DNA of 64,000 bases from Convivina intestini (GTDB lineage Bacteria > Bacillota > Bacilli > Lactobacillales > Lactobacillaceae). The stretch covers positions 186,001 to 250,000 of the forward strand of contig NZ_QEKT01000002.1 in NCBI RefSeq assembly GCF_003096575.1. Reading direction: 5' to 3'. The position numbers and the translations under genes are program-made. Below, one piece after another: positions 1 to 64,000 of this stretch; positions within the stretch are counted from its first letter, which is position 1; every line of letters starts with the position of its first letter. The notes under the pieces are model-generated. The model made no database searches, had not been told where the DNA came from, and was given only the letters and a program-made list of their open reading frames with translations.

Positions 1-853
1 AATTTTGTTCCAACATGACCGTCTTAGCATCGGGGTAGTCCTGCTCAAAGTTCAAAATATTGCCCATATTCGCGCCCCGCCAACCATAAATTGACTGGTC
101 AGCATCCCCGACGACCGCCAAATTATGATGACCCTGAGCTAAAAGATGGACGATTTGATACTGGGCATCGTTGGTGTCCTGATACTCATCAACATGAATG
201 TATTCAAATTGCTGTTGGTAGCGCTCTAAGACCGCTGGTACCTCTTGGAAGAGCCGAATGGTCAGCATAATCAAGTCATCAAAATCAACACTTTGGGCTT
301 GTAATAAGGCCTGTTGATAATTTTGATAGACTTCAGCGACCGTTTCTTCGTAATAATTTTGAGCTTGTTTTTTAAAGGCTTTGGGTTCGATTAACTCATT
401 TTTTGCATTGGAAATCGTCCCTAAAATACTACGAGGATCGTACTGCTTAGTATCCAAATCTAAATCATTAAGCACTCGTTTCATTAGCGTCCGCTGGGCA
501 CTAGTATCTAAAATTGTAAAGTTACGGGATAGACCAATTTGTTCCCCATCCCGACGTAAAATTCGAACGGCCAAGGCGTGAAAAGTCGAAACCCAAATCG
601 ACTGAGCCAATTCTTGATCGACTAATTGACCGATCCGTTCCCGCATTTCACGAGCAGCTTTATTGGTAAAAGTGATCGCTAAAATCCGCCAGGGGGCGAC
701 GTTTAAATCTTCGACTAAATGGGCGATTCGATGCGTCAAAACCCGGGTTTTCCCCGAGCCAGCCCCGGCCATAATTAGCAAAGGACCCTGCGTGATAGCC
801 ACCGCTTCGGCCTGTTTATCATTCATTCCTTGAGTTAATTTTTCAACGGTCAT
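1..853 (-). CDS. pcrA: ATP-dependent DNA helicase PcrA (3' end beyond window)
   Basis: N-terminal about 284 codons of a superfamily 1 helicase of the UvrD/PcrA type, which unwinds DNA 3'-5' in nucleotide excision repair and clears recombination and replication obstacles. The start ATG at 851-853 has AGGAAG upstream. Visible motifs in order: a Q-motif region ([10 protein letters not shown], near residue 10), Walker A AGAGSGKT (residues 29-36), motif Ia with [10 protein letters not shown], motif [10 protein letters not shown] and motif [16 protein letters not shown]. The reading frame is open to base 1, so the C-terminal half lies outside. PcrA rather than Rep or UvrD is chosen because Gram-positive bacteria carry PcrA. 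Its neighbour ligA, common in Firmicutes, would be outside the window. Confidence 0.93.
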
Positions 854-929
854 AATTACTTCCTATTCCAGAATTTCCATTCTCAATTTTATCATAATCA
901 GGGGCGAACATCAGTTTGGTATTTGATTG

Positions 930-956
930 AAAAAAGCCAGCAAATATCTTGCTGAC
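930..956 (-). terminator. Rho-independent terminator after the GH73 gene
   Basis: On the minus strand GTCAGCAA pairs with TTGCTGGC across a four-base loop and is followed by six T. It lies just after the stop of the glucosaminidase gene and ends the cyd-GH73 transcript before pcrA. Confidence 0.85.
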
Positions 957-957
957 T

Positions 958-1584
958 TCAAGTGGGCAAATCAAATCGTTGTAAATGCCACGTTTCAATA
1001 ATATTAATAAGTTTTTGGGCATAAGCTGGATCTGTGGCATAGCCATCAGCTACCAGAGCCTGGGCGGCCTTTTTATAATCCTTAGCGGCCATCACGTGCT
1101 GGTATTGCAGGGCATTCCAAGGCGTTCCCTCTTTTAACAAACGGGCATGATCTTCCATGCTGGCCTGCCAGTTGGGATAAACCGCAAAATTATCTTTAAT
1201 CACCAGCCAATGACCGTTCTCATATTCACTGGTTTCAATTAAAATACTGGCCTGATTGCCATGCGCCTTAACACCGTACAAATTATGATACTTTTGGGCT
1301 AACTCGCTTTGATTCCAATTCGATTCTAAAATAGCTTGAGCCAAACTGATTGAAGCTAAAATACCATATTTCTTTTGCATTTGACGGGCATTAGGGGCCC
1401 AGCTGGCAATCAATTCCTGATGCTGCTTGGTTTGAGCCGTTAAAGTCGGATTAAGATTAGGACCCGGTTGGCTAGGCGTTAAGATCGCTAAAATCAATAA
1501 TCCCAATAGAGATCCGGCCACAATGAAATAAATTTGACGTTTTTTCTTATTTTTAGGTAATCTAAGAATTTTTCCTTGACTCAT
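958..1584 (-). CDS. Membrane-anchored GH73 N-acetylglucosaminidase
   Basis: Putative peptidoglycan hydrolase of 208 residues. A basic N-terminus is followed by one hydrophobic segment (about residues 18-35), a signal anchor or signal peptide with no lipobox, so the catalytic part should face the wall. The remainder is a glucosaminidase (GH73) domain with ILESNWNQS, whose Glu (about residue 87) is the expected catalytic acid, then LYGVK and a C-terminal AQKLINIIETW helix typical of this family. No SH3 or LysM wall-binding repeats are present, so it is a minimal version. Its ATG overlaps the cydC stop by one base (TAATG), indicating translational coupling, although no oxidase-related role is known for this family. 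Confidence 0.85.
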   Translation of the reverse strand: MSQGKILRLPKNKKKRQIYFIVAGSLLGLLILAILTPSQPGPNLNPTLTAQTKQHQELIASWAPNARQMQKKYGILASISLAQAILESNWNQSELAQKYHNLYGVKAHGNQASILIETSEYENGHWLVIKDNFAVYPNWQASMEDHARLLKEGTPWNALQYQHVMAAKDYKKAAQALVADGYATDPAYAQKLINIIETWHLQRFDLPT

Positions 1585-3308
1585 TAAAATTGATCCATTG
1601 CGTATAGTTGCTTAAAGGCTTCGGAATGCGCTAATAGTTCTGATGGCGATCCAGCCATGGTAAAGTGCCCATCATTTAGGAAATAGATTTGATCGACAGC
1701 TTCGATCCCAGTCAAATGGTGCGTTACCCAGATAATCGTTCGATCCTTTAAGGCCGTGAAAATCTGCGTTAACACCGCCGCCTCTGTTTTAGGATCTAAA
1801 CTAACCGTAGGTTCATCTAAAATCACAATTGGCGCATCTTGGAGCAAAATTCGCGCTAAGGCAAAACGCTGCCGTTCGCCACCCGAAAAACGTTGTCCGG
1901 CTTCTTGCATGGGGGTTTGATAACCCTGGGGTAAAGAAGCAACTAAATCAGCTAAGCCAGCCTGTTGAACGGCTTGCTCAACTTGAACTTGACTGGCGGT
2001 TAGATTACCCATGCGAATGTTATTTTCAATCGTGGTATCAAATAAATACGACTGCTGATCCAATACGGCCATTGTTTTTGGTAATTCATCAGCTAGTTGA
2101 TTGGGATTTAACCCACCAAGTGTCACTTTACCATTCGTCGGTTGTAAATCACCTGCTAGTAATTTCAAAATGGTCGTTTTACCAGCACCCGAAGGGCCTA
2201 ACAAAGCCATTTTTTGGCCAGCTAATAAGTCAAAGGATAAATCATTTAAGACTAATTTATCACCATAAGCAAAGGAAACCTGGTTAAATACGACGGTCGT
2301 TGATTGGGGCTTAACTCCTGCAGTTGAATTTTGGCTAGGTTCAGGCAAGGTATTCAAGCGTTTAATGCTATCCTCATAAAATGAAGACTCACTGACTCCT
2401 TGATTAACCGCAATAAAGCTATCAACCAATGGAATAATGGCCAAAGTAAAGGCCGCGATGTAATTACTGGCCAAAAAATTATGACCAAATTGATGGGTAG
2501 CCCAAATCATGATCAAAACCATTAGTAAGAGGGATAAAAGTTGAATGGTAAAATCACGCCACCAACCAAAGGCCATCAACTTCCCCTTGACTCGGGAAAG
2601 TTTTTGCATAGTTTTCCCTTCTTGGGCAACTAAATCCGCCTGCCGCCCAGACAAAACCCAGTCCTGCATACCTAAAATGGCATCCGTCGCGTCAGTATAT
2701 AAAGCACTTTGTAAAGCCTTTTGCCGGCTAACTTTCGCCCGATTTAGCGTTAGACTAGCTAACGGAATCACAATTAAAATCAAGGCTAACACCAACAGCC
2801 ACAGCAACATAAAGGTCCAACTAAAGATTCCTAAACCAATGCTACTAATCAGATACAAAAGCATACCCGCCCCTAGGGGAAATAGGGTTCGTAAATATAA
2901 ATTCTCTAATTGTTCCAAGTCTTCGGCTAAAATACCTAAAACTTGACCAGTTTGTAAACGACTGCGAATGCTACTAGCACTCTGCGCAGCACTTTGATAC
3001 AGGCGCTGACGAGATTTAGAGACGACCCGTAAAACCCAGTTATGAGAAACTAGGCGTTCGACATAGCGAAAAACGGGCCGGGCGATTCCAAACCCCCGGG
3101 TTAATACGATAGGCACATAAATCAATAAAATATTACTGGGATGCTGGGCGGACCTAGAAATCAAATAGCCGGAAATAAACATCAAAGCTGCAGCCGCAAA
3201 GGTTGTCATAAAGCCTAAAACAATCGAACTCCACAAACCACGTTTTTGTTGGCGGAGAAAGGGCATGACCCAATGATCTTGGGCTAATAATTTTTTTAGT
3301 TCTTTCAT
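1584..3308 (-). CDS. cydC: ABC transporter CydC (thiol/heme exporter subunit for cytochrome bd assembly)
   Basis: 574-residue half-transporter: a six-helix type I ABC membrane domain (about residues 25-300), then an ATPase domain with Walker A GPSGAGKTT, signature FSGGERQRFALAR, Walker B IVILDEPT and a WVTHH switch histidine. CydC pairs with CydD; the CydDC exporter (glutathione/cysteine in E. coli, with proposed heme links) is needed to assemble cytochrome bd. The start overlaps the cydD stop as ATGA. Assignment to CydC rather than CydD rests on position as the second of two ABC genes after cydAB and on the family pattern; the two names are sometimes exchanged in Firmicutes. Confidence 0.88.
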   Translation of the reverse strand: MKELKKLLAQDHWVMPFLRQQKRGLWSSIVLGFMTTFAAAALMFISGYLISRSAQHPSNILLIYVPIVLTRGFGIARPVFRYVERLVSHNWVLRVVSKSRQRLYQSAAQSASSIRSRLQTGQVLGILAEDLEQLENLYLRTLFPLGAGMLLYLISSIGLGIFSWTFMLLWLLVLALILIVIPLASLTLNRAKVSRQKALQSALYTDATDAILGMQDWVLSGRQADLVAQEGKTMQKLSRVKGKLMAFGWWRDFTIQLLSLLLMVLIMIWATHQFGHNFLASNYIAAFTLAIIPLVDSFIAVNQGVSESSFYEDSIKRLNTLPEPSQNSTAGVKPQSTTVVFNQVSFAYGDKLVLNDLSFDLLAGQKMALLGPSGAGKTTILKLLAGDLQPTNGKVTLGGLNPNQLADELPKTMAVLDQQSYLFDTTIENNIRMGNLTASQVQVEQAVQQAGLADLVASLPQGYQTPMQEAGQRFSGGERQRFALARILLQDAPIVILDEPTVSLDPKTEAAVLTQIFTALKDRTIIWVTHHLTGIEAVDQIYFLNDGHFTMAGSPSELLAHSEAFKQLYAMDQF

Positions 3309-5035
3309 AGATTAACCCCCTGGTGCAAGGCATCGCGCAATACGTTTAATTGACTATCGGCTTGGGCCAATAGTGCCGCTGGTCGTCCCTGCTCAACTAA
3401 ATGACCATCCCGCATCACTAAGACATAGTCCATTTGCTTTAGCCAGTGTAAGCGATGGGTCGCAAACAGGACTAAATGATTTTCAAAAAGTGGTGCCATA
3501 CTTTGCTTTAGCGCTAACTCGGTTTGAATATCCAAATGGGCCGTAGGTTCATCAAAGAGCAGTACTCGCCGCTTTGGGTCCAAAAACATTCGGGCCAAGG
3601 CAACTCGTTGAACCTGACCGCCCGATAATTGACGACCGCCCTCTCCAACAATAGTGGCCAAACCATCAGGTAATTCAGCCACTAATTCCGTTAAACCAGC
3701 CTGTTTGATGGCTAAATCAAAGGCTTTTTGGTCAGCCTGAGGGTAATAAAACGTTAAATTATCCTTTAAAGAGGCATGAAAAATATAAGGGGCTTGGGGT
3801 AAATAGAAAAATTGCTTCTGCCAGTCAGCTTGGGCCAAATGCGGCAGGTCTTGGCCATCAATACTGATTTGACTACCCGCTTGTGGTAATAACTGACCAC
3901 CGAGCAGATTCAAAAGCGTTGATTTTCCGGAACCACTTTCGCCAACAATTGCAACCCGTTGATAACCCCGTAAATCAAAGTTCAAATCAACTAAATTCGG
4001 TTGGTCCTGGTAGGAAAAGTTTAAGTTTTTCACCTGTAAATTACTAGTCGCCTTCCATTCTGCCAAATGCAGTTGATTTTGGTCAGTCATTTCCGGCATA
4101 TCTAAGACTTCTAAGACCTCGGCATAGGCATTTTTACCATCCAAGGTCGCATGGTAATCGTCAGCAAAACTCCGCAGTGGTAAAAAGTACTCGGGCGCTA
4201 AAATCAAGATGGATAAGGCAGGGAACAGGGTCATACGAGCGTTTAACAAATCCAAACCTAAGAAAACGGCCAAAACGGCAATCGATAAGGTGGTAAAGAA
4301 ATCTAAGGCAAAGGTTGAGGTAATGGCAATAATTAAAGTCCGCATCGTCGTCTTACGGTAATCTTCAGAGATTTGATAAATTTCTTGTCCGTAGGCCCGT
4401 GATAACCCTAATTGCTTTAAGGTTGGCAAGCCCCGTAAGCCGTCGACAAAGCGATTATTTAAATTTTTAAAATTCTGATACTCATCGTCAGCTTTCTTTT
4501 GAGCCGCCAAACCTAAAATAATGAAAAAGATAATGATAACTGGGAAAATTAGTAGTAAGAACACGCCTTGAATCCACTTAAAATAGGTAATCGCAATTAA
4601 TACAATCCAAGGAATGATTGATAAATCCCCGACCTTAATTAAGATTAGTTGAAAATAATTTTTGACATTATCCAATCCAGCAGCTAAAACACTCACAGCC
4701 TGACCCGTCCCGAATTTAGCAATTAGCGGACTGCCTAATTTGGCATACTTTTCCAATAAGGCAATTCGATAATTTTCGACCGTCTGATCGGCAAAGTTGG
4801 CCATCACATAGTTTTTTACGACTACCAGCAACTGACGTAGCCCAAAAAACAAAGTAAATAAAATCACCGGCAGGGTAATACTAGTTAGTCCCTTGCCTTC
4901 CCACAGCCACACTAAGGCCTGGGAAAGACTAATTCCCTGCCCCACAATGGCTAGGGCTTGAATGCCGGTTAGCACAATTAAATAAAGGAGGGTCACCTTA
5001 ATTTTAGGAAGCGCCAATAAGCGTCGATCAAACAT
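3305..5035 (-). CDS. cydD: ABC transporter CydD, partner of CydC
   Basis: 576-residue half-transporter with N-terminal membrane helices (about residues 15-300) and a C-terminal ATPase domain: Walker A GESGSGKST, signature LSGGQVQRVALAR, Walker B VLLFDEPTAHLD and switch ATHR. It forms a heterodimer with the next gene product and is required for functional cytochrome bd. It is separated from cydB by 75 bases containing a strong hairpin, whereas cydD and cydC are fused translationally (ATGA). The hairpin may lower expression of the exporter relative to the oxidase. Confidence 0.88.
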   Translation of the reverse strand: MFDRRLLALPKIKVTLLYLIVLTGIQALAIVGQGISLSQALVWLWEGKGLTSITLPVILFTLFFGLRQLLVVVKNYVMANFADQTVENYRIALLEKYAKLGSPLIAKFGTGQAVSVLAAGLDNVKNYFQLILIKVGDLSIIPWIVLIAITYFKWIQGVFLLLIFPVIIIFFIILGLAAQKKADDEYQNFKNLNNRFVDGLRGLPTLKQLGLSRAYGQEIYQISEDYRKTTMRTLIIAITSTFALDFFTTLSIAVLAVFLGLDLLNARMTLFPALSILILAPEYFLPLRSFADDYHATLDGKNAYAEVLEVLDMPEMTDQNQLHLAEWKATSNLQVKNLNFSYQDQPNLVDLNFDLRGYQRVAIVGESGSGKSTLLNLLGGQLLPQAGSQISIDGQDLPHLAQADWQKQFFYLPQAPYIFHASLKDNLTFYYPQADQKAFDLAIKQAGLTELVAELPDGLATIVGEGGRQLSGGQVQRVALARMFLDPKRRVLLFDEPTAHLDIQTELALKQSMAPLFENHLVLFATHRLHWLKQMDYVLVMRDGHLVEQGRPAALLAQADSQLNVLRDALHQGVNL

Positions 5036-5068
5036 GAAATCACCTATTTCTTTTAACTAAATATGTAC

Positions 5069-5101
5069 AAAAACGTTTACAACTAAGTTGCAAACGTTTT
5101 T
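5069..5101 (-). terminator. Intra-operon hairpin between cydB and cydD
   Basis: A 15-base arm AAAAACGTTTGCAAC, loop TTA and arm GTTGTAAACGTTTTT form a near-perfect stem (one G-U) whose descending arm supplies five T. It could act as a partial terminator or mRNA processing barrier that sets the cydAB:cydDC ratio. One arm also matches the cre consensus with one mismatch (TGCAAACGTTTTTA), so a DNA-level role is possible. Confidence 0.6.
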
Positions 5102-5110
5102 ATTTGATAA

Positions 5111-6124
5111 TCATTCTACCACTTTTTTAGCGATAATCCGCTTCCGGAAAACCCAGAAACTCCAAATTTGGTAGCCCAAAACAATTGGCAAAACTGTCAA
5201 TGAAATAATCGTCATGACTTGCAAAGTGTAGGGACTAGATGAGGCAGATTCAATTGTAAGAGAGTGCAACGGATTGTTAGCAACCATTACCCGTGGGAAT
5301 AGACCAACAAAGAGTAAGATGGCTACTTCGACCAAAGTCAAACCAGAGGCGATAAAAGGCAAAACTTCCTTACCCTTCTTAACCGTCATGAACCAACCCA
5401 AAACCGTGGTAGCCACGATTACTACCAAAATTAATAGCACGGCAACCGGCTTAGTTTGAATGAAGTTAGTGTAGAAGAAGAGCAAGACCGCAAAGAGGGC
5501 CTCCCCAGCCAAAAGCAAGGGGTATAAGACCTTCAACTGACCAGCTGCTCGCTCACGCATGGGTCCATCGATTCGGATACGCGTGTAGTTTAGACCGTGG
5601 ACATAGCTCATCAAAGCGACCGCAATACCACCAACCAAAGTAAAGAGGGTAAAGTAATCAAAGAATCCGGCTGATACATTACCTTTGGCATCCATCGGCG
5701 TTCCAGATACCATGGCCGTTAGGATAATCCCCAAGAAGAACGGAGCAAAGAAAGAGGCAATCGCAATCAAACGTTCCCAAATTGCACTTCCTTGTCGAGT
5801 GGGCATATGCTCACGGAATTCAAAGGAAACGCCACGATAAATTAAGGCCAACAACAAGCCCAACAATAGAAGGTAAAAACCAGAGAAGAGCGAAGCATAC
5901 CAGTAAGGGAAGGCCGCAAAAGTTGCTCCTCCGGCTGTTACTAACCACACTTCATTTCCATCCCAAGTCGGCCCAATTGTTTTATATAGGGCTTCACGTT
6001 CGTGGTGATCACGAGCCAGCGTCAAAAACTGCATGCCGACCCCAAAATCATACCCTTCTAAGAAAAGAAAGCCTGACCACAAAACGCCGATAAGAACAAA
6101 CCATAAAAGCTGTAATACTGACAT
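5111..6124 (-). CDS. cydB: Cytochrome bd quinol oxidase subunit II
   Basis: 337-residue multi-helix membrane protein of the CydB family, the structural subunit paired with CydA in the oxygen-reducing quinol oxidase of the cell membrane. The N-terminus contains the family hallmark FLEGYDFGVGM (about residues 21-31) and GPTWDGNEVWLV, followed by alternating hydrophobic helices. The start ATG overlaps the cydA stop as TAATG, so translation is coupled. Length is normal for Firmicutes CydB. In lactic acid bacteria the complex generally needs exogenous heme and a menaquinone source; that is family knowledge, not something shown here. Confidence 0.95.
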   Translation of the reverse strand: MSVLQLLWFVLIGVLWSGFLFLEGYDFGVGMQFLTLARDHHEREALYKTIGPTWDGNEVWLVTAGGATFAAFPYWYASLFSGFYLLLLGLLLALIYRGVSFEFREHMPTRQGSAIWERLIAIASFFAPFFLGIILTAMVSGTPMDAKGNVSAGFFDYFTLFTLVGGIAVALMSYVHGLNYTRIRIDGPMRERAAGQLKVLYPLLLAGEALFAVLLFFYTNFIQTKPVAVLLILVVIVATTVLGWFMTVKKGKEVLPFIASGLTLVEVAILLFVGLFPRVMVANNPLHSLTIESASSSPYTLQVMTIISLTVLPIVLGYQIWSFWVFRKRIIAKKVVE

Positions 6125-7599
6125 TAGACTTGGGCCTCCTTTCCTGCCAAATCGTCATAAGGATCACGATCAGTTTGTGTTGCTTCTTGTTCATGATAAG
6201 GTCCTTGGTGCAAAACACGCCGTGATAACCAAATCATAACCCCACCTAAGGTACTAAAGGTTAGGAAGTAAACAATGTTTGAGAATAACAATGAAGCGAC
6301 CGAAACATTTGGTGAAACTGCATCGGCAATGGTCATCAAGCCATAGACAACCCATGGATAACGACCTAATTCAGTGACTAACCAACCAGCTGTGTTGACT
6401 ACAAATGGGAAGAAGGTCATCACCCCCATTACCCACAAGAACCAACGCTGGGTCAAAATCAATTGCGACTTCTTACGATTAAACCACAAAGCTACTAGAG
6501 CAACCAAGGCTAGCAAACCAGCCCCCATCGCCATAACACGGAAAGAGTAGAAAAGCGTATTTTCAGGAACATAATAATCCTTAATGTCGCCCTTGGTCTT
6601 ACCGTACTTAGCCTCAAATTCTTTATTTAATTCAATCGTACCCTTGGTCGTTCCACCAGTTAAGCTGTGGTTACCCAAAATTGACAAGGCATACGGCACT
6701 TCGATTTTGGCAATTGACTTGTGCGTCTTAGGGTTAGTTACCGCAATCGCTGCCCAAGGCTGCGCCTTATCGGCTCGCTTAGAAGAATCAATGGTTTCAT
6801 CGACTCCTTCCATAGCGGCATACTTCATTGGCTGCATTGATTGTAATTCAAAGGCATGTTGGTCACCAGTGATAAAGGCGCCGCCCAAACCAACCAAACC
6901 AACAACCAAGGCGATATTAATTGATTTACGGAACAAAGGAACCTCAGGGTCATCTTGCTTTAGCTTTAACAACTTAAAGGCTGACATACCGGCCACAATG
7001 AAGCCGGCAGTCACTAAGGTACCAACCACCACGTGGGGGAACTCGATCCATAGCTGCTTGTTTAACAACAAGTCACCAAAGTTTGTTAAAACCGCCCGCC
7101 CCTTTTCATTATCAATCGCATACCCAACGGGGTTTTGCATGAAAGAGTTGGCTGCTAAAATCCATAATGAAGAAATCATCGAAGCTATGGCTGTAATCCA
7201 AATGAAAATTACATGTACCGCTGGCTTGAAGCGATCCCAGGTAAAGGACCACAAACCAATAAAGGTTGACTCAGCGAAGAAGGCTACTAAGGCCTCAACG
7301 GCTAAGGGCGCTCCAAAAATATCCCCGACATATCGTGAATATTCTGACCAGTTCATACCGAACTGGAACTCTTGAATCAAACCAGTCACAACCCCAACGG
7401 CAAAACTAAGCAAGAAAATCTTACCCCAGAATTGCGCCATCTTTTTATATATTTCGTCTTTTTTGATGACATAGAGTGTTTCCATTACCGCTACCACAAT
7501 TCCTAGTCCAATTGACATTGGCACAAAGAAGAAGTGAAAAATAGTCGTCATGGCAAACTGGAAACGCGCTAAATCAACGATTCCCACTAAAGCATTCAT
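6124..7599 (-). CDS. cydA: Cytochrome bd quinol oxidase subunit I
   Basis: 491-residue heme-bearing subunit of cytochrome bd. The ATG at 7597-7599 is chosen over one 24 bases upstream because GGAGG lies eight bases before it and the family begins close to this point. Near the N-terminus RFQFAMTTIFHFFF holds the heme ligand histidine (His22, matching His19 in E. coli). WIEFPHVVV contains the second histidine, and the ELGRYPWVVYG segment is the conserved quinol-side motif. The quinol loop is of the short type usual in Gram-positives. First gene of cydABDC; its leader carries a promoter, a palindrome and a hairpin described separately. Confidence 0.95.
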   Translation of the reverse strand: MNALVGIVDLARFQFAMTTIFHFFFVPMSIGLGIVVAVMETLYVIKKDEIYKKMAQFWGKIFLLSFAVGVVTGLIQEFQFGMNWSEYSRYVGDIFGAPLAVEALVAFFAESTFIGLWSFTWDRFKPAVHVIFIWITAIASMISSLWILAANSFMQNPVGYAIDNEKGRAVLTNFGDLLLNKQLWIEFPHVVVGTLVTAGFIVAGMSAFKLLKLKQDDPEVPLFRKSINIALVVGLVGLGGAFITGDQHAFELQSMQPMKYAAMEGVDETIDSSKRADKAQPWAAIAVTNPKTHKSIAKIEVPYALSILGNHSLTGGTTKGTIELNKEFEAKYGKTKGDIKDYYVPENTLFYSFRVMAMGAGLLALVALVALWFNRKKSQLILTQRWFLWVMGVMTFFPFVVNTAGWLVTELGRYPWVVYGLMTIADAVSPNVSVASLLFSNIVYFLTFSTLGGVMIWLSRRVLHQGPYHEQEATQTDRDPYDDLAGKEAQV

Positions 7600-7621
7600 A
7601 ACTTTTCCTCCAGAAATTTCC

Positions 7622-7644
7622 AAAAAGCCTATTTAAATTAGGCT
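7622..7644 (-). promoter_or_regulatory. Hairpin with T-run in the cydA leader
   Basis: AGCCTA and TAGGCT form a six-pair stem around a seven-base loop, followed on the minus strand by TTTTT, about 22 bases before the cydA start and downstream of the putative promoter. It is a weak terminator in a 5' leader and so a possible attenuator of the cyd operon. Confidence 0.4.
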
Positions 7645-7656
7645 CACTACATGATT

Positions 7657-7685
7657 AGTTTATCACTTGATAAGCAACTTGACCA
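7657..7685 (-). promoter_or_regulatory. Candidate cydA promoter with internal palindrome
   Basis: TGGTCA (7680-7685), 17 bases, TAAACT (7657-7662). A perfect palindrome TTATCA-CT-TGATAA (7660-7673) overlaps the -10 and the spacer, where a bound repressor would block RNA polymerase. The regulator is unknown. It does not look like a Rex site and is not a cre. Confidence 0.45.
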
Positions 7686-7716
7686 GCTTTTTACAAACTT
7701 TTAACATTTGTCCATA

Positions 7717-7743
7717 GAAAAACCACTACCGCCCGGTAGTGGT
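7717..7743 (-). terminator. Terminator after yrzB
   Basis: ACCACTACCG and CGGTAGTGGT form a strong stem followed on the minus strand by TTTTT. It directly follows the DUF1292 gene and separates it from cydA. Confidence 0.9.
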
Positions 7744-7748
7744 CATCC

Positions 7749-8048
7749 TTAGTTAAAATTGCTGTCATCGTCTAAGAAGGTATTTAATACTTCTTCAACC
7801 ATATCCCATTCGGCATCATCTTCGATTGGAATCAAATCATCTTCAGTGGCATCGCCGTTTTCATCGGGCTTGAAAATATAAGCTTGAACGTCAACCTGTT
7901 CATCTTCTTCGACACCGTCTGGTACTAACAGGATATAGTCGCGATCATATTCCTCGGAATGAAAGGTAAAGAGCACCTCAAAAAGTGCTTCGTCACCATT
8001 TTCATCTACTAAGGTAATCTTGTCGATTTCTGGGTTGTTTTCAGTCAT
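7749..8048 (-). CDS. yrzB: DUF1292 (YrzB-type) acidic protein
   Basis: 99-residue, very acidic protein of the DUF1292 family, function unknown. Recognisable family features are ITLVDENGDEALFEVLFTF (residues 11-29), the EEYDRDYILLVPD strand and the C-terminal EWDMVEEVLNTF. In Bacillus subtilis and many Firmicutes this gene directly follows alaS-yrzL(ireB)-yrrK(ruvX). Here those three genes end at 16629 and the his genes lie between. It has its own promoter and terminator. Family assignment is firm; the cellular job is not known. Confidence 0.85.
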   Translation of the reverse strand: MTENNPEIDKITLVDENGDEALFEVLFTFHSEEYDRDYILLVPDGVEEDEQVDVQAYIFKPDENGDATEDDLIPIEDDAEWDMVEEVLNTFLDDDSNFN

Positions 8049-8079
8049 AGTTTTATCCCTACCTAAATTTAATACGTTT

Positions 8080-8108
8080 ATTATAACTTAGCTCAGGACA
8101 AAGACCAA
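8080..8108 (-). promoter_or_regulatory. Promoter of yrzB
   Basis: TTGGTC (8103-8108), 17 bases, TATAAT (8080-8085), about 30 bases upstream of the yrzB start and inside the 79-base gap after hisC. This gives yrzB transcription independent of the his operon. Confidence 0.65.
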
Positions 8109-8127
8109 GCGCTATTTTTAAGGGCAA

Positions 8128-9201
8128 TCACTTAGCTAAGATTTGACCTAATATTTCTTGAATAGCACGATTTTGATCAGGGGTTCCCAAAGTAATCCGT
8201 ACCCAGGCTGGATTCAAGCGAGCATTGATCTGATAACCTTTTTCTAACAGTTTTTGGCCGACCAACTCCGCATCCCCAACCTTAACCCAGATAAAATTCG
8301 TGGCCGAAGGATAAAAAGTCAGACCTAACTTAGTTAGACAGATTTCAAAATCCTGCCGCCCCTGACTGACTTGTTGCACAATCTTTTGTAGGTAAGGTTG
8401 ATCAGCGACGGCAGCCGCCCCGCCAGTAATTTGGTAAGTGGATAAATTATAAGGCAGGCGAACCGCTTGTAAGATATCAAAGAGTTGAGCCGGCACAATG
8501 CCATAACCCACGCGCAAATTAGCCAAGCCATAGGCTTTGGAAAGGGTGCGTAAGACCACTAAATTATCATATTGTTCAACCAGGGGCGCACAAGTCGCCG
8601 CCGGATTATTAGCAAATTCATAATAGGCTTCGTCTACTACTAAAATCACCTTTGATGGTAACTTATCCAAGAAAGCTCGAATATCAGCCACCTTTTCTAA
8701 AACCCCAGTCGGATTATTCGGATTAGCTAAAAAGATTAAGGCAGTTTGGTCCGTAACCGCTGCCAATAAAGCATCAAAATCAACCTGCCCACTTTGCGCA
8801 TCAATTGGTACTTGGATTGTTTTCGCCGCTTCAATTTGCGCATGAATGGCATACTCCCCAAAAGTCGGTTGGGGCACAATCATCTCTGAACCAGGCGTTA
8901 AAATGGTCCGCGTTAATAATTCAATTAACTCATCGGCCCCATCACCAAAAATTAAACTCTCCAGCGGTACTTGTTCCACTTGTGCTACCGCCTGTCGCAA
9001 GGCAGTCGCCTGTCCATCTGGATAATAATTTAAGACGGCAGGGTCAACAGCTTGTAGGGCCTGAACTGCCAAGGGTGACGGTCCATAAACTGATTCATTG
9101 GCTGATAGCCGCGCTAACTCCTTTAAACCATAACGCTTTTTAACCAGTTCGGCCGGTTCCTCGGCCTGATAAGCAGCTAAATTTTTAATCAATTCTTTCA
9201 T
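8128..9201 (-). CDS. hisC: Histidinol-phosphate aminotransferase
   Basis: PLP-dependent class I/II aminotransferase of 357 residues that converts imidazole acetol phosphate and glutamate to histidinol phosphate. The start at 9199-9201 is preferred to one 18 bases upstream because GGGGAGG lies six bases before it and it overlaps the hisE stop as ATGA. Motifs: LSANESVYGPSP near the N-terminus, NPNNPTG, DEAYYEF and the PLP-lysine region RTLSKAYGLANLRVGYG. Last gene of the his operon, with no clear terminator behind it, so transcripts may run into yrzB. Confidence 0.93.
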   Translation of the reverse strand: MKELIKNLAAYQAEEPAELVKKRYGLKELARLSANESVYGPSPLAVQALQAVDPAVLNYYPDGQATALRQAVAQVEQVPLESLIFGDGADELIELLTRTILTPGSEMIVPQPTFGEYAIHAQIEAAKTIQVPIDAQSGQVDFDALLAAVTDQTALIFLANPNNPTGVLEKVADIRAFLDKLPSKVILVVDEAYYEFANNPAATCAPLVEQYDNLVVLRTLSKAYGLANLRVGYGIVPAQLFDILQAVRLPYNLSTYQITGGAAAVADQPYLQKIVQQVSQGRQDFEICLTKLGLTFYPSATNFIWVKVGDAELVGQKLLEKGYQINARLNPAWVRITLGTPDQNRAIQEILGQILAK

Positions 9202-9527
9202 TGTTGTCCTCCCCGCCAATCCTGACGTTCATGCAATCGTGACTTGGTTCCCACCCGGGCGCCTAATTCAGCCTTCACTTCTGCCAAACTAACCCCTGAT
9301 TCAACTAGCAGTACCATTAAGTGAAAGAGTAAATCTGCCGTTTCGTAAGTTAATTCAGCCCGATTATTTTTGGCACCCACAATCACTTCCGTCGCTTCTT
9401 CGCCTACTTTTTTTAAAATTTTATCTAGGCCCTTATCATAGAGATAATCGGTATATGATCCCGATTGGGGATTGTTTTTACGATCTAACACGTACTCGTA
9501 TAGTTCTTCAATTGATTGACTGGCCAT
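9198..9527 (-). CDS. hisE: Phosphoribosyl-ATP pyrophosphatase
   Basis: 109-residue MazG-like fold enzyme that hydrolyses phosphoribosyl-ATP to phosphoribosyl-AMP, step 2 of histidine synthesis. The signature GLDKILKKVGEEATEVIVGAKN contains the metal-binding Glu residues, followed by YETADLLFHLMVLL. It is separate from hisI, unlike the HisIE fusion of enterobacteria. The start follows the hisI stop directly (TAAATG) and uses an AGGAGG inside hisI. Confidence 0.95.
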   Translation of the reverse strand: MASQSIEELYEYVLDRKNNPQSGSYTDYLYDKGLDKILKKVGEEATEVIVGAKNNRAELTYETADLLFHLMVLLVESGVSLAEVKAELGARVGTKSRLHERQDWRGGQQ

Positions 9528-9866
9528 TTAAGCCTCCTTTTGACTATCCATTACTGGTGTAAAAAAACAAGTCCGAGCACCGGTATGACAGGCCGGTCCC
9601 TGGGGTATAACCCTTATCAACAGGGTATCTTGGTCACAATCTAGCATGACCTGAACCACCTGCTGATAATTACCTGAAGTAGCTCCTTTATGCCAAAATG
9701 CTTGTCGAGAACGCGACCAAAACCAAGTTTGCCCCGTCGCTAACGTCTTTTGATAACTGGCCTGATTCATATAGGCTAGCATTAAAACTTCATTATTACG
9801 GTCATCAACCACAATAGCCGGAATCAAACCATCCTGGCCCTGCTTATTAAAATCCGGTGCTATCAT
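9528..9866 (-). CDS. hisI: Phosphoribosyl-AMP cyclohydrolase
   Basis: 112-residue zinc enzyme opening the adenine ring of phosphoribosyl-AMP (step 3). Conserved elements: [31 protein letters not shown], the magnesium-binding DCDQD and the zinc motif [11 protein letters not shown] near the C-terminus. Overlaps the hisF stop by four bases (ATGA), so it is translationally coupled. Confidence 0.95.
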
Positions 9867-10624
9867 CGTATACTAATCCCCCTTTGTTTCAATGCAGCCT
9901 TTAACTTAGGAATTGGAATGGTATTAAAGTGAAAAACGGAAGCAGCTAAAGCGCCGTCAACATCAGTTTGTTCAAAAAGAGTTTCAAAATCTTCAATCGT
10001 ACCGGCGCCACCTGAAGCAATGATGGGCACGGCCACTTTTTGGGTAAGCATTTGATACAGGGGGAGGTCATAGCCAGCTTGCATGCCATCGGCATCCATA
10101 CTAGTCACCAGTAATTCACCAGCCCCAGCCTCAACTAATGCCTGGGCCCATTTACCAACTTCCCAAGCCGTTGGTTGAGTTCCGCCCTGAACATACACTC
10201 GGTAAAAGCCAGCCTCTTGGTCCCATTTTACATCAATGGCGCCAACAATCGCCTGGGAACCAAAAATCTGGGCCCCTTGCGTGACAATCGATAGGTCGTT
10301 AATGGCTGCTGAATTAACAAAAATTTTATCAGCACCAGCTTTGACCAATTCGGCCATATCAGCCACAGTACGAATGCCACCCCCAACAGTGAGGGGAATA
10401 AAAACGGCCGCTGAAATGCCATCTACGACACTGCGCATCGTTTTTCTATCTTCCAAACTAGCCGTAATATCAAGCATCACCAGTTCATCGGCGCCACTGT
10501 CCTGATAAGCCTGAGCAATCGCAATCGGTTCGCCCACGGCTTTAACATTGTTAAATTGCACCCCTTTGGCGACCGCGCCATTTTTTATATCTAAGGCGGG
10601 GATAATTCGCTTAGTTAAAGCCAT
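9863..10624 (-). CDS. hisF: Imidazole glycerol phosphate synthase, cyclase subunit
   Basis: 253-residue (beta/alpha)8 barrel that joins the ammonia from HisH to PRFAR to make imidazole glycerol phosphate and AICAR. Signs: [19 protein letters not shown] with the catalytic Asp near residue 12, the phosphate-binding VGGGIRT and ASGGAG, and catalytic Asp in [14 protein letters not shown]. It overlaps hisA by one base (TAATG). Confidence 0.95.
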
Positions 10625-11337
10625 TACTCCACCTCCTTTAGGTCGGTCAAGTGCAACTGTCCGTCATAAAGGGCCCGGCCGACAATTACATCCTGAATAC
10701 CGATGTTTTTTAAATTAATTAAGTCCTGCCGGTTAGCAACCCCACCACTGGCAATGATATTACTGGTCGGAAATTCCTGCTGTAAAGCTTGTAGAAAGGA
10801 TAAATTGGGACCAGTTAAAGTTCCATCACGACTAATATCAGTCACAATAAAATGTTTCGCGCCAAGGGCTTGCATTGCCTGGACTACCTGACTAAAGCTT
10901 TGATTTGATTTTTCTAACCAACCATCAGTCGCCACGCGTCCCTTGCGACCATCAACGCCAATCGCAATTTTCTCCGGACCATATTCCTGTAAACATTGAG
11001 CCACTAGTTCTGGATTGGTTAAGGCAATTGAACCTAAAATTATTCGATTGATACCCAAATTCAAATATTGAGCGACTTGGCTGAGCGTTCGAATGCCACC
11101 CCCCAATTCAATAAAGAGCGGGCTAGCCGCCCGGATTTTTTTAATAATGGCTAAATTAATGGGCCGACCAGCCTTAGCACCGTCTAAATCAACCAAATGC
11201 AAATGACTGAGTCCGGCGGCTTGAATTTGTGCCACCTGGGCCAAAGGATCTGGATTAATGATGGTCTCTTGTTGATAATCACCTTGATACAGGCGCACAG
11301 ATTGACCATTTTTTAAATCAATTGCGGGAAAAATCAT
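10624..11337 (-). CDS. hisA: Phosphoribosylformimino-AICAR-phosphate isomerase
   Basis: 237-residue barrel enzyme catalysing the Amadori rearrangement of ProFAR to PRFAR. Features: MIFPAIDLKNGQSVRLYQGD with catalytic Asp 7, HLVDLDGA, GGGIRT, the second catalytic Asp in VTDISRDGTLTGPN and the phosphate loop IASGGV. The start lies 20 bases inside hisH, with GGTGG as ribosome site. Confidence 0.95.
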   Translation of the reverse strand: MIFPAIDLKNGQSVRLYQGDYQQETIINPDPLAQVAQIQAAGLSHLHLVDLDGAKAGRPINLAIIKKIRAASPLFIELGGGIRTLSQVAQYLNLGINRIILGSIALTNPELVAQCLQEYGPEKIAIGVDGRKGRVATDGWLEKSNQSFSQVVQAMQALGAKHFIVTDISRDGTLTGPNLSFLQALQQEFPTSNIIASGGVANRQDLINLKNIGIQDVIVGRALYDGQLHLTDLKEVE

Positions 11338-11950
11338 AGTTATCCACCATTTCCTTAAAGTTTTTTAAAACTGCTAAGCCCACCAAACCTGATTTTTCTG
11401 GATGAAACTGCGTCCCCATCACGTTATCTTGACAAACAACACTAGGAACTGCTAATTTCCCAAAATCAACACTGGCAGCAATATATTTAGGATCAGTTTT
11501 AGCATAGTAACTGTGGACAAAATAGGTTGCTTGTTGGTTCAGGCCCTGCGTCAGGGTCCGGCTTTGATGAACCTGATTATCATTCCAGCCCATCTGAGGA
11601 ACCTTACAACCAGTTTCTGTTGGTAAAGGGATAATTTTACCCGGAATTAAACCTAAACCGGCTCTTTGCCCAAATTCATCGGATTCATCAAAGAGTAATT
11701 GCATCCCCAGACAGATTCCTAAAAGGGGCTTACCAGCTTGGGCATATGCCTGAATAGGCTGAACCAAACCTTTGGCCTGTAAACGATCCATAGCAGTACT
11801 AAAGGCGCCCACGCCTGGGACAATTAAACCCTGTGCTTTGCTAATTTCCTGCGGATCATCAGATAAACGTGCAGATAAACCACAATATTTCAAGGCCTTC
11901 ATCACATTTGCAATGTTACCGGCACCATAATCGACAATAATAACGGCCAT
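11318..11950 (-). CDS. hisH: Imidazole glycerol phosphate synthase, glutaminase subunit
   Basis: 210-residue class I glutamine amidotransferase that supplies ammonia to HisF. The start ATG at 11948-11950 has AAGGAGG upstream; the open frame extends 44 codons further but that part overlaps hisB and has no family resemblance. The nucleophile is Cys80 in LLGICLGMQ; the His-Glu pair is in GTQFHPEKSG; DYGAGN opens the protein and PGVGAF forms the oxyanion region. It begins ten bases after the hisB stop and overlaps hisA by 20 bases. Confidence 0.95.
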   Translation of the reverse strand: MAVIIVDYGAGNIANVMKALKYCGLSARLSDDPQEISKAQGLIVPGVGAFSTAMDRLQAKGLVQPIQAYAQAGKPLLGICLGMQLLFDESDEFGQRAGLGLIPGKIIPLPTETGCKVPQMGWNDNQVHQSRTLTQGLNQQATYFVHSYYAKTDPKYIAASVDFGKLAVPSVVCQDNVMGTQFHPEKSGLVGLAVLKNFKEMVDNYDFSRN

Positions 11951-11960
11951 CCTATCCTCC

Positions 11961-12551
11961 TTAAAGCATCCCCTTCGTAGAATTAACACCTTTAATTTCA
12001 TCATTAATCGTGACCGCCTGGCGTAGGGCACGACCAGCTGCTTTATAAATACTTTCGATTTTATGATGAGTATTACGGCCATACAAATTAGTTATGTGAA
12101 CATTGGCACCAATTGCATCAGCAAAACCCTGCCAAAAATCCTCAATCACTTCGGTCTCTAAGCTCCCCAGTTTCGGAGCCGTTAATTCCGCCTGAAAGAC
12201 TAAATATGACCGTCCGGATAAATCAATCACAACTCGGCTCAAGCATTCATCCATCGGTACATACTGGGCACCATAGCGTTCAATCCCCGATTTGTCCCCG
12301 AGGGCTTGACGAAAGGCCGTACCCAAAACAATCCCAACATCTTCAGTGGTGTGGTGGGCATCAACCACCAAATCACCTTGAGCTTGAATCGTTAAACCAA
12401 AACGACCGTGTTTAGCAAAGAGAGTCAGCATATGATCCAAATAAGCAATCCCGGTGTTAATGTCAATCTCGCCCTGTTGATCAATATCCAACCTTAATTC
12501 AATTTGAGTTTCAAAGGTATTTCGTGTGACTTGTGCTTGTCGTTTAGTCAT
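11961..12551 (-). CDS. hisB: Imidazoleglycerol-phosphate dehydratase
   Basis: 196-residue monofunctional dehydratase. Two [10 protein letters not shown]-type metal motifs are visible, the second reading [18 protein letters not shown]. It lacks the HAD phosphatase half of the enterobacterial protein, which fits with the separate hisK at 15756. Start ATGACTAAACG overlaps the hisD stop by eight bases. Confidence 0.95.
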
Positions 12552-13836
12552 TTACTGTCCCTCGACTTTCAATCGCTCGGGCGTGTCCTTCTAATCCTTC
12601 GACATTGGCCAGCGCTATCACCGCATCTGCGTCCCGTTGTAAGGCCATCTGGTCATAAGACAAATATTGAATGTGCTTTTGAAAATCCCAAACACCCAAG
12701 GGCGAACTAAAGCGAGCAGTTCCGCCAGTCGGTAGGATGTGATTAGGACCAGCAAAGTAATCGCCCAAGGGTTCGCTGGTATACTTTCCCAAAAAGACTG
12801 AACCAGCATTTTCAATACGGTCTAAATAACTATCGGGATTCTTCAATTGAATTTCTAGGTGTTCTGGTGCAACCTCATTCATCAAAGCAATCATTTCATC
12901 AATGGTTTCAACTAAGTAAATAAAGCCATTATGATCAATTGCCTGTCGGGCAATTTTTTGCCGTGGTAGAGTAAGCAACTGGCATTCTACTGCTTCTGAA
13001 ACTTCCTGGGCTAAGGATAGTGAGTTGGTAATTAAAATCGCCCGTGCGTTAACATCGTGTTCAGCTTGTGACAATAAATCCGCCGCCAAAGCTTGCGGAT
13101 CAGCATCCTCATCAGCTAAAATACCAATTTCAGAAGGACCAGCAATCATATCAATATCAACCTGTCCATATACGGCCCGCTTAGCAGCAGCAACATAAGC
13201 ATTTCCTGGTCCGGTAATCTTATCAACCTGAGGAACCGTCTCCGTACCATAGGCCAAAGCCGCCACTGCTTGGGCGCCACCAATTTGGTAAATTCGATCA
13301 ATCCCGGCAATTTTAGCGGCAGCCAAAACGGCTGGATTCAGCCCATCAGCTTGTGGTGGCGTCACCATAATAACTTCTTGAACACCGGCAACCTTAGCTG
13401 GAATCGCATTCATTAAAACAGAAGACGGATAGGCAGCTGTGCCACCAGGAACATAAATACCAACGCGAGCCAAAGGCGTTACTTTTGTGCCCCGAACTAC
13501 ACCGGCTACCGTTCGATCTTCAAACGATTCAGCCCGTTCTCTTTGGTGAAAACTTTTAATATTTTCAGCAGCCGCTTGCAGGGCCTGGCGAACTCCTACA
13601 TCCAATTGGTTATAGGCTTGGTCAATGATGGCTTGATCCACCAAAAAATCATCTAAGCTAACACCATCTAAACTTTGACTATAGTCTTTTAAGGCCTGAT
13701 CACCATTTTCACGGACCTTGGCAATAATTTGATCAACCCGCTCAACAACTACTGAATCGACGGTTTGTTCCGTAGCCTGGCGGATTTTATTTTTAATTGC
13801 ACTAAGTGATTCATTTTGAATTATTTGCATGCTCAT
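12544..13836 (-). CDS. hisD: Histidinol dehydrogenase
   Basis: 430-residue zinc enzyme that oxidises histidinol to histidine in two NAD-dependent steps. Recognisable blocks: [19 protein letters not shown], the NAD-site [30 protein letters not shown] with a substrate Ser-Glu, SQAEHD, and APEHLEIQ with the catalytic Glu-His. C-terminal [18 protein letters not shown] is typical. Overlaps hisZG by four bases. Confidence 0.95.
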
Positions 13837-15425
13837 ACTCCCTTTAACTCGTTAATCAACGCCTCAATAACCTTAGTTAATTGCTGTTGATGCTGCCATA
13901 AAGCCCCCCGCCGAACTAATAAATGGGTCGACACCTGACAAACAGTGTCATAGACCTCTAACTGATTGGCCTTTAGGGTATTACCAGTTTGTGAAATATC
14001 CATAATGGCATCGGCCAAACCAGTTAGCGGACCCAATTCCACCGAACCCTCTAATTTAATTAGTTCCACATCCTGACCCCGACTATTAAAATAGCTACCG
14101 GCCCGTTTAGGATATTTAGTTGCAATGCGATGGCGTTGACTGTTATTTAAATTGAATCCAGCCGGCGCAGCAACCACAAATTCAGCCTGCCCCCGCTTTA
14201 AATCTAAAACATCATAATGATTTTGTTCCTGTTCATCGGTTGTATCGGAACCGACTACCCCAATATCACCGATCCCTCGGTCTAAATATTTCAATACATC
14301 AGTCGGTTTAACCAAGATAAAACGAAATTGGTGATCAGCACTTTCAAAAATCAATCGTCGCCCAGGATGCTCTAACGGACTTGTGTCAATACCGGCTGCT
14401 TGAAGGAGCGGTCGAACATCTTCTTCCACCCGGCCTTTAGCTAACACCACCACAATCGGATGCTGCCCTTTAGCTGGCTGCTTTTGAGCAGCCATCAGCC
14501 TTTGAATGTTTAATTCCATGCCTAAGGCTGGACAAAAATCACCTTGAAAATTCTTCAGTAAACAATCATAGCGACCACCACTAAACAAAGTTTCTCCTAA
14601 GTCTGGTAAGAAACCTTGAATCATGGTTCCCGTGTAATAGGGTTGTGGCGCTTGACCGGCTAAATCAACCGTCACCTTAATATTTGGAAAATGCTGATGG
14701 ATAAAGTCCGCTATCTTTTGCCACTTGATAATAATCGGCTTAACTGCTGGTATTTGCCCCAGTTTTGGTAAGATTTCTTCCCCCCTTTGACCAAAAGCCA
14801 ACGGCCAGTCAGTCAAAACGGCTGGTAAATCTGGCAGATGCTTGGTCAGTTCTTGAAAACGTGACAAATTTTTTTGTTCAATTGATTTCTTTAGCGCTTG
14901 CCGCTGCTGATTACTTAAGGCTGGAAAACTGGCTAAGATCGTATCAATCAAGCTCGCATCGCCCAGTACAATTTCTAATTGACCTAAATTAAAATTAGCA
15001 GCTAAATTAAGCATAATCTCAATCGCTTTTTGTTCAGCCCCCAAACTGGCATCCCCAATTAATTCAATCCTCGCCTGAGTTTCCTGGTTATAATCACCGG
15101 ATAAATAATCAGTCTTACGAAAGACATCGTCAATGTAATATAACCGGTTGGGTGCTTGACTACGGTAATGCGTCTCAATAAAACGGGCAACCGGCAGCGT
15201 CATATCCGGTCGTAAAACCAAATTTTCTCCGGCCTGATCATACAAATGAAACATATCAGTACCTGGATACCGGTCAAAAGTACTTTGCCGTTCAATTAAA
15301 GATGTTTTAATTGGTGTAAAGCCGGCTTGGTTTAATTGACGACTAATTTTAAAAATAATATCTTGTTTTTCTTGAAGAACCTGACCATACTCATCGCGTG
15401 ATCCGGCTGCTAATATTCTGTCCAT
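13833..15425 (-). CDS. hisZG: ATP phosphoribosyltransferase, HisZ-HisG fusion
   Basis: 530-residue protein with two parts. Residues about 1-315 are the class II tRNA-synthetase-like regulatory subunit HisZ (FDRYPGTDMFHLYDQAGENL, LRPDMTLPVAR, YYIDDVFR, and FSGGRYDCLL near the end). Residues about 325-530 are a short-form catalytic HisG (VVLAKGRVEEDVRPLL, DIGVVGSDTTDE, LTGLADAIMDISQTG, the last being the PRPP-binding segment). The two are normally separate genes; here one frame runs through a short linker of about ten residues (KQPAKGQH). The start at 15423-15425 is chosen because GGGG lies six bases upstream; an ATG 24 bases earlier has no ribosome site. It catalyses and regulates the first step of histidine synthesis. 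Confidence 0.9.
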   Translation of the reverse strand: MDRILAAGSRDEYGQVLQEKQDIIFKISRQLNQAGFTPIKTSLIERQSTFDRYPGTDMFHLYDQAGENLVLRPDMTLPVARFIETHYRSQAPNRLYYIDDVFRKTDYLSGDYNQETQARIELIGDASLGAEQKAIEIMLNLAANFNLGQLEIVLGDASLIDTILASFPALSNQQRQALKKSIEQKNLSRFQELTKHLPDLPAVLTDWPLAFGQRGEEILPKLGQIPAVKPIIIKWQKIADFIHQHFPNIKVTVDLAGQAPQPYYTGTMIQGFLPDLGETLFSGGRYDCLLKNFQGDFCPALGMELNIQRLMAAQKQPAKGQHPIVVVLAKGRVEEDVRPLLQAAGIDTSPLEHPGRRLIFESADHQFRFILVKPTDVLKYLDRGIGDIGVVGSDTTDEQEQNHYDVLDLKRGQAEFVVAAPAGFNLNNSQRHRIATKYPKRAGSYFNSRGQDVELIKLEGSVELGPLTGLADAIMDISQTGNTLKANQLEVYDTVCQVSTHLLVRRGALWQHQQQLTKVIEALINELKGV

Positions 15426-15467
15426 CACTTTCCCCTTTAAAATCGCCATAAAATTGAAGAAATAAAA

Positions 15468-15738
15468 AACGTCCTTGTTAACTAACTTAAGTTAGTTAAC
15501 AAGGACGTTCTTACGTGTTCCCACCTTGCTTTCTCTCCCACTCACGTAAAAGAGCTCACTCACCTGCCAACACAGGTGACGATGATATCGGAACGACCCG
15601 GAACAACTTTGCATTGTCCTGCTCACTGGTGTGTTTCGTTAAAGATTTTGGCGCCCATCTCAATGCGTTAGCTTAGGCACTTTCTGTACAAAATGATTTT
15701 AATTACTCTTCCAATTTTAGCAATTCGTATTAATTTAT
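15468..15738 (-). promoter_or_regulatory. T-box leader of the his operon (histidine)
   Basis: Fills the 305 bases between hisK and hisZG. On the minus strand the T-box core GCAAGGTGGGAACACG (around 15512-15527) is followed by CCTTG, which pairs with CAAGG as antiterminator. The competing terminator (15468-15509) is a perfect 42-base palindrome followed by six T. In the upstream stem GAA-A-CAC-A places a His codon (CAC, 15631-15633) in the specifier position. Uncharged tRNA-His is expected to allow readthrough into hisZGDBHAFIEC. Confidence 0.88.
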
Positions 15739-15744
15739 AATTGT

Positions 15745-15772
15745 ATTCTAATATATCACTCATATAAGTCAA
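15745..15772 (-). promoter_or_regulatory. Promoter of the his T-box transcript
   Basis: TTGACT (15767-15772), 16 bases, TAGAAT (15745-15750). The -35 lies in the last codons of hisK, so hisK itself is not under T-box control. Confidence 0.6.
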
Positions 15773-16610
15773 GGTATTTTTTAATATTATTTTGCATTTC
15801 ATCATAATGTTGACCTAAATCACTAACCTGATGAGCATCAGACCCGTAAACAAGGGGAATGCCCAATTGAATCGCTCGTCTTACAATAGCTAAGGTTGGA
15901 TAACTTTCCCCATTATCAGGTTTACGAAAGCCAGCCGCATTATAGTCTAATTGGTGCCCACCAGCTTTAATTGCCTGTAGAACCTGCTCAATCTGAACTA
16001 AAGTATCCGCTGAAAAGGGTGGTAATTTAAACCGCTTTTGATAAATTCGAATCAGGGTTAAATGGCCAATTCGCACCCGCATATTAGTCTGATTAGCTAA
16101 CTCAATACTGGCTAAGACGGCTGTAAAATAACGTTGAAATAAGGCCTGCGGATCAACTAGATCTAGACCAAAATATTTTTCAAAAGTTAAGGCATCATAA
16201 TCAAGGGCAGCTAAGTCACCGGCCTGATTTGGCAAAAAATGAACAGACAGAATCACCTCGTCCAACCAGTTAGCCTGCTCTTTTAAAAATTTAAGGGTTT
16301 CTTCCTCATAGCCCGGTAAATAATCAACTTCAAACCCTTTTTTAATCAGGAGGCGTTGGGCATACTGCTGTTGCGCATCGTCAACTAATTTTTTATAAAT
16401 TGGTAGCTCAGCTTTAGTCAGAGCAGAATTATAACGCGCTGCAATCGGTTGATTGAAGGCAGACAAAAAGCGCGTCGGCAGTGGTGCATGTTCTGTGACC
16501 ACATATTCATCAAAGCCTAATGCTATGGCTTTATCCAAATAGTCCGACAACGCTTCTTGACTACCATGGTGGGAATAGCGGGTATGAGTATGTCCATCTT
16601 TCTTAAGCAT
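15756..16610 (-). CDS. hisK: Histidinol-phosphatase, PHP family
   Basis: 284-residue metal-dependent phosphatase that removes phosphate from histidinol phosphate. The PHP signature is clear: DGHTHTRYSHHG at the N-terminus, VVTEHAPLP, a LSVHFLP metal motif, IGHLTLIR and the C-terminal YGSDAHQVSDLGQHYD. It fills the gap left by the monofunctional HisB. It begins 18 bases after ruvX and ahead of the his T-box, so it is probably transcribed with alaS-ireB-ruvX rather than with the other his genes. Also named hisJ in some species. Confidence 0.9.
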   Translation of the reverse strand: MLKKDGHTHTRYSHHGSQEALSDYLDKAIALGFDEYVVTEHAPLPTRFLSAFNQPIAARYNSALTKAELPIYKKLVDDAQQQYAQRLLIKKGFEVDYLPGYEEETLKFLKEQANWLDEVILSVHFLPNQAGDLAALDYDALTFEKYFGLDLVDPQALFQRYFTAVLASIELANQTNMRVRIGHLTLIRIYQKRFKLPPFSADTLVQIEQVLQAIKAGGHQLDYNAAGFRKPDNGESYPTLAIVRRAIQLGIPLVYGSDAHQVSDLGQHYDEMQNNIKKYLDLYE

Positions 16611-16628
16611 GTCACACTCCCCCCTTCT

Positions 16629-17063
16629 TTACTTAACTAACTTTCCCTTAGCATCCAGGTAATTTTGCAAAATAAATTCAGCGGCAATTTTATCAATTAC
16701 CTTTTTTCTTTTTTTACGGGAAACATCGGCCTCTTCAATCAGCATCCGTTCGGCCTGCACCGTGGTTAAACGCTCATCTTGAAAATCAGTCGGCAAATTA
16801 AAATTATCCTCGACCATTTGCGCATAATCACGGGCGGCCTCAGCGCGTGGGCCTTCCGTATTGTTCATATTTTTAGGTAGGCCAACCACAACCCCCGTAA
16901 CCTTATGTTGATGAATAATTTCGCCCAAACGTTCTAGGCCAAATTCTTTTTCATCTTCATTAATCCGGATGATTTCCACCCCTTGGGCGGTCCACCCCAT
17001 GGGGTCACTCATCGCTACCCCAACTGTTTTACTACCAACATCTAATCCTAATATTCGCATCAT
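16629..17063 (-). CDS. ruvX: RuvX/YqgF-type RNase H-fold nuclease
   Basis: 144-residue member of the YqgF family, implicated in pre-16S rRNA 5' maturation and proposed as a Holliday junction resolvase. N-terminal [17 protein letters not shown] carries the RNase H-like Asp, followed by [24 protein letters not shown] and the C-terminal [14 protein letters not shown]. Overlaps the ireB stop (ATGA), with AAGGAA as ribosome site; the second ATG could equally be the start. Part of the conserved alaS-ireB-ruvX run. Confidence 0.92.
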
Positions 17064-17311
17064 TTCCTTAAATAGCTATGCACTAATTCTTCAATAATCT
17101 CGTCCCGTTCATGACGTTTGATTAAATTACGGGCATCATGCAGACGCGGAATGTAGGCTGGATCGCCTGACATCAGGTAACCCACAATTTGGTTGATGGG
17201 GTTATATCCCTTTTCTTCTAACGCGCCGTACACAATGTCTAACGTTTCATGAATATTTTTGGGCAATTGATTCCCAAAATCAAAGATTGCCGTCTCATCA
17301 CTTACACTCAT
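17060..17311 (-). CDS. ireB: IreB family (DUF965) regulatory phosphoprotein
   Basis: 83-residue UPF0297/IreB protein. In Enterococcus the relative is phosphorylated by the IreK kinase near its N-terminus and modulates cephalosporin resistance. Conserved [48 protein letters not shown] and a basic C-terminal [13 protein letters not shown]. Position between alaS and ruvX is diagnostic. Good ribosome site GGGAG upstream. Confidence 0.92.
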
Positions 17312-17387
17312 CGTAACTCTCCCTTCCCTTCATAGCAGGTACTGCCCATATTATAGCAAGTTCCAGAAGTTTATACTAATTTAAAAA

Positions 17388-20069
17388 TTATCGTTCTTTA
17401 ATAAAAGTCTCAGCAGAACTGAAAGCATCAGCAATACCAGCTGGGTTTTTACCACCGGCTTGGGCCAAATCAGGGCGTCCACCACCACCACCACCAACTA
17501 GGGGTGCAATGGTCTTAATCAAATCTCCAGCTTTTAAACCGGCCAGATTAGCATTCTGATTGGCAGCCACTAACAAATTCACCTTATCATCAATGGTCGT
17601 AGCCAAAACCAAGATATCAGAAGGTTGTTTTTCCTTCCAGGTATCAGCCATTTGACGCAAGGCGCCACTGTTGGCGACCTTAACCTGGGCCATGATCGTT
17701 GTAAAGTTACCGATGGTTTGAAGCTGATTAAAGATTTCTCCGGCACTTAGATTGGCCACTTGGGCCTGCAATGATTCGACTAATTGCTGACTAGCCTTCA
17801 AATCATTTTGCAATTCAACCACCCGACTTGGCAAATCCAAGGACTGGGCTACCTTCAAACTCTTAGCAGCTGCCGTCAAGGCGTCTGCTTGGGCCTGGAA
17901 GGCTGCTATCGCTGGTAGACTGGTCAAAGCTTCAATCCGTCGTACCCCAGCACCAATTCCAGATTCACTAGTAATCTTAAAGAGACCTAATTCCGCTGTG
18001 GATTGAACGTGAGTTCCCCCATCTAATTCTCGGTTAAAGTCGCCAATTGAAACAACTCGGACCTTTTGACCGTACTTTTCACCAAAGACAGCCACTGCCC
18101 CCATTTCCTTGGCACTTTCGATATCAGTTTCTAACCAAGTAACGGGCAGGTTCTCAGCAATTTTTTGATTAATCAAATCCTGAATTTTAGTCAAAGTAGC
18201 TGGATCAACTGGACCCTCGTGGGTAAAGTCAAAGCGCAAGTAGTCTGGTTCTACCAAAGAACCGGCCTGATGGATATCACCACCAATGATATTACGCAAG
18301 GCTTGATCCAACATATGAGTAGCAGTGTGGTTGCGAGAAACATTAAGATGGCGTTGCAAATCAACGCGCAAATTAACGGTGTCTTCCAAGGCGAAGTCGG
18401 CAACCACCGCAACGGTGTGAATGTATTGGCCCTTTGGTCCTTTTTGAACGTTAACGACCTTACCCAGGAGTTGACCAGCTTGGTTCAAAATTTGACCATG
18501 GTCTGGTACCTGCCCACCCATTTCAGCATAAAATGGTGTTTGGTCAAAGACTACTAAGACTTCCGTATCAGCTTCTGCTAACTTTTGTAGGCTGTCCACC
18601 CCGGCTTCATCTTGGCCAATGATTGCAACAACTTGAGCGCCATCCACCTCAGTTTGCTGCCAACCAACATAGGTTGAATCAACCGCCAAATCGGTCAAGA
18701 CGGCATTTTGAATGCCCATTGACTTATCGTCGCTCCGAGCAGCTCGAGCCCGGTTACGCTGAGCTTCTAGGGCAACTTGGTAGCCCGCCACATCAACGGT
18801 CAAACCGGCTTCACTAGCCTGTTCTTGGGTTAGCTCTAAGGGGAAGCCGTAGGTATCAGAAAGCTTAAAGGCATCTTCCCCACTAATTTGACTTTCATGA
18901 TCAGTTTGAGCTTGCGCAATCACTTCGGCTAACATGCCCAACCCAGCATTTAGAGTCCGCTTGAAGCGAGTTTCCTCGTTGTCAATTGTCTTTTGAATCT
19001 TAGCGGTATTTTGACCTAATTCAGGGTAATAGCTAGCCATAATTTCAGCTACTACTGGGACCAGATTAGCCAAGAAGTTTTCTTGAATGCCTAATTTTTG
19101 ACCGTGCAAAACTGCTCGACGTAGCAAACGACGAATGACGTAACCACGCCCTTCGTTAGCTGGCAACGCGCCATCACTAATGGCAAAGGAAACGGCCCGG
19201 ATGTGATCAGCAATAACTTTGAAACTGACATTATCTTCGGTATCTTGGCTTTGATCATAGTGCCGGTTATCGGTCAATTTTTCAGTTGCGTGAATAATTG
19301 GCAAGAATAGATCCGTATCAAAGTTAGTCCGGCCATTTTGGAAGACCGATACCAACCGTTCTAATCCCATCCCCGTATCGATATTTTTATGAGGCAATTC
19401 GGGATACTGGCTGTTATCCGTCAAACCAGGTAAATGATTGAATTGGGAGAAGACAATGTTCCAAATTTCTAGATAGCGTTCGTTTTCCCCACCCGGATAC
19501 ATTTCAGGGTCATCAGCAGGCAAATCAGAAAAGGCTTCGCCCCGATCATAGAAAATTTCTGAATCAGGGCCGGAAGGTCCCTCCCCAATATCCCAGAAGT
19601 TATCTTCGACTTCATAAATATGTCCATCGGGTAAATCAGTCTTTTCAGCCCAAATTTGCTTAGTTTCTTGGTCCTTAGGGTAAACCGTTACGTATAATTT
19701 AGACTTATCTAAGCCATACCATTCCGGACTAGTCAACAATTCCCAAGCCCAAGGAATAACTTCGGCCTTGAAATAATCTCCGATAGAAAAGTTCCCCATC
19801 ATTTCAAATAAAGTATGATGGCGAGCCGTCTTACCGACGTTTTCAATATCATTGGTTCGAATCGCTTTTTGGGCGTTGGTAATTCGATTTTTAGGGGGCA
19901 CCACTGAACCATCAAAATATTTTTTAAGGGTTGCCACACCAGAGTTAATCCACAATAAAGTGGGATCATCCTCGGGCACAAGGCTTTTAGAAGGTACAAC
20001 TAAATGTCCCTTAGAAGCAAAAAAATCTAAGAACATTTGCCGAATTTCAGCTGAAGAACGTGATTCCAT
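17388..20069 (-). CDS. alaS: Alanyl-tRNA synthetase
   Basis: 893-residue class II synthetase charging tRNA-Ala. The start at 20067-20069 follows AAAGGAG; an upstream in-frame ATG lies in the leader and is rejected. Domains: catalytic core (residues about 1-250, with [16 protein letters not shown] and [25 protein letters not shown]), tRNA-recognition helices, an editing domain with [12 protein letters not shown], and a C-terminal DHHA1-type segment ([16 protein letters not shown]). The usual CGGTH zinc motif of the editing site reads DGGTH here (Asp codon at 18021-18023). Regulated by a T-box leader. Confidence 0.95.
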
Positions 20070-20093
20070 TTTTTCTCCTTTTATCTTGTAAAA

Positions 20094-20298
20094 CAAAAAA
20101 ACACCACAAATGCGGACGCGTTACCGTGGTACCACCGCAATTTGTAATGATTTTCATCTTTACCTCTGCTCGAATAACGCCGAGCCACGTTGATTTATTT
20201 GTCGTTAATCTGGGAGCACAGCCGGCAACCACTAGCACCTCTCACCTACCGGTACCTCGCTTAAAGTAATTTACCAGCTGCATATCCAGAATTAAGCT
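20094..20298 (-). promoter_or_regulatory. T-box leader of alaS (alanine)
   Basis: The minus-strand core TTGCGGTGGTACCACGG is the T-box sequence. A terminator follows, pairing ACAAAT-GCGG with CCGC-ATTTGT (20106-20146), then seven T, about 25 bases before alaS. A GCT codon followed by A at 20234-20236 is the likely Ala specifier. The leader is compact, about 200 bases from the promoter. Confidence 0.88.
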
Positions 20299-20299
20299 C

Positions 20300-20308
20300 A
20301 TTATACCA
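20300..20308 (-). promoter_or_regulatory. Extended -10 promoter of alaS
   Basis: TGG-TATAAT (TATAAT at 20300-20305) is a good extended -10. No convincing -35 at the usual distance. It lies just before the T-box leader. Confidence 0.55.
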
Positions 20309-20313
20309 TATAA

Positions 20314-21648
20314 TTACCAACCGATATGATTAGCCGTTTGAGGTAAGGCTAATTTACCAGCTGCCAATTCACCAAAGGCCTGGTCGATAATAGCTAAGCT
20401 CTGGTCCAACTGCTCATCGGTCATGACCAAGGGTGGTTGGAAGCGTAAAGTTGAGCCCCGCAAGCTAATCATAATCGCTCCTAATTCATAAATACGATAA
20501 ATCAATTTGGTAGTAGCATCAACGTCAGGTTGCCCATCAGCATCCACAATATCAATGCCCCCATTAAATCCGTACAAACGGACATCGCCAATGAAATTGT
20601 ATTTTTTAGCAGCCTCGTCAAAGAATTTTTTAGCTTTGATACCAAGTTGGCCGGAGCGTTCAGCGAGCTTTTCTTCTTCGATTACATCCAGAGTAGCCAA
20701 GGCAGCCGCCGCAGCAACTGGATTACCTGCCGTCGTATAAACGTTAGCCGGCGCATCGAGACTTTCCATAATTTCTTTACGACCAATCACGGCACTTAGT
20801 GGTAAACCACTGGCAATCGACTTTCCCACCGCAATCAAATCTGGGGCAATGCCAAAATGATCAATTGACCACATCTTACCCGTTCGACCGAGTCCTTGGT
20901 TGACTTCATCAACGGCAAAGACAATCCCATGTTGACGAGTAAACTCATAAACCAAGTCCATGTAGCGTTGCGGTGCTTTCACAATCCCCCCATCCCCTTG
21001 AATTGCTTCAATTTCAACCAACGCCACTTCATCGGCTGGTAAATAAGTTTCAAAGGGCAAGCGGAACTGCTCAAACATCCGCTCCGAAAATTCATCATCA
21101 CTTTCACCCAAACGGCGTTGATGTTGGTCAGGATAAGGTACTTTAACCATTCCTGGCAAGAGGGGTCCCATTTTACGGGTCATATTTAAGCTAACCGCTG
21201 ACATGGACATCGACCCAAAGGTAGAACCATGATAAGCCCCAGTAAAACTAACCACATAAGGCCGTTTGGTATAGGCCCGGGCAAATTTAATGATGGCATC
21301 ATTGGCATCGGAACCAGAGTTTCCAAAGGCGACTTCTTTTTCAAAATCACCTGGCGCAATAGCTGCCAAGCGTTCCACTAAGGCAGCCGTAGCAGTATTA
21401 GAAAAGTAGGCCGGCGTGTATTGAATTAATTTTTGGGCTTGTTTAGTAATCGCTTCAACCACTTTGGGATGAGAATGGCCCGTATTAGTGGCACTGGCAC
21501 TGGCTAGTAAGTCTAAATAAGTTTTCCCATCGGCATCAGTCACGGTTGCGCCCTGCCCATGGTCAATCACAATATCAAAGTATTTAATCCGACTGGCCTG
21601 AGCTAAATGTTGGTCTTCATTTGCTAAAATTGATTGATTTTGGTCCAT
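20314..21648 (-). CDS. Isoleucine 2-epimerase (PLP, aminotransferase class III fold)
   Basis: 444-residue PLP enzyme that closely resembles the branched-chain amino acid racemase of Lactobacillus buchneri, which interconverts L-isoleucine and D-allo-isoleucine. Shared landmarks: DLLASASATNTGHSHPKVV, IQYTPAYF, FGNSGSDANDAIIKFARAYT, GAYHGSTFGSMSMS, IEAIQGDGGI, FAVDEVNQGLGRTGKMW, the PLP lysine in LIAVGKSIASGLPLSAVIG, TTAGNPVAAAA and a final NHIGW. These fit better than GABA or ornithine aminotransferases. It sits just upstream of alaS and downstream of an APC permease, separated from the latter by a terminator. Substrate is inferred from resemblance. Confidence 0.82.
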   Translation of the reverse strand: MDQNQSILANEDQHLAQASRIKYFDIVIDHGQGATVTDADGKTYLDLLASASATNTGHSHPKVVEAITKQAQKLIQYTPAYFSNTATAALVERLAAIAPGDFEKEVAFGNSGSDANDAIIKFARAYTKRPYVVSFTGAYHGSTFGSMSMSAVSLNMTRKMGPLLPGMVKVPYPDQHQRRLGESDDEFSERMFEQFRLPFETYLPADEVALVEIEAIQGDGGIVKAPQRYMDLVYEFTRQHGIVFAVDEVNQGLGRTGKMWSIDHFGIAPDLIAVGKSIASGLPLSAVIGRKEIMESLDAPANVYTTAGNPVAAAAALATLDVIEEEKLAERSGQLGIKAKKFFDEAAKKYNFIGDVRLYGFNGGIDIVDADGQPDVDATTKLIYRIYELGAIMISLRGSTLRFQPPLVMTDEQLDQSLAIIDQAFGELAAGKLALPQTANHIGW

Positions 21649-21678
21649 TGTTTAACCTCCAAATTAGTTTAATTGAAC

Positions 21679-21708
21679 AAAAAAACTCCCACTACTGGGA
21701 GTTTTTTT
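21679..21708 (-). terminator. Terminator between the CAT-type permease and isoleucine epimerase
   Basis: AAAAAAACTCCCA-CTAC-TGGGAGTTTTTTT is a symmetric strong hairpin with T-runs on both strands. On the minus strand it ends the permease transcript, so the epimerase needs its own promoter or readthrough. Confidence 0.9.
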
Positions 21709-21711
21709 ACA

Positions 21712-23139
21712 TTAGTCACGTAGGTTACTCCGACGAGAACCATAAAGGGCATAGACAATTAATCCTAGCAAGAACCAACCGCCAGCATAAATCTGAGCTT
21801 GAACATCCAGCTTAGTGAAAATCCAAACTGATCCAGCTGCCCCAAGGGCTGGTAACACTGGATAAAACGGCATGCGGAAAGCTGGTACTTGAATATCCTT
21901 ACCTTCACGAGGGCGCAAGGCATACATACCAAGCGAAACCATGATAAAGGCAATCAACGTTCCGGCAGAAATCAGGGCGGCTAATTCATTAAAGCTAAAG
22001 ACTGAGCCAATCAAAACCGCAATGACGGTCAATACTAACAAGGCATTGTTTGGCAATCCCTTACCGTTAACATCTCCTAAGAACTTTGGCAACAAACCAT
22101 CACGGCCAAAGGCATAGAGCAAACGCGAACCAGCCATCATCATACCGATAATCGCCGTAAACATACCGGCCAAGGCCACAACTGAAAGCAAGTTAGAAAC
22201 ATAAGGATGACCGGATTCTAACAAGGCCCAAGCGGCTGGCGCTGCGTTATTAGCGTACTTAGTGTAGTGGAACATACCCACTAGGACCAAGGCCACGGTC
22301 ACAAACAAACCAGTGGCAATCACCAAGGAACCGATAATTCCACGTGGCATCGTCTTTTGGGGATCCTTAGCTTCAGCTGAGTTAGCGGCAATTGAATCAA
22401 AACCAATGTAGGCCAAGAAAATTTGAGCCGCACCGGCTGAAATACCTTCCCAACCACCAAATTCAGTCCCAGGCTTGTGGGCTGGAATGAAAGGTACATA
22501 GTTACTTGGATGGATAGCTGTTAAACCAACCGCAATGAAAATCAAGATAACTAACAACTTACCAACCACTAAGGTGTTTTCAACTGCAGCAGTAGTGTGA
22601 GTTCCCTTCCAAAGCAAGGCGGCCACAATCAAAACGGCCAAAAGTGAGAACAAGTCAATCACCCCACCGTTACCAGCGGCAAAGGAACCATTCAAAGCAT
22701 TTGGTAAGGCCAAATGAAATGATGACAAGAAAAGCTTAAAGTTGGCTGACCATCCCGAAGCAACAAAGGCCACGGCGATGAAATATTCAGCTAACAAGGC
22801 CCAACCAGCAATCCAACCAAAGACCTCTCCAAAGACCACACTGGCCCAAGAATAAACCGAGCCGGCAAAAGGCAAGGCTGAAGCAAATTCAGCATAGGCA
22901 AAAGCTGTCAAACCAGAAATAATTGCTGCTACCACAAAGGATAAGGCCACGGCTGGACCAGCATGGTTAGCGGCCACAATTCCTGGCAAAGTAAAGATAG
23001 CGGTTGAAACAATGGTTCCCAATCCCAAAGCCAACATTTCTTTAGTACCCAAAGTCTTCTTTAAATGGGCATCACTTTGTTCAAATTTAGATGGATCAGC
23101 ACGGTGGAACCACCCACCGCCTGGACGTTTATCTGACAT
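21712..23139 (-). CDS. APC-family amino acid permease, YfnA/BcaP-like
   Basis: 475-residue membrane protein with about 12 helices, of the cationic amino acid transporter branch that includes B. subtilis YfnA and the lactococcal branched-chain permease BcaP. The soluble N-terminus ends in LKKTLGTKEMLALGLGTIVSTAIFTLPG, the substrate-site helix. Further marks are YAEFASALPFAGSVYSW, FLAYIGFDSIAANSAEAKDPQKTMPRGI and GRDGLLPKFLGDVN. Amino acid import driven by protons is expected. Its neighbour, isoleucine epimerase, makes branched-chain amino acids an attractive but unproven substrate. Confidence 0.82.
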   Translation of the reverse strand: MSDKRPGGGWFHRADPSKFEQSDAHLKKTLGTKEMLALGLGTIVSTAIFTLPGIVAANHAGPAVALSFVVAAIISGLTAFAYAEFASALPFAGSVYSWASVVFGEVFGWIAGWALLAEYFIAVAFVASGWSANFKLFLSSFHLALPNALNGSFAAGNGGVIDLFSLLAVLIVAALLWKGTHTTAAVENTLVVGKLLVILIFIAVGLTAIHPSNYVPFIPAHKPGTEFGGWEGISAGAAQIFLAYIGFDSIAANSAEAKDPQKTMPRGIIGSLVIATGLFVTVALVLVGMFHYTKYANNAAPAAWALLESGHPYVSNLLSVVALAGMFTAIIGMMMAGSRLLYAFGRDGLLPKFLGDVNGKGLPNNALLVLTVIAVLIGSVFSFNELAALISAGTLIAFIMVSLGMYALRPREGKDIQVPAFRMPFYPVLPALGAAGSVWIFTKLDVQAQIYAGGWFLLGLIVYALYGSRRSNLRD

Positions 23140-23181
23140 ACTCTTTCCTCCAACGACTTCATATAAATTATTAACTCCACT

Positions 23182-23211
23182 ATATTAACATTTTTCTCAT
23201 ATTTTTGTCAA
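23182..23211 (-). promoter_or_regulatory. Promoter of the YfnA/BcaP-like permease
   Basis: TTGACA (23206-23211), 18 bases, TAATAT (23182-23187), about 45 bases before the start codon. Confidence 0.6.
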
Positions 23212-23230
23212 TTTTTTCATAAACAAAGGA

Positions 23231-23268
23231 AAAACCTGTCTACAACAATCAAGATAGACAGGTTTTAA
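23231..23268 (-). terminator. Terminator after the AspT/YveA-like permease
   Basis: AAAACCTGTCT pairs with AGACAGGTTTT around a 14-base loop, with T-rich sequence on both sides. Immediately downstream of the stop at 23270. Confidence 0.85.
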
Positions 23269-23269
23269 T

Positions 23270-24868
23270 TTAATTTTCATCAACTTTATCGTTAACTTTT
23301 CGAGCTTGCCGGAAATATTTAGTAACCAAGCGACTATCAGTTCCCCAAGCATAAAAGCCAAGCGAAACTAAGATAACCATCAGGAAGTCTAACGGATAGT
23401 GAATCAAACCAATTCCGTTAAACTCTTTACTTCCAATATAAGACATCACCGAAAGCACAATTAGATAAGATATCATCCAAAAACTACCGGCAACTTGCTT
23501 GCGGGAGCGTTCCCGATCCCAGCCTTGACGCCATTCGTAGTAGAAATAAAAGGGCAAGCCCAGAGCGATAATCAAAATAACTTCAATTGTGGTTGGCCAC
23601 ATCGCCCAATAAGTTGCTAGTGAAGCTAGCACAAAGGCAAACGGCGCCATGAATTTTAGGCTTTTAGATTTAACTGGTCGATTAAAGTTAGGTGCCATTT
23701 TCCGCAAAGACACCACCGTTACTGGACCAGTCAAATAAGCAATCAAGGTCGAAGTGGAAATCACACTGGCCAAAGTTCCCCAAGACCGGAAAATTGAGAC
23801 CATTAACATACTCAAAATCGCATTAGCAATCATGGCCAAACGCGGAATCCCATACTTTTCGTTAATCTTACCGACAAATTGTGGAATATGCTTGTTAGAA
23901 GCCATCGCAGCTAAGGCTCGGGCCGTAGAAGCGGCAAAGGAAACTCCCGTACCAAATGGTGAAATAAAGGCATCCATATACAACAAGACCGCTAGCCAGT
24001 GAATGCCTAACAAAATTGCTAAATCAGCAAATGGTGATTGAAAGTTCAAACCATGCCAGCCATACTTGGCCAACATAGTTGGATCAATCGAAGTAATGTA
24101 AGTACTTTGAATCAAAATATACAAAACTGCACTAATGCCCAAGGACAAAACAATTCCTAAGGAAATATCACGTTTCGGATTTTTAACTTCACTTCCCATA
24201 TTAATAATGGTTTGAAAAGCGTTAAAGGAAAAGATAATCCCTGATACCGTGGTAGCAGCAAAAATTTGGGCACTCCCGTAAGGCATAAATTCGTGCAAAG
24301 ACGATCCATAATTACCCGGATGAAAACCAGATAAAGTCAACATCACAATCGTTAAGATTGGTACACCCAATTTAAAGAATGAAATGAAGGTGGTAAAACG
24401 CGTCAATAGCGTTACTGACCAAAAGTTCAACAGGGTAAAGATGACAATAAAGCCAAAGACCACCATCAAACCAGGGGTAGTAATGGAACCATTCACCACA
24501 AAATGGCTGGTCCAGTTGGCCCAGGCCCAAGGCCAAGTACTCATATATTGGACGGCCGCTACGGCTTCAATCGGAATCAAAGTTACCAAAGACACCCAGT
24601 TCGCCCATGAGGCAATGAAACCCAGCAAAGAACCGTGGGTGTATTGAGCAAATTTACTCATCCCCCCTGACTCTGGGAACATCGTCCCCAATTCAATATA
24701 GTTATAGGCAATCACACTAATCACAATCGCCCCTATGACCCAAGAAATAATGGCCGCCGGTCCAGCAACCATGGTTGCTTCCCAGGAACCAAATAGCCAA
24801 CCTGAGCCAATTAAAGAGCCTAGTCCTAACAGTACTAACTGGACCAGACCGATTTTATTTTGTTTCAT
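23270..24868 (-). CDS. APC-family permease, possibly aspartate:proton symporter type
   Basis: 532-residue transporter with 12 or more helices. The first helix LLGLGSLIGSGWLFGSWEA and the AGPAAIISWVIGA block resemble the aspartate/glutamate-proton symporter group (B. subtilis YveA). Other APC marks are ELGTMFPESGGMSKFAQYTHGS, FSFNAFQTIINMGSEVKNPKRDI and FGTGVSFAASTARALAAMA. The C-terminal tail is long and charged. The substrate is a guess from similarity and length. It has its own promoter and a leader with three interlocking repeats. Confidence 0.72.
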   Translation of the reverse strand: MKQNKIGLVQLVLLGLGSLIGSGWLFGSWEATMVAGPAAIISWVIGAIVISVIAYNYIELGTMFPESGGMSKFAQYTHGSLLGFIASWANWVSLVTLIPIEAVAAVQYMSTWPWAWANWTSHFVVNGSITTPGLMVVFGFIVIFTLLNFWSVTLLTRFTTFISFFKLGVPILTIVMLTLSGFHPGNYGSSLHEFMPYGSAQIFAATTVSGIIFSFNAFQTIINMGSEVKNPKRDISLGIVLSLGISAVLYILIQSTYITSIDPTMLAKYGWHGLNFQSPFADLAILLGIHWLAVLLYMDAFISPFGTGVSFAASTARALAAMASNKHIPQFVGKINEKYGIPRLAMIANAILSMLMVSIFRSWGTLASVISTSTLIAYLTGPVTVVSLRKMAPNFNRPVKSKSLKFMAPFAFVLASLATYWAMWPTTIEVILIIALGLPFYFYYEWRQGWDRERSRKQVAGSFWMISYLIVLSVMSYIGSKEFNGIGLIHYPLDFLMVILVSLGFYAWGTDSRLVTKYFRQARKVNDKVDEN

Positions 24869-24894
24869 GTTTTCCCTTCCAAGTTAAAATAGTT

Positions 24895-24938
24895 GGTCAC
24901 AAAGTGACCACTTCTTTTTAATTAATCGATGGTCACTA
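24895..24938 (-). repeat. Three interlocking GGTCAC/GTGACC repeats in the leader
   Basis: GGTCAC-AAA-GTGACC (24895-24909) plus a third copy, GGTCACT (24931-24937). On the minus strand the copies read AGTGACCA ... TGGTCAC-TTT-GTGACC, so two mutually exclusive hairpins are possible in the transcript that starts near 24931. Either an RNA switch or an operator with three half-sites. Confidence 0.5.
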
Positions 24939-24966
24939 TTTTACAGGTTCACTTTTTAAATTGCAA
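24938..24966 (-). promoter_or_regulatory. Promoter of the AspT/YveA-like permease
   Basis: TTGCAA (24961-24966), 17 bases, TAAAAT (24938-24943). Transcription would begin at the first GTGACC repeat. Confidence 0.6.
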
Positions 24967-24974
24967 ATACAATC

Positions 24975-25000
24975 AAAAAGCCATCCGAATTGGATGGCTG
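24975..25000 (-). terminator. Terminator after gntP
   Basis: AGCCATCC and GGATGGCT with loop AATTC, followed on the minus strand by TTTTT. It ends the gluconate genes. Confidence 0.9.
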
Positions 25001-25010
25001 ATCAATGTTT

Positions 25011-26393
25011 TTAAGCAAAAATAGCAGTTAAAATCAAAATAACAATTAAACCAGTCACCGAGATGATGGTTTCTAGCACTGTCCAAATTTGGAAAGTCTG
25101 CTTAACACTCAAGTCAAAGAATTCCTTAAAGATCCAGAACCCAGCATCGTTAACATGAGAAGCAATCAAAGAACCAGCCCCAATTGCTAAGGCTACAAAG
25201 ACCAATAACATACTGTTGGTTGCATTAGTGGCCAAAATACCGTTTACTACTCCGACAGCCGTAATACCAGCCACAGTGGCTGAACCAACAGCAATTCGTA
25301 GCAAAGAGGCAACTGCCCAGGCAAAGAAGACAATGGCTAGCGGACTCATCGCACCGTTAGATTGGAACAACTGAGCCACTTGGTTTGACAAACCAGAAGT
25401 AACCAAAACCCCACGTAGGGCGCCACCACCACCAACGATTAGCAAAATACCAGAGACAGCAGCCATTCCTTCGTTAAGCGAATTACCAATCACTTTCATG
25501 TTTTTACCTTGCATAATACCCATGGTATAGATAGCAAAAATCAAAGAGATTGTCATCGCTACGGCAGGATTAGCCAAAAAATCAATAATTTGGTAAACCA
25601 TGCTTGGATGAAGTGGAGTCTTTCCACCGGTCACGACCAACTTATATACCGTGGCAATAATCATAAAGATTAAGGGGAAAACTGAAGTTAATACTGACAA
25701 AGCAAAACCAGGAGTTTCCTTTAAGTCGTATTCCTTCATTTCACCGACCGCTTCAATGTGGTCCGTAAATTTAAAGGCATCCGGTGCATAACGCTGAGCT
25801 AATTTAGTAAACATTGGTCCGGCAACCACGGCAGTAATAACAGCCACGAGCAAGCCAAAAATCAACATCAAACCGACGTTGGCATGCAATTGTGAAGCCA
25901 CTGCAGTTGGTGCTGGTTGAGGAGGCAAGAAACCCTGAGCTGAACTCAAAGCGGCCGTCATAGAAATACCTAAGTACAACAAAGGCACGCCGGATTCAAT
26001 CGCTACGGCAAAGACAATCGGAATTAGCAAAACCATACCAACCCCAAAAATCATCGAAATACCAATGATGAAGGAAGCTAATAGAACCGCCCACTGCAAG
26101 CGCTTAAGACCAAACCAATCAATCAAGGTCTTAGCAATTCGGTAAGAACCACCGGCATCGGCAACCAAACGACCAATCATACCACCAAAAATGAAGATAA
26201 CGGCGTTTGATCCTAGAATATTGCCCATTCCTTCCGATCCAAGGACCGCATTAGGAATTTTCATTGGGGGCATACCCAGCAACAAGGCCAAGATAAAGGC
26301 CGTAATCACTAGGGACACGAAGGTATTCAATTTTAATTTTGTAATCAATAAAAGCAAAATTAAAATTGAGATGAATAACATTACAAAAGCCAT
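25011..26393 (-). CDS. gntP: Gluconate:proton symporter, GntP family
   Basis: 460-residue permease of the gluconate:H+ symporter family with about 12-14 helices. The N-terminus aligns without gaps to B. subtilis GntP (ending in KLKLNTF at residue 25), which supports this start. Further marks: IFGGMIGRLVADAGGSYRIA, FGVGMVLLIPIVFA, the substrate-loop QGFLPPQPAPTA, GGGGALRGVL and RIAVGSATVAGIT. It follows gntK by 54 bases. The only good ribosome site (AGGAG) is 28 bases from the ATG with a small hairpin between, which is unusual. Confidence 0.92.
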   Translation of the reverse strand: MAFVMLFISILILLLLITKLKLNTFVSLVITAFILALLLGMPPMKIPNAVLGSEGMGNILGSNAVIFIFGGMIGRLVADAGGSYRIAKTLIDWFGLKRLQWAVLLASFIIGISMIFGVGMVLLIPIVFAVAIESGVPLLYLGISMTAALSSAQGFLPPQPAPTAVASQLHANVGLMLIFGLLVAVITAVVAGPMFTKLAQRYAPDAFKFTDHIEAVGEMKEYDLKETPGFALSVLTSVFPLIFMIIATVYKLVVTGGKTPLHPSMVYQIIDFLANPAVAMTISLIFAIYTMGIMQGKNMKVIGNSLNEGMAAVSGILLIVGGGGALRGVLVTSGLSNQVAQLFQSNGAMSPLAIVFFAWAVASLLRIAVGSATVAGITAVGVVNGILATNATNSMLLVFVALAIGAGSLIASHVNDAGFWIFKEFFDLSVKQTFQIWTVLETIISVTGLIVILILTAIFA

Positions 26394-26404
26394 AGTATAT
26401 GTTT

Positions 26405-26426
26405 GAAGTACAAGACTTCATCTCCT
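26405..26426 (-). promoter_or_regulatory. Distant ribosome site and hairpin before gntP
   Basis: AGGAG (26422-26426) is followed by GAAGT-CTTGT-ACTTC (26405-26419) and then 11 bases to the gntP ATG. Folding the hairpin would bring the ribosome site to about 13 bases from the start. A ten-codon TTG-initiated leader frame (TTG at 26411-26413) also follows the AGGAG at eight bases and ends in TAATG inside gntP. Confidence 0.4.
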
Positions 26427-26447
26427 ATTTATAAATAAAAATCACGA

Positions 26448-27989
26448 TTACTTAATATTGTGCTTACGTTGGTAGTTGGCAATATTGTCGTATTCAGTTT
26501 GCAATTGACGGGACAAACGAATGAAGATTGGTGCTAATTCACGGTAAGCTTCATAGTTTTCAGGGTTAGGTTGATAGGTAGCTGACTTCCCAATGTATTT
26601 AGAAATCTCATACAAATCATCAATCTTACCCAAAGCTTTTTGAGCCACAATCACGGCTGCCAGAGCACCCGATTCAATTGATTCTGGCACCGTTACTGGT
26701 TGCTCAAAGATATCAGCAAACATTTGGCGCCACAATGGTGAATGGGCAAAACCGCCGGTAGCTTGAATTGATTCCAGGTTTCCAACCACTTCTTCTAAGG
26801 CCAAACTAACCATGTAGATGTTAAAGGTAATTCCTTCTAGCACTGCCCGTAACATGTTGGCACGAGTATGGCTATGGTTCAAACCAAAGAATGACCCCCG
26901 AGCATTGGCATCCCAGATTGGTGCTCGTTCACCACCCAAATAAGGATGGAAAAGCAAACCATTGGATCCGGCTGGAATCCGTGAAGCAATTTCAGTCATC
27001 AAGTCATAGGCATCCCGACCTAACAAAGCAGCCGTTGACTTTTCGGCATCAAACAAGTTATCACGGGCCCAGCGGAAGACATCCCCACCATTGTTGACGG
27101 GACCACCAACGACCCAGTGGTCCTTATCCAAGGCATAGGTAAAAGTCCGGCCCTTAGGGTCAATCACAGGCTTATCAGAAACAACTCGAATAGCCCCAGA
27201 AGTTCCAACAGTGATGGCAGCTACACCGGGTTTAACGGCATCAACCCCAAGGTTGGACAAAGGACCATCGCCGGCACCGTAAACAAAAGGTGTGTCGGCT
27301 GGAATACCCAAAACAGCAGCATATTCAGCAACCATCTTGGTTTCATATTCGTAAGGTGAAACTGGTTTAGGCAACTGTTCGGGCTTTAAGCCAGTCAATT
27401 CTAGGGCTTGAGAATCCCACTCTAGATTGAAAATATTAAACAGCCCCGTTCCAGAGGCAATCGAAATATCCATTTTATTGGCACCGAACAAACGGTGGAA
27501 CAAATATTCCTTAATACCCAAATAATGGGCCGCCTTCTGGAAAATATCTGGATGAGCATTTTTCAGCCACAAAAGCTTAGACAAAGGCGCCATGGGGTGA
27601 ATGGGCGTACCCGTCTTACTATAAATCTCTTGTCCAAGGCCACTTTTTTTCAAATCATCGGCAAATTCAACCGCACGTGTGTCAGCCCAAGTAATTACCC
27701 GGGTTAATGGTTTCCAATCTTTGTCAAAGGCAATCAATGAGTGCATCGCTGATGAGAAAGAAACCGCTGTAATTTTGTTTCCATCAGCTAAATTAGCCTG
27801 ACGAATTACTGAACCTAAGGCATTAGAAAAGGCTACAAAAATTTCATCCAAATCTTCTTCGGCCATATCTGGTTCGTCACGATAAAGGGGATAACCATAA
27901 TTAGCCTGTGCCACCACTTGATTTTGATCATCAAAGAGCACGGCCTTGGTTGAAGTTGTGCCTAAATCGACACCAATCATGTATTCCAT
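26448..27989 (-). CDS. gntK: Gluconokinase, FGGY family
   Basis: 513-residue sugar kinase phosphorylating gluconate to 6-phosphogluconate. It begins MEYMIGVDLGTTSTKAVLFD, the N-terminal phosphate loop; GAGDGPLSNLGVDAVKPGVAAITVGTSG and a late QATGGFAHSPLWRQMFADIF are FGGY motifs. Gluconate is inferred from the neighbours gnd and gntP. Four in-frame ATGs lie at the 5' end because a 12-base unit is duplicated. The second unit (27987-27989) is chosen since GGAG lies six bases before it. Confidence 0.9.
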   Translation of the reverse strand: MEYMIGVDLGTTSTKAVLFDDQNQVVAQANYGYPLYRDEPDMAEEDLDEIFVAFSNALGSVIRQANLADGNKITAVSFSSAMHSLIAFDKDWKPLTRVITWADTRAVEFADDLKKSGLGQEIYSKTGTPIHPMAPLSKLLWLKNAHPDIFQKAAHYLGIKEYLFHRLFGANKMDISIASGTGLFNIFNLEWDSQALELTGLKPEQLPKPVSPYEYETKMVAEYAAVLGIPADTPFVYGAGDGPLSNLGVDAVKPGVAAITVGTSGAIRVVSDKPVIDPKGRTFTYALDKDHWVVGGPVNNGGDVFRWARDNLFDAEKSTAALLGRDAYDLMTEIASRIPAGSNGLLFHPYLGGERAPIWDANARGSFFGLNHSHTRANMLRAVLEGITFNIYMVSLALEEVVGNLESIQATGGFAHSPLWRQMFADIFEQPVTVPESIESGALAAVIVAQKALGKIDDLYEISKYIGKSATYQPNPENYEAYRELAPIFIRLSRQLQTEYDNIANYQRKHNIK

Positions 27990-28063
27990 CATATACTCCA
28001 TTATCTAGTTACCCATTTAGTCCTTGTAAATGACCCTTGGTAACGTTCAATAAGTTTTAGAAT

Positions 28064-28091
28064 AAAAAAGCTCCCACTGGGAGCTTTTTTT
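28064..28091 (-). terminator. Terminator between gnd and gntK
   Basis: AAAAAAGCTCCCA-CTGGGAGCTTTTTTT hairpin with seven T on the minus strand, just after gnd. Since no clear promoter follows, gntK and gntP probably depend on partial readthrough. Confidence 0.88.
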
Positions 28092-28103
28092 GAAGAACCT
28101 AAA

Positions 28104-29015
28104 TTATTTCTTGGCGGCGTCCATGGCGTGTCCACCAAAACCATTCCGCAAAGCTGAAACAACTTTTCCAGTGAAGGTATCTTCTTGCAATGAACGATAG
28201 CGCATTGCCAATGAAAGATAAATAACTGGGGCAGGTACTTCCAAATCAAGAGATTCTTCAACTGTCCACTTACCTTCACCAGATGAGTGCATACGTCCTG
28301 AAATAGCAGAAAGCTTTGGATCCTTAGCAAACTGTTCCTCAGCCAATTCCATCAACCATGAACGGATAACCGAACCATGGTTCCACAACTTAGCAACAGC
28401 TTCATAGTCGTAATCGAATTGTGAAGCTTCAAGTACTTCAAATCCTTCGGCAATGGCCTGCATCATACCGTATTCGATACCGTTGTGGACCATCTTCAAA
28501 TAGTGACCAGAACCAAGACGACCAGTGTACAAGTAACCATCAGGTTCAGCGATTGACTTAAACAATGGTTCGATAACCTTCCATGCTTGGGCGTCATCGC
28601 CACCAATCATGAAGTTTCCACCATTACGAGCACCGTTCATACCACCAGATGTTCCGGCATCAAAGAACTTGATACCAGCGGCAGTCGTCCGCTTATTTTG
28701 CTCAAGGTTGTCCTTATAGTTAGAGTTACCACCATCAATGATGATGTCTCCAGCTTCCATCTTATCAATCAAAGTATCGATGGTTGAGTTAGTTGGTACA
28801 CCAGCTGGTACCATTACCCAAGCAACCTTAGGTGATGGCAACTTTGCCAACATATCATCGATGCTGCTTGCAGCTTCGATCTTGTCAGAATAATCAGCAG
28901 CTTCCTTGACGAATTCAGGATTCAAATCAAAGGCAACTACCTCATGACCGTTATCAACGGCGTTTTTAACTAGGTTAAGACCCATCTTACCCAGGCCAAT
29001 CATCGCAAACTTCAT
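28104..29015 (-). CDS. gnd: 6-phosphogluconate dehydrogenase (decarboxylating), short GntZ/YqeC type
   Basis: 303-residue NAD(P)-dependent enzyme making ribulose 5-phosphate and CO2 from 6-phosphogluconate, the key oxidative step for heterofermentative sugar use and for gluconate. N-terminal IGLGKMGLNLVKN is the Rossmann loop; DGGNSNYKD, DAGTSGGMNGARNG and GHYLKMVHNGIEYGMMQ are the catalytic blocks (Lys and Asn). About 300 residues marks the shorter family rather than the 470-residue Gnd. Encoded divergently from the RpiR regulator with a shared control region. Confidence 0.95.
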   Translation of the reverse strand: MKFAMIGLGKMGLNLVKNAVDNGHEVVAFDLNPEFVKEAADYSDKIEAASSIDDMLAKLPSPKVAWVMVPAGVPTNSTIDTLIDKMEAGDIIIDGGNSNYKDNLEQNKRTTAAGIKFFDAGTSGGMNGARNGGNFMIGGDDAQAWKVIEPLFKSIAEPDGYLYTGRLGSGHYLKMVHNGIEYGMMQAIAEGFEVLEASQFDYDYEAVAKLWNHGSVIRSWLMELAEEQFAKDPKLSAISGRMHSSGEGKWTVEESLDLEVPAPVIYLSLAMRYRSLQEDTFTGKVVSALRNGFGGHAMDAAKK

Positions 29016-29059
29016 GTTTACTACCCCTTTTTATTTTTCTATAACTAAACTACCCTTTT

Positions 29060-29088
29060 ATTATATGAAAATAATTTACACAATGCAA
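29060..29088 (-). promoter_or_regulatory. Promoter of gnd
   Basis: TTGCAT (29083-29088), 17 bases, TATAAT (29060-29065). The spacer holds the first copy of the TGAAAATAATTT repeat and the -35 overlaps a cre-like site. Confidence 0.75.
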
Positions 29089-29110
29089 GCGCTTTTATTG
29101 AAAATAATTT
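29066..29110. repeat. Paired operator-like repeats TGAAAATAATTT
   Basis: Copies at 29066-29077 and 29099-29110, spaced 33 bases start to start (about three helical turns). The second is part of the palindrome GAAAAT-A-ATTTTC. One lies in the gnd promoter spacer, the other on the -35 of the regulator promoter, so they are good candidates for RpiR-type regulator binding. Confidence 0.6.
29083..29097. promoter_or_regulatory. Candidate cre (CcpA site) at gnd
   Basis: ATGCAAGCGCTTTTA fits the WTGNAANCGNWNNCW consensus with one mismatch and overlaps the gnd -35, which would give carbon catabolite repression. Confidence 0.6.
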
Positions 29111-29126
29111 TCTAATTCGGTATAGT
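29098..29126 (+). promoter_or_regulatory. Promoter of the RpiR-type regulator
   Basis: TTGAAA (29098-29103), 17 bases, TATAGT (29121-29126), about 34 bases before the start codon. The -35 overlaps the second TGAAAATAATTT copy, which suggests autoregulation. Confidence 0.6.
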
Positions 29127-29159
29127 TAGGGCTACCGATGTTTTCAAGGGAGAATATTT

Positions 29160-30011
29160 ATGGTTAATCAAGTTTTGGCCCAACTCAGCGCCCAAAATCA
29201 TCACTATAACCAAACTGAAAAAAAGCTCATTAATTTTATTACCCAACAACCCCACTTAGCCGGTGAATTAACGATTCGCAGTATGGCTGATCAAACCGGA
29301 GTTTCCACGGCAACCATTTCACGCTTTGTAAAAAAAATTGGTTTTGCTTCCTATCGTGATTTTTCTTTAGCCTTAGCCAGTCGGACGGCACCTAATCCAC
29401 CGGTTGATTTGTTCGGCGAAATTGCTGACGATGACAATACCCAAGCGATTGCTAATAAAGTCTTTTCAGGAGCTAAAAACGCCTTGGATACGACCTTAGA
29501 CCAGCTAACCGCTAATAAATTAGATCAAGCAGCAAAAATCCTCTTACAGGCTCAACACGTGGGTTTCTTTGGTATCGGCGGCTCTTCGATTGTCGCCTTT
29601 AATGCCTACCATAAGTTTCTCCGAACCCCTTTAAATGTTGTCTCCCATCCAGATTACGATATCCAATTAATGCAGGCCGTTAAACTAACCGACCAAGATG
29701 CTGCCATTGTGATTTCTCATTCCGGGCGTAATGAAGATACCCTCCTGATTGCTCAAATGCTCAAAGAGCACGGTGTCCCCACGATTGCCATTACTTCTTT
29801 TTTTGACTCACCACTCACCCATTTAGCCGATCTAGTACTCTTATCATTGGCTGAAGAAGTCAATTTTCGTAGTGAATCAATGAGTTCGCTGATTGCCCAG
29901 CTGACTATTATTGATACCCTCTTTACTTTAGTTGGTTCCCAGTTACCGAAAGAAACCCAAATTGTCGTCGACAATTTACGCCAGGTCATTGAAGAAACCC
30001 GGCAAAAATAA
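29160..30011 (+). CDS. RpiR-family transcriptional regulator (HTH plus SIS domain)
   Basis: 283-residue regulator. The N-terminal HTH_6 domain (about residues 1-75) contains SMADQTGVSTATISRFVKKIGF. A SIS sugar-phosphate-binding domain (about 120-260) has VGFFGIGGSSIVAFNAYHKF and VISHSGRNEDTLLIAQMLKEHG, the conserved phosphosugar loop. Such proteins sense phosphorylated sugars; 6-phosphogluconate is the natural guess since the gene is divergent from gnd and near gntK-gntP. Ribosome site GGGAG. One of only two plus-strand genes in the window. Confidence 0.88.
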   Translation: MVNQVLAQLSAQNHHYNQTEKKLINFITQQPHLAGELTIRSMADQTGVSTATISRFVKKIGFASYRDFSLALASRTAPNPPVDLFGEIADDDNTQAIANKVFSGAKNALDTTLDQLTANKLDQAAKILLQAQHVGFFGIGGSSIVAFNAYHKFLRTPLNVVSHPDYDIQLMQAVKLTDQDAAIVISHSGRNEDTLLIAQMLKEHGVPTIAITSFFDSPLTHLADLVLLSLAEEVNFRSESMSSLIAQLTIIDTLFTLVGSQLPKETQIVVDNLRQVIEETRQK

Positions 30012-30034
30012 AAAGCCCTGCCGGGCTTTTTTTA
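30009..30034. terminator. Bidirectional terminator between the RpiR regulator and udk
   Basis: AAAAAGCCC-TGCC-GGGCTTTTTTT style hairpin serving the convergent regulator gene and udk. Confidence 0.9.
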
Positions 30035-30661
30035 CTGATTATTATTAACAATCGCCAAAGCTTGGTTCATCAACATATCAATGGCAATGAAGTTCTGACC
30101 ACCTTCGGGTACGATGATGTCAGCATAGCGCTTAGTTGGTTCGACAAATTGATTATGCATGGGCTTAACCGTGGCTAAGTATTGCTCAATCACCCCTTCA
30201 ACCGTTCGACCTCGTTCATGGGTATCTCGTTGTAGCCGACGAATAAAACGAATATCGTCATCGGTATCGACATAAACCTTTAAATCCAATAGATTACGAA
30301 CATTAACATCGTTAAACAACAAAACGCCATCCACAATGATTACGCCCGTAGGTTGGACATGCACGGTTTGATTGGAACGGGTATGCTGCTCATAATCATA
30401 AACTGGCACATCAATGGCTTGGTTGCGCATCAAGCGTTCCAAATCGGCGACAAAGAGATCATTTTCCAATGAATCTGGATGATCATAGTTAGTCTTAATT
30501 CGTTCGGCCATTGGTTTGTCCGATTGATCGCGGTAGTAAGAATCTTGCTGCAATAAAACAGGATGATGAGTCGCCAAGCGGGTCAAAAGCGCCCGACTAA
30601 CCGTTGTCTTTCCGGAACCAGATCCCCCGGTGATACCAATAATTAATGGCTTATTTGTCAC
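30032..30661 (-). CDS. udk: Uridine kinase
   Basis: 209-residue P-loop kinase phosphorylating uridine and cytidine for pyrimidine salvage. Walker A GITGGSGSGKTT at residues 9-20; QQDSYYRDQSDKP, NYDHPDSLENDLF and YDYEQHTR are substrate-binding blocks; VIIVDGVLLF is the Walker B. It starts with GTG, preceded by GAGGAGG at a normal distance. Confidence 0.93.
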   Translation of the reverse strand: MTNKPLIIGITGGSGSGKTTVSRALLTRLATHHPVLLQQDSYYRDQSDKPMAERIKTNYDHPDSLENDLFVADLERLMRNQAIDVPVYDYEQHTRSNQTVHVQPTGVIIVDGVLLFNDVNVRNLLDLKVYVDTDDDIRFIRRLQRDTHERGRTVEGVIEQYLATVKPMHNQFVEPTKRYADIIVPEGGQNFIAIDMLMNQALAIVNNNQ

Positions 30662-30769
30662 GACTTCCTCCTCAAATAATAACCGTCGTTAGGCCGAGTA
30701 AAAAATTTACACTTTTTCCATTTTAGCAAAAGTAATAAAAATTGCTACTCCTTTTATTAAAAAGACCAA

Positions 30770-30795
30770 AAGAAAAGCAACTAGAAATCTAGTTG
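30770..30795 (-). terminator. Terminator after the small charged genes
   Basis: GCAACTAGA-TTT-CTAGTTGC stem (drawn on the minus strand) followed by TTTTCTTTT. Confidence 0.85.
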
Positions 30796-30820
30796 CTCTA
30801 GCATATCAGTACACTTAAAC

Positions 30821-30955
30821 TTACTGATCAGCCTTTTCACGTTGTTCATGAGAAGATTCAACAAATTCTGATTGCTTATCCAAACGCTCAGTTTCACGCT
30901 TGGCATCTTCTACTTCACGTGCATCAGCTGCTTCAAATTCGTGCTTTTTCTCCAT
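30821..30955 (-). CDS. 44-residue highly charged protein
   Basis: Small ORF beginning MEKKHEFEAADAREVEDAKR, rich in Glu, Lys, Asp and Arg, with no cysteine and no hydrophobic segment; probably a single helix or disordered. It starts five bases after the stop of the 63-residue gene, with GAAGG overlapping that stop, so the two are co-translated. I do not recognise the family. Coding is supported by the ribosome site, the tight spacing, similar composition to the upstream partner and a terminator right after it. Confidence 0.6.
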   Translation of the reverse strand: MEKKHEFEAADAREVEDAKRETERLDKQSEFVESSHEQREKADQ

Positions 30956-30960
30956 CGTGA

Positions 30961-31152
30961 TTAACCTTCAATGTCTTTCTTTTCTTGTTCAAATGCTTCT
31001 TTTTCGTAACGAGCATCCTTTTTTTCAGCGTGGAGAACGTCCGCACTTTCCTTATGCTCGTGTTGTTCTGCTACCTTTTCCTTAGCTAGCTTGTCATCTT
31101 CACGTTCAAAGGATTCCCGATTCTCTTTGGAACCATCTCTTAATGTAGTCAT
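30961..31152 (-). CDS. 63-residue highly charged protein
   Basis: Hydrophilic protein beginning MTTLRDGSKENRESFEREDD; more than half of the residues are charged, with HEHKESAD in the middle and no cysteine or tryptophan. The pattern resembles small stress-related or helical coiled hydrophilic proteins of lactic acid bacteria, but no function can be assigned. Very strong ribosome site GAGGAGG and an extended -10 (TGC-TAAGAT) about 30 bases before it suggest good expression. First of a two-gene unit. Confidence 0.65.
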   Translation of the reverse strand: MTTLRDGSKENRESFEREDDKLAKEKVAEQHEHKESADVLHAEKKDARYEKEAFEQEKKDIEG

Positions 31153-31231
31153 CTCAATCCTCCTCTTTTCTATGAGGACAATCTTAGCACAATTTCATCA
31201 AAATAAAAAGTTGACTAAGCCTTGAAAACAC

Positions 31232-32581
31232 TTATTTTTCAGCTTTAATTTGCGTTGATAATAGCAGTCCCAGCACTGGTACAAAGATAAACCAGGCACT
31301 GGTTTGACTCAGGGCCGCCCCGTATGAAATGTTCTGATTAAAGGAAGTAATCAAAATCGACGCTACCACCACACTACCAGCACCAATAACCTGCCGTAAA
31401 GTCGTTAAAATCGCTGTCCCGTGCGCAACTAAATCTTCTAGTAAAGCATTGTTGGCCGCTGTAACGGCTGGCATCATGATGAAGGCGTTTCCCCCCTCTA
31501 GTAACATAGCAGCCACTAAACCGACCCAAAAGTTAGCCTGGCCCATTAAGGCTAAGAGGCCGTAGCCTAAGATCATCATCGAAGTACCAATTCGCACTAA
31601 GCGTTTCAAGCCAATCTTTTGTAAAAGATAACCAGCCTTAGGGTTTAACAAACTTAAGAAGATAGCAGCTGGTACCATCAGTAATCCAGATGCCAAGGGA
31701 TCAAAATGGAACACCTTTTGATAAAAGAGGGGCATCAAAACTGTGGCAGTAATTAAACCAGAATAAGATAAACCGGTCAAAACCATGGCCGGTAAATAAC
31801 CATGATAATGAAAGACCGATAAGTTCAAGAATGGTGTCTTTAATTTAAGTTGACGGGCAACAAAAATTCCTAAAACAATGGTACTAATAACCATCATCAG
31901 CCACCATTGGGCATTAATTCCCTGGGTTGGAATCACTGAAATGCTATATAAAATCCCACCAAAGCCTAATAGCATCACCGCTGATAACCAATCAAAACGA
32001 TAAGGCTTCAGGGTGTGGACATTTTTAATTTGCTTTTGAATTAAAAGTACTAGCACAATCAAAACAACGAAGAAGAAACCAAACAATTGGCGCCAAGATC
32101 CCCACTGTAAGATAATCCCCGATACAATTGGCCCAACTGCTAGGGCTGACCCCATAACCAAACCAACGACACCCATAGAAGGTCCGCGCCGGTCTTTAGG
32201 CGTACTTTCTAAAATAACGGACTGGAAGGTTGGAAACAAGGCCCCTACGGCGATTCCTTCCAGCAAACGGCCAATGATGATTCCCGTAAAATTAGGGGTT
32301 ACAATCGCCCAAGCTGTCCCAATTAAAAAGACAATCACAATTCCATTTAACAAGTAACGAAGCGGAATATTATCTAACAACCAAGGACTTAGTGGCATCA
32401 CCAAGGTCATCGTTACCATAAAACCGGTCGTTAGCCATTGGACGGTGCTGGCACTGACGTTGAAGCTGTGCATTAAAATTGGATAGGCCGTGGTCATGGT
32501 GGATTGACTAATTGACATGACAAAGGCAATGAACAATAGCACCAATGAAAACGGCGTTAACTGACGCAAAGATTTAAACAT
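31232..32581 (-). CDS. MFS drug exporter, DHA2 (EmrB/QacA) type
   Basis: 449-residue permease with about 12-14 helices. The first helices carry STMTTAYPILMHSFNVSASTVQWLTTGFMVTMTLVMPLSPWL, typical of DHA2 proton-coupled multidrug exporters; GRLLEGIAVGALFPTFQSVIL and GSALAVGPIVSGIILQWGSWRQLF are the motif B/C regions. Drug specificity cannot be read from sequence. AAAGGAG ribosome site; monocistronic, with a terminator of the next upstream gene directly before it. Confidence 0.85.
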   Translation of the reverse strand: MFKSLRQLTPFSLVLLFIAFVMSISQSTMTTAYPILMHSFNVSASTVQWLTTGFMVTMTLVMPLSPWLLDNIPLRYLLNGIVIVFLIGTAWAIVTPNFTGIIIGRLLEGIAVGALFPTFQSVILESTPKDRRGPSMGVVGLVMGSALAVGPIVSGIILQWGSWRQLFGFFFVVLIVLVLLIQKQIKNVHTLKPYRFDWLSAVMLLGFGGILYSISVIPTQGINAQWWLMMVISTIVLGIFVARQLKLKTPFLNLSVFHYHGYLPAMVLTGLSYSGLITATVLMPLFYQKVFHFDPLASGLLMVPAAIFLSLLNPKAGYLLQKIGLKRLVRIGTSMMILGYGLLALMGQANFWVGLVAAMLLEGGNAFIMMPAVTAANNALLEDLVAHGTAILTTLRQVIGAGSVVVASILITSFNQNISYGAALSQTSAWFIFVPVLGLLLSTQIKAEK

Positions 32582-32624
32582 GGTTTCTCCTTTAGAATCA
32601 TTCTACTTTCCATTCTAAATTAAA

Positions 32625-32653
32625 ATAAAAAAAAAACAACCATTAACGGCTGT
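32625..32653 (-). terminator. Terminator overlapping the oatA stop
   Basis: ACAGCC and GGTTGT pair around GTTAAT, followed on the minus strand by ten T. The stem includes the stop codon of the acyltransferase gene. Confidence 0.8.
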
Positions 32654-34562
32654 CCTTACTAATTGCTTGAATAACTAAACGCGCATAATGATGATTTCCA
32701 GTAGTTTCAGGATGGATACCATCACTGGCCAACCATTCCGGATGGTCTTTGACTAGAGAGTACCAATCAATTACATGAAAATTGCGATTATTTTGCTTGG
32801 CTTCATCCAACTCACGGTTATTACTATCTTGCCAAGGTTTGGTAACTACGTAATTATTAACCCAATAAATTTGGCGTTGTTTACCAGCAGCGGCCACTAA
32901 AGCATCAATATCACTAGCACGAATGTTCCCGTTCGTACCCAAACCAATCAAAATCGTATCGGCACAATGACCGGTTTTAATCTGATTAATTAAGGCCGGA
33001 ATGGCATCATCAGCCTGACGACCAACCTGCGCATCAATACTTAAGTGGTCATTTAATTCTTGTAAGTTCGGAGAAACATCTAGCATCACCGAATCACCTA
33101 CAACCGTGATGGCTAATTGGCTAAAATGCCGGTACTGGTCAGTTGTAATCTGATAGTCTTGAATTAATTTAATTTGTTCCGGTGTTAAGGCAGCATCAGC
33201 AGCTTCGTCATGCTTTTTTTGATCCGTATGACTTTTTTGCTGAGCTAGATCCTTTTGCGCCTTTTCCAGACGTTTTTGTAAATCACTTTTAGGTGCAGCC
33301 ATCCCCGCTTCGGGCCGTATCAAGCCACCAGCAATAGTTACCAAGAAGAAAGCAGTTACCATGGCGGTTGGATACAGGAGTAATTTTCGTTGCTTAAGCC
33401 ACTGCCAAGCCCGTTTTCTTTGCTTAGGATGTCTAAATAACGTTTCCACATAACGATAAGAAACTTCACTAATAGCTAAGACCAGCGCAACTTCAATTAA
33501 GGCCTGCCAAATTGAAAAATGAAAATTTTTCACTAGTTTAGGGTAAAAAACAAAAACCGGCAGTTGATACAAGTAAATACTATAAGAACGTTTACCAATG
33601 TAATTCAGCCAAGACCGATCCAAAAGATGATTCAAAAGTGAAACTGGATGAACCACGATGGCTAAAAAGATCGTCATGATTAAGGTTAGAGCAAACATTC
33701 CTCCCTTATAGACAAAGGGAGCCTGTCCGTTAATTACCAAAAAGGCTAGGATAGTATCTACAGCGGCCACTAAGCCAATAACATTGATATAAAAGCGCAT
33801 CTCTCGGTCTAAGCGAGTGGTTAGGCGATGAGCTGGCCACACAAAGGCTAAGGCTGCTCCTAGTAAAATCGCAAAGATCCGCGTGTCAGTACCATAGTAA
33901 ACACGGTTAAGGCTAGCACCACTATAAAAAAGCCCCATTAACAAGGCACTCAGGCTGGCTCCTAACACTAAGATGGTACTAATCACAATCTTTTTCAAAC
34001 GACTTTTTAACAGTAACCAAACAATTCCTGGCCACAGCAAGTAAAATTGAGCTTCAATTGATAAAGACCATAAATGCGTAAAGAGCGAGGCCCCATTGAT
34101 TTGATCAAAGTAGGAACCGCCATGTCCCATCGCCCAAAAATTATAGACATACAACAAATTAGAAAAAACGATATAGCGTAAATTATATAGCTGCTGTGGA
34201 GCTAATAATAAAATTAAAAACACCGTCAGCAACAACATCACCACTAAAGGTGGATATAGTCGTCGTAAACGCCGACCCCAAAATGGTAAAAAGCCAATAT
34301 TACCCGAATGCTCATACTCTTGAATTAATAAGGTTGTAATTAAATACCCTGAGATAATAAAAAAGAGTGGCACACCTAGCCAACCACCGCTGACCCAATT
34401 TGGTAGTAAGTGAAAGGTAATGACCCCAATCACCGCCAGTGCTCTGAGGCCATCTAGGCCAGTTATATAGCGATGATTGGGCCGGCTAACTGCGTCACTT
34501 TTTTCAATATTTTGTGAATTGATAGATAACCTCCTAACTACTTGACTCACCAGAGGTATCAA
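32643..34562 (-). CDS. oatA: OatA-like peptidoglycan O-acetyltransferase (acyltransferase 3 plus SGNH)
   Basis: About 630 residues. The N-terminal acyltransferase_3 domain (from RYITGLDGLRALAVIGVITFHL, residues about 31-400) has around ten membrane helices. A charged linker follows, then an extracellular SGNH domain with GDSVM (block I), GLGTNG and DGIHP (block V), which carry the Ser and Asp-His of the transferase. OatA acetylates muramic acid and gives lysozyme resistance; an OatB-type or other polymer is possible. The start is unclear: the frame opens with TTG at 34560-34562 without a ribosome site, whereas a perfect AGGAGG at 34530-34535 precedes an ATC codon (34521-34523). Confidence 0.82.
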   Translation of the reverse strand: MIPLVSQVVRRLSINSQNIEKSDAVSRPNHRYITGLDGLRALAVIGVITFHLLPNWVSGGWLGVPLFFIISGYLITTLLIQEYEHSGNIGFLPFWGRRLRRLYPPLVVMLLLTVFLILLLAPQQLYNLRYIVFSNLLYVYNFWAMGHGGSYFDQINGASLFTHLWSLSIEAQFYLLWPGIVWLLLKSRLKKIVISTILVLGASLSALLMGLFYSGASLNRVYYGTDTRIFAILLGAALAFVWPAHRLTTRLDREMRFYINVIGLVAAVDTILAFLVINGQAPFVYKGGMFALTLIMTIFLAIVVHPVSLLNHLLDRSWLNYIGKRSYSIYLYQLPVFVFYPKLVKNFHFSIWQALIEVALVLAISEVSYRYVETLFRHPKQRKRAWQWLKQRKLLLYPTAMVTAFFLVTIAGGLIRPEAGMAAPKSDLQKRLEKAQKDLAQQKSHTDQKKHDEAADAALTPEQIKLIQDYQITTDQYRHFSQLAITVVGDSVMLDVSPNLQELNDHLSIDAQVGRQADDAIPALINQIKTGHCADTILIGLGTNGNIRASDIDALVAAAGKQRQIYWVNNYVVTKPWQDSNNRELDEAKQNNRNFHVIDWYSLVKDHPEWLASDGIHPETTGNHHYARLVIQAISKDSR

Positions 34563-34569
34563 GCTTGAA

Positions 34570-35583
34570 CTAATTCAATTCATGTGTCGTTTGACGTTGA
34601 ACAATCGTATGGGGTAACTTGACGGCTTGTTCTTTCAAGTCTTCATTATTCATTAACTTAGTTAACATCCGCATCGCTACGGCCCCAATATCATACTTAG
34701 GCTGGGCAATCGACGTTAACTGTGGACGGGAGATAATACTATAATTAGTGTCGTTAGAAGTCACTAATTCCATCTGACCAGGTAGATCAAAATGGTGGTC
34801 ATGGAGATAATTTAAGAGCGCAACCGCGACAACATCGTCATAAACAATCATCGCTGTTGCCCCACTAGCGACCACTTTCGGTGCTAGCTCTAGGGTCTTT
34901 TGATAATCACGACCGGTCGTAAATAGGAGCTTTTCGTCAACTTGACGACCAACTTCATTCAATGCCTTAGTATAACCGGCTAAGCGATAATCCCGATTAA
35001 TAGCTTCATCCAAACTACCCATTACCAAGGCCACATTTTCATGTCCATGCCGCAATAAACTAGCGGTTATCTCATAAAAGGCGTCAATATAATCAATATT
35101 AACACTTGGTAGCTTTTGTTGCGCATCAACACAGCCAGCTAGGACAACCGGAATATTTAGCGCATCAATGGTCTTCCTGACCCCTTGATCCAATTCATTT
35201 CCCATGAAAATAATACCATCAACCTGTTTACTTTCTAAACTATTGATTGCCAAGACGTCGCGAACCGGATCATCATCGGTATTGGTTAGCAATACATCAT
35301 AATGATACATGTTAGCCACATCGTTGATTCCCCGGGTTAATTCAGCATAATACAGGTTGGTCACATCGGGCATTACAATCCCGATGGTTGTCGACTTTTT
35401 AGAAGCCAACCCCCGAGCAACGGCATTGGGCTGATACCCCAACTCGTCAATGGCCTTTAAAACCTTTTCTTTAGTTGAATCACGTACATTCTTGTTGCCA
35501 TTAACAACCCGTGAAACTGTGGCTAAGGAAACACCAACTCGATTGGCAACGTCGTAAATAGTTGCATTTTGTTTTTTTACCAC
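34570..35583 (-). CDS. ccpA: Catabolite control protein A (LacI/GalR family)
   Basis: 337-residue regulator that binds cre sites with HPr-Ser46-P. The HTH is ATIYDVANRVGVSLATVSRVVNGN, the hinge YQPNAVARGLASKKSTTIGIVMPDVTNLYYAELTRGI; the sequence matches CcpA closely in this region and in QVDGIIFMG and SVNIDY. Start GTG at 35581-35583 is chosen: the family begins here, GGGGGATAGGAA precedes it, and the longer frame would start upstream of the transcription start. The promoter overlaps a perfect cre, the usual CcpA autoregulation. Confidence 0.85.
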   Translation of the reverse strand: MVKKQNATIYDVANRVGVSLATVSRVVNGNKNVRDSTKEKVLKAIDELGYQPNAVARGLASKKSTTIGIVMPDVTNLYYAELTRGINDVANMYHYDVLLTNTDDDPVRDVLAINSLESKQVDGIIFMGNELDQGVRKTIDALNIPVVLAGCVDAQQKLPSVNIDYIDAFYEITASLLRHGHENVALVMGSLDEAINRDYRLAGYTKALNEVGRQVDEKLLFTTGRDYQKTLELAPKVVASGATAMIVYDDVVAVALLNYLHDHHFDLPGQMELVTSNDTNYSIISRPQLTSIAQPKYDIGAVAMRMLTKLMNNEDLKEQAVKLPHTIVQRQTTHELN

Positions 35584-35626
35584 ATTCCTATCCCCCACTG
35601 CTTTCAAAAGTGTTTCTTCGTCTAAT

Positions 35627-35655
35627 ATTATAAGCATAAAAGGCAGTTACTGCAA
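35627..35655 (-). promoter_or_regulatory. Promoter of ccpA
   Basis: TTGCAG (35650-35655), 17 bases, TATAAT (35627-35632). Confidence 0.75.
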
Positions 35656-35664
35656 ACGCTTACA
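35651..35664. promoter_or_regulatory. cre site over the ccpA -35
   Basis: TGCAAACGCTTACA, reading TGTAAGCGTTTGCA on the other strand; both directions fit TGNAANCGNWNNCW without mismatch. Placement over the -35 implies repression by CcpA of its own gene. Confidence 0.8.
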
Positions 35665-35688
35665 ATATTTTTCCAAAAATTAAAAAAT

Positions 35689-35898
35689 TTATTTAGATTG
35701 CTCTTTTTGACAATATTTTTGGTAAGCAATAACAGCAAAACCCAGATTCACGAAAATCACAATCCCAACCATAGCTAAAATGGTCCACCATGTTGGCCAT
35801 TGCTGACGATCACTCAACCAAAATAGGCCTAGGGGTAAGGCTAAACCTAAAACAATTAAAATAATTTGTTGTAATTTAATTGGCACGGCTTTCCTCAT
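35689..35898 (-). CDS. Small membrane protein, two helices
   Basis: 69 residues: basic N-terminus, helices at about residues 11-29 and 37-58, and a short charged C-terminus (YCQKEQSK). Starts four bases after the SprT-like gene, so the two are co-transcribed. No family recognised; small membrane proteins of this kind are common beside sprT-like genes in lactic acid bacteria, but I cannot name a function. Confidence 0.65.
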   Translation of the reverse strand: MRKAVPIKLQQIILIVLGLALPLGLFWLSDRQQWPTWWTILAMVGIVIFVNLGFAVIAYQKYCQKEQSK

Positions 35899-35902
35899 GA
35901 TT

Positions 35903-36349
35903 TCATTTTTTTACTGTTATTAATTGTAACCGTTGACCACAGCGACCGCAAACGTACCGCTGCGTATTAATTCGGCGCTGGCGTTTAATTAAATGGCCTT
36001 GCTCACAACGATAGGTTAAGCACTTTGAGTTACTCCGTCTTAAACCAATATCAGGGGCATAACGCGACCCCTTTACTTGAGCTAAAAGTTGTTTGAAGTC
36101 GTTATCCCCGTGACGGTAGCCTTGGTGGGTTAGATGAAGATGATAGTGGACTAATTCATGTTTAACAATCTCTAAAAACTCTGGTAAGTCAGCCATTTTT
36201 GGATTAAATTCTAGATTATGGTCAGCCAACCGATACCGGCCACCGGTCGTTTTTAACCGTCGATTAAAATTGGCTTGATGCACAAAGGGACGCTTAAAGT
36301 ATTGCAGTGACACCTCTTTGACGTAGTCTTGTAACTGCTTTTCATCCAT
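35903..36349 (-). CDS. SprT-like zinc metallopeptidase-fold protein
   Basis: 148 residues of the SprT/YdcK type. The active site HELVHYH is near residue 64, in the context FLEIVKHELVHYHLHL. A C-terminal zinc ribbon has C-x-H spacing (KCLTYRCEQGH) followed by YVCGRCGQ. Eukaryotic SPRTN relatives cut DNA-protein crosslinks; the bacterial proteins are poorly studied. Family call is firm, function is inferred. Confidence 0.85.
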   Translation of the reverse strand: MDEKQLQDYVKEVSLQYFKRPFVHQANFNRRLKTTGGRYRLADHNLEFNPKMADLPEFLEIVKHELVHYHLHLTHQGYRHGDNDFKQLLAQVKGSRYAPDIGLRRSNSKCLTYRCEQGHLIKRQRRINTQRYVCGRCGQRLQLITVKK

Positions 36350-36368
36350 TTTTACTATCCTCAGCCAT

Positions 36369-36405
36369 TAAAAAAACGCTTTGGCTTCAAGGCTAAAACG
36401 TTTTT
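36369..36405 (-). terminator. Terminator after acpP
   Basis: AAAACG-TTTAGCC and GGC-AAAGCGTTTTTTT arms with a small loop and T-run on the minus strand. Confidence 0.8.
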
Positions 36406-36425
36406 AATTATTTTATTGACCTTAA

Positions 36426-36677
36426 TTAATCTTCTTGGTGATCGTAAATATAATCAACCGTCTTTTGTAAGGTATCTAACTTCTCAACATCATCGTCGGA
36501 AATTTCGACATTAAACATGTCTTCAACTTCCAAAACTAACTCTACGAAGTCAATTGAATCGGCATTAACATCGGTGATTAAATTCAGACTAGGCTCAACC
36601 TTATCACGTGGAACGTCAAAACGTTCAGAAACTTCATCGGCCAATTTGTTATAGATTGCCTCTTTTTCTAATGCCAT
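36426..36677 (-). CDS. acpP: Acyl carrier protein
   Basis: 83-residue acidic carrier of fatty acid synthesis. The phosphopantetheine Ser is in NADSIDFVELVLEVEDMF. The start at 36675-36677 has GAGGAG six bases upstream; the frame extends 14 codons further without family resemblance. Follows plsX by about 60 bases, the usual order for phospholipid initiation genes. Confidence 0.92.
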   Translation of the reverse strand: MALEKEAIYNKLADEVSERFDVPRDKVEPSLNLITDVNADSIDFVELVLEVEDMFNVEISDDDVEKLDTLQKTVDYIYDHQED

Positions 36678-36737
36678 CTTTATCTCCTCTAATGTTATAA
36701 CCCTAATATAATAACACAATTTTAGAGCAAGGCAAGT

Positions 36738-37769
36738 TTAATTTGCCGACTTTTTAACCTTTAGGGCTTCATGATTTTCAACAATAAAGGCCGCTGTATC
36801 GGATACTAAGTCTTGGTCAATCATGGTTTTTATTTGCCCCATCGTATTAGCAACTGCAGTCGCCTTGGCGGAACCATGCGTTTTAACGACTGGAGCCTTG
36901 ACCCCTAGCACGACCGCGCCACCCTGTTCATTAAAGTCTAACTGCTGAGCCATTGATTTAAAGGCTGGCTTTAACAAAAGACCACCCAATTTTCCACGCC
37001 AACCAGCACCTAAAATAGCCTTTTTAAGTTGCTTTAACATCGTTAAGGCCGTTCCCTCTATCGCTTTGAGTGCTGTATTACCAGAAAAGCCATCGGCCAC
37101 CACCACATCAGCGGAACCATCAAGGAGTTCACGGGCTTCAACATTACCGACAAAATTAAAGGCCTGAGTATGCAACATCAATTGATGGGCCTCTTTATGC
37201 AACTCGTCGCCTTTGTCCTCTTCGGCACCATTATTAAGCAAACCAACTCGTGGATTTTGATAACCCAAAACATGAGACGCATAAAAGCTACCTAAAATAC
37301 CATATTGGTATAAATGATTAGGTTTGTTTTCAGCATTAGCCCCTAGGTCCATAAAAACAAATTGGTCATGTTGACTACCAAAGCTAGGAAGCGCAGTCGC
37401 TAAGGCTGGGCGATCAACTCCTTTAAGTCGACCGACAATAAAAATTGCACAGGACAGTAAAGCCCCGGTATTACCAGCACTAAAGAGGGCATCGGCCCGG
37501 CCATCGTGGACTGCTTGAGCCGCTTGGACCATCGAAGAATCCTTCTTTTGGCGCATAGCCTTAACCGGTTCATCGCCCATGGCAATCACTTCACTAACCG
37601 AAATAAATTCAATTCGTTCTGAATTTTGGATTAGCGCCGGTACTTGATCGGCCAAACCATATAATTGAAACGACAAATCTAAATAGCGGTCACGGGCTGC
37701 TTCGATTCCTTTAACAATTTCACCAGGGGCATAATCGCCACCCATCGCATCTACGGCAATTGTAATCAT
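36738..37769 (-). CDS. plsX: Phosphate acyltransferase PlsX
   Basis: 343-residue peripheral membrane enzyme converting acyl-ACP to acyl-phosphate for PlsY. N-terminal IAVDAMGGDYAPGEIVKGIE, then AMRQKKDSSM, DALFSAGNTGALL, FMDLGANAENKP, LLNNGAEEDKGD, VVVADGFSGN and VVLGVKAPVVKTHGS, all family hallmarks. Lies 20 bases after recG in the recG-plsX-acpP order usual for Firmicutes. Confidence 0.95.
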   Translation of the reverse strand: MITIAVDAMGGDYAPGEIVKGIEAARDRYLDLSFQLYGLADQVPALIQNSERIEFISVSEVIAMGDEPVKAMRQKKDSSMVQAAQAVHDGRADALFSAGNTGALLSCAIFIVGRLKGVDRPALATALPSFGSQHDQFVFMDLGANAENKPNHLYQYGILGSFYASHVLGYQNPRVGLLNNGAEEDKGDELHKEAHQLMLHTQAFNFVGNVEARELLDGSADVVVADGFSGNTALKAIEGTALTMLKQLKKAILGAGWRGKLGGLLLKPAFKSMAQQLDFNEQGGAVVLGVKAPVVKTHGSAKATAVANTMGQIKTMIDQDLVSDTAAFIVENHEALKVKKSAN

Positions 37770-37789
37770 ATATATTTCCTCAACTATTA

Positions 37790-39820
37790 TTAATCAAAAT
37801 GGCGGTACTGAGCCATTGACTGTGATAAATACTCTACTAATGCTTGATTTTCTACTTGATTATCCCAAGCTGACTCTTCCACGGTAGCAATGGCTTCTTG
37901 CTGAGCAATGGTCAACATGGTTAAATCCTTAATCGGATCGCCAACCCGAAATTCGGGTACGCCGGACTGCTTTGTCCCAAGAATATCACCAGGTCCTCGT
38001 AGTTTCAAATCCTCTTCGGCTAGCTTAAAGCCATCATTGGTCGCCACCATTGCTTCCAAGCGAGCGCGACCATAATCAGTCTTAGGATCAGCAATCAAAA
38101 AGGCATAGGATTGCCGCTCTCCTCGACCAACCCGACCCCGAAGTTGGTGTAATTGAGCCAGGCCAAAGCGATCGGCATCTAATATTAACATCAGACTAGC
38201 ATTAGCGACATCCACCCCAACTTCGACCACCGTGGTGGCGACTAAGATTTGAATTCGATTCGCTTTAAAATCGGCCATTAGGGCTTGTTTTTCAGCATTG
38301 GATAAACGTCCATGCAGCAAGCCAACCTGATATTTTGGAAAAGACTCGGTCAATTGACTGGCTACCGCTTGGGCATTTTGAACGTCTAAGACTTCTGATT
38401 CTTCAATTAGTGGGGCCACGACATAGGCTTGAGCACCTTGGGCTAGTTGCTCGGCCATAAAGGCTAAAGCCAGATCTAGCTGACCATGATTCAACCAGCG
38501 GGTCTCAATCGGCTTTCGACCGGCGGGTAACTGATCAATAATGGAAATATCCATTTCACCATAGGCCGTGATTGATAGGGTTCTAGGAATCGGGGTCGCC
38601 GTCATGGCTAAGACATCTGGATTCACCCCACCTTCTCGCAGTTTAGAACGTTGATTAACACCAAAACGATGCTGCTCATCAATGACAACTAGACCAAGAT
38701 GATGAAAATGAACATCCGGCTGGAGCAAAGCGTGCGTTCCAATCAAAATATCAATGTCACCGACCTCTAAATCAGCTAAAATTTGACGGCGCTGACTGGC
38801 TTTTAAGCCAGCTGTTAGCAATTCGACCCGTAAATCTACCCCCGCCTGGTCAAATAATTTGGCCAAACCCTGAGCATGTTGTTGGGCTAAGATTTCAGTT
38901 GGTGCCATCAAAGTCGCCTGTAAACCAGCTGTCACCACGGCATACATGGCTAAAGCGGCCACCACCGTCTTACCCGAACCGACATCTCCTTGCAGCAAAC
39001 GATTCATATGCAAAGGTCGCTGCTGATCATGTAAAATCTCACCAACTACCCGTTCTTGGGCGGTCGTTAACTTAAAAGGCAGCTGATCTTTAAAGGCTTG
39101 CCAGCGCTGAAGATCAACTTGAATTTTTTCACCGGCAAAACTTTGATCACTTAACTTTAATAGCTGAAGTCGCATTTGAAAAATATAAAACTCTTCAAAT
39201 GCCGCACTGCGACGGGCTTGTTTGGCGTGGTAAGGATCTGGTGGAAATTGCATCCACTCGACCTGCTGATTCCGGTCTAAAAGGCGATATTTAGTTCGTA
39301 TTGATGCGGGTACCAAGGATGGCAAAGTTCCTCGAACCTGACTCCAAGCTAACTCGATTAAATTTTGAATCGTCTTGGCGTTTATTTCCTTACTGGCGGG
39401 ATAAATGGCAGCTAACTCATCGCTGCTAGCCGTTACCAATTTAATCCCCGTTAGCGACGCCTTAGCAGCATTATAGGTGCCATAAACGGCTAATTCTTGA
39501 TCAACAACAATGTTTTTAGCCAACCAAGGTTGATTAAAAAAATTAACCCGAATATTAGCCTGATCAACCATTAAGCCAAAATAAGTTTGCGAGCGCTTCC
39601 CAAACCGGCGCACCACTGCTGGGGTACTAACGATACCCTTAAAGGTCACCTTATCCCCATCCAGGCTTTCTTGCGGCGTTCGGACTGCTAAATCTTCGTA
39701 ACGGTAAGGATAGTAAGTAACTAAATCCTCAATTGTAAAAATATTTAAAGCATGCAAGGCCTCTGCCCGTTTGGGCCCTACCCCCGGCAGGGTCTCCACT
39801 TGGTCTTGGTAATTTGCCAT
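37790..39820 (-). CDS. recG: ATP-dependent DNA helicase RecG
   Basis: 676-residue monomeric helicase that remodels stalled replication forks and branched DNA. N-terminal HhH-like LPGVGPKRAEAL and wedge (OB) domain (residues to about 250), then helicase motifs: LLQGDVGSGKTVVAALA, MAPTEILAQQH, VIDEQHRFGV, MTATPIPRTLSIT, and C-terminal ATTVVEVGVDVANA, QLRGRVGRG. Length is normal. Start has GGGGGA upstream at slightly long spacing. Confidence 0.95.
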   Translation of the reverse strand: MANYQDQVETLPGVGPKRAEALHALNIFTIEDLVTYYPYRYEDLAVRTPQESLDGDKVTFKGIVSTPAVVRRFGKRSQTYFGLMVDQANIRVNFFNQPWLAKNIVVDQELAVYGTYNAAKASLTGIKLVTASSDELAAIYPASKEINAKTIQNLIELAWSQVRGTLPSLVPASIRTKYRLLDRNQQVEWMQFPPDPYHAKQARRSAAFEEFYIFQMRLQLLKLSDQSFAGEKIQVDLQRWQAFKDQLPFKLTTAQERVVGEILHDQQRPLHMNRLLQGDVGSGKTVVAALAMYAVVTAGLQATLMAPTEILAQQHAQGLAKLFDQAGVDLRVELLTAGLKASQRRQILADLEVGDIDILIGTHALLQPDVHFHHLGLVVIDEQHRFGVNQRSKLREGGVNPDVLAMTATPIPRTLSITAYGEMDISIIDQLPAGRKPIETRWLNHGQLDLALAFMAEQLAQGAQAYVVAPLIEESEVLDVQNAQAVASQLTESFPKYQVGLLHGRLSNAEKQALMADFKANRIQILVATTVVEVGVDVANASLMLILDADRFGLAQLHQLRGRVGRGERQSYAFLIADPKTDYGRARLEAMVATNDGFKLAEEDLKLRGPGDILGTKQSGVPEFRVGDPIKDLTMLTIAQQEAIATVEESAWDNQVENQALVEYLSQSMAQYRHFD

Positions 39821-39897
39821 CCCAATTAAGTCCCCCTTGTCAGGATTTTATGGTTAAAAATCTTTCCCATTTTAACATTAATTTTCCAGAAAATTAA

Positions 39898-39922
39898 ATA
39901 AAAGGCACCCAAATGGATGCCT
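39898..39922 (-). terminator. Terminator after the SemiSWEET-like gene
   Basis: AGGCATCC and GGGTGCCT (one mismatch) around ATTT, followed by TTTTA on the minus strand. Confidence 0.7.
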
Positions 39923-39928
39923 ACAATG

Positions 39929-40243
39929 TTAATGAATATAAACAGTGATTAAAGTTACTAAACCAAAAATTACCCCGGGAACATTGGCGATAATAATTGG
40001 CCAATCACGGTAGGTTTTATACCAACCATAACCCGTCCATAGGATGGCGTTAATCATTGCCACGGCTGGCTGTAAAGGATTAACGGGATTGCCGCTAAAA
40101 TTTGAAATAATTTGTGGAATATACGACACATACATCAAAATACATGTTAAAGTCGCCAATTTGCTTAATGCTTTTAACGCTTTAATGCGACGTTCATCGA
40201 CAGCTTTCTTTTGATCAGCTGGTACATAATTATCAATACGCAT
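39929..40243 (-). CDS. SemiSWEET/PQ-loop family small transporter
   Basis: 104 residues, three helices after a charged N-terminal stretch of about 28 residues. MYVSYIPQIISNFSGNPVNPLQP contains the PQ motif, and AMINAILWTGYGWYKTYRDWPIIIANVPG is typical of the MtN3/SWEET half-repeat, which works as a dimer. Known members move sugars along gradients; the substrate is not predictable. The ribosome site GGGAG lies 12 bases upstream, and an extended -10 (TGT-TATAAT) is in the gap before it. Confidence 0.75.
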   Translation of the reverse strand: MRIDNYVPADQKKAVDERRIKALKALSKLATLTCILMYVSYIPQIISNFSGNPVNPLQPAVAMINAILWTGYGWYKTYRDWPIIIANVPGVIFGLVTLITVYIH

Positions 40244-40329
40244 GTAAAATTAAATCTCCCTTTTGCACTATATAAACAAAACTATAAGTTATATTATAAC
40301 ACAATTAGAAAATTAACCTTTTTCTAGGC

Positions 40330-40362
40330 AATAAAAAACAGTAAGGCCAAAACCCTACTGTC
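40330..40362 (-). terminator. Terminator of tRNA-Cys
   Basis: ACAGTA...TACTGT stem with an inner GG/CC extension followed by TTTTTTATT on the minus strand, directly after the tRNA 3' end. Confidence 0.8.
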
Positions 40363-40367
40363 AAAAG

Positions 40368-40438
40368 AGGTGGTAACCGGAGTCGAACCGGCGATCACGG
40401 TTTTGCAGACCACTGCCTTACCACTTGGCTATACCACC
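40368..40438 (-). tRNA. tRNA-Cys (GCA)
   Basis: 71 bases. Acceptor GGTGGTA pairs with TACCACC, discriminator T, anticodon loop CTGCAAA with GCA at 40404-40406, T loop TTCGACT. CCA is not encoded. Stands alone with its own promoter and terminator. Confidence 0.95.
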
Positions 40439-40468
40439 ATAGTCAACTTGTTGTTAACACAATGTTTA

Positions 40469-40497
40469 ATTATAGAAAAAAATCACGAAAATTACAA
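40469..40497 (-). promoter_or_regulatory. Promoter of tRNA-Cys
   Basis: TTGTAA (40492-40497), 17 bases, TATAAT (40469-40474). Confidence 0.7.
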
Positions 40498-40503
40498 GTT
40501 GAA

Positions 40504-40806
40504 CTATCCGAGTTTATTATCCAATAAGACTGTTTTCATTTCTGCGGCAATCTCATCCGATAAATCCCAGTCTTCCCAACCATCATATTCCAAGCCTCGT
40601 TGGGGATAATTGTCGTTAATATAACGTTCAATCTTTTCAACGTGCTTAGAGCGAGGAATATTCATTTTTAGAATCCGAACCATTTTAATATAACCATGGT
40701 CGGCTGCATATTCGGCTCGACTATTTTCGCTGATATTGGCCAATTGATAATAAATACTACCATCCAGACGGGTAATTTCTTCAATCATATCAAAGGTCTG
40801 TTTCAT
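40504..40806 (-). CDS. Hypothetical 100-residue protein after the YibE/F pair
   Basis: Soluble, mixed-charge protein with DGSIYYQLANISENSRAEYAADHGYIK and a C-terminal YDGWEDWDLSDEIAAEM acidic-aromatic stretch. No family recognised. ATG at 40804-40806 has AAGGAG upstream and overlaps the preceding membrane protein gene by 17 bases, so it is translated from the same mRNA. Coding is well supported by spacing and ribosome site. Confidence 0.7.
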   Translation of the reverse strand: MKQTFDMIEEITRLDGSIYYQLANISENSRAEYAADHGYIKMVRILKMNIPRSKHVEKIERYINDNYPQRGLEYDGWEDWDLSDEIAAEMKTVLLDNKLG

Positions 40807-41569
40807 CAATTAAACTCCTTCCTTTATTTTTAAATGTGTGTACCACCAACCAGCTGGCCAACCAAATACTTAATAAGATGCCTAACATGCCTAGTAGCAT
40901 GGTCACAATTTCCATTAGTAATAATTTGGCATTAACCAATAGGGCCGGCGAATAGCGCAGACGCAAAAACCAGATTAACAGGGGTAAATTAGACCCCAGC
41001 ATGCCAAAAAACAAGGTATTAATCGCCGTGCCTAAAATCTGTTGTCCAATTATATGGGCTTGGGCCTGGAGCCCTTGAACCGTAATCTGGGGGGAACGTT
41101 CAATCACCTCAAATAAATCGGCGGTAATGGCCATAGCTGCTTCGGCCACAGCCCCCAGAACTGAGATGACCATGACAATCATGGCCAAATTACCAAAGGC
41201 AATGCCAACATTTAGGGATAAACCTTCCAATTCATCCGAATTTTCCACCGCAAAGCCCTGTAATTGACCAAAATGTTGAACGCCAATCGCTAAGATCATG
41301 AGACAGGCCACCACCATCAAGCTAGTTTTAAAGGCAATATTCATCACTGTGATGCGATCGGAACTCAAATAAATGGCAATGGCTAAAATAACCACGGCTA
41401 AAATGGCGGTTACAAGGTAGGGATTAAACTGCCAATTAATTAAAATAATCAGCAGGAAGATCACCAAAAAATTTAAGACCAAGCCGATAAATGACTTCAA
41501 GCCCTGTCGGCCAGCAATCAAAATTAATAGGAAAAATAAAATTATCGCTAAAACACTAATGGCGTTCAT
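40790..41569 (-). CDS. YibE/F-like membrane protein (second of pair)
   Basis: 259 residues with about seven helices; YibE/F family. Marks: GRQGLKSFIGLVLNFLVIFL, NSDELEGLSLNVGIAFGNLAMIVMVISVLGAVAEAAMAI and EIERSPQITVQGL-like loop (VIERSPQITVQG). Members usually occur as two adjacent genes in lactic acid bacteria; the role is unknown, possibly an integral membrane enzyme or transporter. Overlaps the larger partner by 14 bases. Confidence 0.75.
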   Translation of the reverse strand: MNAISVLAIILFFLLILIAGRQGLKSFIGLVLNFLVIFLLIILINWQFNPYLVTAILAVVILAIAIYLSSDRITVMNIAFKTSLMVVACLMILAIGVQHFGQLQGFAVENSDELEGLSLNVGIAFGNLAMIVMVISVLGAVAEAAMAITADLFEVIERSPQITVQGLQAQAHIIGQQILGTAINTLFFGMLGSNLPLLIWFLRLRYSPALLVNAKLLLMEIVTMLLGMLGILLSIWLASWLVVHTFKNKGRSLIDETDL

Positions 41570-42638
41570 GTTTTTGCTCCCGTGTTAGTAATTGCGCCGT
41601 GATTAAACTGGTAATCGGTACCGCTAGAACAATACCGATGGCTGAAACGACACTTTGCAAAATCCCCAAGTTCATAATTTGATCTAAAATATATGACCAA
41701 TTATTGTTATTTCGTAACATAAGAATAACCATGGGAATGGTTTCAGCAATAAAAATCATAAAGAGAACATTAATCAGGGTGCCTAAAATTTCACGGCCGA
41801 CTGACAAGCCCCCCTGCCAATAATCATGAAAACGGTGTTGATCAGATTCCCGTCTAAGCCCAAACAAACCGGCCACGATATCCGAAGATTCATCCATCAC
41901 CGCTCCCAATACACCAATAACGGCCTGGGCATAAAAAACCGCTGCTGGAACTTGGGTCACGTAGGACATGGTTTCAAAATGAACGCCTTCATGATGGGTT
42001 AAGTTTAAGACGAGCGTCATCACCGCCAGTGCTAAACCGGTCGATAAAATGGTCGCCAGCCAGGTAATGAGGGCCTGTCGATTTTTCCCCAACACCATTA
42101 ACAAACTGACCCCAGCCAACAAGGCGGCAGTGATGGTAAATAAAGCCACGACATTAATATTTTTAATATGAACATCTAAATATAAGGCCGTGATAAAAAT
42201 GACAATATTGACCAACATGCTTAGTAGAAGCCAACTAGCCCGCACCGGTCGCAAATAGATGATTAAAAGGTAAATTAACAGCACCAGTAGCACTGCTAAG
42301 AGGCTATCCCGTTTAAGACTAACCACCTGCCAGGCCCCAGAACGCTTGGTTAAAAGGACTTGGTTACCCACTTGATAATGCTCACTTAGTGACTGGGAAT
42401 CAGTATATTGGTTCTCTAGCTTAGTTTGCCCAGAACGATTTAAAAATTTAATCTGCACCTGCTGGGTATGCAAATGGTCAACATTACCATGCTCATCGGT
42501 TACCTCACTGCTACTAAGCGTCTTAGTGGCAGTCACTAGGCCCACGGGCTGCTGGTAAAGAAAGCTATCATGTTCAACTAAGACCCAGGTCAGTAGTAAC
42601 AGTAATCCTAAAATTAGCCATTTTGATATTTTCTTCAT
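41556..42638 (-). CDS. YibE/F family membrane protein (first of pair)
   Basis: 360 residues: signal-like first helix (WLILGLLLLLTWVLVEH), an extracellular beta-rich region (about residues 30-110), then seven or eight helices. GVLGAVMDESSDIVAGLFGLRR and HDYWQGGLSVGREILGTLINVLFMIFIAETIPM are family signatures. Starts four bases after dnaI, so it may be transcribed with the replication genes. Function unknown. Confidence 0.78.
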   Translation of the reverse strand: MKKISKWLILGLLLLLTWVLVEHDSFLYQQPVGLVTATKTLSSSEVTDEHGNVDHLHTQQVQIKFLNRSGQTKLENQYTDSQSLSEHYQVGNQVLLTKRSGAWQVVSLKRDSLLAVLLVLLIYLLIIYLRPVRASWLLLSMLVNIVIFITALYLDVHIKNINVVALFTITAALLAGVSLLMVLGKNRQALITWLATILSTGLALAVMTLVLNLTHHEGVHFETMSYVTQVPAAVFYAQAVIGVLGAVMDESSDIVAGLFGLRRESDQHRFHDYWQGGLSVGREILGTLINVLFMIFIAETIPMVILMLRNNNNWSYILDQIMNLGILQSVVSAIGIVLAVPITSLITAQLLTREQKHERH

Positions 42639-42642
42639 ATTT

Positions 42643-43593
42643 TTAAGACTCTAATCGGCGATTTCTACCGGCCATGGTTACAGGACGTGCTAAATATTTA
42701 ATCCGTTGCATCAAACGCGCTGCCTTAACCGGTTCCTGACCATCACGCGTTTGAGCTAGGTATTGTTCTAAACTAGCCAAGTCGAAATTAGAAGTAAAAC
42801 AAGTCGTTAACTCATTTTGCATCCGATATTCTAAAATAACGCCCAGGATGTCATCCCGACTCCAGGCCGTTAAGGTATCAGCACCAATATCATCTAAAAT
42901 TAAAACTGGTACGGTCTTAGCCTGGACCATTAAATCTTCTAGGCTTTGATCAGGTTTATTAAAAGTGGCCTTCAGGTTATTAATAAAAGACGGAAAGTGC
43001 AACATTAAAACGCCAATCTGATTGGCTGCCAGAGCATTGGCCAAAGCCCCCATCAAATAGGTTTTTCCAACGCCAAAATCACCAGCTAAATATAGGCCGG
43101 GAACATAATGATCCTCACCGGCGACTAATTCTTTTAACACCTGAATCGTCGCGGTTAAGGCCGGGGTGCGATCGCCATCCTGAGCACTTTCTTCGGCAAT
43201 TTGAGCCAAATCAGCTTGCGCAATCGCCTTGGGCACTTGATAAGTTTTTAATTTAGCCTTTTGGTTGAGCTTTTTTTGCATCTGCTCGCTCGGCTGATAG
43301 ACCACCTGCGGATAGCCCTTTTGAATTGCTAATTGGGCCTGATAACCCGGATATAAACTGGGTAATCCTTGCACTTTAGCCTCTTTTTGCTGGATATATT
43401 CAAATAAATCCATCATTTTTACTTCAAAAGCATCAGCCTTCATTTCATCTTGATGGGCCTGCCAAAAGTCACGTAAATCTTGATCCTGACCAATCTTTTG
43501 AATAATATCAGCTACGGTTGTGTCCCCTGGCAAGGGATGCTTTTGTTTAAATTCAGTTAATACATCTGCTAAGTTTTTCAATTGAAACCTCAA
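42643..43593 (-). CDS. dnaI: Primosomal protein DnaI (helicase loader)
   Basis: 316-residue AAA+ ATPase that loads the replicative helicase. N-terminal domain of about 130 residues binds the helicase; then GLYLAGDFGVGKTYLMGALANAL (Walker A), VPVLILDDIGADTLTAW (Walker B), FTSNFDLASLEQYL (sensor 1) and AARLMQRIKYLARPVTMAGRNRR (arginine finger region). Overlaps dnaB by four bases. Confidence 0.93.
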   Translation of the reverse strand: MRFQLKNLADVLTEFKQKHPLPGDTTVADIIQKIGQDQDLRDFWQAHQDEMKADAFEVKMMDLFEYIQQKEAKVQGLPSLYPGYQAQLAIQKGYPQVVYQPSEQMQKKLNQKAKLKTYQVPKAIAQADLAQIAEESAQDGDRTPALTATIQVLKELVAGEDHYVPGLYLAGDFGVGKTYLMGALANALAANQIGVLMLHFPSFINNLKATFNKPDQSLEDLMVQAKTVPVLILDDIGADTLTAWSRDDILGVILEYRMQNELTTCFTSNFDLASLEQYLAQTRDGQEPVKAARLMQRIKYLARPVTMAGRNRRLES

Positions 43594-44912
43594 TTCTTAG
43601 TTTTCAGTTGTTTCAAATCGGCCAAGGCCGCCGTTACGTCAGCCCTGGTTTGAGTAGTTACCCCTGTACTAGTACTATTTTTAACCATGGCTGGTTCAAC
43701 CTTTTTAGCTGGCCGGTAGCTCTTCTTTTGCTTGGTCTGAGTTGCTTTTTCCTGCCGTTGCTTGATAAAGTCCACGGCCTGTTGAGGGGTTTCTAACTTG
43801 GCCTTGGCCCAGGAATTAGCAATGGTATCGACCAAATTACGGTTCAAAGAGGCATTGTCCATGCCCACCAAAACTTGATAAATCAAAATATTAATCACCG
43901 CCCGATTTAAAATCTTTTGGTTGATTAAATCCCGTAATATCCGTTCTTCCCCGCGACTTACAAAGCCCCCATTATTACTTTTAATTTGGGCAATAAACTG
44001 CACTGGTGAGAGTTGTTCGGCGGCTTGATACAAACTAGCCAGTGTCGATGTTGCGGGTTTTGAATCGGATTGAACGGTCTGGATTGGCACCGTTGTATCA
44101 GTTATATCAGTCGCATTGACCGGATGATTGGCGAAGTTCTCCAACAGGAAGGTCATGACCCCCTGCTCATTTAAATCCTGGTAATCCAAACTAATGTTGG
44201 CGTTAATTACCCGGGCCAACTGACTTTCATTTAGGCCATATAAAGCGTGCTGAGCCAGAATAAATTCACGATGCTGAGCCAATTTTTCCTTACTCATGCC
44301 CCGAATAAGCAGGGTCAAATTATCAAAATCAAAACTATCCTGCTGACCAACTGGTTTAAAAATATTTTTTTCCAAAAGGTTCTCAGGTAAAACAGTTTCT
44401 TCCTCACGACTAAATACCTGTAAGAAATTTGCTGAAATATTGGTCCCCTTTACCTCAGCAATACCAACCTTACCGTAGCGTTTTTGAAGGGTGACAAAGC
44501 GCTCTTCACCCACAAACTTAAACAATAGTCCCGCTAGTAATTTTTCATCAAAAAAATCACTGGCTGCTAGAGCAGGCCGTAGCTGGTACGTGTAGGCTTC
44601 TCCCAAAGCATCCTGATAATAACTAGTCTTTAGTAGACCAACTGCCTCCAACCGCCGCCGTAATTTAACAAAATTGATTAAATTGACATTGAGGCTGTCC
44701 AAAATAAAGTTATGATCCTGCCCAGCTAATGTATTTTGGCGATCATTTAACTCATTAACCAGCAGTTGGTAAAGGCTAAAGCCACTTGGTCCTAGAAATG
44801 GTAGATAAAGGTCAAAAGTGCGGTTTAAATCGGCTGTGCTGATTTCTTGGTCTGCTTGCAAAAAAACGCCCGCCTGCACATGAAATTCAATTGTCAAAGC
44901 CGATTCTGCCAT
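43590..44912 (-). CDS. dnaB: Replication initiation and membrane attachment protein DnaB
   Basis: 440-residue Firmicutes DnaB (not the helicase), which with DnaD and DnaI recruits the helicase at the origin and at restart sites. N-terminal DDBH1 domain and C-terminal DDBH2 region ending around AKLETPQQAVDFI, followed by a Lys/Thr-rich tail. The pattern and position between coaE and dnaI identify it. Starts two bases after the coaE stop; the nrdR gene often found here is absent. Confidence 0.9.
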   Translation of the reverse strand: MAESALTIEFHVQAGVFLQADQEISTADLNRTFDLYLPFLGPSGFSLYQLLVNELNDRQNTLAGQDHNFILDSLNVNLINFVKLRRRLEAVGLLKTSYYQDALGEAYTYQLRPALAASDFFDEKLLAGLLFKFVGEERFVTLQKRYGKVGIAEVKGTNISANFLQVFSREEETVLPENLLEKNIFKPVGQQDSFDFDNLTLLIRGMSKEKLAQHREFILAQHALYGLNESQLARVINANISLDYQDLNEQGVMTFLLENFANHPVNATDITDTTVPIQTVQSDSKPATSTLASLYQAAEQLSPVQFIAQIKSNNGGFVSRGEERILRDLINQKILNRAVINILIYQVLVGMDNASLNRNLVDTIANSWAKAKLETPQQAVDFIKQRQEKATQTKQKKSYRPAKKVEPAMVKNSTSTGVTTQTRADVTAALADLKQLKTKN

Positions 44913-44914
44913 AC

Positions 44915-45511
44915 TTACTCCTTAATTTGCTTGATTAAAGCTAGGACTTGCTCTTGAAGATGTTCACTATCGCCATTGTTATTAATGACATAGTCAGCCT
45001 TTTGAACCTTTTGATTTAAGTCCAACTGGCTGGCCATCCGTTGCCGGGCCTGCATTTCTTCTAGATGATCACGTTCCATCAACCGTTGAAGCTGCTGTTT
45101 AGGATCAATGGTCACAACCACGATTTTATCGAAGAAATCTTTTTGATCATAGCCCCGCTCAAACAACAAAGGCACATCCACAATCACTACTGGCGCTTTT
45201 TGTAAGCGCCAAAAAGCCAGCTTATCCTCAATGGCGCTGGCAATTACAGGCTGAATAATTTCATTTAATTGATCTAAAGCCGCCCGGTCACTAAAAACAA
45301 CTTTACCAAGGGCTGCGCGATTTAAAACGCCATTATCAATAATATTAGGGCCAAAAGCCAATTTAATTTTTTCCAGCGTAGTTGTCCCCGGTTCAACCAC
45401 TTCACGAGCAACCCGGTCGGCATCAACAATCGGTAAGCCATTTTGTTTGAACAAGGCACTCACACTACTCTTACCGGAGGCAATGCCCCCCGTTAATCCA
45501 ATAACTTTCAT
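44915..45511 (-). CDS. coaE: Dephospho-CoA kinase
   Basis: 198-residue P-loop kinase for the last step of coenzyme A synthesis. MKVIGLTGGIASGKSSVSALF carries Walker A; DADRVAREVVEPG, VIVDVPLLFE and VTIDPKQQLQRLMERD are family motifs. ATGA overlap with the upstream DUF975 gene. Confidence 0.95.
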   Translation of the reverse strand: MKVIGLTGGIASGKSSVSALFKQNGLPIVDADRVAREVVEPGTTTLEKIKLAFGPNIIDNGVLNRAALGKVVFSDRAALDQLNEIIQPVIASAIEDKLAFWRLQKAPVVIVDVPLLFERGYDQKDFFDKIVVVTIDPKQQLQRLMERDHLEEMQARQRMASQLDLNQKVQKADYVINNNGDSEHLQEQVLALIKQIKE

Positions 45512-46218
45512 TCCTTGAGCCTCCCCATCGCCCGATTAAATACCTGACTGGAAAAAACGACCCGACTAGCATTTAAGTAAGGCGCAACGTAAATATAAGC
45601 CAAACCACCACTGAGTAGACCCAGTAAATGCCAACCCAGAAAACTCACTTCTAGTTTAAACAGTTGCAATTTGTTACCATTCATCACCCGTCGACTGATC
45701 GTAATGTAATCTGTTAGCGATTGTTGCTGCCGCTTAAACAATAAGTCCATTTTATAGGCATAATAGGTCTGCGAATAGGCAAAATACTTAACCACGCCTG
45801 GAATAATAAAACACAGGGTCCAAAACCAAATCAAGATATTTTGCACCAGGGCTAGTACGAAAGTTGTCCAAAAAGAACCATTGGTAATAATTTGAAAGAC
45901 GCGTTTAAACTTAACTGGTTCTTTAGGTTGTTGGAATTGATCCACAATCGTCCACAGTGTTGACCAAGAAACCAACAAAATCAAACTGTGCTGAAGAATC
46001 ATCGTCAGGTAATTAGGCTGCACATTATTCACCAAAGTCTGATTAGAATGGGTACTTAAATAAAAGGCTAAAACAGCACCCAGAATGATGGCCCAAACAT
46101 TTATCATCATGCGCACAATCACAAAGATATTGATTTTAAAGGCAGCGAAAAAATTATCGGTTAACTGTTTACGAGCCGTTAATTTAACGCGGCGGATACT
46201 GATTTGTTCTTCTGTCAT
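45508..46218 (-). CDS. DUF975 membrane protein
   Basis: 236 residues with about five helices. The family hallmark IPGVVKYFAYSQTYYAYKMDLL, followed by SRRVMNGNKLQLFKLEVSFLGWHLL, places it in DUF975, of unknown function. ATG at 46216-46218 is chosen (AAAGGA upstream); an upstream TTG is less likely. It lies between mutM and coaE, which are usually adjacent. A second member is at 54665. Confidence 0.82.
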   Translation of the reverse strand: MTEEQISIRRVKLTARKQLTDNFFAAFKINIFVIVRMMINVWAIILGAVLAFYLSTHSNQTLVNNVQPNYLTMILQHSLILLVSWSTLWTIVDQFQQPKEPVKFKRVFQIITNGSFWTTFVLALVQNILIWFWTLCFIIPGVVKYFAYSQTYYAYKMDLLFKRQQQSLTDYITISRRVMNGNKLQLFKLEVSFLGWHLLGLLSGGLAYIYVAPYLNASRVVFSSQVFNRAMGRLKE

Positions 46219-46239
46219 GCGTTCCTTTCTATGTATCAA

Positions 46240-47070
46240 CTACTGTTTTACCTGACATACTGGGCAAATTGTGGTGCCTCTTTGCGCCACTTTAAATTTA
46301 ATCATCGGGGTGCCACAGCGGTGACAAGGCTCACCAACCCGGCCGTAGGCTTCCAACTTATTTTGAAACTCACCCACCTTACCAAAGATGTTACTAAAAC
46401 TATGCACCGTGGTACCATGCTCAGCAATTGCACGTTTAATTTCAGCTATAATGTTAGTGCGCAATGTTGCGAGTTGCTCCGGGCTTAAATGATCAGTTAA
46501 ACTTTCCGGATGAATTTTACTCTGCCACAAGACCTCATCGGTATAGATATTACCTAGTCCAGCAATTTTACTTTGATCTAGTAAAAATGGTTTGACCATT
46601 CGATGAGATTTTTGGAAAATTTTAACCATGTAATCCAACTTCAAGTCCGCAGCCGTTGGTTCCGGTCCCAGCTTGCCCAGCCCATCAACGGCTTGGCCTT
46701 CCTGACCAGTTTCTACCAACTGTAAACGACCGAAGCGCCGAGTATCGTTATACATTAGTGCACGGTCATCAGTTAACTTAAAAATAATTTCAGTGTGCTT
46801 GTGTGGCTTAGCTTCAATTGGTTCAACCGAATACTGCCCCTCCATACGTAAATGGGAAACAATCGTATGTTTGTTAGACAGGCGAAATAATAGGTACTTG
46901 CCACGTCGATCAAAGCGTTCAAAAGTGCTACCTAGCACCTGGGCCTTAAATTGGTCGACATCTCCAGTAATCACTTTGGGGTAAGGAACCACCACTTCTT
47001 GAATGGTAGCGCCCTGTACTAGAGCGCTCAGCCCAGCCCGTACCGTCTCTACTTCTGGTAACTCTGGCAT
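46240..47070 (-). CDS. mutM: Formamidopyrimidine-DNA glycosylase
   Basis: 276-residue base-excision repair enzyme removing 8-oxoguanine and FapyG. Starts PELPEVETV with the catalytic Pro2/Glu3; RRGKYLLFRL has the catalytic Lys; RRFGRLQLV, QSKIAGLGNIYTDEVLW and a C-terminal zinc finger CHRCGTPM...CPVCQ are present. Good AGGAGG. A gap of 168 bases to the helicase gene upstream holds a weak hairpin and a TATAAT. Confidence 0.95.
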   Translation of the reverse strand: MPELPEVETVRAGLSALVQGATIQEVVVPYPKVITGDVDQFKAQVLGSTFERFDRRGKYLLFRLSNKHTIVSHLRMEGQYSVEPIEAKPHKHTEIIFKLTDDRALMYNDTRRFGRLQLVETGQEGQAVDGLGKLGPEPTAADLKLDYMVKIFQKSHRMVKPFLLDQSKIAGLGNIYTDEVLWQSKIHPESLTDHLSPEQLATLRTNIIAEIKRAIAEHGTTVHSFSNIFGKVGEFQNKLEAYGRVGEPCHRCGTPMIKFKVAQRGTTICPVCQVKQ

Positions 47071-47202
47071 ATAACCTCCTAAATGGCTTTTTATCAGTAT
47101 TTTATGAAATTTTTAGTGTAATTGGCCAACCCTTTGGTTAGCTTAATCAAGGACTAAACCTTATTAATTACTAATTATTATATCATTTACATTTGGATAA
47201 AA

Positions 47203-47228
47203 TAAAAAGAACCCAAGTAGATTCTTTG
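47203..47228 (-). terminator. Weak terminator after the DEAD-box helicase
   Basis: AAGAA-TC...GG-TTCTT stem with T-rich tail on the minus strand; a TATAAT (47177-47182) follows and may start mutM transcription. Confidence 0.45.
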
Positions 47229-47238
47229 AATTAAAACC

Positions 47239-48549
47239 TTATGATTTAGCCCACTTAGGCTTACCTTTATCTTTATTACGCTTGGTTCTTTTCTTCTTTT
47301 TTGTTGGCTTAATTGGCTGCTCATCGACAACCTTTGCGGCTTTAACTTTAGTTTTAGGTCTTGCCTTCACTGGCCGTTCAGACTGTCGCTCTTTTTTAAC
47401 CGGCTGTGGTGCAGCTGAAGCCACCGTCTCAGCGACAGTATCTGGGTCAGTAGCCACTTTTTCTTTTATCAAAAGAGATTCATCGTAGGGCTGCAAATCA
47501 AAATCAGGCCCTAATTCTCGCTTAAGATTGCGGACATCGTGATCATTACCCAAGTTTAAAATCAACCCAGCCTTACCAGCTCGACCTGTCCGACCCGTCC
47601 GGTGAATATAGGTTTTTTTTCTGGTTGGAATCTGAGCATTAACCACCAGGGGCAAATCCACAATATCCAAACCACGAGCCGCTACGTCAGTGGCCAAGAG
47701 CAAATCGAGCTCCCCCTTTTTAAATAACCGAATCGCATCCGCCCGGCGAATCTGACTTTTTTCATTGTTACCAACACTCATCACCCGAACATTGGCATGT
47801 CGCAAGGCCGATTGGACAGCTACCAAAGCATTAATACTGTTAAAAAATACCAGGGCCTGCTGATGATGTCGTCCTAATTGAATCAACATTTTGACCTTGG
47901 CACGTTCGTCAACATATTGATAACGATGTTGAATCGTTGCCGGTACGGTTTGTCCAACTGAGACAGGCAAAATCGCTTGGCCAAACAGTTCCGTAATCCA
48001 CTTCAAATCCACCCCATCCGTGGCTGAGAAAAGAGCCACTTGTAAGTCATCGGGCAAGTACCCAGCCAACTTTTCTAAGTCTTCAGTCCGTTCCGGTATT
48101 AAAATTTCATCGGCCTCATCAACAATCAACCCCTTTAAATTGGTAACCTTTAAAGCACCACTAGCCAACATAGTTAAGGTGCGACCCAAGGTACCAACCA
48201 CTACTTGGGGATGATCTTTTTTTAACTTATCCGCCTGACGACGGCCATTTGCGCCCCCAATTAGGCTCATAACCTTTAAATCCAAGTTCTTAGCCCAATC
48301 CCGGATAACTTGGCTTAACTGGACGGCCAACTCTTGACTTGGTGCTAAAATCAGATACTGAACCTGTTTGTTGGCCTCAATATTAGTCAGCATTGGCAAA
48401 GTAAAGGCTAAAGTTTTACCACTACCAGTTGGAGCTAAACCAAAAATGGATTTACCAGCAACCATATGCTCCCAAACTGCACTTTGAATCGGCGTCGCCT
48501 GATCAAATTCTTGATTAAAACGTTCACTTAAAATTGGATTAATTGTCAT
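47239..48549 (-). CDS. DEAD-box ATP-dependent RNA helicase
   Basis: About 436 residues. Motifs in order: Q-motif region FDQATPIQSAVW, GLAPTGSGKTLAF (I), PSQELAVQL (Ia), VGTLGR, VDEADEIL (II), FSATDG (III), LLATDVAARGLDI (V), IHRTGRTGRAG (VI), then a basic Lys/Arg tail (KPTKKKKRTKRNKD) for RNA binding. A CshB/YfmL-like role in ribosome assembly or RNA decay is plausible. The 5' end overlaps the oxidoreductase gene by 11 bases; an ATG 12 bases further upstream is possible. Confidence 0.88.
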   Translation of the reverse strand: MTINPILSERFNQEFDQATPIQSAVWEHMVAGKSIFGLAPTGSGKTLAFTLPMLTNIEANKQVQYLILAPSQELAVQLSQVIRDWAKNLDLKVMSLIGGANGRRQADKLKKDHPQVVVGTLGRTLTMLASGALKVTNLKGLIVDEADEILIPERTEDLEKLAGYLPDDLQVALFSATDGVDLKWITELFGQAILPVSVGQTVPATIQHRYQYVDERAKVKMLIQLGRHHQQALVFFNSINALVAVQSALRHANVRVMSVGNNEKSQIRRADAIRLFKKGELDLLLATDVAARGLDIVDLPLVVNAQIPTRKKTYIHRTGRTGRAGKAGLILNLGNDHDVRNLKRELGPDFDLQPYDESLLIKEKVATDPDTVAETVASAAPQPVKKERQSERPVKARPKTKVKAAKVVDEQPIKPTKKKKRTKRNKDKGKPKWAKS

Positions 48550-49552
48550 AAACTCTCTCATCTGCTGGAAATTCTATTTGAGCCGACTGACGTAGATCAA
48601 ACAGGGTCTGATTAATCAATTGGCTAAGTTGTAAGGCTTGTTGGTATTGCTGGTAATAAGCCAGTGGCTCAGCTAGCCACTGGGCAAAGGTTTGCACTTC
48701 AGCTACCATTGGATTTTCAGCTTGCACCTCGGCAATCGCTGTTTGGACTTGCCCATCGTCAATAATATCAATGTGATTTAAATCAGCAATATGGTCAATT
48801 GATACAGTTTGACGGCCAGCATAAATTTCACTAGGTCGACAGGCATTGTAAGTCTTACTAAATTGTAAGCTGACTTGATAACCCGGATAGATCAGGGTCG
48901 CTTGACCACTGCCATCGGTTTGATTGTCTAGTAAAACCGGTAAGTACTGTAGTGCTTGCGGTTGACCAAACAAAGCCAAAGCAGCTGACAAGGGATAAAC
49001 CCCTAAATCATACAGGGCTCCTGTTGAAAAATCCTTATTGAAAACATTGGGATTTTTACCGGCTAGGTAAGCGTCATATTTAGACGAATACTGCGCCATC
49101 ACAAAGTTAGCCCCATCAATTTGTGGTAATTGTGCGACAGCTTTTTGTAAGGCGATAAAATTAGGTTGGTATAGATGCCGATTAGCTTCCATCAACCTCA
49201 AGTCTGGATGTTGTCCTAACAGCTCTTGAATCTGAGCGAATTCACGGGGATTACTAAAAGCTGGTTTTTCGACAATTACATGACAGCCCGCCTTCAAAGC
49301 CGCTTGAACCTGTTCAAAATGTAAGGAGTTGGGCGAAGCAATGTAGACTAGGTCACTGGCCTCAAATAGTTCAGTCAAACTATCCAAAGCTAAGGCTGAT
49401 GAATTAGCTGGCATCAACTCAGCCAAAAATTCTTCCGCCCGACTTACTCGCCGTGAATAGACTGCTTCTAAATCAAAAGCGCCCGCTAAATGGCTTGCCT
49501 CAATAAATTGTTTCACAATCCAACTAGTGCCAATTGTTCCTAATCGCAACAT
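48539..49552 (-). CDS. Gfo/Idh/MocA family oxidoreductase
   Basis: 337-residue NAD(P)-binding protein: N-terminal Rossmann fold with LGTIGTSWIVKQFIEA, SPNSLHFEQVQAALKAGCHVIVEKPAFSN carrying the conserved EKP, and a C-terminal substrate domain with YDLGVYPLSAALALFG. Likely a sugar or inositol-type dehydrogenase; the substrate is unknown. Sits between obgE and the helicase gene without obvious functional link. Confidence 0.85.
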   Translation of the reverse strand: MLRLGTIGTSWIVKQFIEASHLAGAFDLEAVYSRRVSRAEEFLAELMPANSSALALDSLTELFEASDLVYIASPNSLHFEQVQAALKAGCHVIVEKPAFSNPREFAQIQELLGQHPDLRLMEANRHLYQPNFIALQKAVAQLPQIDGANFVMAQYSSKYDAYLAGKNPNVFNKDFSTGALYDLGVYPLSAALALFGQPQALQYLPVLLDNQTDGSGQATLIYPGYQVSLQFSKTYNACRPSEIYAGRQTVSIDHIADLNHIDIIDDGQVQTAIAEVQAENPMVAEVQTFAQWLAEPLAYYQQYQQALQLSQLINQTLFDLRQSAQIEFPADERVYDN

Positions 49553-49591
49553 GGTTTACCCCTTTCATGCATCAAAAACACTGTAATAAAA

Positions 49592-49619
49592 CAAAAAACT
49601 TGGCCTAAGCCAAGTTTTG
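49592..49619 (-). terminator. Terminator after obgE
   Basis: AAAACTTGGC-TTAG-GCCAAGTTTTTTG type hairpin on the minus strand. Confidence 0.85.
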
Positions 49620-49628
49620 TAAAGGACC

Positions 49629-50945
49629 TTATTCGCTAAACTCAAACACGAAGTCGGAATTATTGATACGGACATCATCACCGTTCTTGGCACCGGCCTC
49701 TTTCAGACGTTCATCAACCCCCATATGACGCAACTTACGAGCAAATCGCATAATCGTTGCTTCACGTTGCATGTTGGTCATTGCAAATAGCTTTTCGACT
49801 GCTTGACCAGAAATGAGCCAAGTATTTTCATCAGCCACCCACTCAACCTTAAATTCAGGCTTTTCTTCCTTGAATTTATAGATCTTTTCGGCAGTTGTTT
49901 CTGGTTCAAGGTGGTAACTTTCTGGTACTGGTGCCGTTTCTAATGTGTTGGCTGTCAAAATCATCAACTGATTAACACCATTTTGCTGAATAGCCGAAAT
50001 CGGTACAATTTCAGGTACTGCTGGCAAACCAGAATCAGCTTGAACCTGCTTTTTAAAGGTTGCTAATAAGTCAGCGGCATCTGGCATATCCATCTTAGTG
50101 GCTACCACGATTTGTGGGCGCTCTAACAAAGTTGGATCATACTCCTTTAACTCCGTTAAAATCTTGCGATATTGTTCGTAAGGGTCATTGCCCTCAATGC
50201 CAGACATATCAACTAGGTGCAAAATTAAACGGGTTCGTTCCACATGACGGAGGAATTCAAATCCTAATCCGACTCCTTGAGAAGCTCCTTCGATTAATCC
50301 AGGTAAATCGGCCATAACAAAGTCACGACCGTCCGCCAAACGAACTAACCCGATATTAGGATCAATGGTGGTAAAGTGATAAGCGCCAATTTTAGGTTTA
50401 GCGTTAGAAACTACTGATAGCAGCGTAGATTTTCCAGCTGATGGGAAACCAACTAAACCGACATCGGCCAAAACTCGTAATTCCATGCGGATATTACGAA
50501 CTTGACCCGGCTCCCCGTTTTCAGAAATTTCTGGAGCCGGATTGGCTGGCGTGGCAAAACGAATATTACCACGACCACCACGGCCACCCTTAGCAACTAC
50601 TAAGGTTTGGCCATTTTCCAACAAATCTCCTAGCAATTCACCCGTATCAGCATCATAAACTAAGGTTCCTTCCGGTACTTTAATAATCCGATCGTCAGCC
50701 GAAGCCCCAGTCATCCCCTTGGTACCACCATTACCACCCGCTTGGGCTTTAAAATGACGGTTATAACGAAAGTCCATCAAGGTCCGTAAACCTTCATCAA
50801 CTTTAAGGATAATTGAGCCGCCATGGCCACCATCCCCACCAAAAGGACCACCCATAGCAACAAATTTCTCATGTCGGAAGGAGACGATTCCATCGCCACC
50901 CTTTCCTGCTTTTAGTTCAACTTGTGCTTGATCGACAAATGCCAT
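49629..50945 (-). CDS. obgE: GTPase ObgE
   Basis: 438-residue GTPase for 50S ribosome assembly and stress control. N-terminal glycine-rich Obg fold ([31 protein letters not shown], to about residue 158), G domain with [11 protein letters not shown] (G1), [10 protein letters not shown] (G3), ATKMD (G4), and a C-terminal OCT domain (about 340-430). The OCT domain is typical of Firmicutes. Confidence 0.95.
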
Positions 50946-51007
50946 ATATTTTTACCTACTAAGGGAAACCCCTCTTCTATTCCTATTAACTCAAAAGTTT
51001 AGTGTAT

Positions 51008-51031
51008 CATAGCTATCACTATTTAGCTATG
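51008..51031. repeat. Inverted repeat at the end of uvrC
   Basis: CATAGCTA and TAGCTATG separated by eight bases, overlapping the uvrC stop. No T-run, so not a standard terminator; possibly an mRNA stabiliser or an element upstream of obgE. Confidence 0.5.
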
Positions 51032-52816
51032 GTTCTGGGTCAGTGACCAATGAATGACCCGCGCGAGCTTCTCATTAATCCCTAATGATTGTAACTCTTC
51101 AATACTAGCTGCTTCAATTTTAGGTAAGGAACCAAAATTACGCAATAATTTTTGCCGAGTTTTTGGCCCCACGCCTTGAATACTATCCAGGCGCGAGGTT
51201 AACGAGTTCTTAGAGCGCAACTGCCGATGAAAAGTAATGGCAAAACGATGCACTTCATCTTGAATCCGCTGCAACAAGTAAAAACCTTGCGACTGCCGGG
51301 CCAAAAAGACCACTTCCCCAGTGCGACCATCAATCAAATCAGCTGTCCGATGCTTATCATTTTTAACCATCCCGGCAATCGGAATTGATAAACCGAGTTC
51401 GTCTTCCAGCACTTCCTTGGCGGCATGGACCTGAATTTCACCACCATCCATCAGAATCAAGTCTGGCAGGTCACCTTTTTCTTTTAAAAGACGACTATAA
51501 CGACGTCGAATAACCTCTTGGGTCTCTTTCCATTCATCGGCATGATCTACACTCTTAATTTTATATTTCCGGTACAACTTCCGCTCTGGCACCCCATCTT
51601 CAAACACCACCATGGCGGAAACAATCTCAACTCCTTGGGTGTGAGAATGATCAAAGGCTTCAATCCGATGGCCGGCTGAAAGATGCAAGGCATCAGTGAT
51701 TTCTTGCATGGCGCCAGTCGTTTTTTGTTCATTTAATTCTAACAAACGGAACTTTTCTTCCAATACAATTTGAGCGTTTTTTTGAGCCAAGTCTAATAAA
51801 TCACGTTTTTCACCCCGGACTGGAACGCGGACCGGTACAGCCAAAATATCGGATAGAATTTGAACATCCATCCCCTTGGGTACCAAAACTTCCCGAGGCT
51901 TTTGAATATTACGCTGACAATAAAACTGCTGGATAAAGTTACTTAACTCAGTTGAGGCATCTTCCACAACAGCAAAAGTACGCTTATACTGCCGAATCAA
52001 ACGGGCCTGGCGTAAGAAAAAGACCGTTACCGTCATCCAACCCTTGTCTAAATAGTAATTAAAGAGATCACGTGGCGTTGTGTCTTTGGATAAGACTCGT
52101 TGGCTTTCAACTGTTTCATTAATGTATTTTAATTGATCACGTAGATCAGCTGCCCGTTCAAATTCTAAATTTTCGGCGGCCTGATGCATTTGATCAGCAA
52201 TATGTTGCTTAACGGTCTTGGTATTCCCATCCAAAAAGTGTTTAATTTTATCAATTTGGGCTTGATACTCCGCTTCTGGGACCGTATGCCAACACGGCCC
52301 CAAGCACTGGCCCATACTGTAATACAGACAAGGGCGTCCCTGATAACCATTACAACGCCGTAAGGGATAGTTCTTTTCTAAAAAATGCAAGGTTTCTTGG
52401 GCAGCGTAGACGTTTGGATAGGGACCAAAGTAAAAACCCCCATCCTTGCGGACTTCATTCACCAGGGCCATTTTAGGATTGCGTTCCTTAGTTATTTTAA
52501 TATAGGGATAACCGGTACCGTATTTCAAACGAATATTGTAGTAAGGTTTATACTTTTTAATTAATTCATTTTCTAATAGGAAAGCTTCCTTATCGGAATT
52601 GGTTACAATAAAATCAAAATCAACGATTTTACTAACTAATTCCGCCGTTTTACCGGTATGATCCTGTTTAAAATAGGAACGAACACGATTTTTAAGATTC
52701 TTGGCCTTTCCCACATAAATGATCTTACCGTTGTCATCTTTCATTTGGTAAGAGCCTGGTTCACTGGGTAAAAGGGTTAATTTATCTTCAATATGTTGTG
52801 ATGGATGTGCAAGCAT
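51023..52816 (-). CDS. uvrC: Excinuclease ABC subunit C
   Basis: 597-residue nuclease of nucleotide excision repair that makes both incisions. N-terminal GIY-YIG domain (GSYQMKDDNGKIIYVGKAKNLKNRVRSYF), the Cys-rich stretch CLYYSMGQCLGPC, a UVR motif (ENLEFERAADLRDQL) for UvrB, an RNase H-like nuclease (EAFDHSHTQG, LILMDGGEIQV) and C-terminal HhH repeats. The start at 52814-52816 is chosen; the longer frame begins inside the pyrG terminator. The ribosome site is weak (AGGG two bases away), and TATAAT sits just before it. Confidence 0.93.
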   Translation of the reverse strand: MLAHPSQHIEDKLTLLPSEPGSYQMKDDNGKIIYVGKAKNLKNRVRSYFKQDHTGKTAELVSKIVDFDFIVTNSDKEAFLLENELIKKYKPYYNIRLKYGTGYPYIKITKERNPKMALVNEVRKDGGFYFGPYPNVYAAQETLHFLEKNYPLRRCNGYQGRPCLYYSMGQCLGPCWHTVPEAEYQAQIDKIKHFLDGNTKTVKQHIADQMHQAAENLEFERAADLRDQLKYINETVESQRVLSKDTTPRDLFNYYLDKGWMTVTVFFLRQARLIRQYKRTFAVVEDASTELSNFIQQFYCQRNIQKPREVLVPKGMDVQILSDILAVPVRVPVRGEKRDLLDLAQKNAQIVLEEKFRLLELNEQKTTGAMQEITDALHLSAGHRIEAFDHSHTQGVEIVSAMVVFEDGVPERKLYRKYKIKSVDHADEWKETQEVIRRRYSRLLKEKGDLPDLILMDGGEIQVHAAKEVLEDELGLSIPIAGMVKNDKHRTADLIDGRTGEVVFLARQSQGFYLLQRIQDEVHRFAITFHRQLRSKNSLTSRLDSIQGVGPKTRQKLLRNFGSLPKIEAASIEELQSLGINEKLARVIHWSLTQNHS

Positions 52817-52846
52817 GTCCCTATTATAACCCCCTCTATGGGATAG

Positions 52847-52874
52847 AAAAAAGCGTACCAGCAAGTACGCTTTT
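52847..52874 (-). terminator. Terminator after pyrG
   Basis: AGCGTAC and GTACGCT around TTGCTG, followed on the minus strand by TTTTTT. Confidence 0.88.
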
Positions 52875-52879
52875 AAAAA

Positions 52880-54621
<1,742 letters not shown>

Positions 54622-54627
54622 TTATAT

Positions 54628-54656
54628 ATACTACAAAGTCGACCTAATCTTGTCAA
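54628..54656 (-). promoter_or_regulatory. Promoter of pyrG
   Basis: TTGACA (54651-54656), 17 bases, TAGTAT (54628-54633), then six bases to the GGGC start at 54621. It begins right after the DUF975 gene. Confidence 0.8.
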
Positions 54657-54664
54657 CTTATTTT

Positions 54665-55381
54665 TTAGTTTGCCGCAGAATCAATAATCAAACCATCATC
54701 GCTTGATCCACTAAGACGGTCATAATAAGCTGACATAGTCATTTGATAGTATGGTACTACCCAAATCGCAGCGATACCAAAGGTAATACCAATTAACAAG
54801 AACCAGCCGATAAAGCTCAGGTTCAAGACAAAATATTCCGCCTTGTGGCCGTCCATCAACTTACGACTCTGAGTAATCGCCTCAGTATAACCGAGTTTTT
54901 CGCCCTTATCCAAAGCATCTCGGTAAATAAAACCAGCCTGTGAATAAGCCAACGACTTGATAATCCCTGGCACGATCAATAGCAGGGTCCATAATAAAAT
55001 CCAAACATACTGCAAAATACCAATGACCAAAGTTCCTAAAAATAGACCTTTTTGCTGGTAAACATAGATAAATTGTAGAAATGGATGGGCCTTTTTTTCT
55101 TGATTACGATAAAAGTCCAACAAAGCAAAAGCAACCCCAATTTCGACAAAGAAGGCGACAATACTTAAAAAGTCACTGTTAAAGTCCAAATGAGCCATAT
55201 TAATATAGTCAATTGCCGTTGCAGTATTATTGGCAACATTATCATAGTTGGTAGGACGAGCACCCGACCAGCCTGCTGTAAACAAGCCCACAATAATTGC
55301 TGGCAAAGTAACGAGGATTAAGTAACCATAATTACCACTTAAACGTTCTTTGACTGAATGTTTTAATTCACTTCGATTCAT
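54665..55381 (-). CDS. DUF975 membrane protein, second copy
   Basis: 238 residues, about five helices, DUF975 family like the protein at 45508. IVPGIIKSLAYSQAGFIYRDAL, SRKLMDGHKAEYFVLNLSFIGWFLL is the hallmark. C-terminal tail is Ser/Asp-rich. Start at 55379-55381 has GGGAG upstream; a start four codons earlier is less likely. Lies between the T-box permease and pyrG; function unknown. Confidence 0.82.
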   Translation of the reverse strand: MNRSELKHSVKERLSGNYGYLILVTLPAIIVGLFTAGWSGARPTNYDNVANNTATAIDYINMAHLDFNSDFLSIVAFFVEIGVAFALLDFYRNQEKKAHPFLQFIYVYQQKGLFLGTLVIGILQYVWILLWTLLLIVPGIIKSLAYSQAGFIYRDALDKGEKLGYTEAITQSRKLMDGHKAEYFVLNLSFIGWFLLIGITFGIAAIWVVPYYQMTMSAYYDRLSGSSDDGLIIDSAAN

Positions 55382-55472
55382 AATTTCTCCCATATGATTT
55401 AGATTGACATTACTCAGTTTCCTAAGTAAGTTACCAATCTATCATATCAGAATTTTGCTGCCATTCGCAAAG

Positions 55473-56846
55473 TCATCCCCGTTTCCGATGAGTCATTAGA
55501 TAAACAAGGGACATAATCACTAGAAAGCCTAAACCAATAAAAAGTGGAATACGCGTATCTGGATTAATTACCATAAAGACCAAGGTAATCACCAGAGAGA
55601 AAATGGCAAAATAGTTTGTCCAAGGCGATAGCCATAACTTAAAGGGATGGTCAGTTAGTAGTCCCGGATTGGCTTTGCGGAAGCGAATTTGACTAATCAA
55701 AATCACAAACCAGGGCACCATTCCCGGCAAGGTACTGGCACTATACACCAAAACAAAGACACTGGAACTACCATGCCAAAATAGTGGCAAAACTGCGTTA
55801 ATGATAATACCTAATAGAATTCCGCCCGAAATTGCTAGTACCGAAATTTCAGGAACACGGCGCTTGGATAGTTTCAAAAATTTTGGTGAAATTTCCTTAC
55901 TTAAAGCCAGCGTATAAAGCATCCGGCTCGAAGAAAAGATACCGGAATTTAGGGCTGACATAGCCGCTGTTAGCATGACAAAGTTAATAATACCAGCCGC
56001 CGCGGTAATTCCTACCCGAGCAAAGGTCTCCACAAAGGGTGAACCAACTTGATCGAGTTGATTCCAAGGATAAATCGTAATAATCACAAAAATTGACCCA
56101 ATATAGAAAATCAAAATTCGAGCGACAATCGACTTAATCGATTTTACGATTGCTTCTTGTGGATTAGCGGCTTCTCCGGCGGTAATGCCAATAATTTCAA
56201 TCGCTTGATAAGAAGTCATGACAATTGACAGGGCAAACATAAAGCCTTTGAAACCACCAGCAAAGAACTGACCATGCGTCCAAAGGTTTGAAAAACCAAG
56301 CGGATGCCCATGATTACCAATACCAAATAAAATCACTAAGAATCCCAAGATAATCATAAAGACAATCGTTACGACCTTAATCAAGGAAAACCAACTCTCC
56401 ATCCGGCCGTAGGCTTTAACAGTAAATAAGTTGGCAGCAGTTAAGGTCGCCAGAACGACGATCGCACTAACCCACCCCGGGATGCCCGGCCACCAATAAT
56501 CCAAGTAGACCCCCACGGCAATCGTTTCACTAATACCAACTGTTAGCCACTGAAAAACATTAGCCCAAACGGTTAAATAGCCCGCCAAAGGATGAATATA
56601 GCGACTGGCATAATTAGCAAAAGAACCCACTGCCGGATCAACGTATAACATCTCCCCTAAGGCCCGCATAACAATATAAAGGACCAAACCAGCCAACATA
56701 TAAGCCAATAAGACTGATGGACCTGTCCATTTAATTGTTGCGGCTGAACCCATAAAGAGTCCAACCCCGATTGTTCCTCCCAGAGCAATCATTTCCATTT
56801 GAAAAGAGGATAAATCTCGACTCAATTCTTTTCCCTGTTTTGCCAT
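55473..56846 (-). CDS. AAT-type amino acid permease under T-box control
   Basis: 457-residue APC transporter with 12 helices, of the amino acid transporter (AAT) subfamily (GabP, ProY, AroP, LysP relatives). LSSFQMEMIALGGTIGVGLFMGSAATIKWTGPSVLLAY is the subfamily start, followed by ALGEMLYVDPAVGSFANYASRYIHP and IGITAGEAANPQEAIVKSIKSIVARI. The start at 56844-56846 follows AGGAG at seven bases; the longer frame overlaps the T-box. The T-box specifier suggests threonine, with aspartate as alternative. Confidence 0.82.
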   Translation of the reverse strand: MAKQGKELSRDLSSFQMEMIALGGTIGVGLFMGSAATIKWTGPSVLLAYMLAGLVLYIVMRALGEMLYVDPAVGSFANYASRYIHPLAGYLTVWANVFQWLTVGISETIAVGVYLDYWWPGIPGWVSAIVVLATLTAANLFTVKAYGRMESWFSLIKVVTIVFMIILGFLVILFGIGNHGHPLGFSNLWTHGQFFAGGFKGFMFALSIVMTSYQAIEIIGITAGEAANPQEAIVKSIKSIVARILIFYIGSIFVIITIYPWNQLDQVGSPFVETFARVGITAAAGIINFVMLTAAMSALNSGIFSSSRMLYTLALSKEISPKFLKLSKRRVPEISVLAISGGILLGIIINAVLPLFWHGSSSVFVLVYSASTLPGMVPWFVILISQIRFRKANPGLLTDHPFKLWLSPWTNYFAIFSLVITLVFMVINPDTRIPLFIGLGFLVIMSLVYLMTHRKRG

Positions 56847-56878
56847 CTGCAAACTCCTAATTTTTCTACGCATGACAT

Positions 56879-57110
56879 AAAAAAGCGCCCCCAGAAATCT
56901 AGGGACGCTTGTGCGTGGTACCACCCAAGTTCCGCCACATAGGCGACACTTAATCGACCAGGATAACGGCTGGTTAGGCCGGTCATAGTTTCACGCTTAG
57001 TTACTAGTATGTCAAAAGTGAAGTAGTCTTCACCTAAAACCCTCGCCATTCTCACCATCCATGACGTCGCTGAATAGGATTTTTAAGCTACTCATCCTCA
57101 CTACGTTAGG
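56879..57110 (-). promoter_or_regulatory. T-box leader of the amino acid permease
   Basis: T-box core TTGGGTGGTACCACG on the minus strand, then a terminator (56885-56910) AGCGTCCCTAGA-TTTC-TGGGGGCGCT with six T. In stem I the 3' side reads GAA-G-ACT-A, the same geometry as GAA-A-CAC-A of the his T-box, giving ACT (Thr, 57025-57027); reading directly after GAA would give GAC (Asp). No gene lies in this stretch. Confidence 0.85.
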
Positions 57111-57113
57111 ACA

Positions 57114-57142
57114 ATTGTAGCCAATTCAAAAATGATTTGCAA
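57114..57142 (-). promoter_or_regulatory. Promoter of the T-box permease transcript
   Basis: TTGCAA (57137-57142), 17 bases, TACAAT (57114-57119), just after the tRNA-Lys terminator. Confidence 0.7.
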
Positions 57143-57148
57143 GAAAAT

Positions 57149-57181
57149 AAAAAGCAACCTTCCGAAGAAAGTTGCTTTTTT
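57149..57181 (-). terminator. Terminator of tRNA-Lys
   Basis: AAAAAGCAAC...GTTGCTTTTT hairpin with loop of mixed pairing and a T-run on both strands. Confidence 0.85.
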
Positions 57182-57212
57182 GGAATCTCCCAAGGTCTCC
57201 TGATTAACTCAG

Positions 57213-57286
57213 TGCTCCCGCTCGGATTCGAACCGAGGACCTTGGGATTAAAAATCCCCTACTCTAACCAACTGAGTTACAGGAGC
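57213..57286 (-). tRNA. tRNA-Lys (UUU)
   Basis: 74 bases. Acceptor GCTCCTG pairs with CGGGAGC (one T-G), discriminator A, D loop AGTTGGTTA, anticodon loop TTTTTAA with TTT at 57250-57252, T arm CTCGG-TTCGAAT-CCGAG. CCA is not encoded. Confidence 0.95.
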
Positions 57287-57314
57287 ATAATCTTGCGCCG
57301 TAGCACAGTTATAT

Positions 57315-57343
57315 ATATTACATTCTCAGCGGTAAAAAATCAA
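57315..57343 (-). promoter_or_regulatory. Promoter of tRNA-Lys
   Basis: TTGATT (57338-57343), 17 bases, TAATAT (57315-57320). Confidence 0.55.
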
Positions 57344-57355
57344 TACTTTTTTAAA

Positions 57356-57916
57356 TTATTTTTCTTCGTCGCCATCGCTCAAGTCATCAAGATCATCACT
57401 TCCAGCTAGCTCAGTTAGATTGTCGTCAATCGACTCTTCAGCCACTGAATCATCATCGTCACTATCGGAACTATCATCGTCATTATCAGACTTATCATCT
57501 TCGGCAACATCGTCAAAGTCGTCGTCTTCAGGATCATCATCGTTATAGTCAATGACATCGTCATCAGCGGCGTTATCAGCAAAGACGTTAACCTTTTTCT
57601 TGGCCTTCTTACGCTTTGGCTTCTCTTCGTCATCATCAATTTCATGAATTGACTCATCAATGGCATCAACTGGATACCAAGCACGCAAGGCCCATTCATT
57701 ATTTCCCAGGGAAATAAAGGAACCATCTGTGTTTAAGTCCGTATAAAATTGTGATAGTCGAGGTCGAAAACTCTCGGCATCAACCCCTAAAAAGTCTTGA
57801 ATTTCCTCTACTAGGCTACTAAAGGGCATTGAATCACCATGCTTTGACAAGATGGCGGTTGCAATCTCAACTAAGGCCATTTCTTCTTTAAGATTGCCAT
57901 CTGCTTGTATCGACAT
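57356..57916 (-). CDS. rpoE: RNA polymerase delta subunit
   Basis: 186-residue delta factor found in low-GC Gram-positives. An N-terminal HARE-HTH domain (MALVEIATAILSKHGDSMPFSSLVEEIQDFLG, to about residue 90, with FYTDLNTDGSFISLGNNEWALR) is followed by a basic patch KPKRKKAKKK and a long disordered Asp/Glu/Ser tail. Delta increases polymerase recycling and promoter selectivity. In Bacillus pyrG follows directly; here tRNA-Lys, a permease and a DUF975 gene lie between. Confidence 0.95.
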   Translation of the reverse strand: MSIQADGNLKEEMALVEIATAILSKHGDSMPFSSLVEEIQDFLGVDAESFRPRLSQFYTDLNTDGSFISLGNNEWALRAWYPVDAIDESIHEIDDDEEKPKRKKAKKKVNVFADNAADDDVIDYNDDDPEDDDFDDVAEDDKSDNDDDSSDSDDDDSVAEESIDDNLTELAGSDDLDDLSDGDEEK

Positions 57917-57959
57917 ATCATACGTCCTTTCACATTTCTAACTAATTAAATATACTCAA

Positions 57960-58385
57960 TTATGGCTTGAATTGCAAATCAACTCGATAACGACCAACAA
58001 CTTGGCCCTGACTGGATAAAACATACTCCAATAAAAGTTGACCAGCACCCTTTGCTTGGTCTAACTCTAAGTCTAAACCAGTTGTATAAGTATTGAGCAC
58101 CATTGGACCCGCTGCGGTTTGATAAACCGTTTCTTGATCTTGCTGGGCTTTAAAACTTAGATGCGTCGTATTTTCATTAGTGCGGGTTAAACCAACTTGC
58201 TGCGGCTTTAATTTAAAGCGAACCTCCGTGTCATTTTGGTCAGGTAATTGTTCGGTGTAGCTAAGATAGGCGGTTCCATTTCGTATAATTAATTGTCCTG
58301 GCAGATGAAAATCAAACTTCTCATCGCCGCTGTCCTGCCAAATTTGGGTGATTAAGTCCACCTGAACCGTAAATGTTTGTGACAA
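57960..58385 (-). CDS. DUF1934 (YwiB-like) beta-barrel protein
   Basis: 141 residues, all-beta calycin-like protein. Family features: DEKFDFHLPGQLIIRNGTAYLSYTEQ, GLTRTNENTTHLSF, YQTAAGPMVLNTYTTGLDL and C-terminal YVLSSQGQVVGRYRVDLQF. Function unknown; commonly located upstream of rpoE or argS in Firmicutes. Confidence 0.85.
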   Translation of the reverse strand: MSQTFTVQVDLITQIWQDSGDEKFDFHLPGQLIIRNGTAYLSYTEQLPDQNDTEVRFKLKPQQVGLTRTNENTTHLSFKAQQDQETVYQTAAGPMVLNTYTTGLDLELDQAKGAGQLLLEYVLSSQGQVVGRYRVDLQFKP

Positions 58386-58400
58386 AATATTCCTCCAGAA

Positions 58401-58429
58401 ATGACAGTTGTAAGTCTTTACATTATAAT
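58401..58429 (+). promoter_or_regulatory. Promoter of the HD-domain gene
   Basis: ATGACA (58401-58406), 17 bases, TATAAT (58424-58429), 31 bases before the GTG start. Confidence 0.7.
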
Positions 58430-58460
58430 ATAAACAAGCTAAAAGGAAAAAGGTTAAACC

Positions 58461-59828
58461 GTGTCAGCACAACTAGTTCAAGAAAAAGTTTTAAGAGATC
58501 CAATTCATAATTTCATTCACGTTCAAGATCAGATTATTTTGGATCTCATCAATACACCAGAATTCCAGCGTTTACGCCGAGTACAACAGTTGGGGATTAC
58601 TAGCAGTGTTTTCCATGGCGCTGAACATTCCCGCTTCGGTCACTCGGTGGGGGCTTACGAATTAGCCCGACGTGTCACTGAATATTTTAATCAATACTAT
58701 AGTAAAAATAATGGTCGCAATGGCTGCTGGGACCCCGCTGAGAGTTTGCTAACCATGGTGGCAGCTTTACTCCATGACGTTGGTCATGGCGCCTTCTCAC
58801 ATACTTTTGAGCATCTCTTCCAGACCGATCACGAAGCCATGACTCGGGCCATCATTACTGGCGATACTGAAATTAATCGGATTTTATTGCAACAGGGACC
58901 CGATTTTCCCAATAAGGTCGCCAGTGTCATTGCTAAAACCTACCCTAATCAACAGGTGGTGCAATTAATTTCTAGTCAATTAGATGTTGATCGAATGGAT
59001 TATTTACTCCGTGACGCCTATTACACGGGTACTAAATACGGTGAGTTTGATATTGACCGGATTATGCGCACCATGCGGCCCACCACTCAGGGCATCGGCT
59101 TTGATATTCGAGGCATGCACGCGGTTGAAGATTACATTGTCAGTCGCTATCAGATGTATCAGCAAGTGTATTTCCATCCGGTTTCACGAGGCATGGAAGT
59201 CATCCTAGAGCATCTATTGCATCGTGTTAAAGAACTCCAGCAAAACCAAAATGTCGCCGAAGAGGACTTTGTTGGTCCGCTATTGCGGCCACTTTTTAGC
59301 GACCAACCCCTGTCAGTTAGGGATTACTTACGTTTAGATGATCATGTCTTTATGACTTATATTAATATTTGGCAGGATCATCCTGATCAAATTCTTTCTG
59401 ATTTGGCCCAACGTTTCCTACAACGCCGGCCGTTAAAATCAATTCAAATCAATGAAAAGACGGCGCCTTATTTGGATAACCTCGAAAAAATTGTGCAAAA
59501 AGCAGGCTACAATCCAGACTATTATACCGCCCGCAACGATGCCTACGACCTTCCGTATGACGATTACAAACCCAGTGATAAAAAGCCTCGGACTCAGATT
59601 GACTTTATTCTAGAGGACGGCACCCATCAGGAGTTATCGGCCCTTTCACCCCTGGTGGCTGCCATTAAAGGCCGGGCTTCAGTTGATCAGCGGTTCTTCT
59701 TTCCAAAAGAGATGCTTAATACTGGGCCCGATGAACTCTTTGCCCAGATTCATCATAATTTTAGAAGCTTTATTAAAAATGACACCCTAACCCCGCCAGG
59801 GTTAGACAGTAAAAATGACGTCAACTAA
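58461..59828 (+). CDS. HD-domain phosphohydrolase (YwfO/dNTPase-like)
   Basis: 455 residues starting with GTG. The metal-binding HD set is clear: VFHGAEHSRFGHSVGAYELA (first His), AALLHDVGHGAFSHTFEH (HD pair) and SSQLDVDRMDYLLRDAYYTGTKYG (last Asp). It resembles YwfO and the SAMHD1/dGTPase-like nucleotide triphosphohydrolases; Enterococcus EF1143 has dNTPase activity. Substrate is inferred. Transcribed from its own promoter, opposite to the surrounding genes. Confidence 0.85.
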   Translation: MSAQLVQEKVLRDPIHNFIHVQDQIILDLINTPEFQRLRRVQQLGITSSVFHGAEHSRFGHSVGAYELARRVTEYFNQYYSKNNGRNGCWDPAESLLTMVAALLHDVGHGAFSHTFEHLFQTDHEAMTRAIITGDTEINRILLQQGPDFPNKVASVIAKTYPNQQVVQLISSQLDVDRMDYLLRDAYYTGTKYGEFDIDRIMRTMRPTTQGIGFDIRGMHAVEDYIVSRYQMYQQVYFHPVSRGMEVILEHLLHRVKELQQNQNVAEEDFVGPLLRPLFSDQPLSVRDYLRLDDHVFMTYINIWQDHPDQILSDLAQRFLQRRPLKSIQINEKTAPYLDNLEKIVQKAGYNPDYYTARNDAYDLPYDDYKPSDKKPRTQIDFILEDGTHQELSALSPLVAAIKGRASVDQRFFFPKEMLNTGPDELFAQIHHNFRSFIKNDTLTPPGLDSKNDVN

Positions 59829-59846
59829 GATTGACGTCATTTTTTT
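59811..59846. terminator. Bidirectional terminator between the HD gene and hoxN
   Basis: AAAATGACGTCAA-CTAAGA-TTGACGTCATTTTTT symmetrical hairpin, serving two convergent genes. Confidence 0.9.
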
Positions 59847-60861
59847 AATCAGCAATTTCACGCTCAGACAGATTCATAACCCGCCAAATAGTCAAAGCCA
59901 ACGTCCATACCACTACGAAGATGATCACTAAGATAATGCCTAGTTGGTTAAAGTCCAGGCTACTAGCCCAATTTGTCAAACCATTATTCCAACCAAAAAT
60001 GGCTGAAAAAGATTGGGTAAAATCAACAAAGCTAATAAAACCAGCGGCCAAAACTGAGATACTAGTTAAGATTAAGTTATAGTAAACCTTCCGATAGGAG
60101 GACGAAATAATCCAATTGTAGGTGGTACTCATGAAAAAGCCATCCATAGTATCCATTAAACACATTCCTGCTGTAAATAATAAGGGAAAGGCTAAGGTGG
60201 TGTACCAGGCAATCCCAGCACTAGTGGCGGTAGCCGAAGTTGCTAGGACTGCAATTTGCGTGGCGGTATCAAAGCCCAAACCAAACAAGAAACCAACAAT
60301 ACCAACTTGCCAGTTATGTTGAATCATTTGCAACATTTTCGTAAACCAAGTATAAATTTTCGAATCTGGTACAAATTCTTCTGCCGTTTGCCCATTTTGA
60401 GCCTGTTGATTAATTTTTTTAAAGTTACGCCAGATGCTAAACAAGATAAAAGTATTCACAACCGTTAGGAAAAACAGCATAACCCCGGCAATCATCGTCC
60501 CAAAGGCTCCGCCAATATTTTCAAAAATTGGCATAGAATTCTTGGCCCATTCAACGAAAACCACCGTGGCAAGTGCCATCAACACGACAACCATTGAATG
60601 TCCAAAGGAAAAGCTAAAACCGACTCCCCGAGTATTCTTGCCATCGTTTAACATTTTACGGGTCATATTATCAATGGCAGCAATATGATCGACATCAAAA
60701 GCATGTCGCAAACCAAAGGTAAAGGATAATACTGCCATACCAATAATTTCAGGATATTGGCCCATTCCAGAACCCAACAAAATAATTCCTGCTACAAGAA
60801 TCAAAAGAATAAAAGTTCCGTATTTTATGACGTCGTTTTTAAAAGTATTTGCTTTAGTCAT
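59845..60861 (-). CDS. Nickel/cobalt permease, HoxN/NixA (NiCoT) family
   Basis: 338 residues, eight helices. The NiCoT signature FGLRHAFDVDHIAAIDNMTRKM is in helix II (metal-binding His and Asp), with FSFGHSMVVVLMA, LGFDTATQIAVL and LFTAGMCLMDTMDGFFM as the other conserved blocks. High-affinity import of Ni2+ or Co2+ is expected. AGGAG ribosome site. Last gene of the leuC-leuD-MFS-YrdC run; no nickel riboswitch is seen in front. Confidence 0.9.
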   Translation of the reverse strand: MTKANTFKNDVIKYGTFILLILVAGIILLGSGMGQYPEIIGMAVLSFTFGLRHAFDVDHIAAIDNMTRKMLNDGKNTRGVGFSFSFGHSMVVVLMALATVVFVEWAKNSMPIFENIGGAFGTMIAGVMLFFLTVVNTFILFSIWRNFKKINQQAQNGQTAEEFVPDSKIYTWFTKMLQMIQHNWQVGIVGFLFGLGFDTATQIAVLATSATATSAGIAWYTTLAFPLLFTAGMCLMDTMDGFFMSTTYNWIISSSYRKVYYNLILTSISVLAAGFISFVDFTQSFSAIFGWNNGLTNWASSLDFNQLGIILVIIFVVVWTLALTIWRVMNLSEREIAD

Positions 60862-60906
60862 CGCATTATCTCCTTTGTTTGCGAAGGGGGGCCAGCTATG
60901 GACCCC

Positions 60907-61686
60907 TTAGTAGTAGAAACCGTGGCGATAGTCCCACGAGTTAAAGATATCACTCATATTTTTCATAATTTTATCGACATCTAGACCCTTTCGAATAACG
61001 ATTGGGGCCGGTTGAACACCGACTTGACCGTTTTGTTGGGGAATCAAATTTCCTTGTTCATCAACCATGGAAACCATCACCCCTTGCTCGTAACGAGTTT
61101 CGGCTGTTTCATTGGGTTGAATTGAAGCCACGTAGTCATTAGCTTCAATAATTAAGTCGGCAGTTTGTTCGATTTGATCACCAATACCGGTAACCAAACC
61201 ACGATTTCCCTGACCGGACGGATTAGCTGAGCTGGCAAAGGAGAACTTGCCATATTCTTCCCACATATGCTTAGCAATCTTTTCACTAGGCCTGCCAAAT
61301 TTAATCACAAAACAGCTGGTATCGCGGCCATCCATCATTAGTTCCTGACTGCCATCGGCTGGAATCATTTTCTTAGCCTCATCCTTCCAGGGCAAGATAC
61401 ACCCCAACAAGATATCTTGATCCCAGTGGCGTTGATACATTTCTTCAATTTCAGGTGTCATTTGGGCCAATTCCTTGACCTGTTCCACCGAACCACACAA
61501 AACGACACCAGGCTTATTCCGCTTGCGATTTTTAGCAGCGAATTTCCGCTCTAAACCAGCCTTATCAGAAGTCATGATAATGTAACCAACCTTAGTTGGA
61601 CTAACAATCATACCCCCTTCTCCTTTTAAAATTTCAATTGCTTCGGGTTGAATAGCACCATTCCAGCTAATATGTTTATTTGACAT
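60907..61686 (-). CDS. YrdC/Sua5-domain protein
   Basis: 259 residues with a YrdC nucleotide/RNA-binding fold: KGEGGMIVSPTKVGYIIMTSD, KNRKRNKPGVVLCGS (the conserved basic patch) and FASSANPSGQGNRG (Ser-Asn motif). Relatives make threonylcarbamoyl-AMP for t6A tRNA modification, but this one is longer than TsaC, with extra loops (MIPADGSQELMMDGRDTSCF) and a C-terminal extension, and sits in a metabolic-looking run. It may be a paralogue with another role. AGGAG ribosome site, 14 bases after the MFS gene. Confidence 0.78.
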   Translation of the reverse strand: MSNKHISWNGAIQPEAIEILKGEGGMIVSPTKVGYIIMTSDKAGLERKFAAKNRKRNKPGVVLCGSVEQVKELAQMTPEIEEMYQRHWDQDILLGCILPWKDEAKKMIPADGSQELMMDGRDTSCFVIKFGRPSEKIAKHMWEEYGKFSFASSANPSGQGNRGLVTGIGDQIEQTADLIIEANDYVASIQPNETAETRYEQGVMVSMVDEQGNLIPQQNGQVGVQPAPIVIRKGLDVDKIMKNMSDIFNSWDYRHGFYY

Positions 61687-61700
61687 TGTTATATTCTCCT

Positions 61701-62987
61701 TTAATTAATTGTGCGTTGTTTAGTTTCTGGCCCCATCACTGCAACTACAATGGCCGCAATAATGGCAACCGTCGCCATGAAGTAAAAAATTAAGTTAGCG
61801 TTAACTCGGGTTAGCGCCCAAGCCACTAAGTAGGGAGTTAAGACCGTTAAAATTTTAGCCACTGCATTGGCATAACCGGCTCCACGGAAGCGGAAATAAG
61901 TTGGAAACAACTCAGACATATAGACACTGACGATTGAAGCCATCAAGATATAAATGGTTGTAACCAAACAGAAACCAACGATTAAAACCCAAGCAATTTG
62001 GCGTTGTTGGGCATAGATTAACCCTAAAATGGCCGTTATGATAAATGCCGGTACAATGACCGTTTTTCGACCGATTCGATCAACTAAGATTGCCCCAATC
62101 AAGGCTCCTAAAGGTGCCCCAGCCATCATTACCGCTGAAAACCCTAAGGAATGGACGACATTTAGCCCCTGTTTTACTAACAAAGTGGGCATCCAGGAGG
62201 TAAAGGTATACTGAACCAAATTGACCGCCGAAATTGCCACGGTCGCCACTATCAAACCTCGTCCTAAACTAATTCGAACGGGTCCCTGGTCACTGATTGG
62301 TTGTTTGAATTGGGTATGCCCATTGACTTATAATTTTTGAATGATTGCTTCGGCTTCTTGATAACGCCCTTTGCTAATCAACCACCGCGGGGATTCTGGA
62401 AAATTATGCCGAATAATCCATAAAATCAAGGCTGCAATACCAATAATGATAAAAGTTGACCGCCAACTATAGCGTGGAATCACTACAGCTGCCAAAACCA
62501 AGGTCAAGGGGGCAGCCATATTAGCAATCACTGACACTGAAGCTGACCAACGGCCTCGGGTGGCCACTGGGGCAAATTCATTAATAAGAGCAAACCCAGT
62601 CACTATTTCAGCGCCTAAACCAATCGCGGCGATAAAACGGAGGACAATTAAAGCCCAAACGTTTGGAGCAAAAGCAGCTAAGACGGTGAAAAAGCCAAAC
62701 AACACTAAATTGATTTGATAGGCCTGCCGACGACCAAAGTAATCACCAATTAAGCCAGCCCAAAGTGATCCAAAGAATAAGCCTAGGAAGCCGGCTGATA
62801 AAAACATTGATCCCTGGGCAATCGTGGCAAAATGATTGGCAATAATGGCACTGTTGACGGCACTGGCCAGATAAACATCGGCCCCATCCAAAATCATCCC
62901 GGCTGCTACCATGGCGAAAACCTTATAAAAAAGTGGTGTCGCCCGACTAATATTCATTCGATTTTTTAATTCTATTGCTGGATCCAT
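61701..62987 (-). pseudogene. MFS transporter interrupted by an in-frame TAA
   Basis: A 428-codon MFS frame (sugar porter/metabolite:H+ symporter type) broken by one TAA at 62328-62330, after 219 residues. Both halves stay in the same frame. The first has six helices with GLFFGSLWAGLIGDYFGRRQAYQ and ESPRWLISKGRYQEAEAIIQKL; after the stop come about 24 codons of central loop and six helices with LGALIGAILVDRIGRKTVIV and ELFPTYFRFRGAGY. The stop lies in the loop between helices 6 and 7. Likely a recent nonsense mutation or a sequence error; two separately translated halves are less likely, since no ribosome site was seen before the second half. AGGAGG precedes the start, eight bases after leuD. 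Confidence 0.85.
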
Positions 62988-62995
62988 CCTGCCTC

Positions 62996-63580
62996 CTAGC
63001 CAAAGTTGGGACGTTTTTGTTCAAAAGCCGTAATTTGATTGGCAAATTGCAGTGTATGGTCAATATCGTCCTCGCCTTTAATAAACTTTTCTTTCCATTG
63101 CGGATTAATATCAAAATGAAAAGCCTGGGTATTATAAATAACTTCTTGTTGCGGTAAATTAATCGTAATCAACTCATCGGCCTTGACCTGACGCAAGACT
63201 GCCCGATCAGCTTCGGGCAAGACAATGGGTAAGAGGCCGTTTTTAGTAGCATTCATGTAAAAAATATCGGAAAAGCCACCGGCAATCACAGCTTTAAAGC
63301 CGTAATCAGTCAAGGCCCAAACGGCATGTTCTCTTGAAGAACCAGAGCCAAAATCAGTTCCTGTAATTAAAATGGTGGCCCCTTTATGTTCTGGCTTATT
63401 TAACTCAAAATCAGGATTTAAAGACCCATCTTCCAAGTAGCGCCAATCAAAAAATAAGTCTTTGCCAAATCCGGTTTTTAAAATGTTTTTCAAAAATTGC
63501 TTAGGCAAAATGATATCAGTATTGATACTGTCGTTTGGAATCACAACGGCCCGGCCAATTTCTTCTGTAAAAGCTTTCAT
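62996..63580 (-). CDS. leuD: 3-isopropylmalate dehydratase small subunit
   Basis: 194-residue swivel domain of the aconitase family. [22 protein letters not shown] and [34 protein letters not shown] are conserved; the substrate-specificity loop follows [11 protein letters not shown]. Isomerises 2- and 3-isopropylmalate with LeuC. Overlaps leuC by four bases (ATGA). A related hydro-lyase (homoaconitase, citraconate or maleate hydratase) cannot be excluded without leuA/leuB in view. Confidence 0.88.
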
Positions 63581-64000
63581 TTTGACTCCCCCTCTCCAGC
63601 ATCTAATTGTGTTATATCAACAAAATGGCCAGCAATACCAGCCGCTGCAACCATGGCTGGTGAGGCCAAATGCGTCCGTGAACCAGCTCCTTGACGACCA
63701 ATAAAATTACGATTAGAAGTCGAGGCAGCATGCATGCCAGCTGGAATTTTATCTGGATTCATGGCCAAACAGGCCGAACAACCTGGCTCGCGCCACTCAC
63801 AACCAGCATCTTCAAAAATTTTAGCAAGGCCATTTTTAATGGCCTTATTTCGAATGGCCCGACTACCGGGGACAATCCAGGCCGTAATATTGGGTGCTAG
63901 GTGCTTACCTTTCATCATTTGAGCAGCAATTTCTAGATCCTCGTAGCGGCTATTAGTACAAGAACCAATAAACAGATAATCTAGCGGAATTTCCTCGGCC
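63577..64000 (-). CDS. leuC: 3-isopropylmalate dehydratase large subunit (5' end beyond window)
   Basis: C-terminal about 141 codons of the aconitase-type large subunit. [17 protein letters not shown] carries one Cys ligand of the 4Fe-4S cluster, and [34 protein letters not shown] carries the Cys-x-x-Cys pair and the substrate-binding Arg. TAPAMVAAAA-type end is seen as [19 protein letters not shown]. The frame is open to the window edge. Confidence 0.9.

Follow-up and report, generated by a model that had tools for sequence, protein, structure and literature searches.

We conclude that the perfect palindrome in the cydA promoter of Convivina intestini is probably the operator of an FhtR-like repressor of the TetR family, which would be released by heme and would in this way control cydA. 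Many lactic acid bacteria respire only when fed heme. The findings computed here are the site itself, its position over the -10 element, its conservation, its co-occurrence with the regulator, the decay of a half-site in some genomes, the relation of the candidate regulator to FhtR and a conserved tyrosine. The starting point was a window of 64,000 nucleotides, the whole stretch of DNA that was analysed, and all coordinates without a contig label refer to it.

The preliminary description had reported the palindrome TTATCA-CT-TGATAA in this promoter, and it is indeed present at positions 7660-7673, overlapping the cydA -10; its minus-strand reading is TTATCAAGTGATAA. It is not known to fit the consensus of Rex or that of CcpA. 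The gene that follows, cydA (6124-7599, minus strand, start codon ATG at 7599-7597, Shine-Dalgarno sequence GGAGG at 7607-7611 on the same strand), encodes subunit I of cytochrome bd oxidase (491 aa; Pfam Cyt_bd_oxida_I, 9.2e-149). It heads an operon-like run on the minus strand, continued by an ORF at 5111-6124, presumably cydB-like and part of the cydA operon, and by two ORFs at 3305-5035 and 1584-3308 that we take to be CydCD-type ABC transporters; these three names were assigned by position in the ORF list. As read from the sequence, an extended -10-like element, TGA-TAAACT (7657-7665, minus strand), is made in part by the downstream half of the palindrome, and a weak -35-like hexamer, TGGTCA (7680-7685, minus strand), lies 17 nt upstream of the -10. 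A strict promoter scan listed no minus-strand promoter in the region upstream of cydA. According to a terminator scan, the preceding gene, ORF 7749-8048, ends in a terminator at 7721-7744 on the minus strand. Since this terminator closes the preceding gene and isolates the cyd promoter, cydA needs a promoter of its own within the approximately 120 bp between. Sequence, matches elsewhere in the genome and conservation, together with the operator form given in the accessible part of the Enterococcus faecalis FhtR report (PMC7858072), lead us to predict an FhtR-type operator of the form TTATC-N4-GATAA at 7660-7673, without strand assignment.

Palindrome shape alone is not remarkable in this DNA. 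Perfect 6-2-6 palindromes occur in the window at chance level (21 found, 20.0 expected under a first-order model), and the pattern TTATCN4GATAA matches once against 0.17 expected. Across the 1.6-Mb genome the pattern has ten matches and its reversal one, with about 4 expected by extrapolation from the composition of the window. What is above chance is the recurrence before heme genes and the conservation before cydA. Three of the ten matches precede heme genes (cydA, katA and a gene cluster with NEAT domains), three are in other intergenic regions and four lie inside ORFs; that seven of the ten are not at heme promoters speaks against our preferred reading. The preliminary description had pointed to a search for the palindrome elsewhere in the genome, and this was rewarded: the exact 14-mer exists in two copies genome-wide, the second before katA at -52 to -39 from its start, and the katA product belongs to the heme catalase family by domain search. 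A one-base variant, TTATCAAGCGATAA, is found at C1:423030 upstream of the NEAT cluster, which consists mostly of surface ORFs with a KxYKxGKxW signal. The operator form also stands before katA (L030), cydA (TTATCGAGTGATAA) and the NEAT cluster in the congener G001.

Several further observations concern these loci. The NEAT cluster (G000:C1:418.6-423.0 kb, corresponding to 7654-11942 of L317, minus strand) is a possible heme-capture locus in Convivina, and its large frame comprises 921 aa in G001 and is split in the C. intestini genome, G000. Three other sites are of uncertain meaning: TTATCATTTGATAA at C1:340682-340695 (L003), over the ribosome site of a GNAT gene preceding an FAD-oxidoreductase-like ORF and kept in the congener; a site at C3:15196 before an Nramp (mntH-like) gene, missing from the match list of the congener; and a site at C10:6549 (L293), kept in the congener, 180 bp before a surface ORF of the KxYKxGKxW type. 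A KxYKxGKxW protein similar by eye is encoded downstream of an FhtR-type site both in Convivina (L293) and in the sister genus (L282/L288). The first pattern matches in other genera were mixed, many of them inside ORFs, and were set aside.

FhtR of E. faecalis is a heme-binding TetR repressor; in the hrtBA promoter it binds two sites, P1 (TTATCAATCGATAA) and P2 (TTATCGATTGATAA), according to the available part of the report (PMC7858072). The fhtR-hrtBA locus of Vagococcus carries TTATCAATTGATAA and TTATCATTTGATAA. As FhtR reference we used the TetR of genome G542, which we regard as E. faecalis-type on account of the exact P1/P2 pair between its gene and hrtBA; this pair is present in 2/395 genomes of the order, and residue 132 of the reference is Tyr. 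The candidate regulator in C. intestini is a TetR protein of 192 aa (G000:C6, about 65,888-66,466; TetR_N in Pfam), whose gene lies between what we take to be a permease gene and rpoB. It shows 28% identity to FhtR over 189 aa (E 7.5e-29), and the next best of the ten TetRs of this genome reaches 7.8e-9. The two recognition helices read SQPALYHYF in the candidate and TQPNLYHHF in FhtR, and Tyr132 is aligned. The candidate gene is far from cyd and has no operator site of its own in this genome, which counts against our reading. An HrtB-like gene (34% identity to E. faecalis-type HrtB) is present directly behind another TetR gene, and no FhtR-type site within one mismatch was found in the 3.2 kb read there. 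A search of solved structures with the candidate returned generic TetR matches (among the best 60 of 98), and the NCBIfam matches to the TetRs all stayed below the cut-off of the model concerned.

In a tree of the regulators, the eight hrtBA-linked proteins, together with crtN-linked and g4 proteins, stand opposite the rpoB- and secE/nusG-linked ones across a branch of 2.18 with a support of 93/100, a value just under the mark set by the tool, in a tree that is unrooted in effect and has unreliable outgroup rows. The groups follow neighbouring genes that we assume to be rpoB, clpC and nusG, and L217 and L230, at contig ends, were placed partly by kin. Because the C. intestini TetR falls outside the hrtBA-linked side, we call it FhtR-like and not FhtR. 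The column of Tyr132 holds Tyr in all 24 rpoB- or secE/nusG-linked members at the sequence level; it is also Tyr in one of three unrelated TetRs. Five of the eight hrtBA-linked proteins have Tyr132, and the g11 and g21 members (L445, L446 and L211) have Leu or Phe, and these may therefore coordinate heme differently. One further FhtR-like TetR gene (L021, genome G028) is divergent from a gene that is carotenoid crtN-like by eye, and TTATCAAGTGATAA lies between the two.

The long branch that separates these proteins from the experimentally studied FhtR bears on the ligand. The same FhtR-like repressor could have a ligand other than heme, such as oxygen, a quinone or a different porphyrin, and ligand specificity can drift. 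We consider this unlikely, since the tyrosine is retained throughout the 24 members and the apparent targets, a bd oxidase, a catalase and NEAT proteins, have heme in common.

The preliminary description had envisaged two layers of control, a DNA-binding repressor at the promoter and attenuation in the leader. The first is supported, with the FhtR-like TetR as its candidate protein, and would be a logical layer for an oxidase that requires heme. The second finds no support in our folding analyses. The small hairpin and five T that had been described are present on the minus strand at 7622-7645 (stem 7645-7625, T run 7626-7622), with seven pairs including an outer G-U and a 7-nt loop. The leader nevertheless folds like its shuffled versions (z -0.35; 61/200 shuffles at least as stable), the terminator scan did not flag the hairpin, and Rfam searches at gathering thresholds gave no match in ten sources. 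Ten Leuconostoc cydA leaders yielded no consensus pairs. We thus rejected an intrinsic attenuator or riboswitch leader, given no excess stability over shuffles and no match to an Rfam family. C. praedatoris, whose CydA is 99% identical to that of the window, retains the hairpin with a single G-C pair changed to G-U, and a different hairpin followed by five T occupies the equivalent place in L1_55_11. Due to this recurrence in two near relatives the hairpin may play a minor role, and we regard it as quite unlikely that attenuation is the main or an added layer of control. Nine of the Leuconostoc leaders (L047-L050, L052-L055, L087; 97-128 nt), folded individually, proved somewhat structured, with z values of -0.10 to -2.81, and a stem often ended just before the Shine-Dalgarno sequence.

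The preliminary description had made its reading depend on conservation of the palindrome in relatives, and the cydA site is kept in many of them. All 13 aligned cydA promoters of Convivina, its sister genus (g53) and Leuconostoc carry the site, and the TTATC half, which lies outside the -10, is invariant while leader lengths range between 59 and 128 nt and the flanking sequences differ. The cydA sites of Levilactobacillus, Secundilactobacillus and Paucilactobacillus mostly read TTATCACTCGATATAAT and include the -10. In a tally of 42 cydA sites, the right half continues into one of the -10-like elements GATAAACT, GATATAAT, GATAAAAT or GATATGAT. A chance palindrome in which the conserved letters merely reflect the -10 box would agree with the chance number of such palindromes in the window, and is left with next to no probability by the invariant TTATC half and by the 0/42 FhtR-negative genomes described below.

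Occurrence of the site was then compared with that of the regulator. The first survey scored 43 cydA loci with up to 2 mismatches to TTATCANNTGATAA and sought the regulator in 28. Among the named genomes with both tests (n = 28), the regulator was found in 20/20 site-bearing ones (E at most 5e-54) and in 1/8 site-less ones. That single genome is a Vagococcus, in which the regulator adjoins hrtBA with two sites; the other site-less genomes gave either no regulator match or matches that were partial and weak (E 1e-13 to 1e-14). The wider survey scored 110 of 209 cydA-containing genomes from 22 genera, in chosen regions (30 + 80 loci) rather than a random draw. Among these Lactobacillaceae genomes, TTATCN4GATA(A/T) preceded cydA in 42/68 that have an FhtR-type TetR and in 0/42 that lack one (Fisher 1e-12, ignoring kinship), the relaxation of the last base to A or T having been chosen after the results of the first survey were seen. 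The strict TTATCN4GATAA gave 19/68 versus 0/42, a site with at most one mismatch 56/68 versus 4/42, and the reversed-sequence control 0/110 upstream regions. In this wide search at most 10 regulator candidates per genome were considered at E 1e-20, such that an FhtR-negative call could be a miss. The regulator match of G007 is partial, and L104, for which no regulator was found, has its cydA upstream region outside the scored set.

The cydA site is absent from 26 of the 68 FhtR-positive genomes, a point against our reading; 11 of them belong to g11, g19 and g21, 10 to g4, 4 to g52 and 1 to g3. All five regulators examined from g11, g19 and g21 (in four of the 11 genomes plus G104) have as neighbour an hrtB-like gene, 38-39% identical to HrtB, and FhtR-type sites are present there. 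In g4, TAATCATATGATAA precedes cydA in 9/10 genomes, and the five genomes of g52 and g3 counted here each have a cydA site with one mismatch. The g4 regulator examined (G004, L448) carries a site at its own gene, behind which come a Na+/H+ exchanger gene and a Pyr_redox_2 gene, the latter presumably NDH-2-like as judged by eye; this locus is about 15 kb from cydA.

Within Secundilactobacillus, the seven scored FhtR-positive genomes all have an intact cydA site. G177 (S. silagei) and G283 (S. hailunensis), the two in which the regulator is apparently absent, retain CGATATAAT, which contains the -10, and have TTAGC or TAAGC where TTATC would stand. A decayed half-site beside a retained -10 would be expected once a repressor has been lost. 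This bears on whether another regulator owns the site and merely co-occurs with the FhtR-like TetR, given that co-occurrence is no proof of binding and that the FhtR-type TetR is the regulator that was profiled in these genomes. We hold this to be very unlikely: the site has the form of experimentally shown FhtR operators, as far as the available part of that report goes (PMC7858072), TetRs of the family adjoin the same site in other genera, and the operator decays alongside apparent loss of the regulator in Secundilactobacillus.

Other apparent targets are more restricted than cydA. Before katA, two sites are found in tandem in G055 and G087, which belong to the sister genus, and one in each Convivina genome. 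The katA site is thus present in 4/16 FhtR-positive genomes with a full katA match (of 17 with any match, G219 was left out as a weak fragment, E 9.5e-4), and no zero-mismatch site was found before katA in the remaining 12 of these or in a further 26 katA loci that were read. In G055 and G087, sites are also located upstream (to approximately 280 bp) of the regulator gene itself, of genes for NEAT proteins, a second KxYKxGKxW protein and Mn-catalase, and of an Nramp, a DUF1516 and a TPR gene. The operator set of these two species (L277-L288, L320, L220) is apparently larger, with Nramp/CDF included, and the six sites compared are kept in both. A NEAT search of four Leuconostoc genomes and of G007 gave no match.

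We infer that the regulator binds its operator, represses cydA and is released by heme in the way of E. faecalis FhtR. In the absence of heme, a repressor dimer would cover the spacer and the -10 of the cydA promoter and block RNA polymerase. Heme, bound via the conserved tyrosine, would free the repressor from the operator. This heme-scavenging bacterium would then make cytochrome bd only when heme is available, and the heme catalase and the NEAT heme-capture proteins would behave likewise from similar sites; an FhtR-like repressor of heme export would have been redirected to genes that use heme. On a wider scale, we think it rather likely that in much of the Lactobacillaceae the rpoB-linked FhtR-like lineage acts as a heme-licensing switch, by which heme auxotrophs would build respiration only when heme arrives, with an operator code common to the hrtBA-linked export lineage. 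Its targets would be cydABCD widely and, in Convivina and the sister genus, katA and NEAT surface proteins, perhaps also the regulator itself and manganese genes. Two published systems count against this reading, in each case from the accessible part of the report. In E. faecalis, katA is not induced by heme, and FhtR acts on KatA indirectly, via efflux (PMC7858072). In Lactobacillus oligofermentans, cyd transcripts differed between carbon sources, and growth was no better with heme plus menaquinone than with menaquinone alone (PMC4972977).

Within the open-access literature, we found no paper that identifies the link between the supply of heme and the transcription of cydABCD in Lactobacillaceae. 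The operator strings are mostly absent from that literature, one of them occurring in a Clostridioides difficile paper, and the open-access papers that contain both FhtR and lactobacilli seem unrelated. The type of sensor is known; within these bounds, what appears new is the rpoB-linked lineage and the employment of such a sensor in the control of respiration in Lactobacillaceae. The candidate regulator, the operator and the loss pattern make the coupling of heme to cydABCD testable in food-grade species, and the operator offers a way to predict heme-responsive genes, including those for NEAT-type proteins in Convivina. If our reading is true, a switch for heme detoxification and a switch for heme use share one operator code.

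Three known systems invite comparison, each as given in the accessible part of its report. PefR of Streptococcus agalactiae is likewise a heme-responsive repressor with a palindromic operator that is similar at first sight, but it belongs to the MarR family and its known targets are pefAB and pefRCD (PMC8044140). We rejected PefR as owner of the site, the half-site centres differing by one base on each side, by eye, from the pefAB/pefRCD oligonucleotides (PMC8044140). HrtR-hrtBA of Lactococcus lactis, as described in PMC7858072, has in common the control of heme efflux by heme through a TetR-type protein; HrtR is autoregulated and, according to the same source, has no homology to FhtR. The closest relative is FhtR-hrtBA of E. 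faecalis, with which the system proposed here has in common the TetR family, a 14-nt TTATC-N4-GATAA site in the -10/-35 region, Tyr132 and a stand-alone regulator gene (PMC7858072). It differs from FhtR-hrtBA in that cydA has one site instead of two, that the regulator gene lies beside rpoB and not hrtBA, its product falling outside the hrtBA-linked side of the tree, and that the apparent targets (cydABCD, katA and NEAT genes) serve the use and capture of heme and not its efflux.
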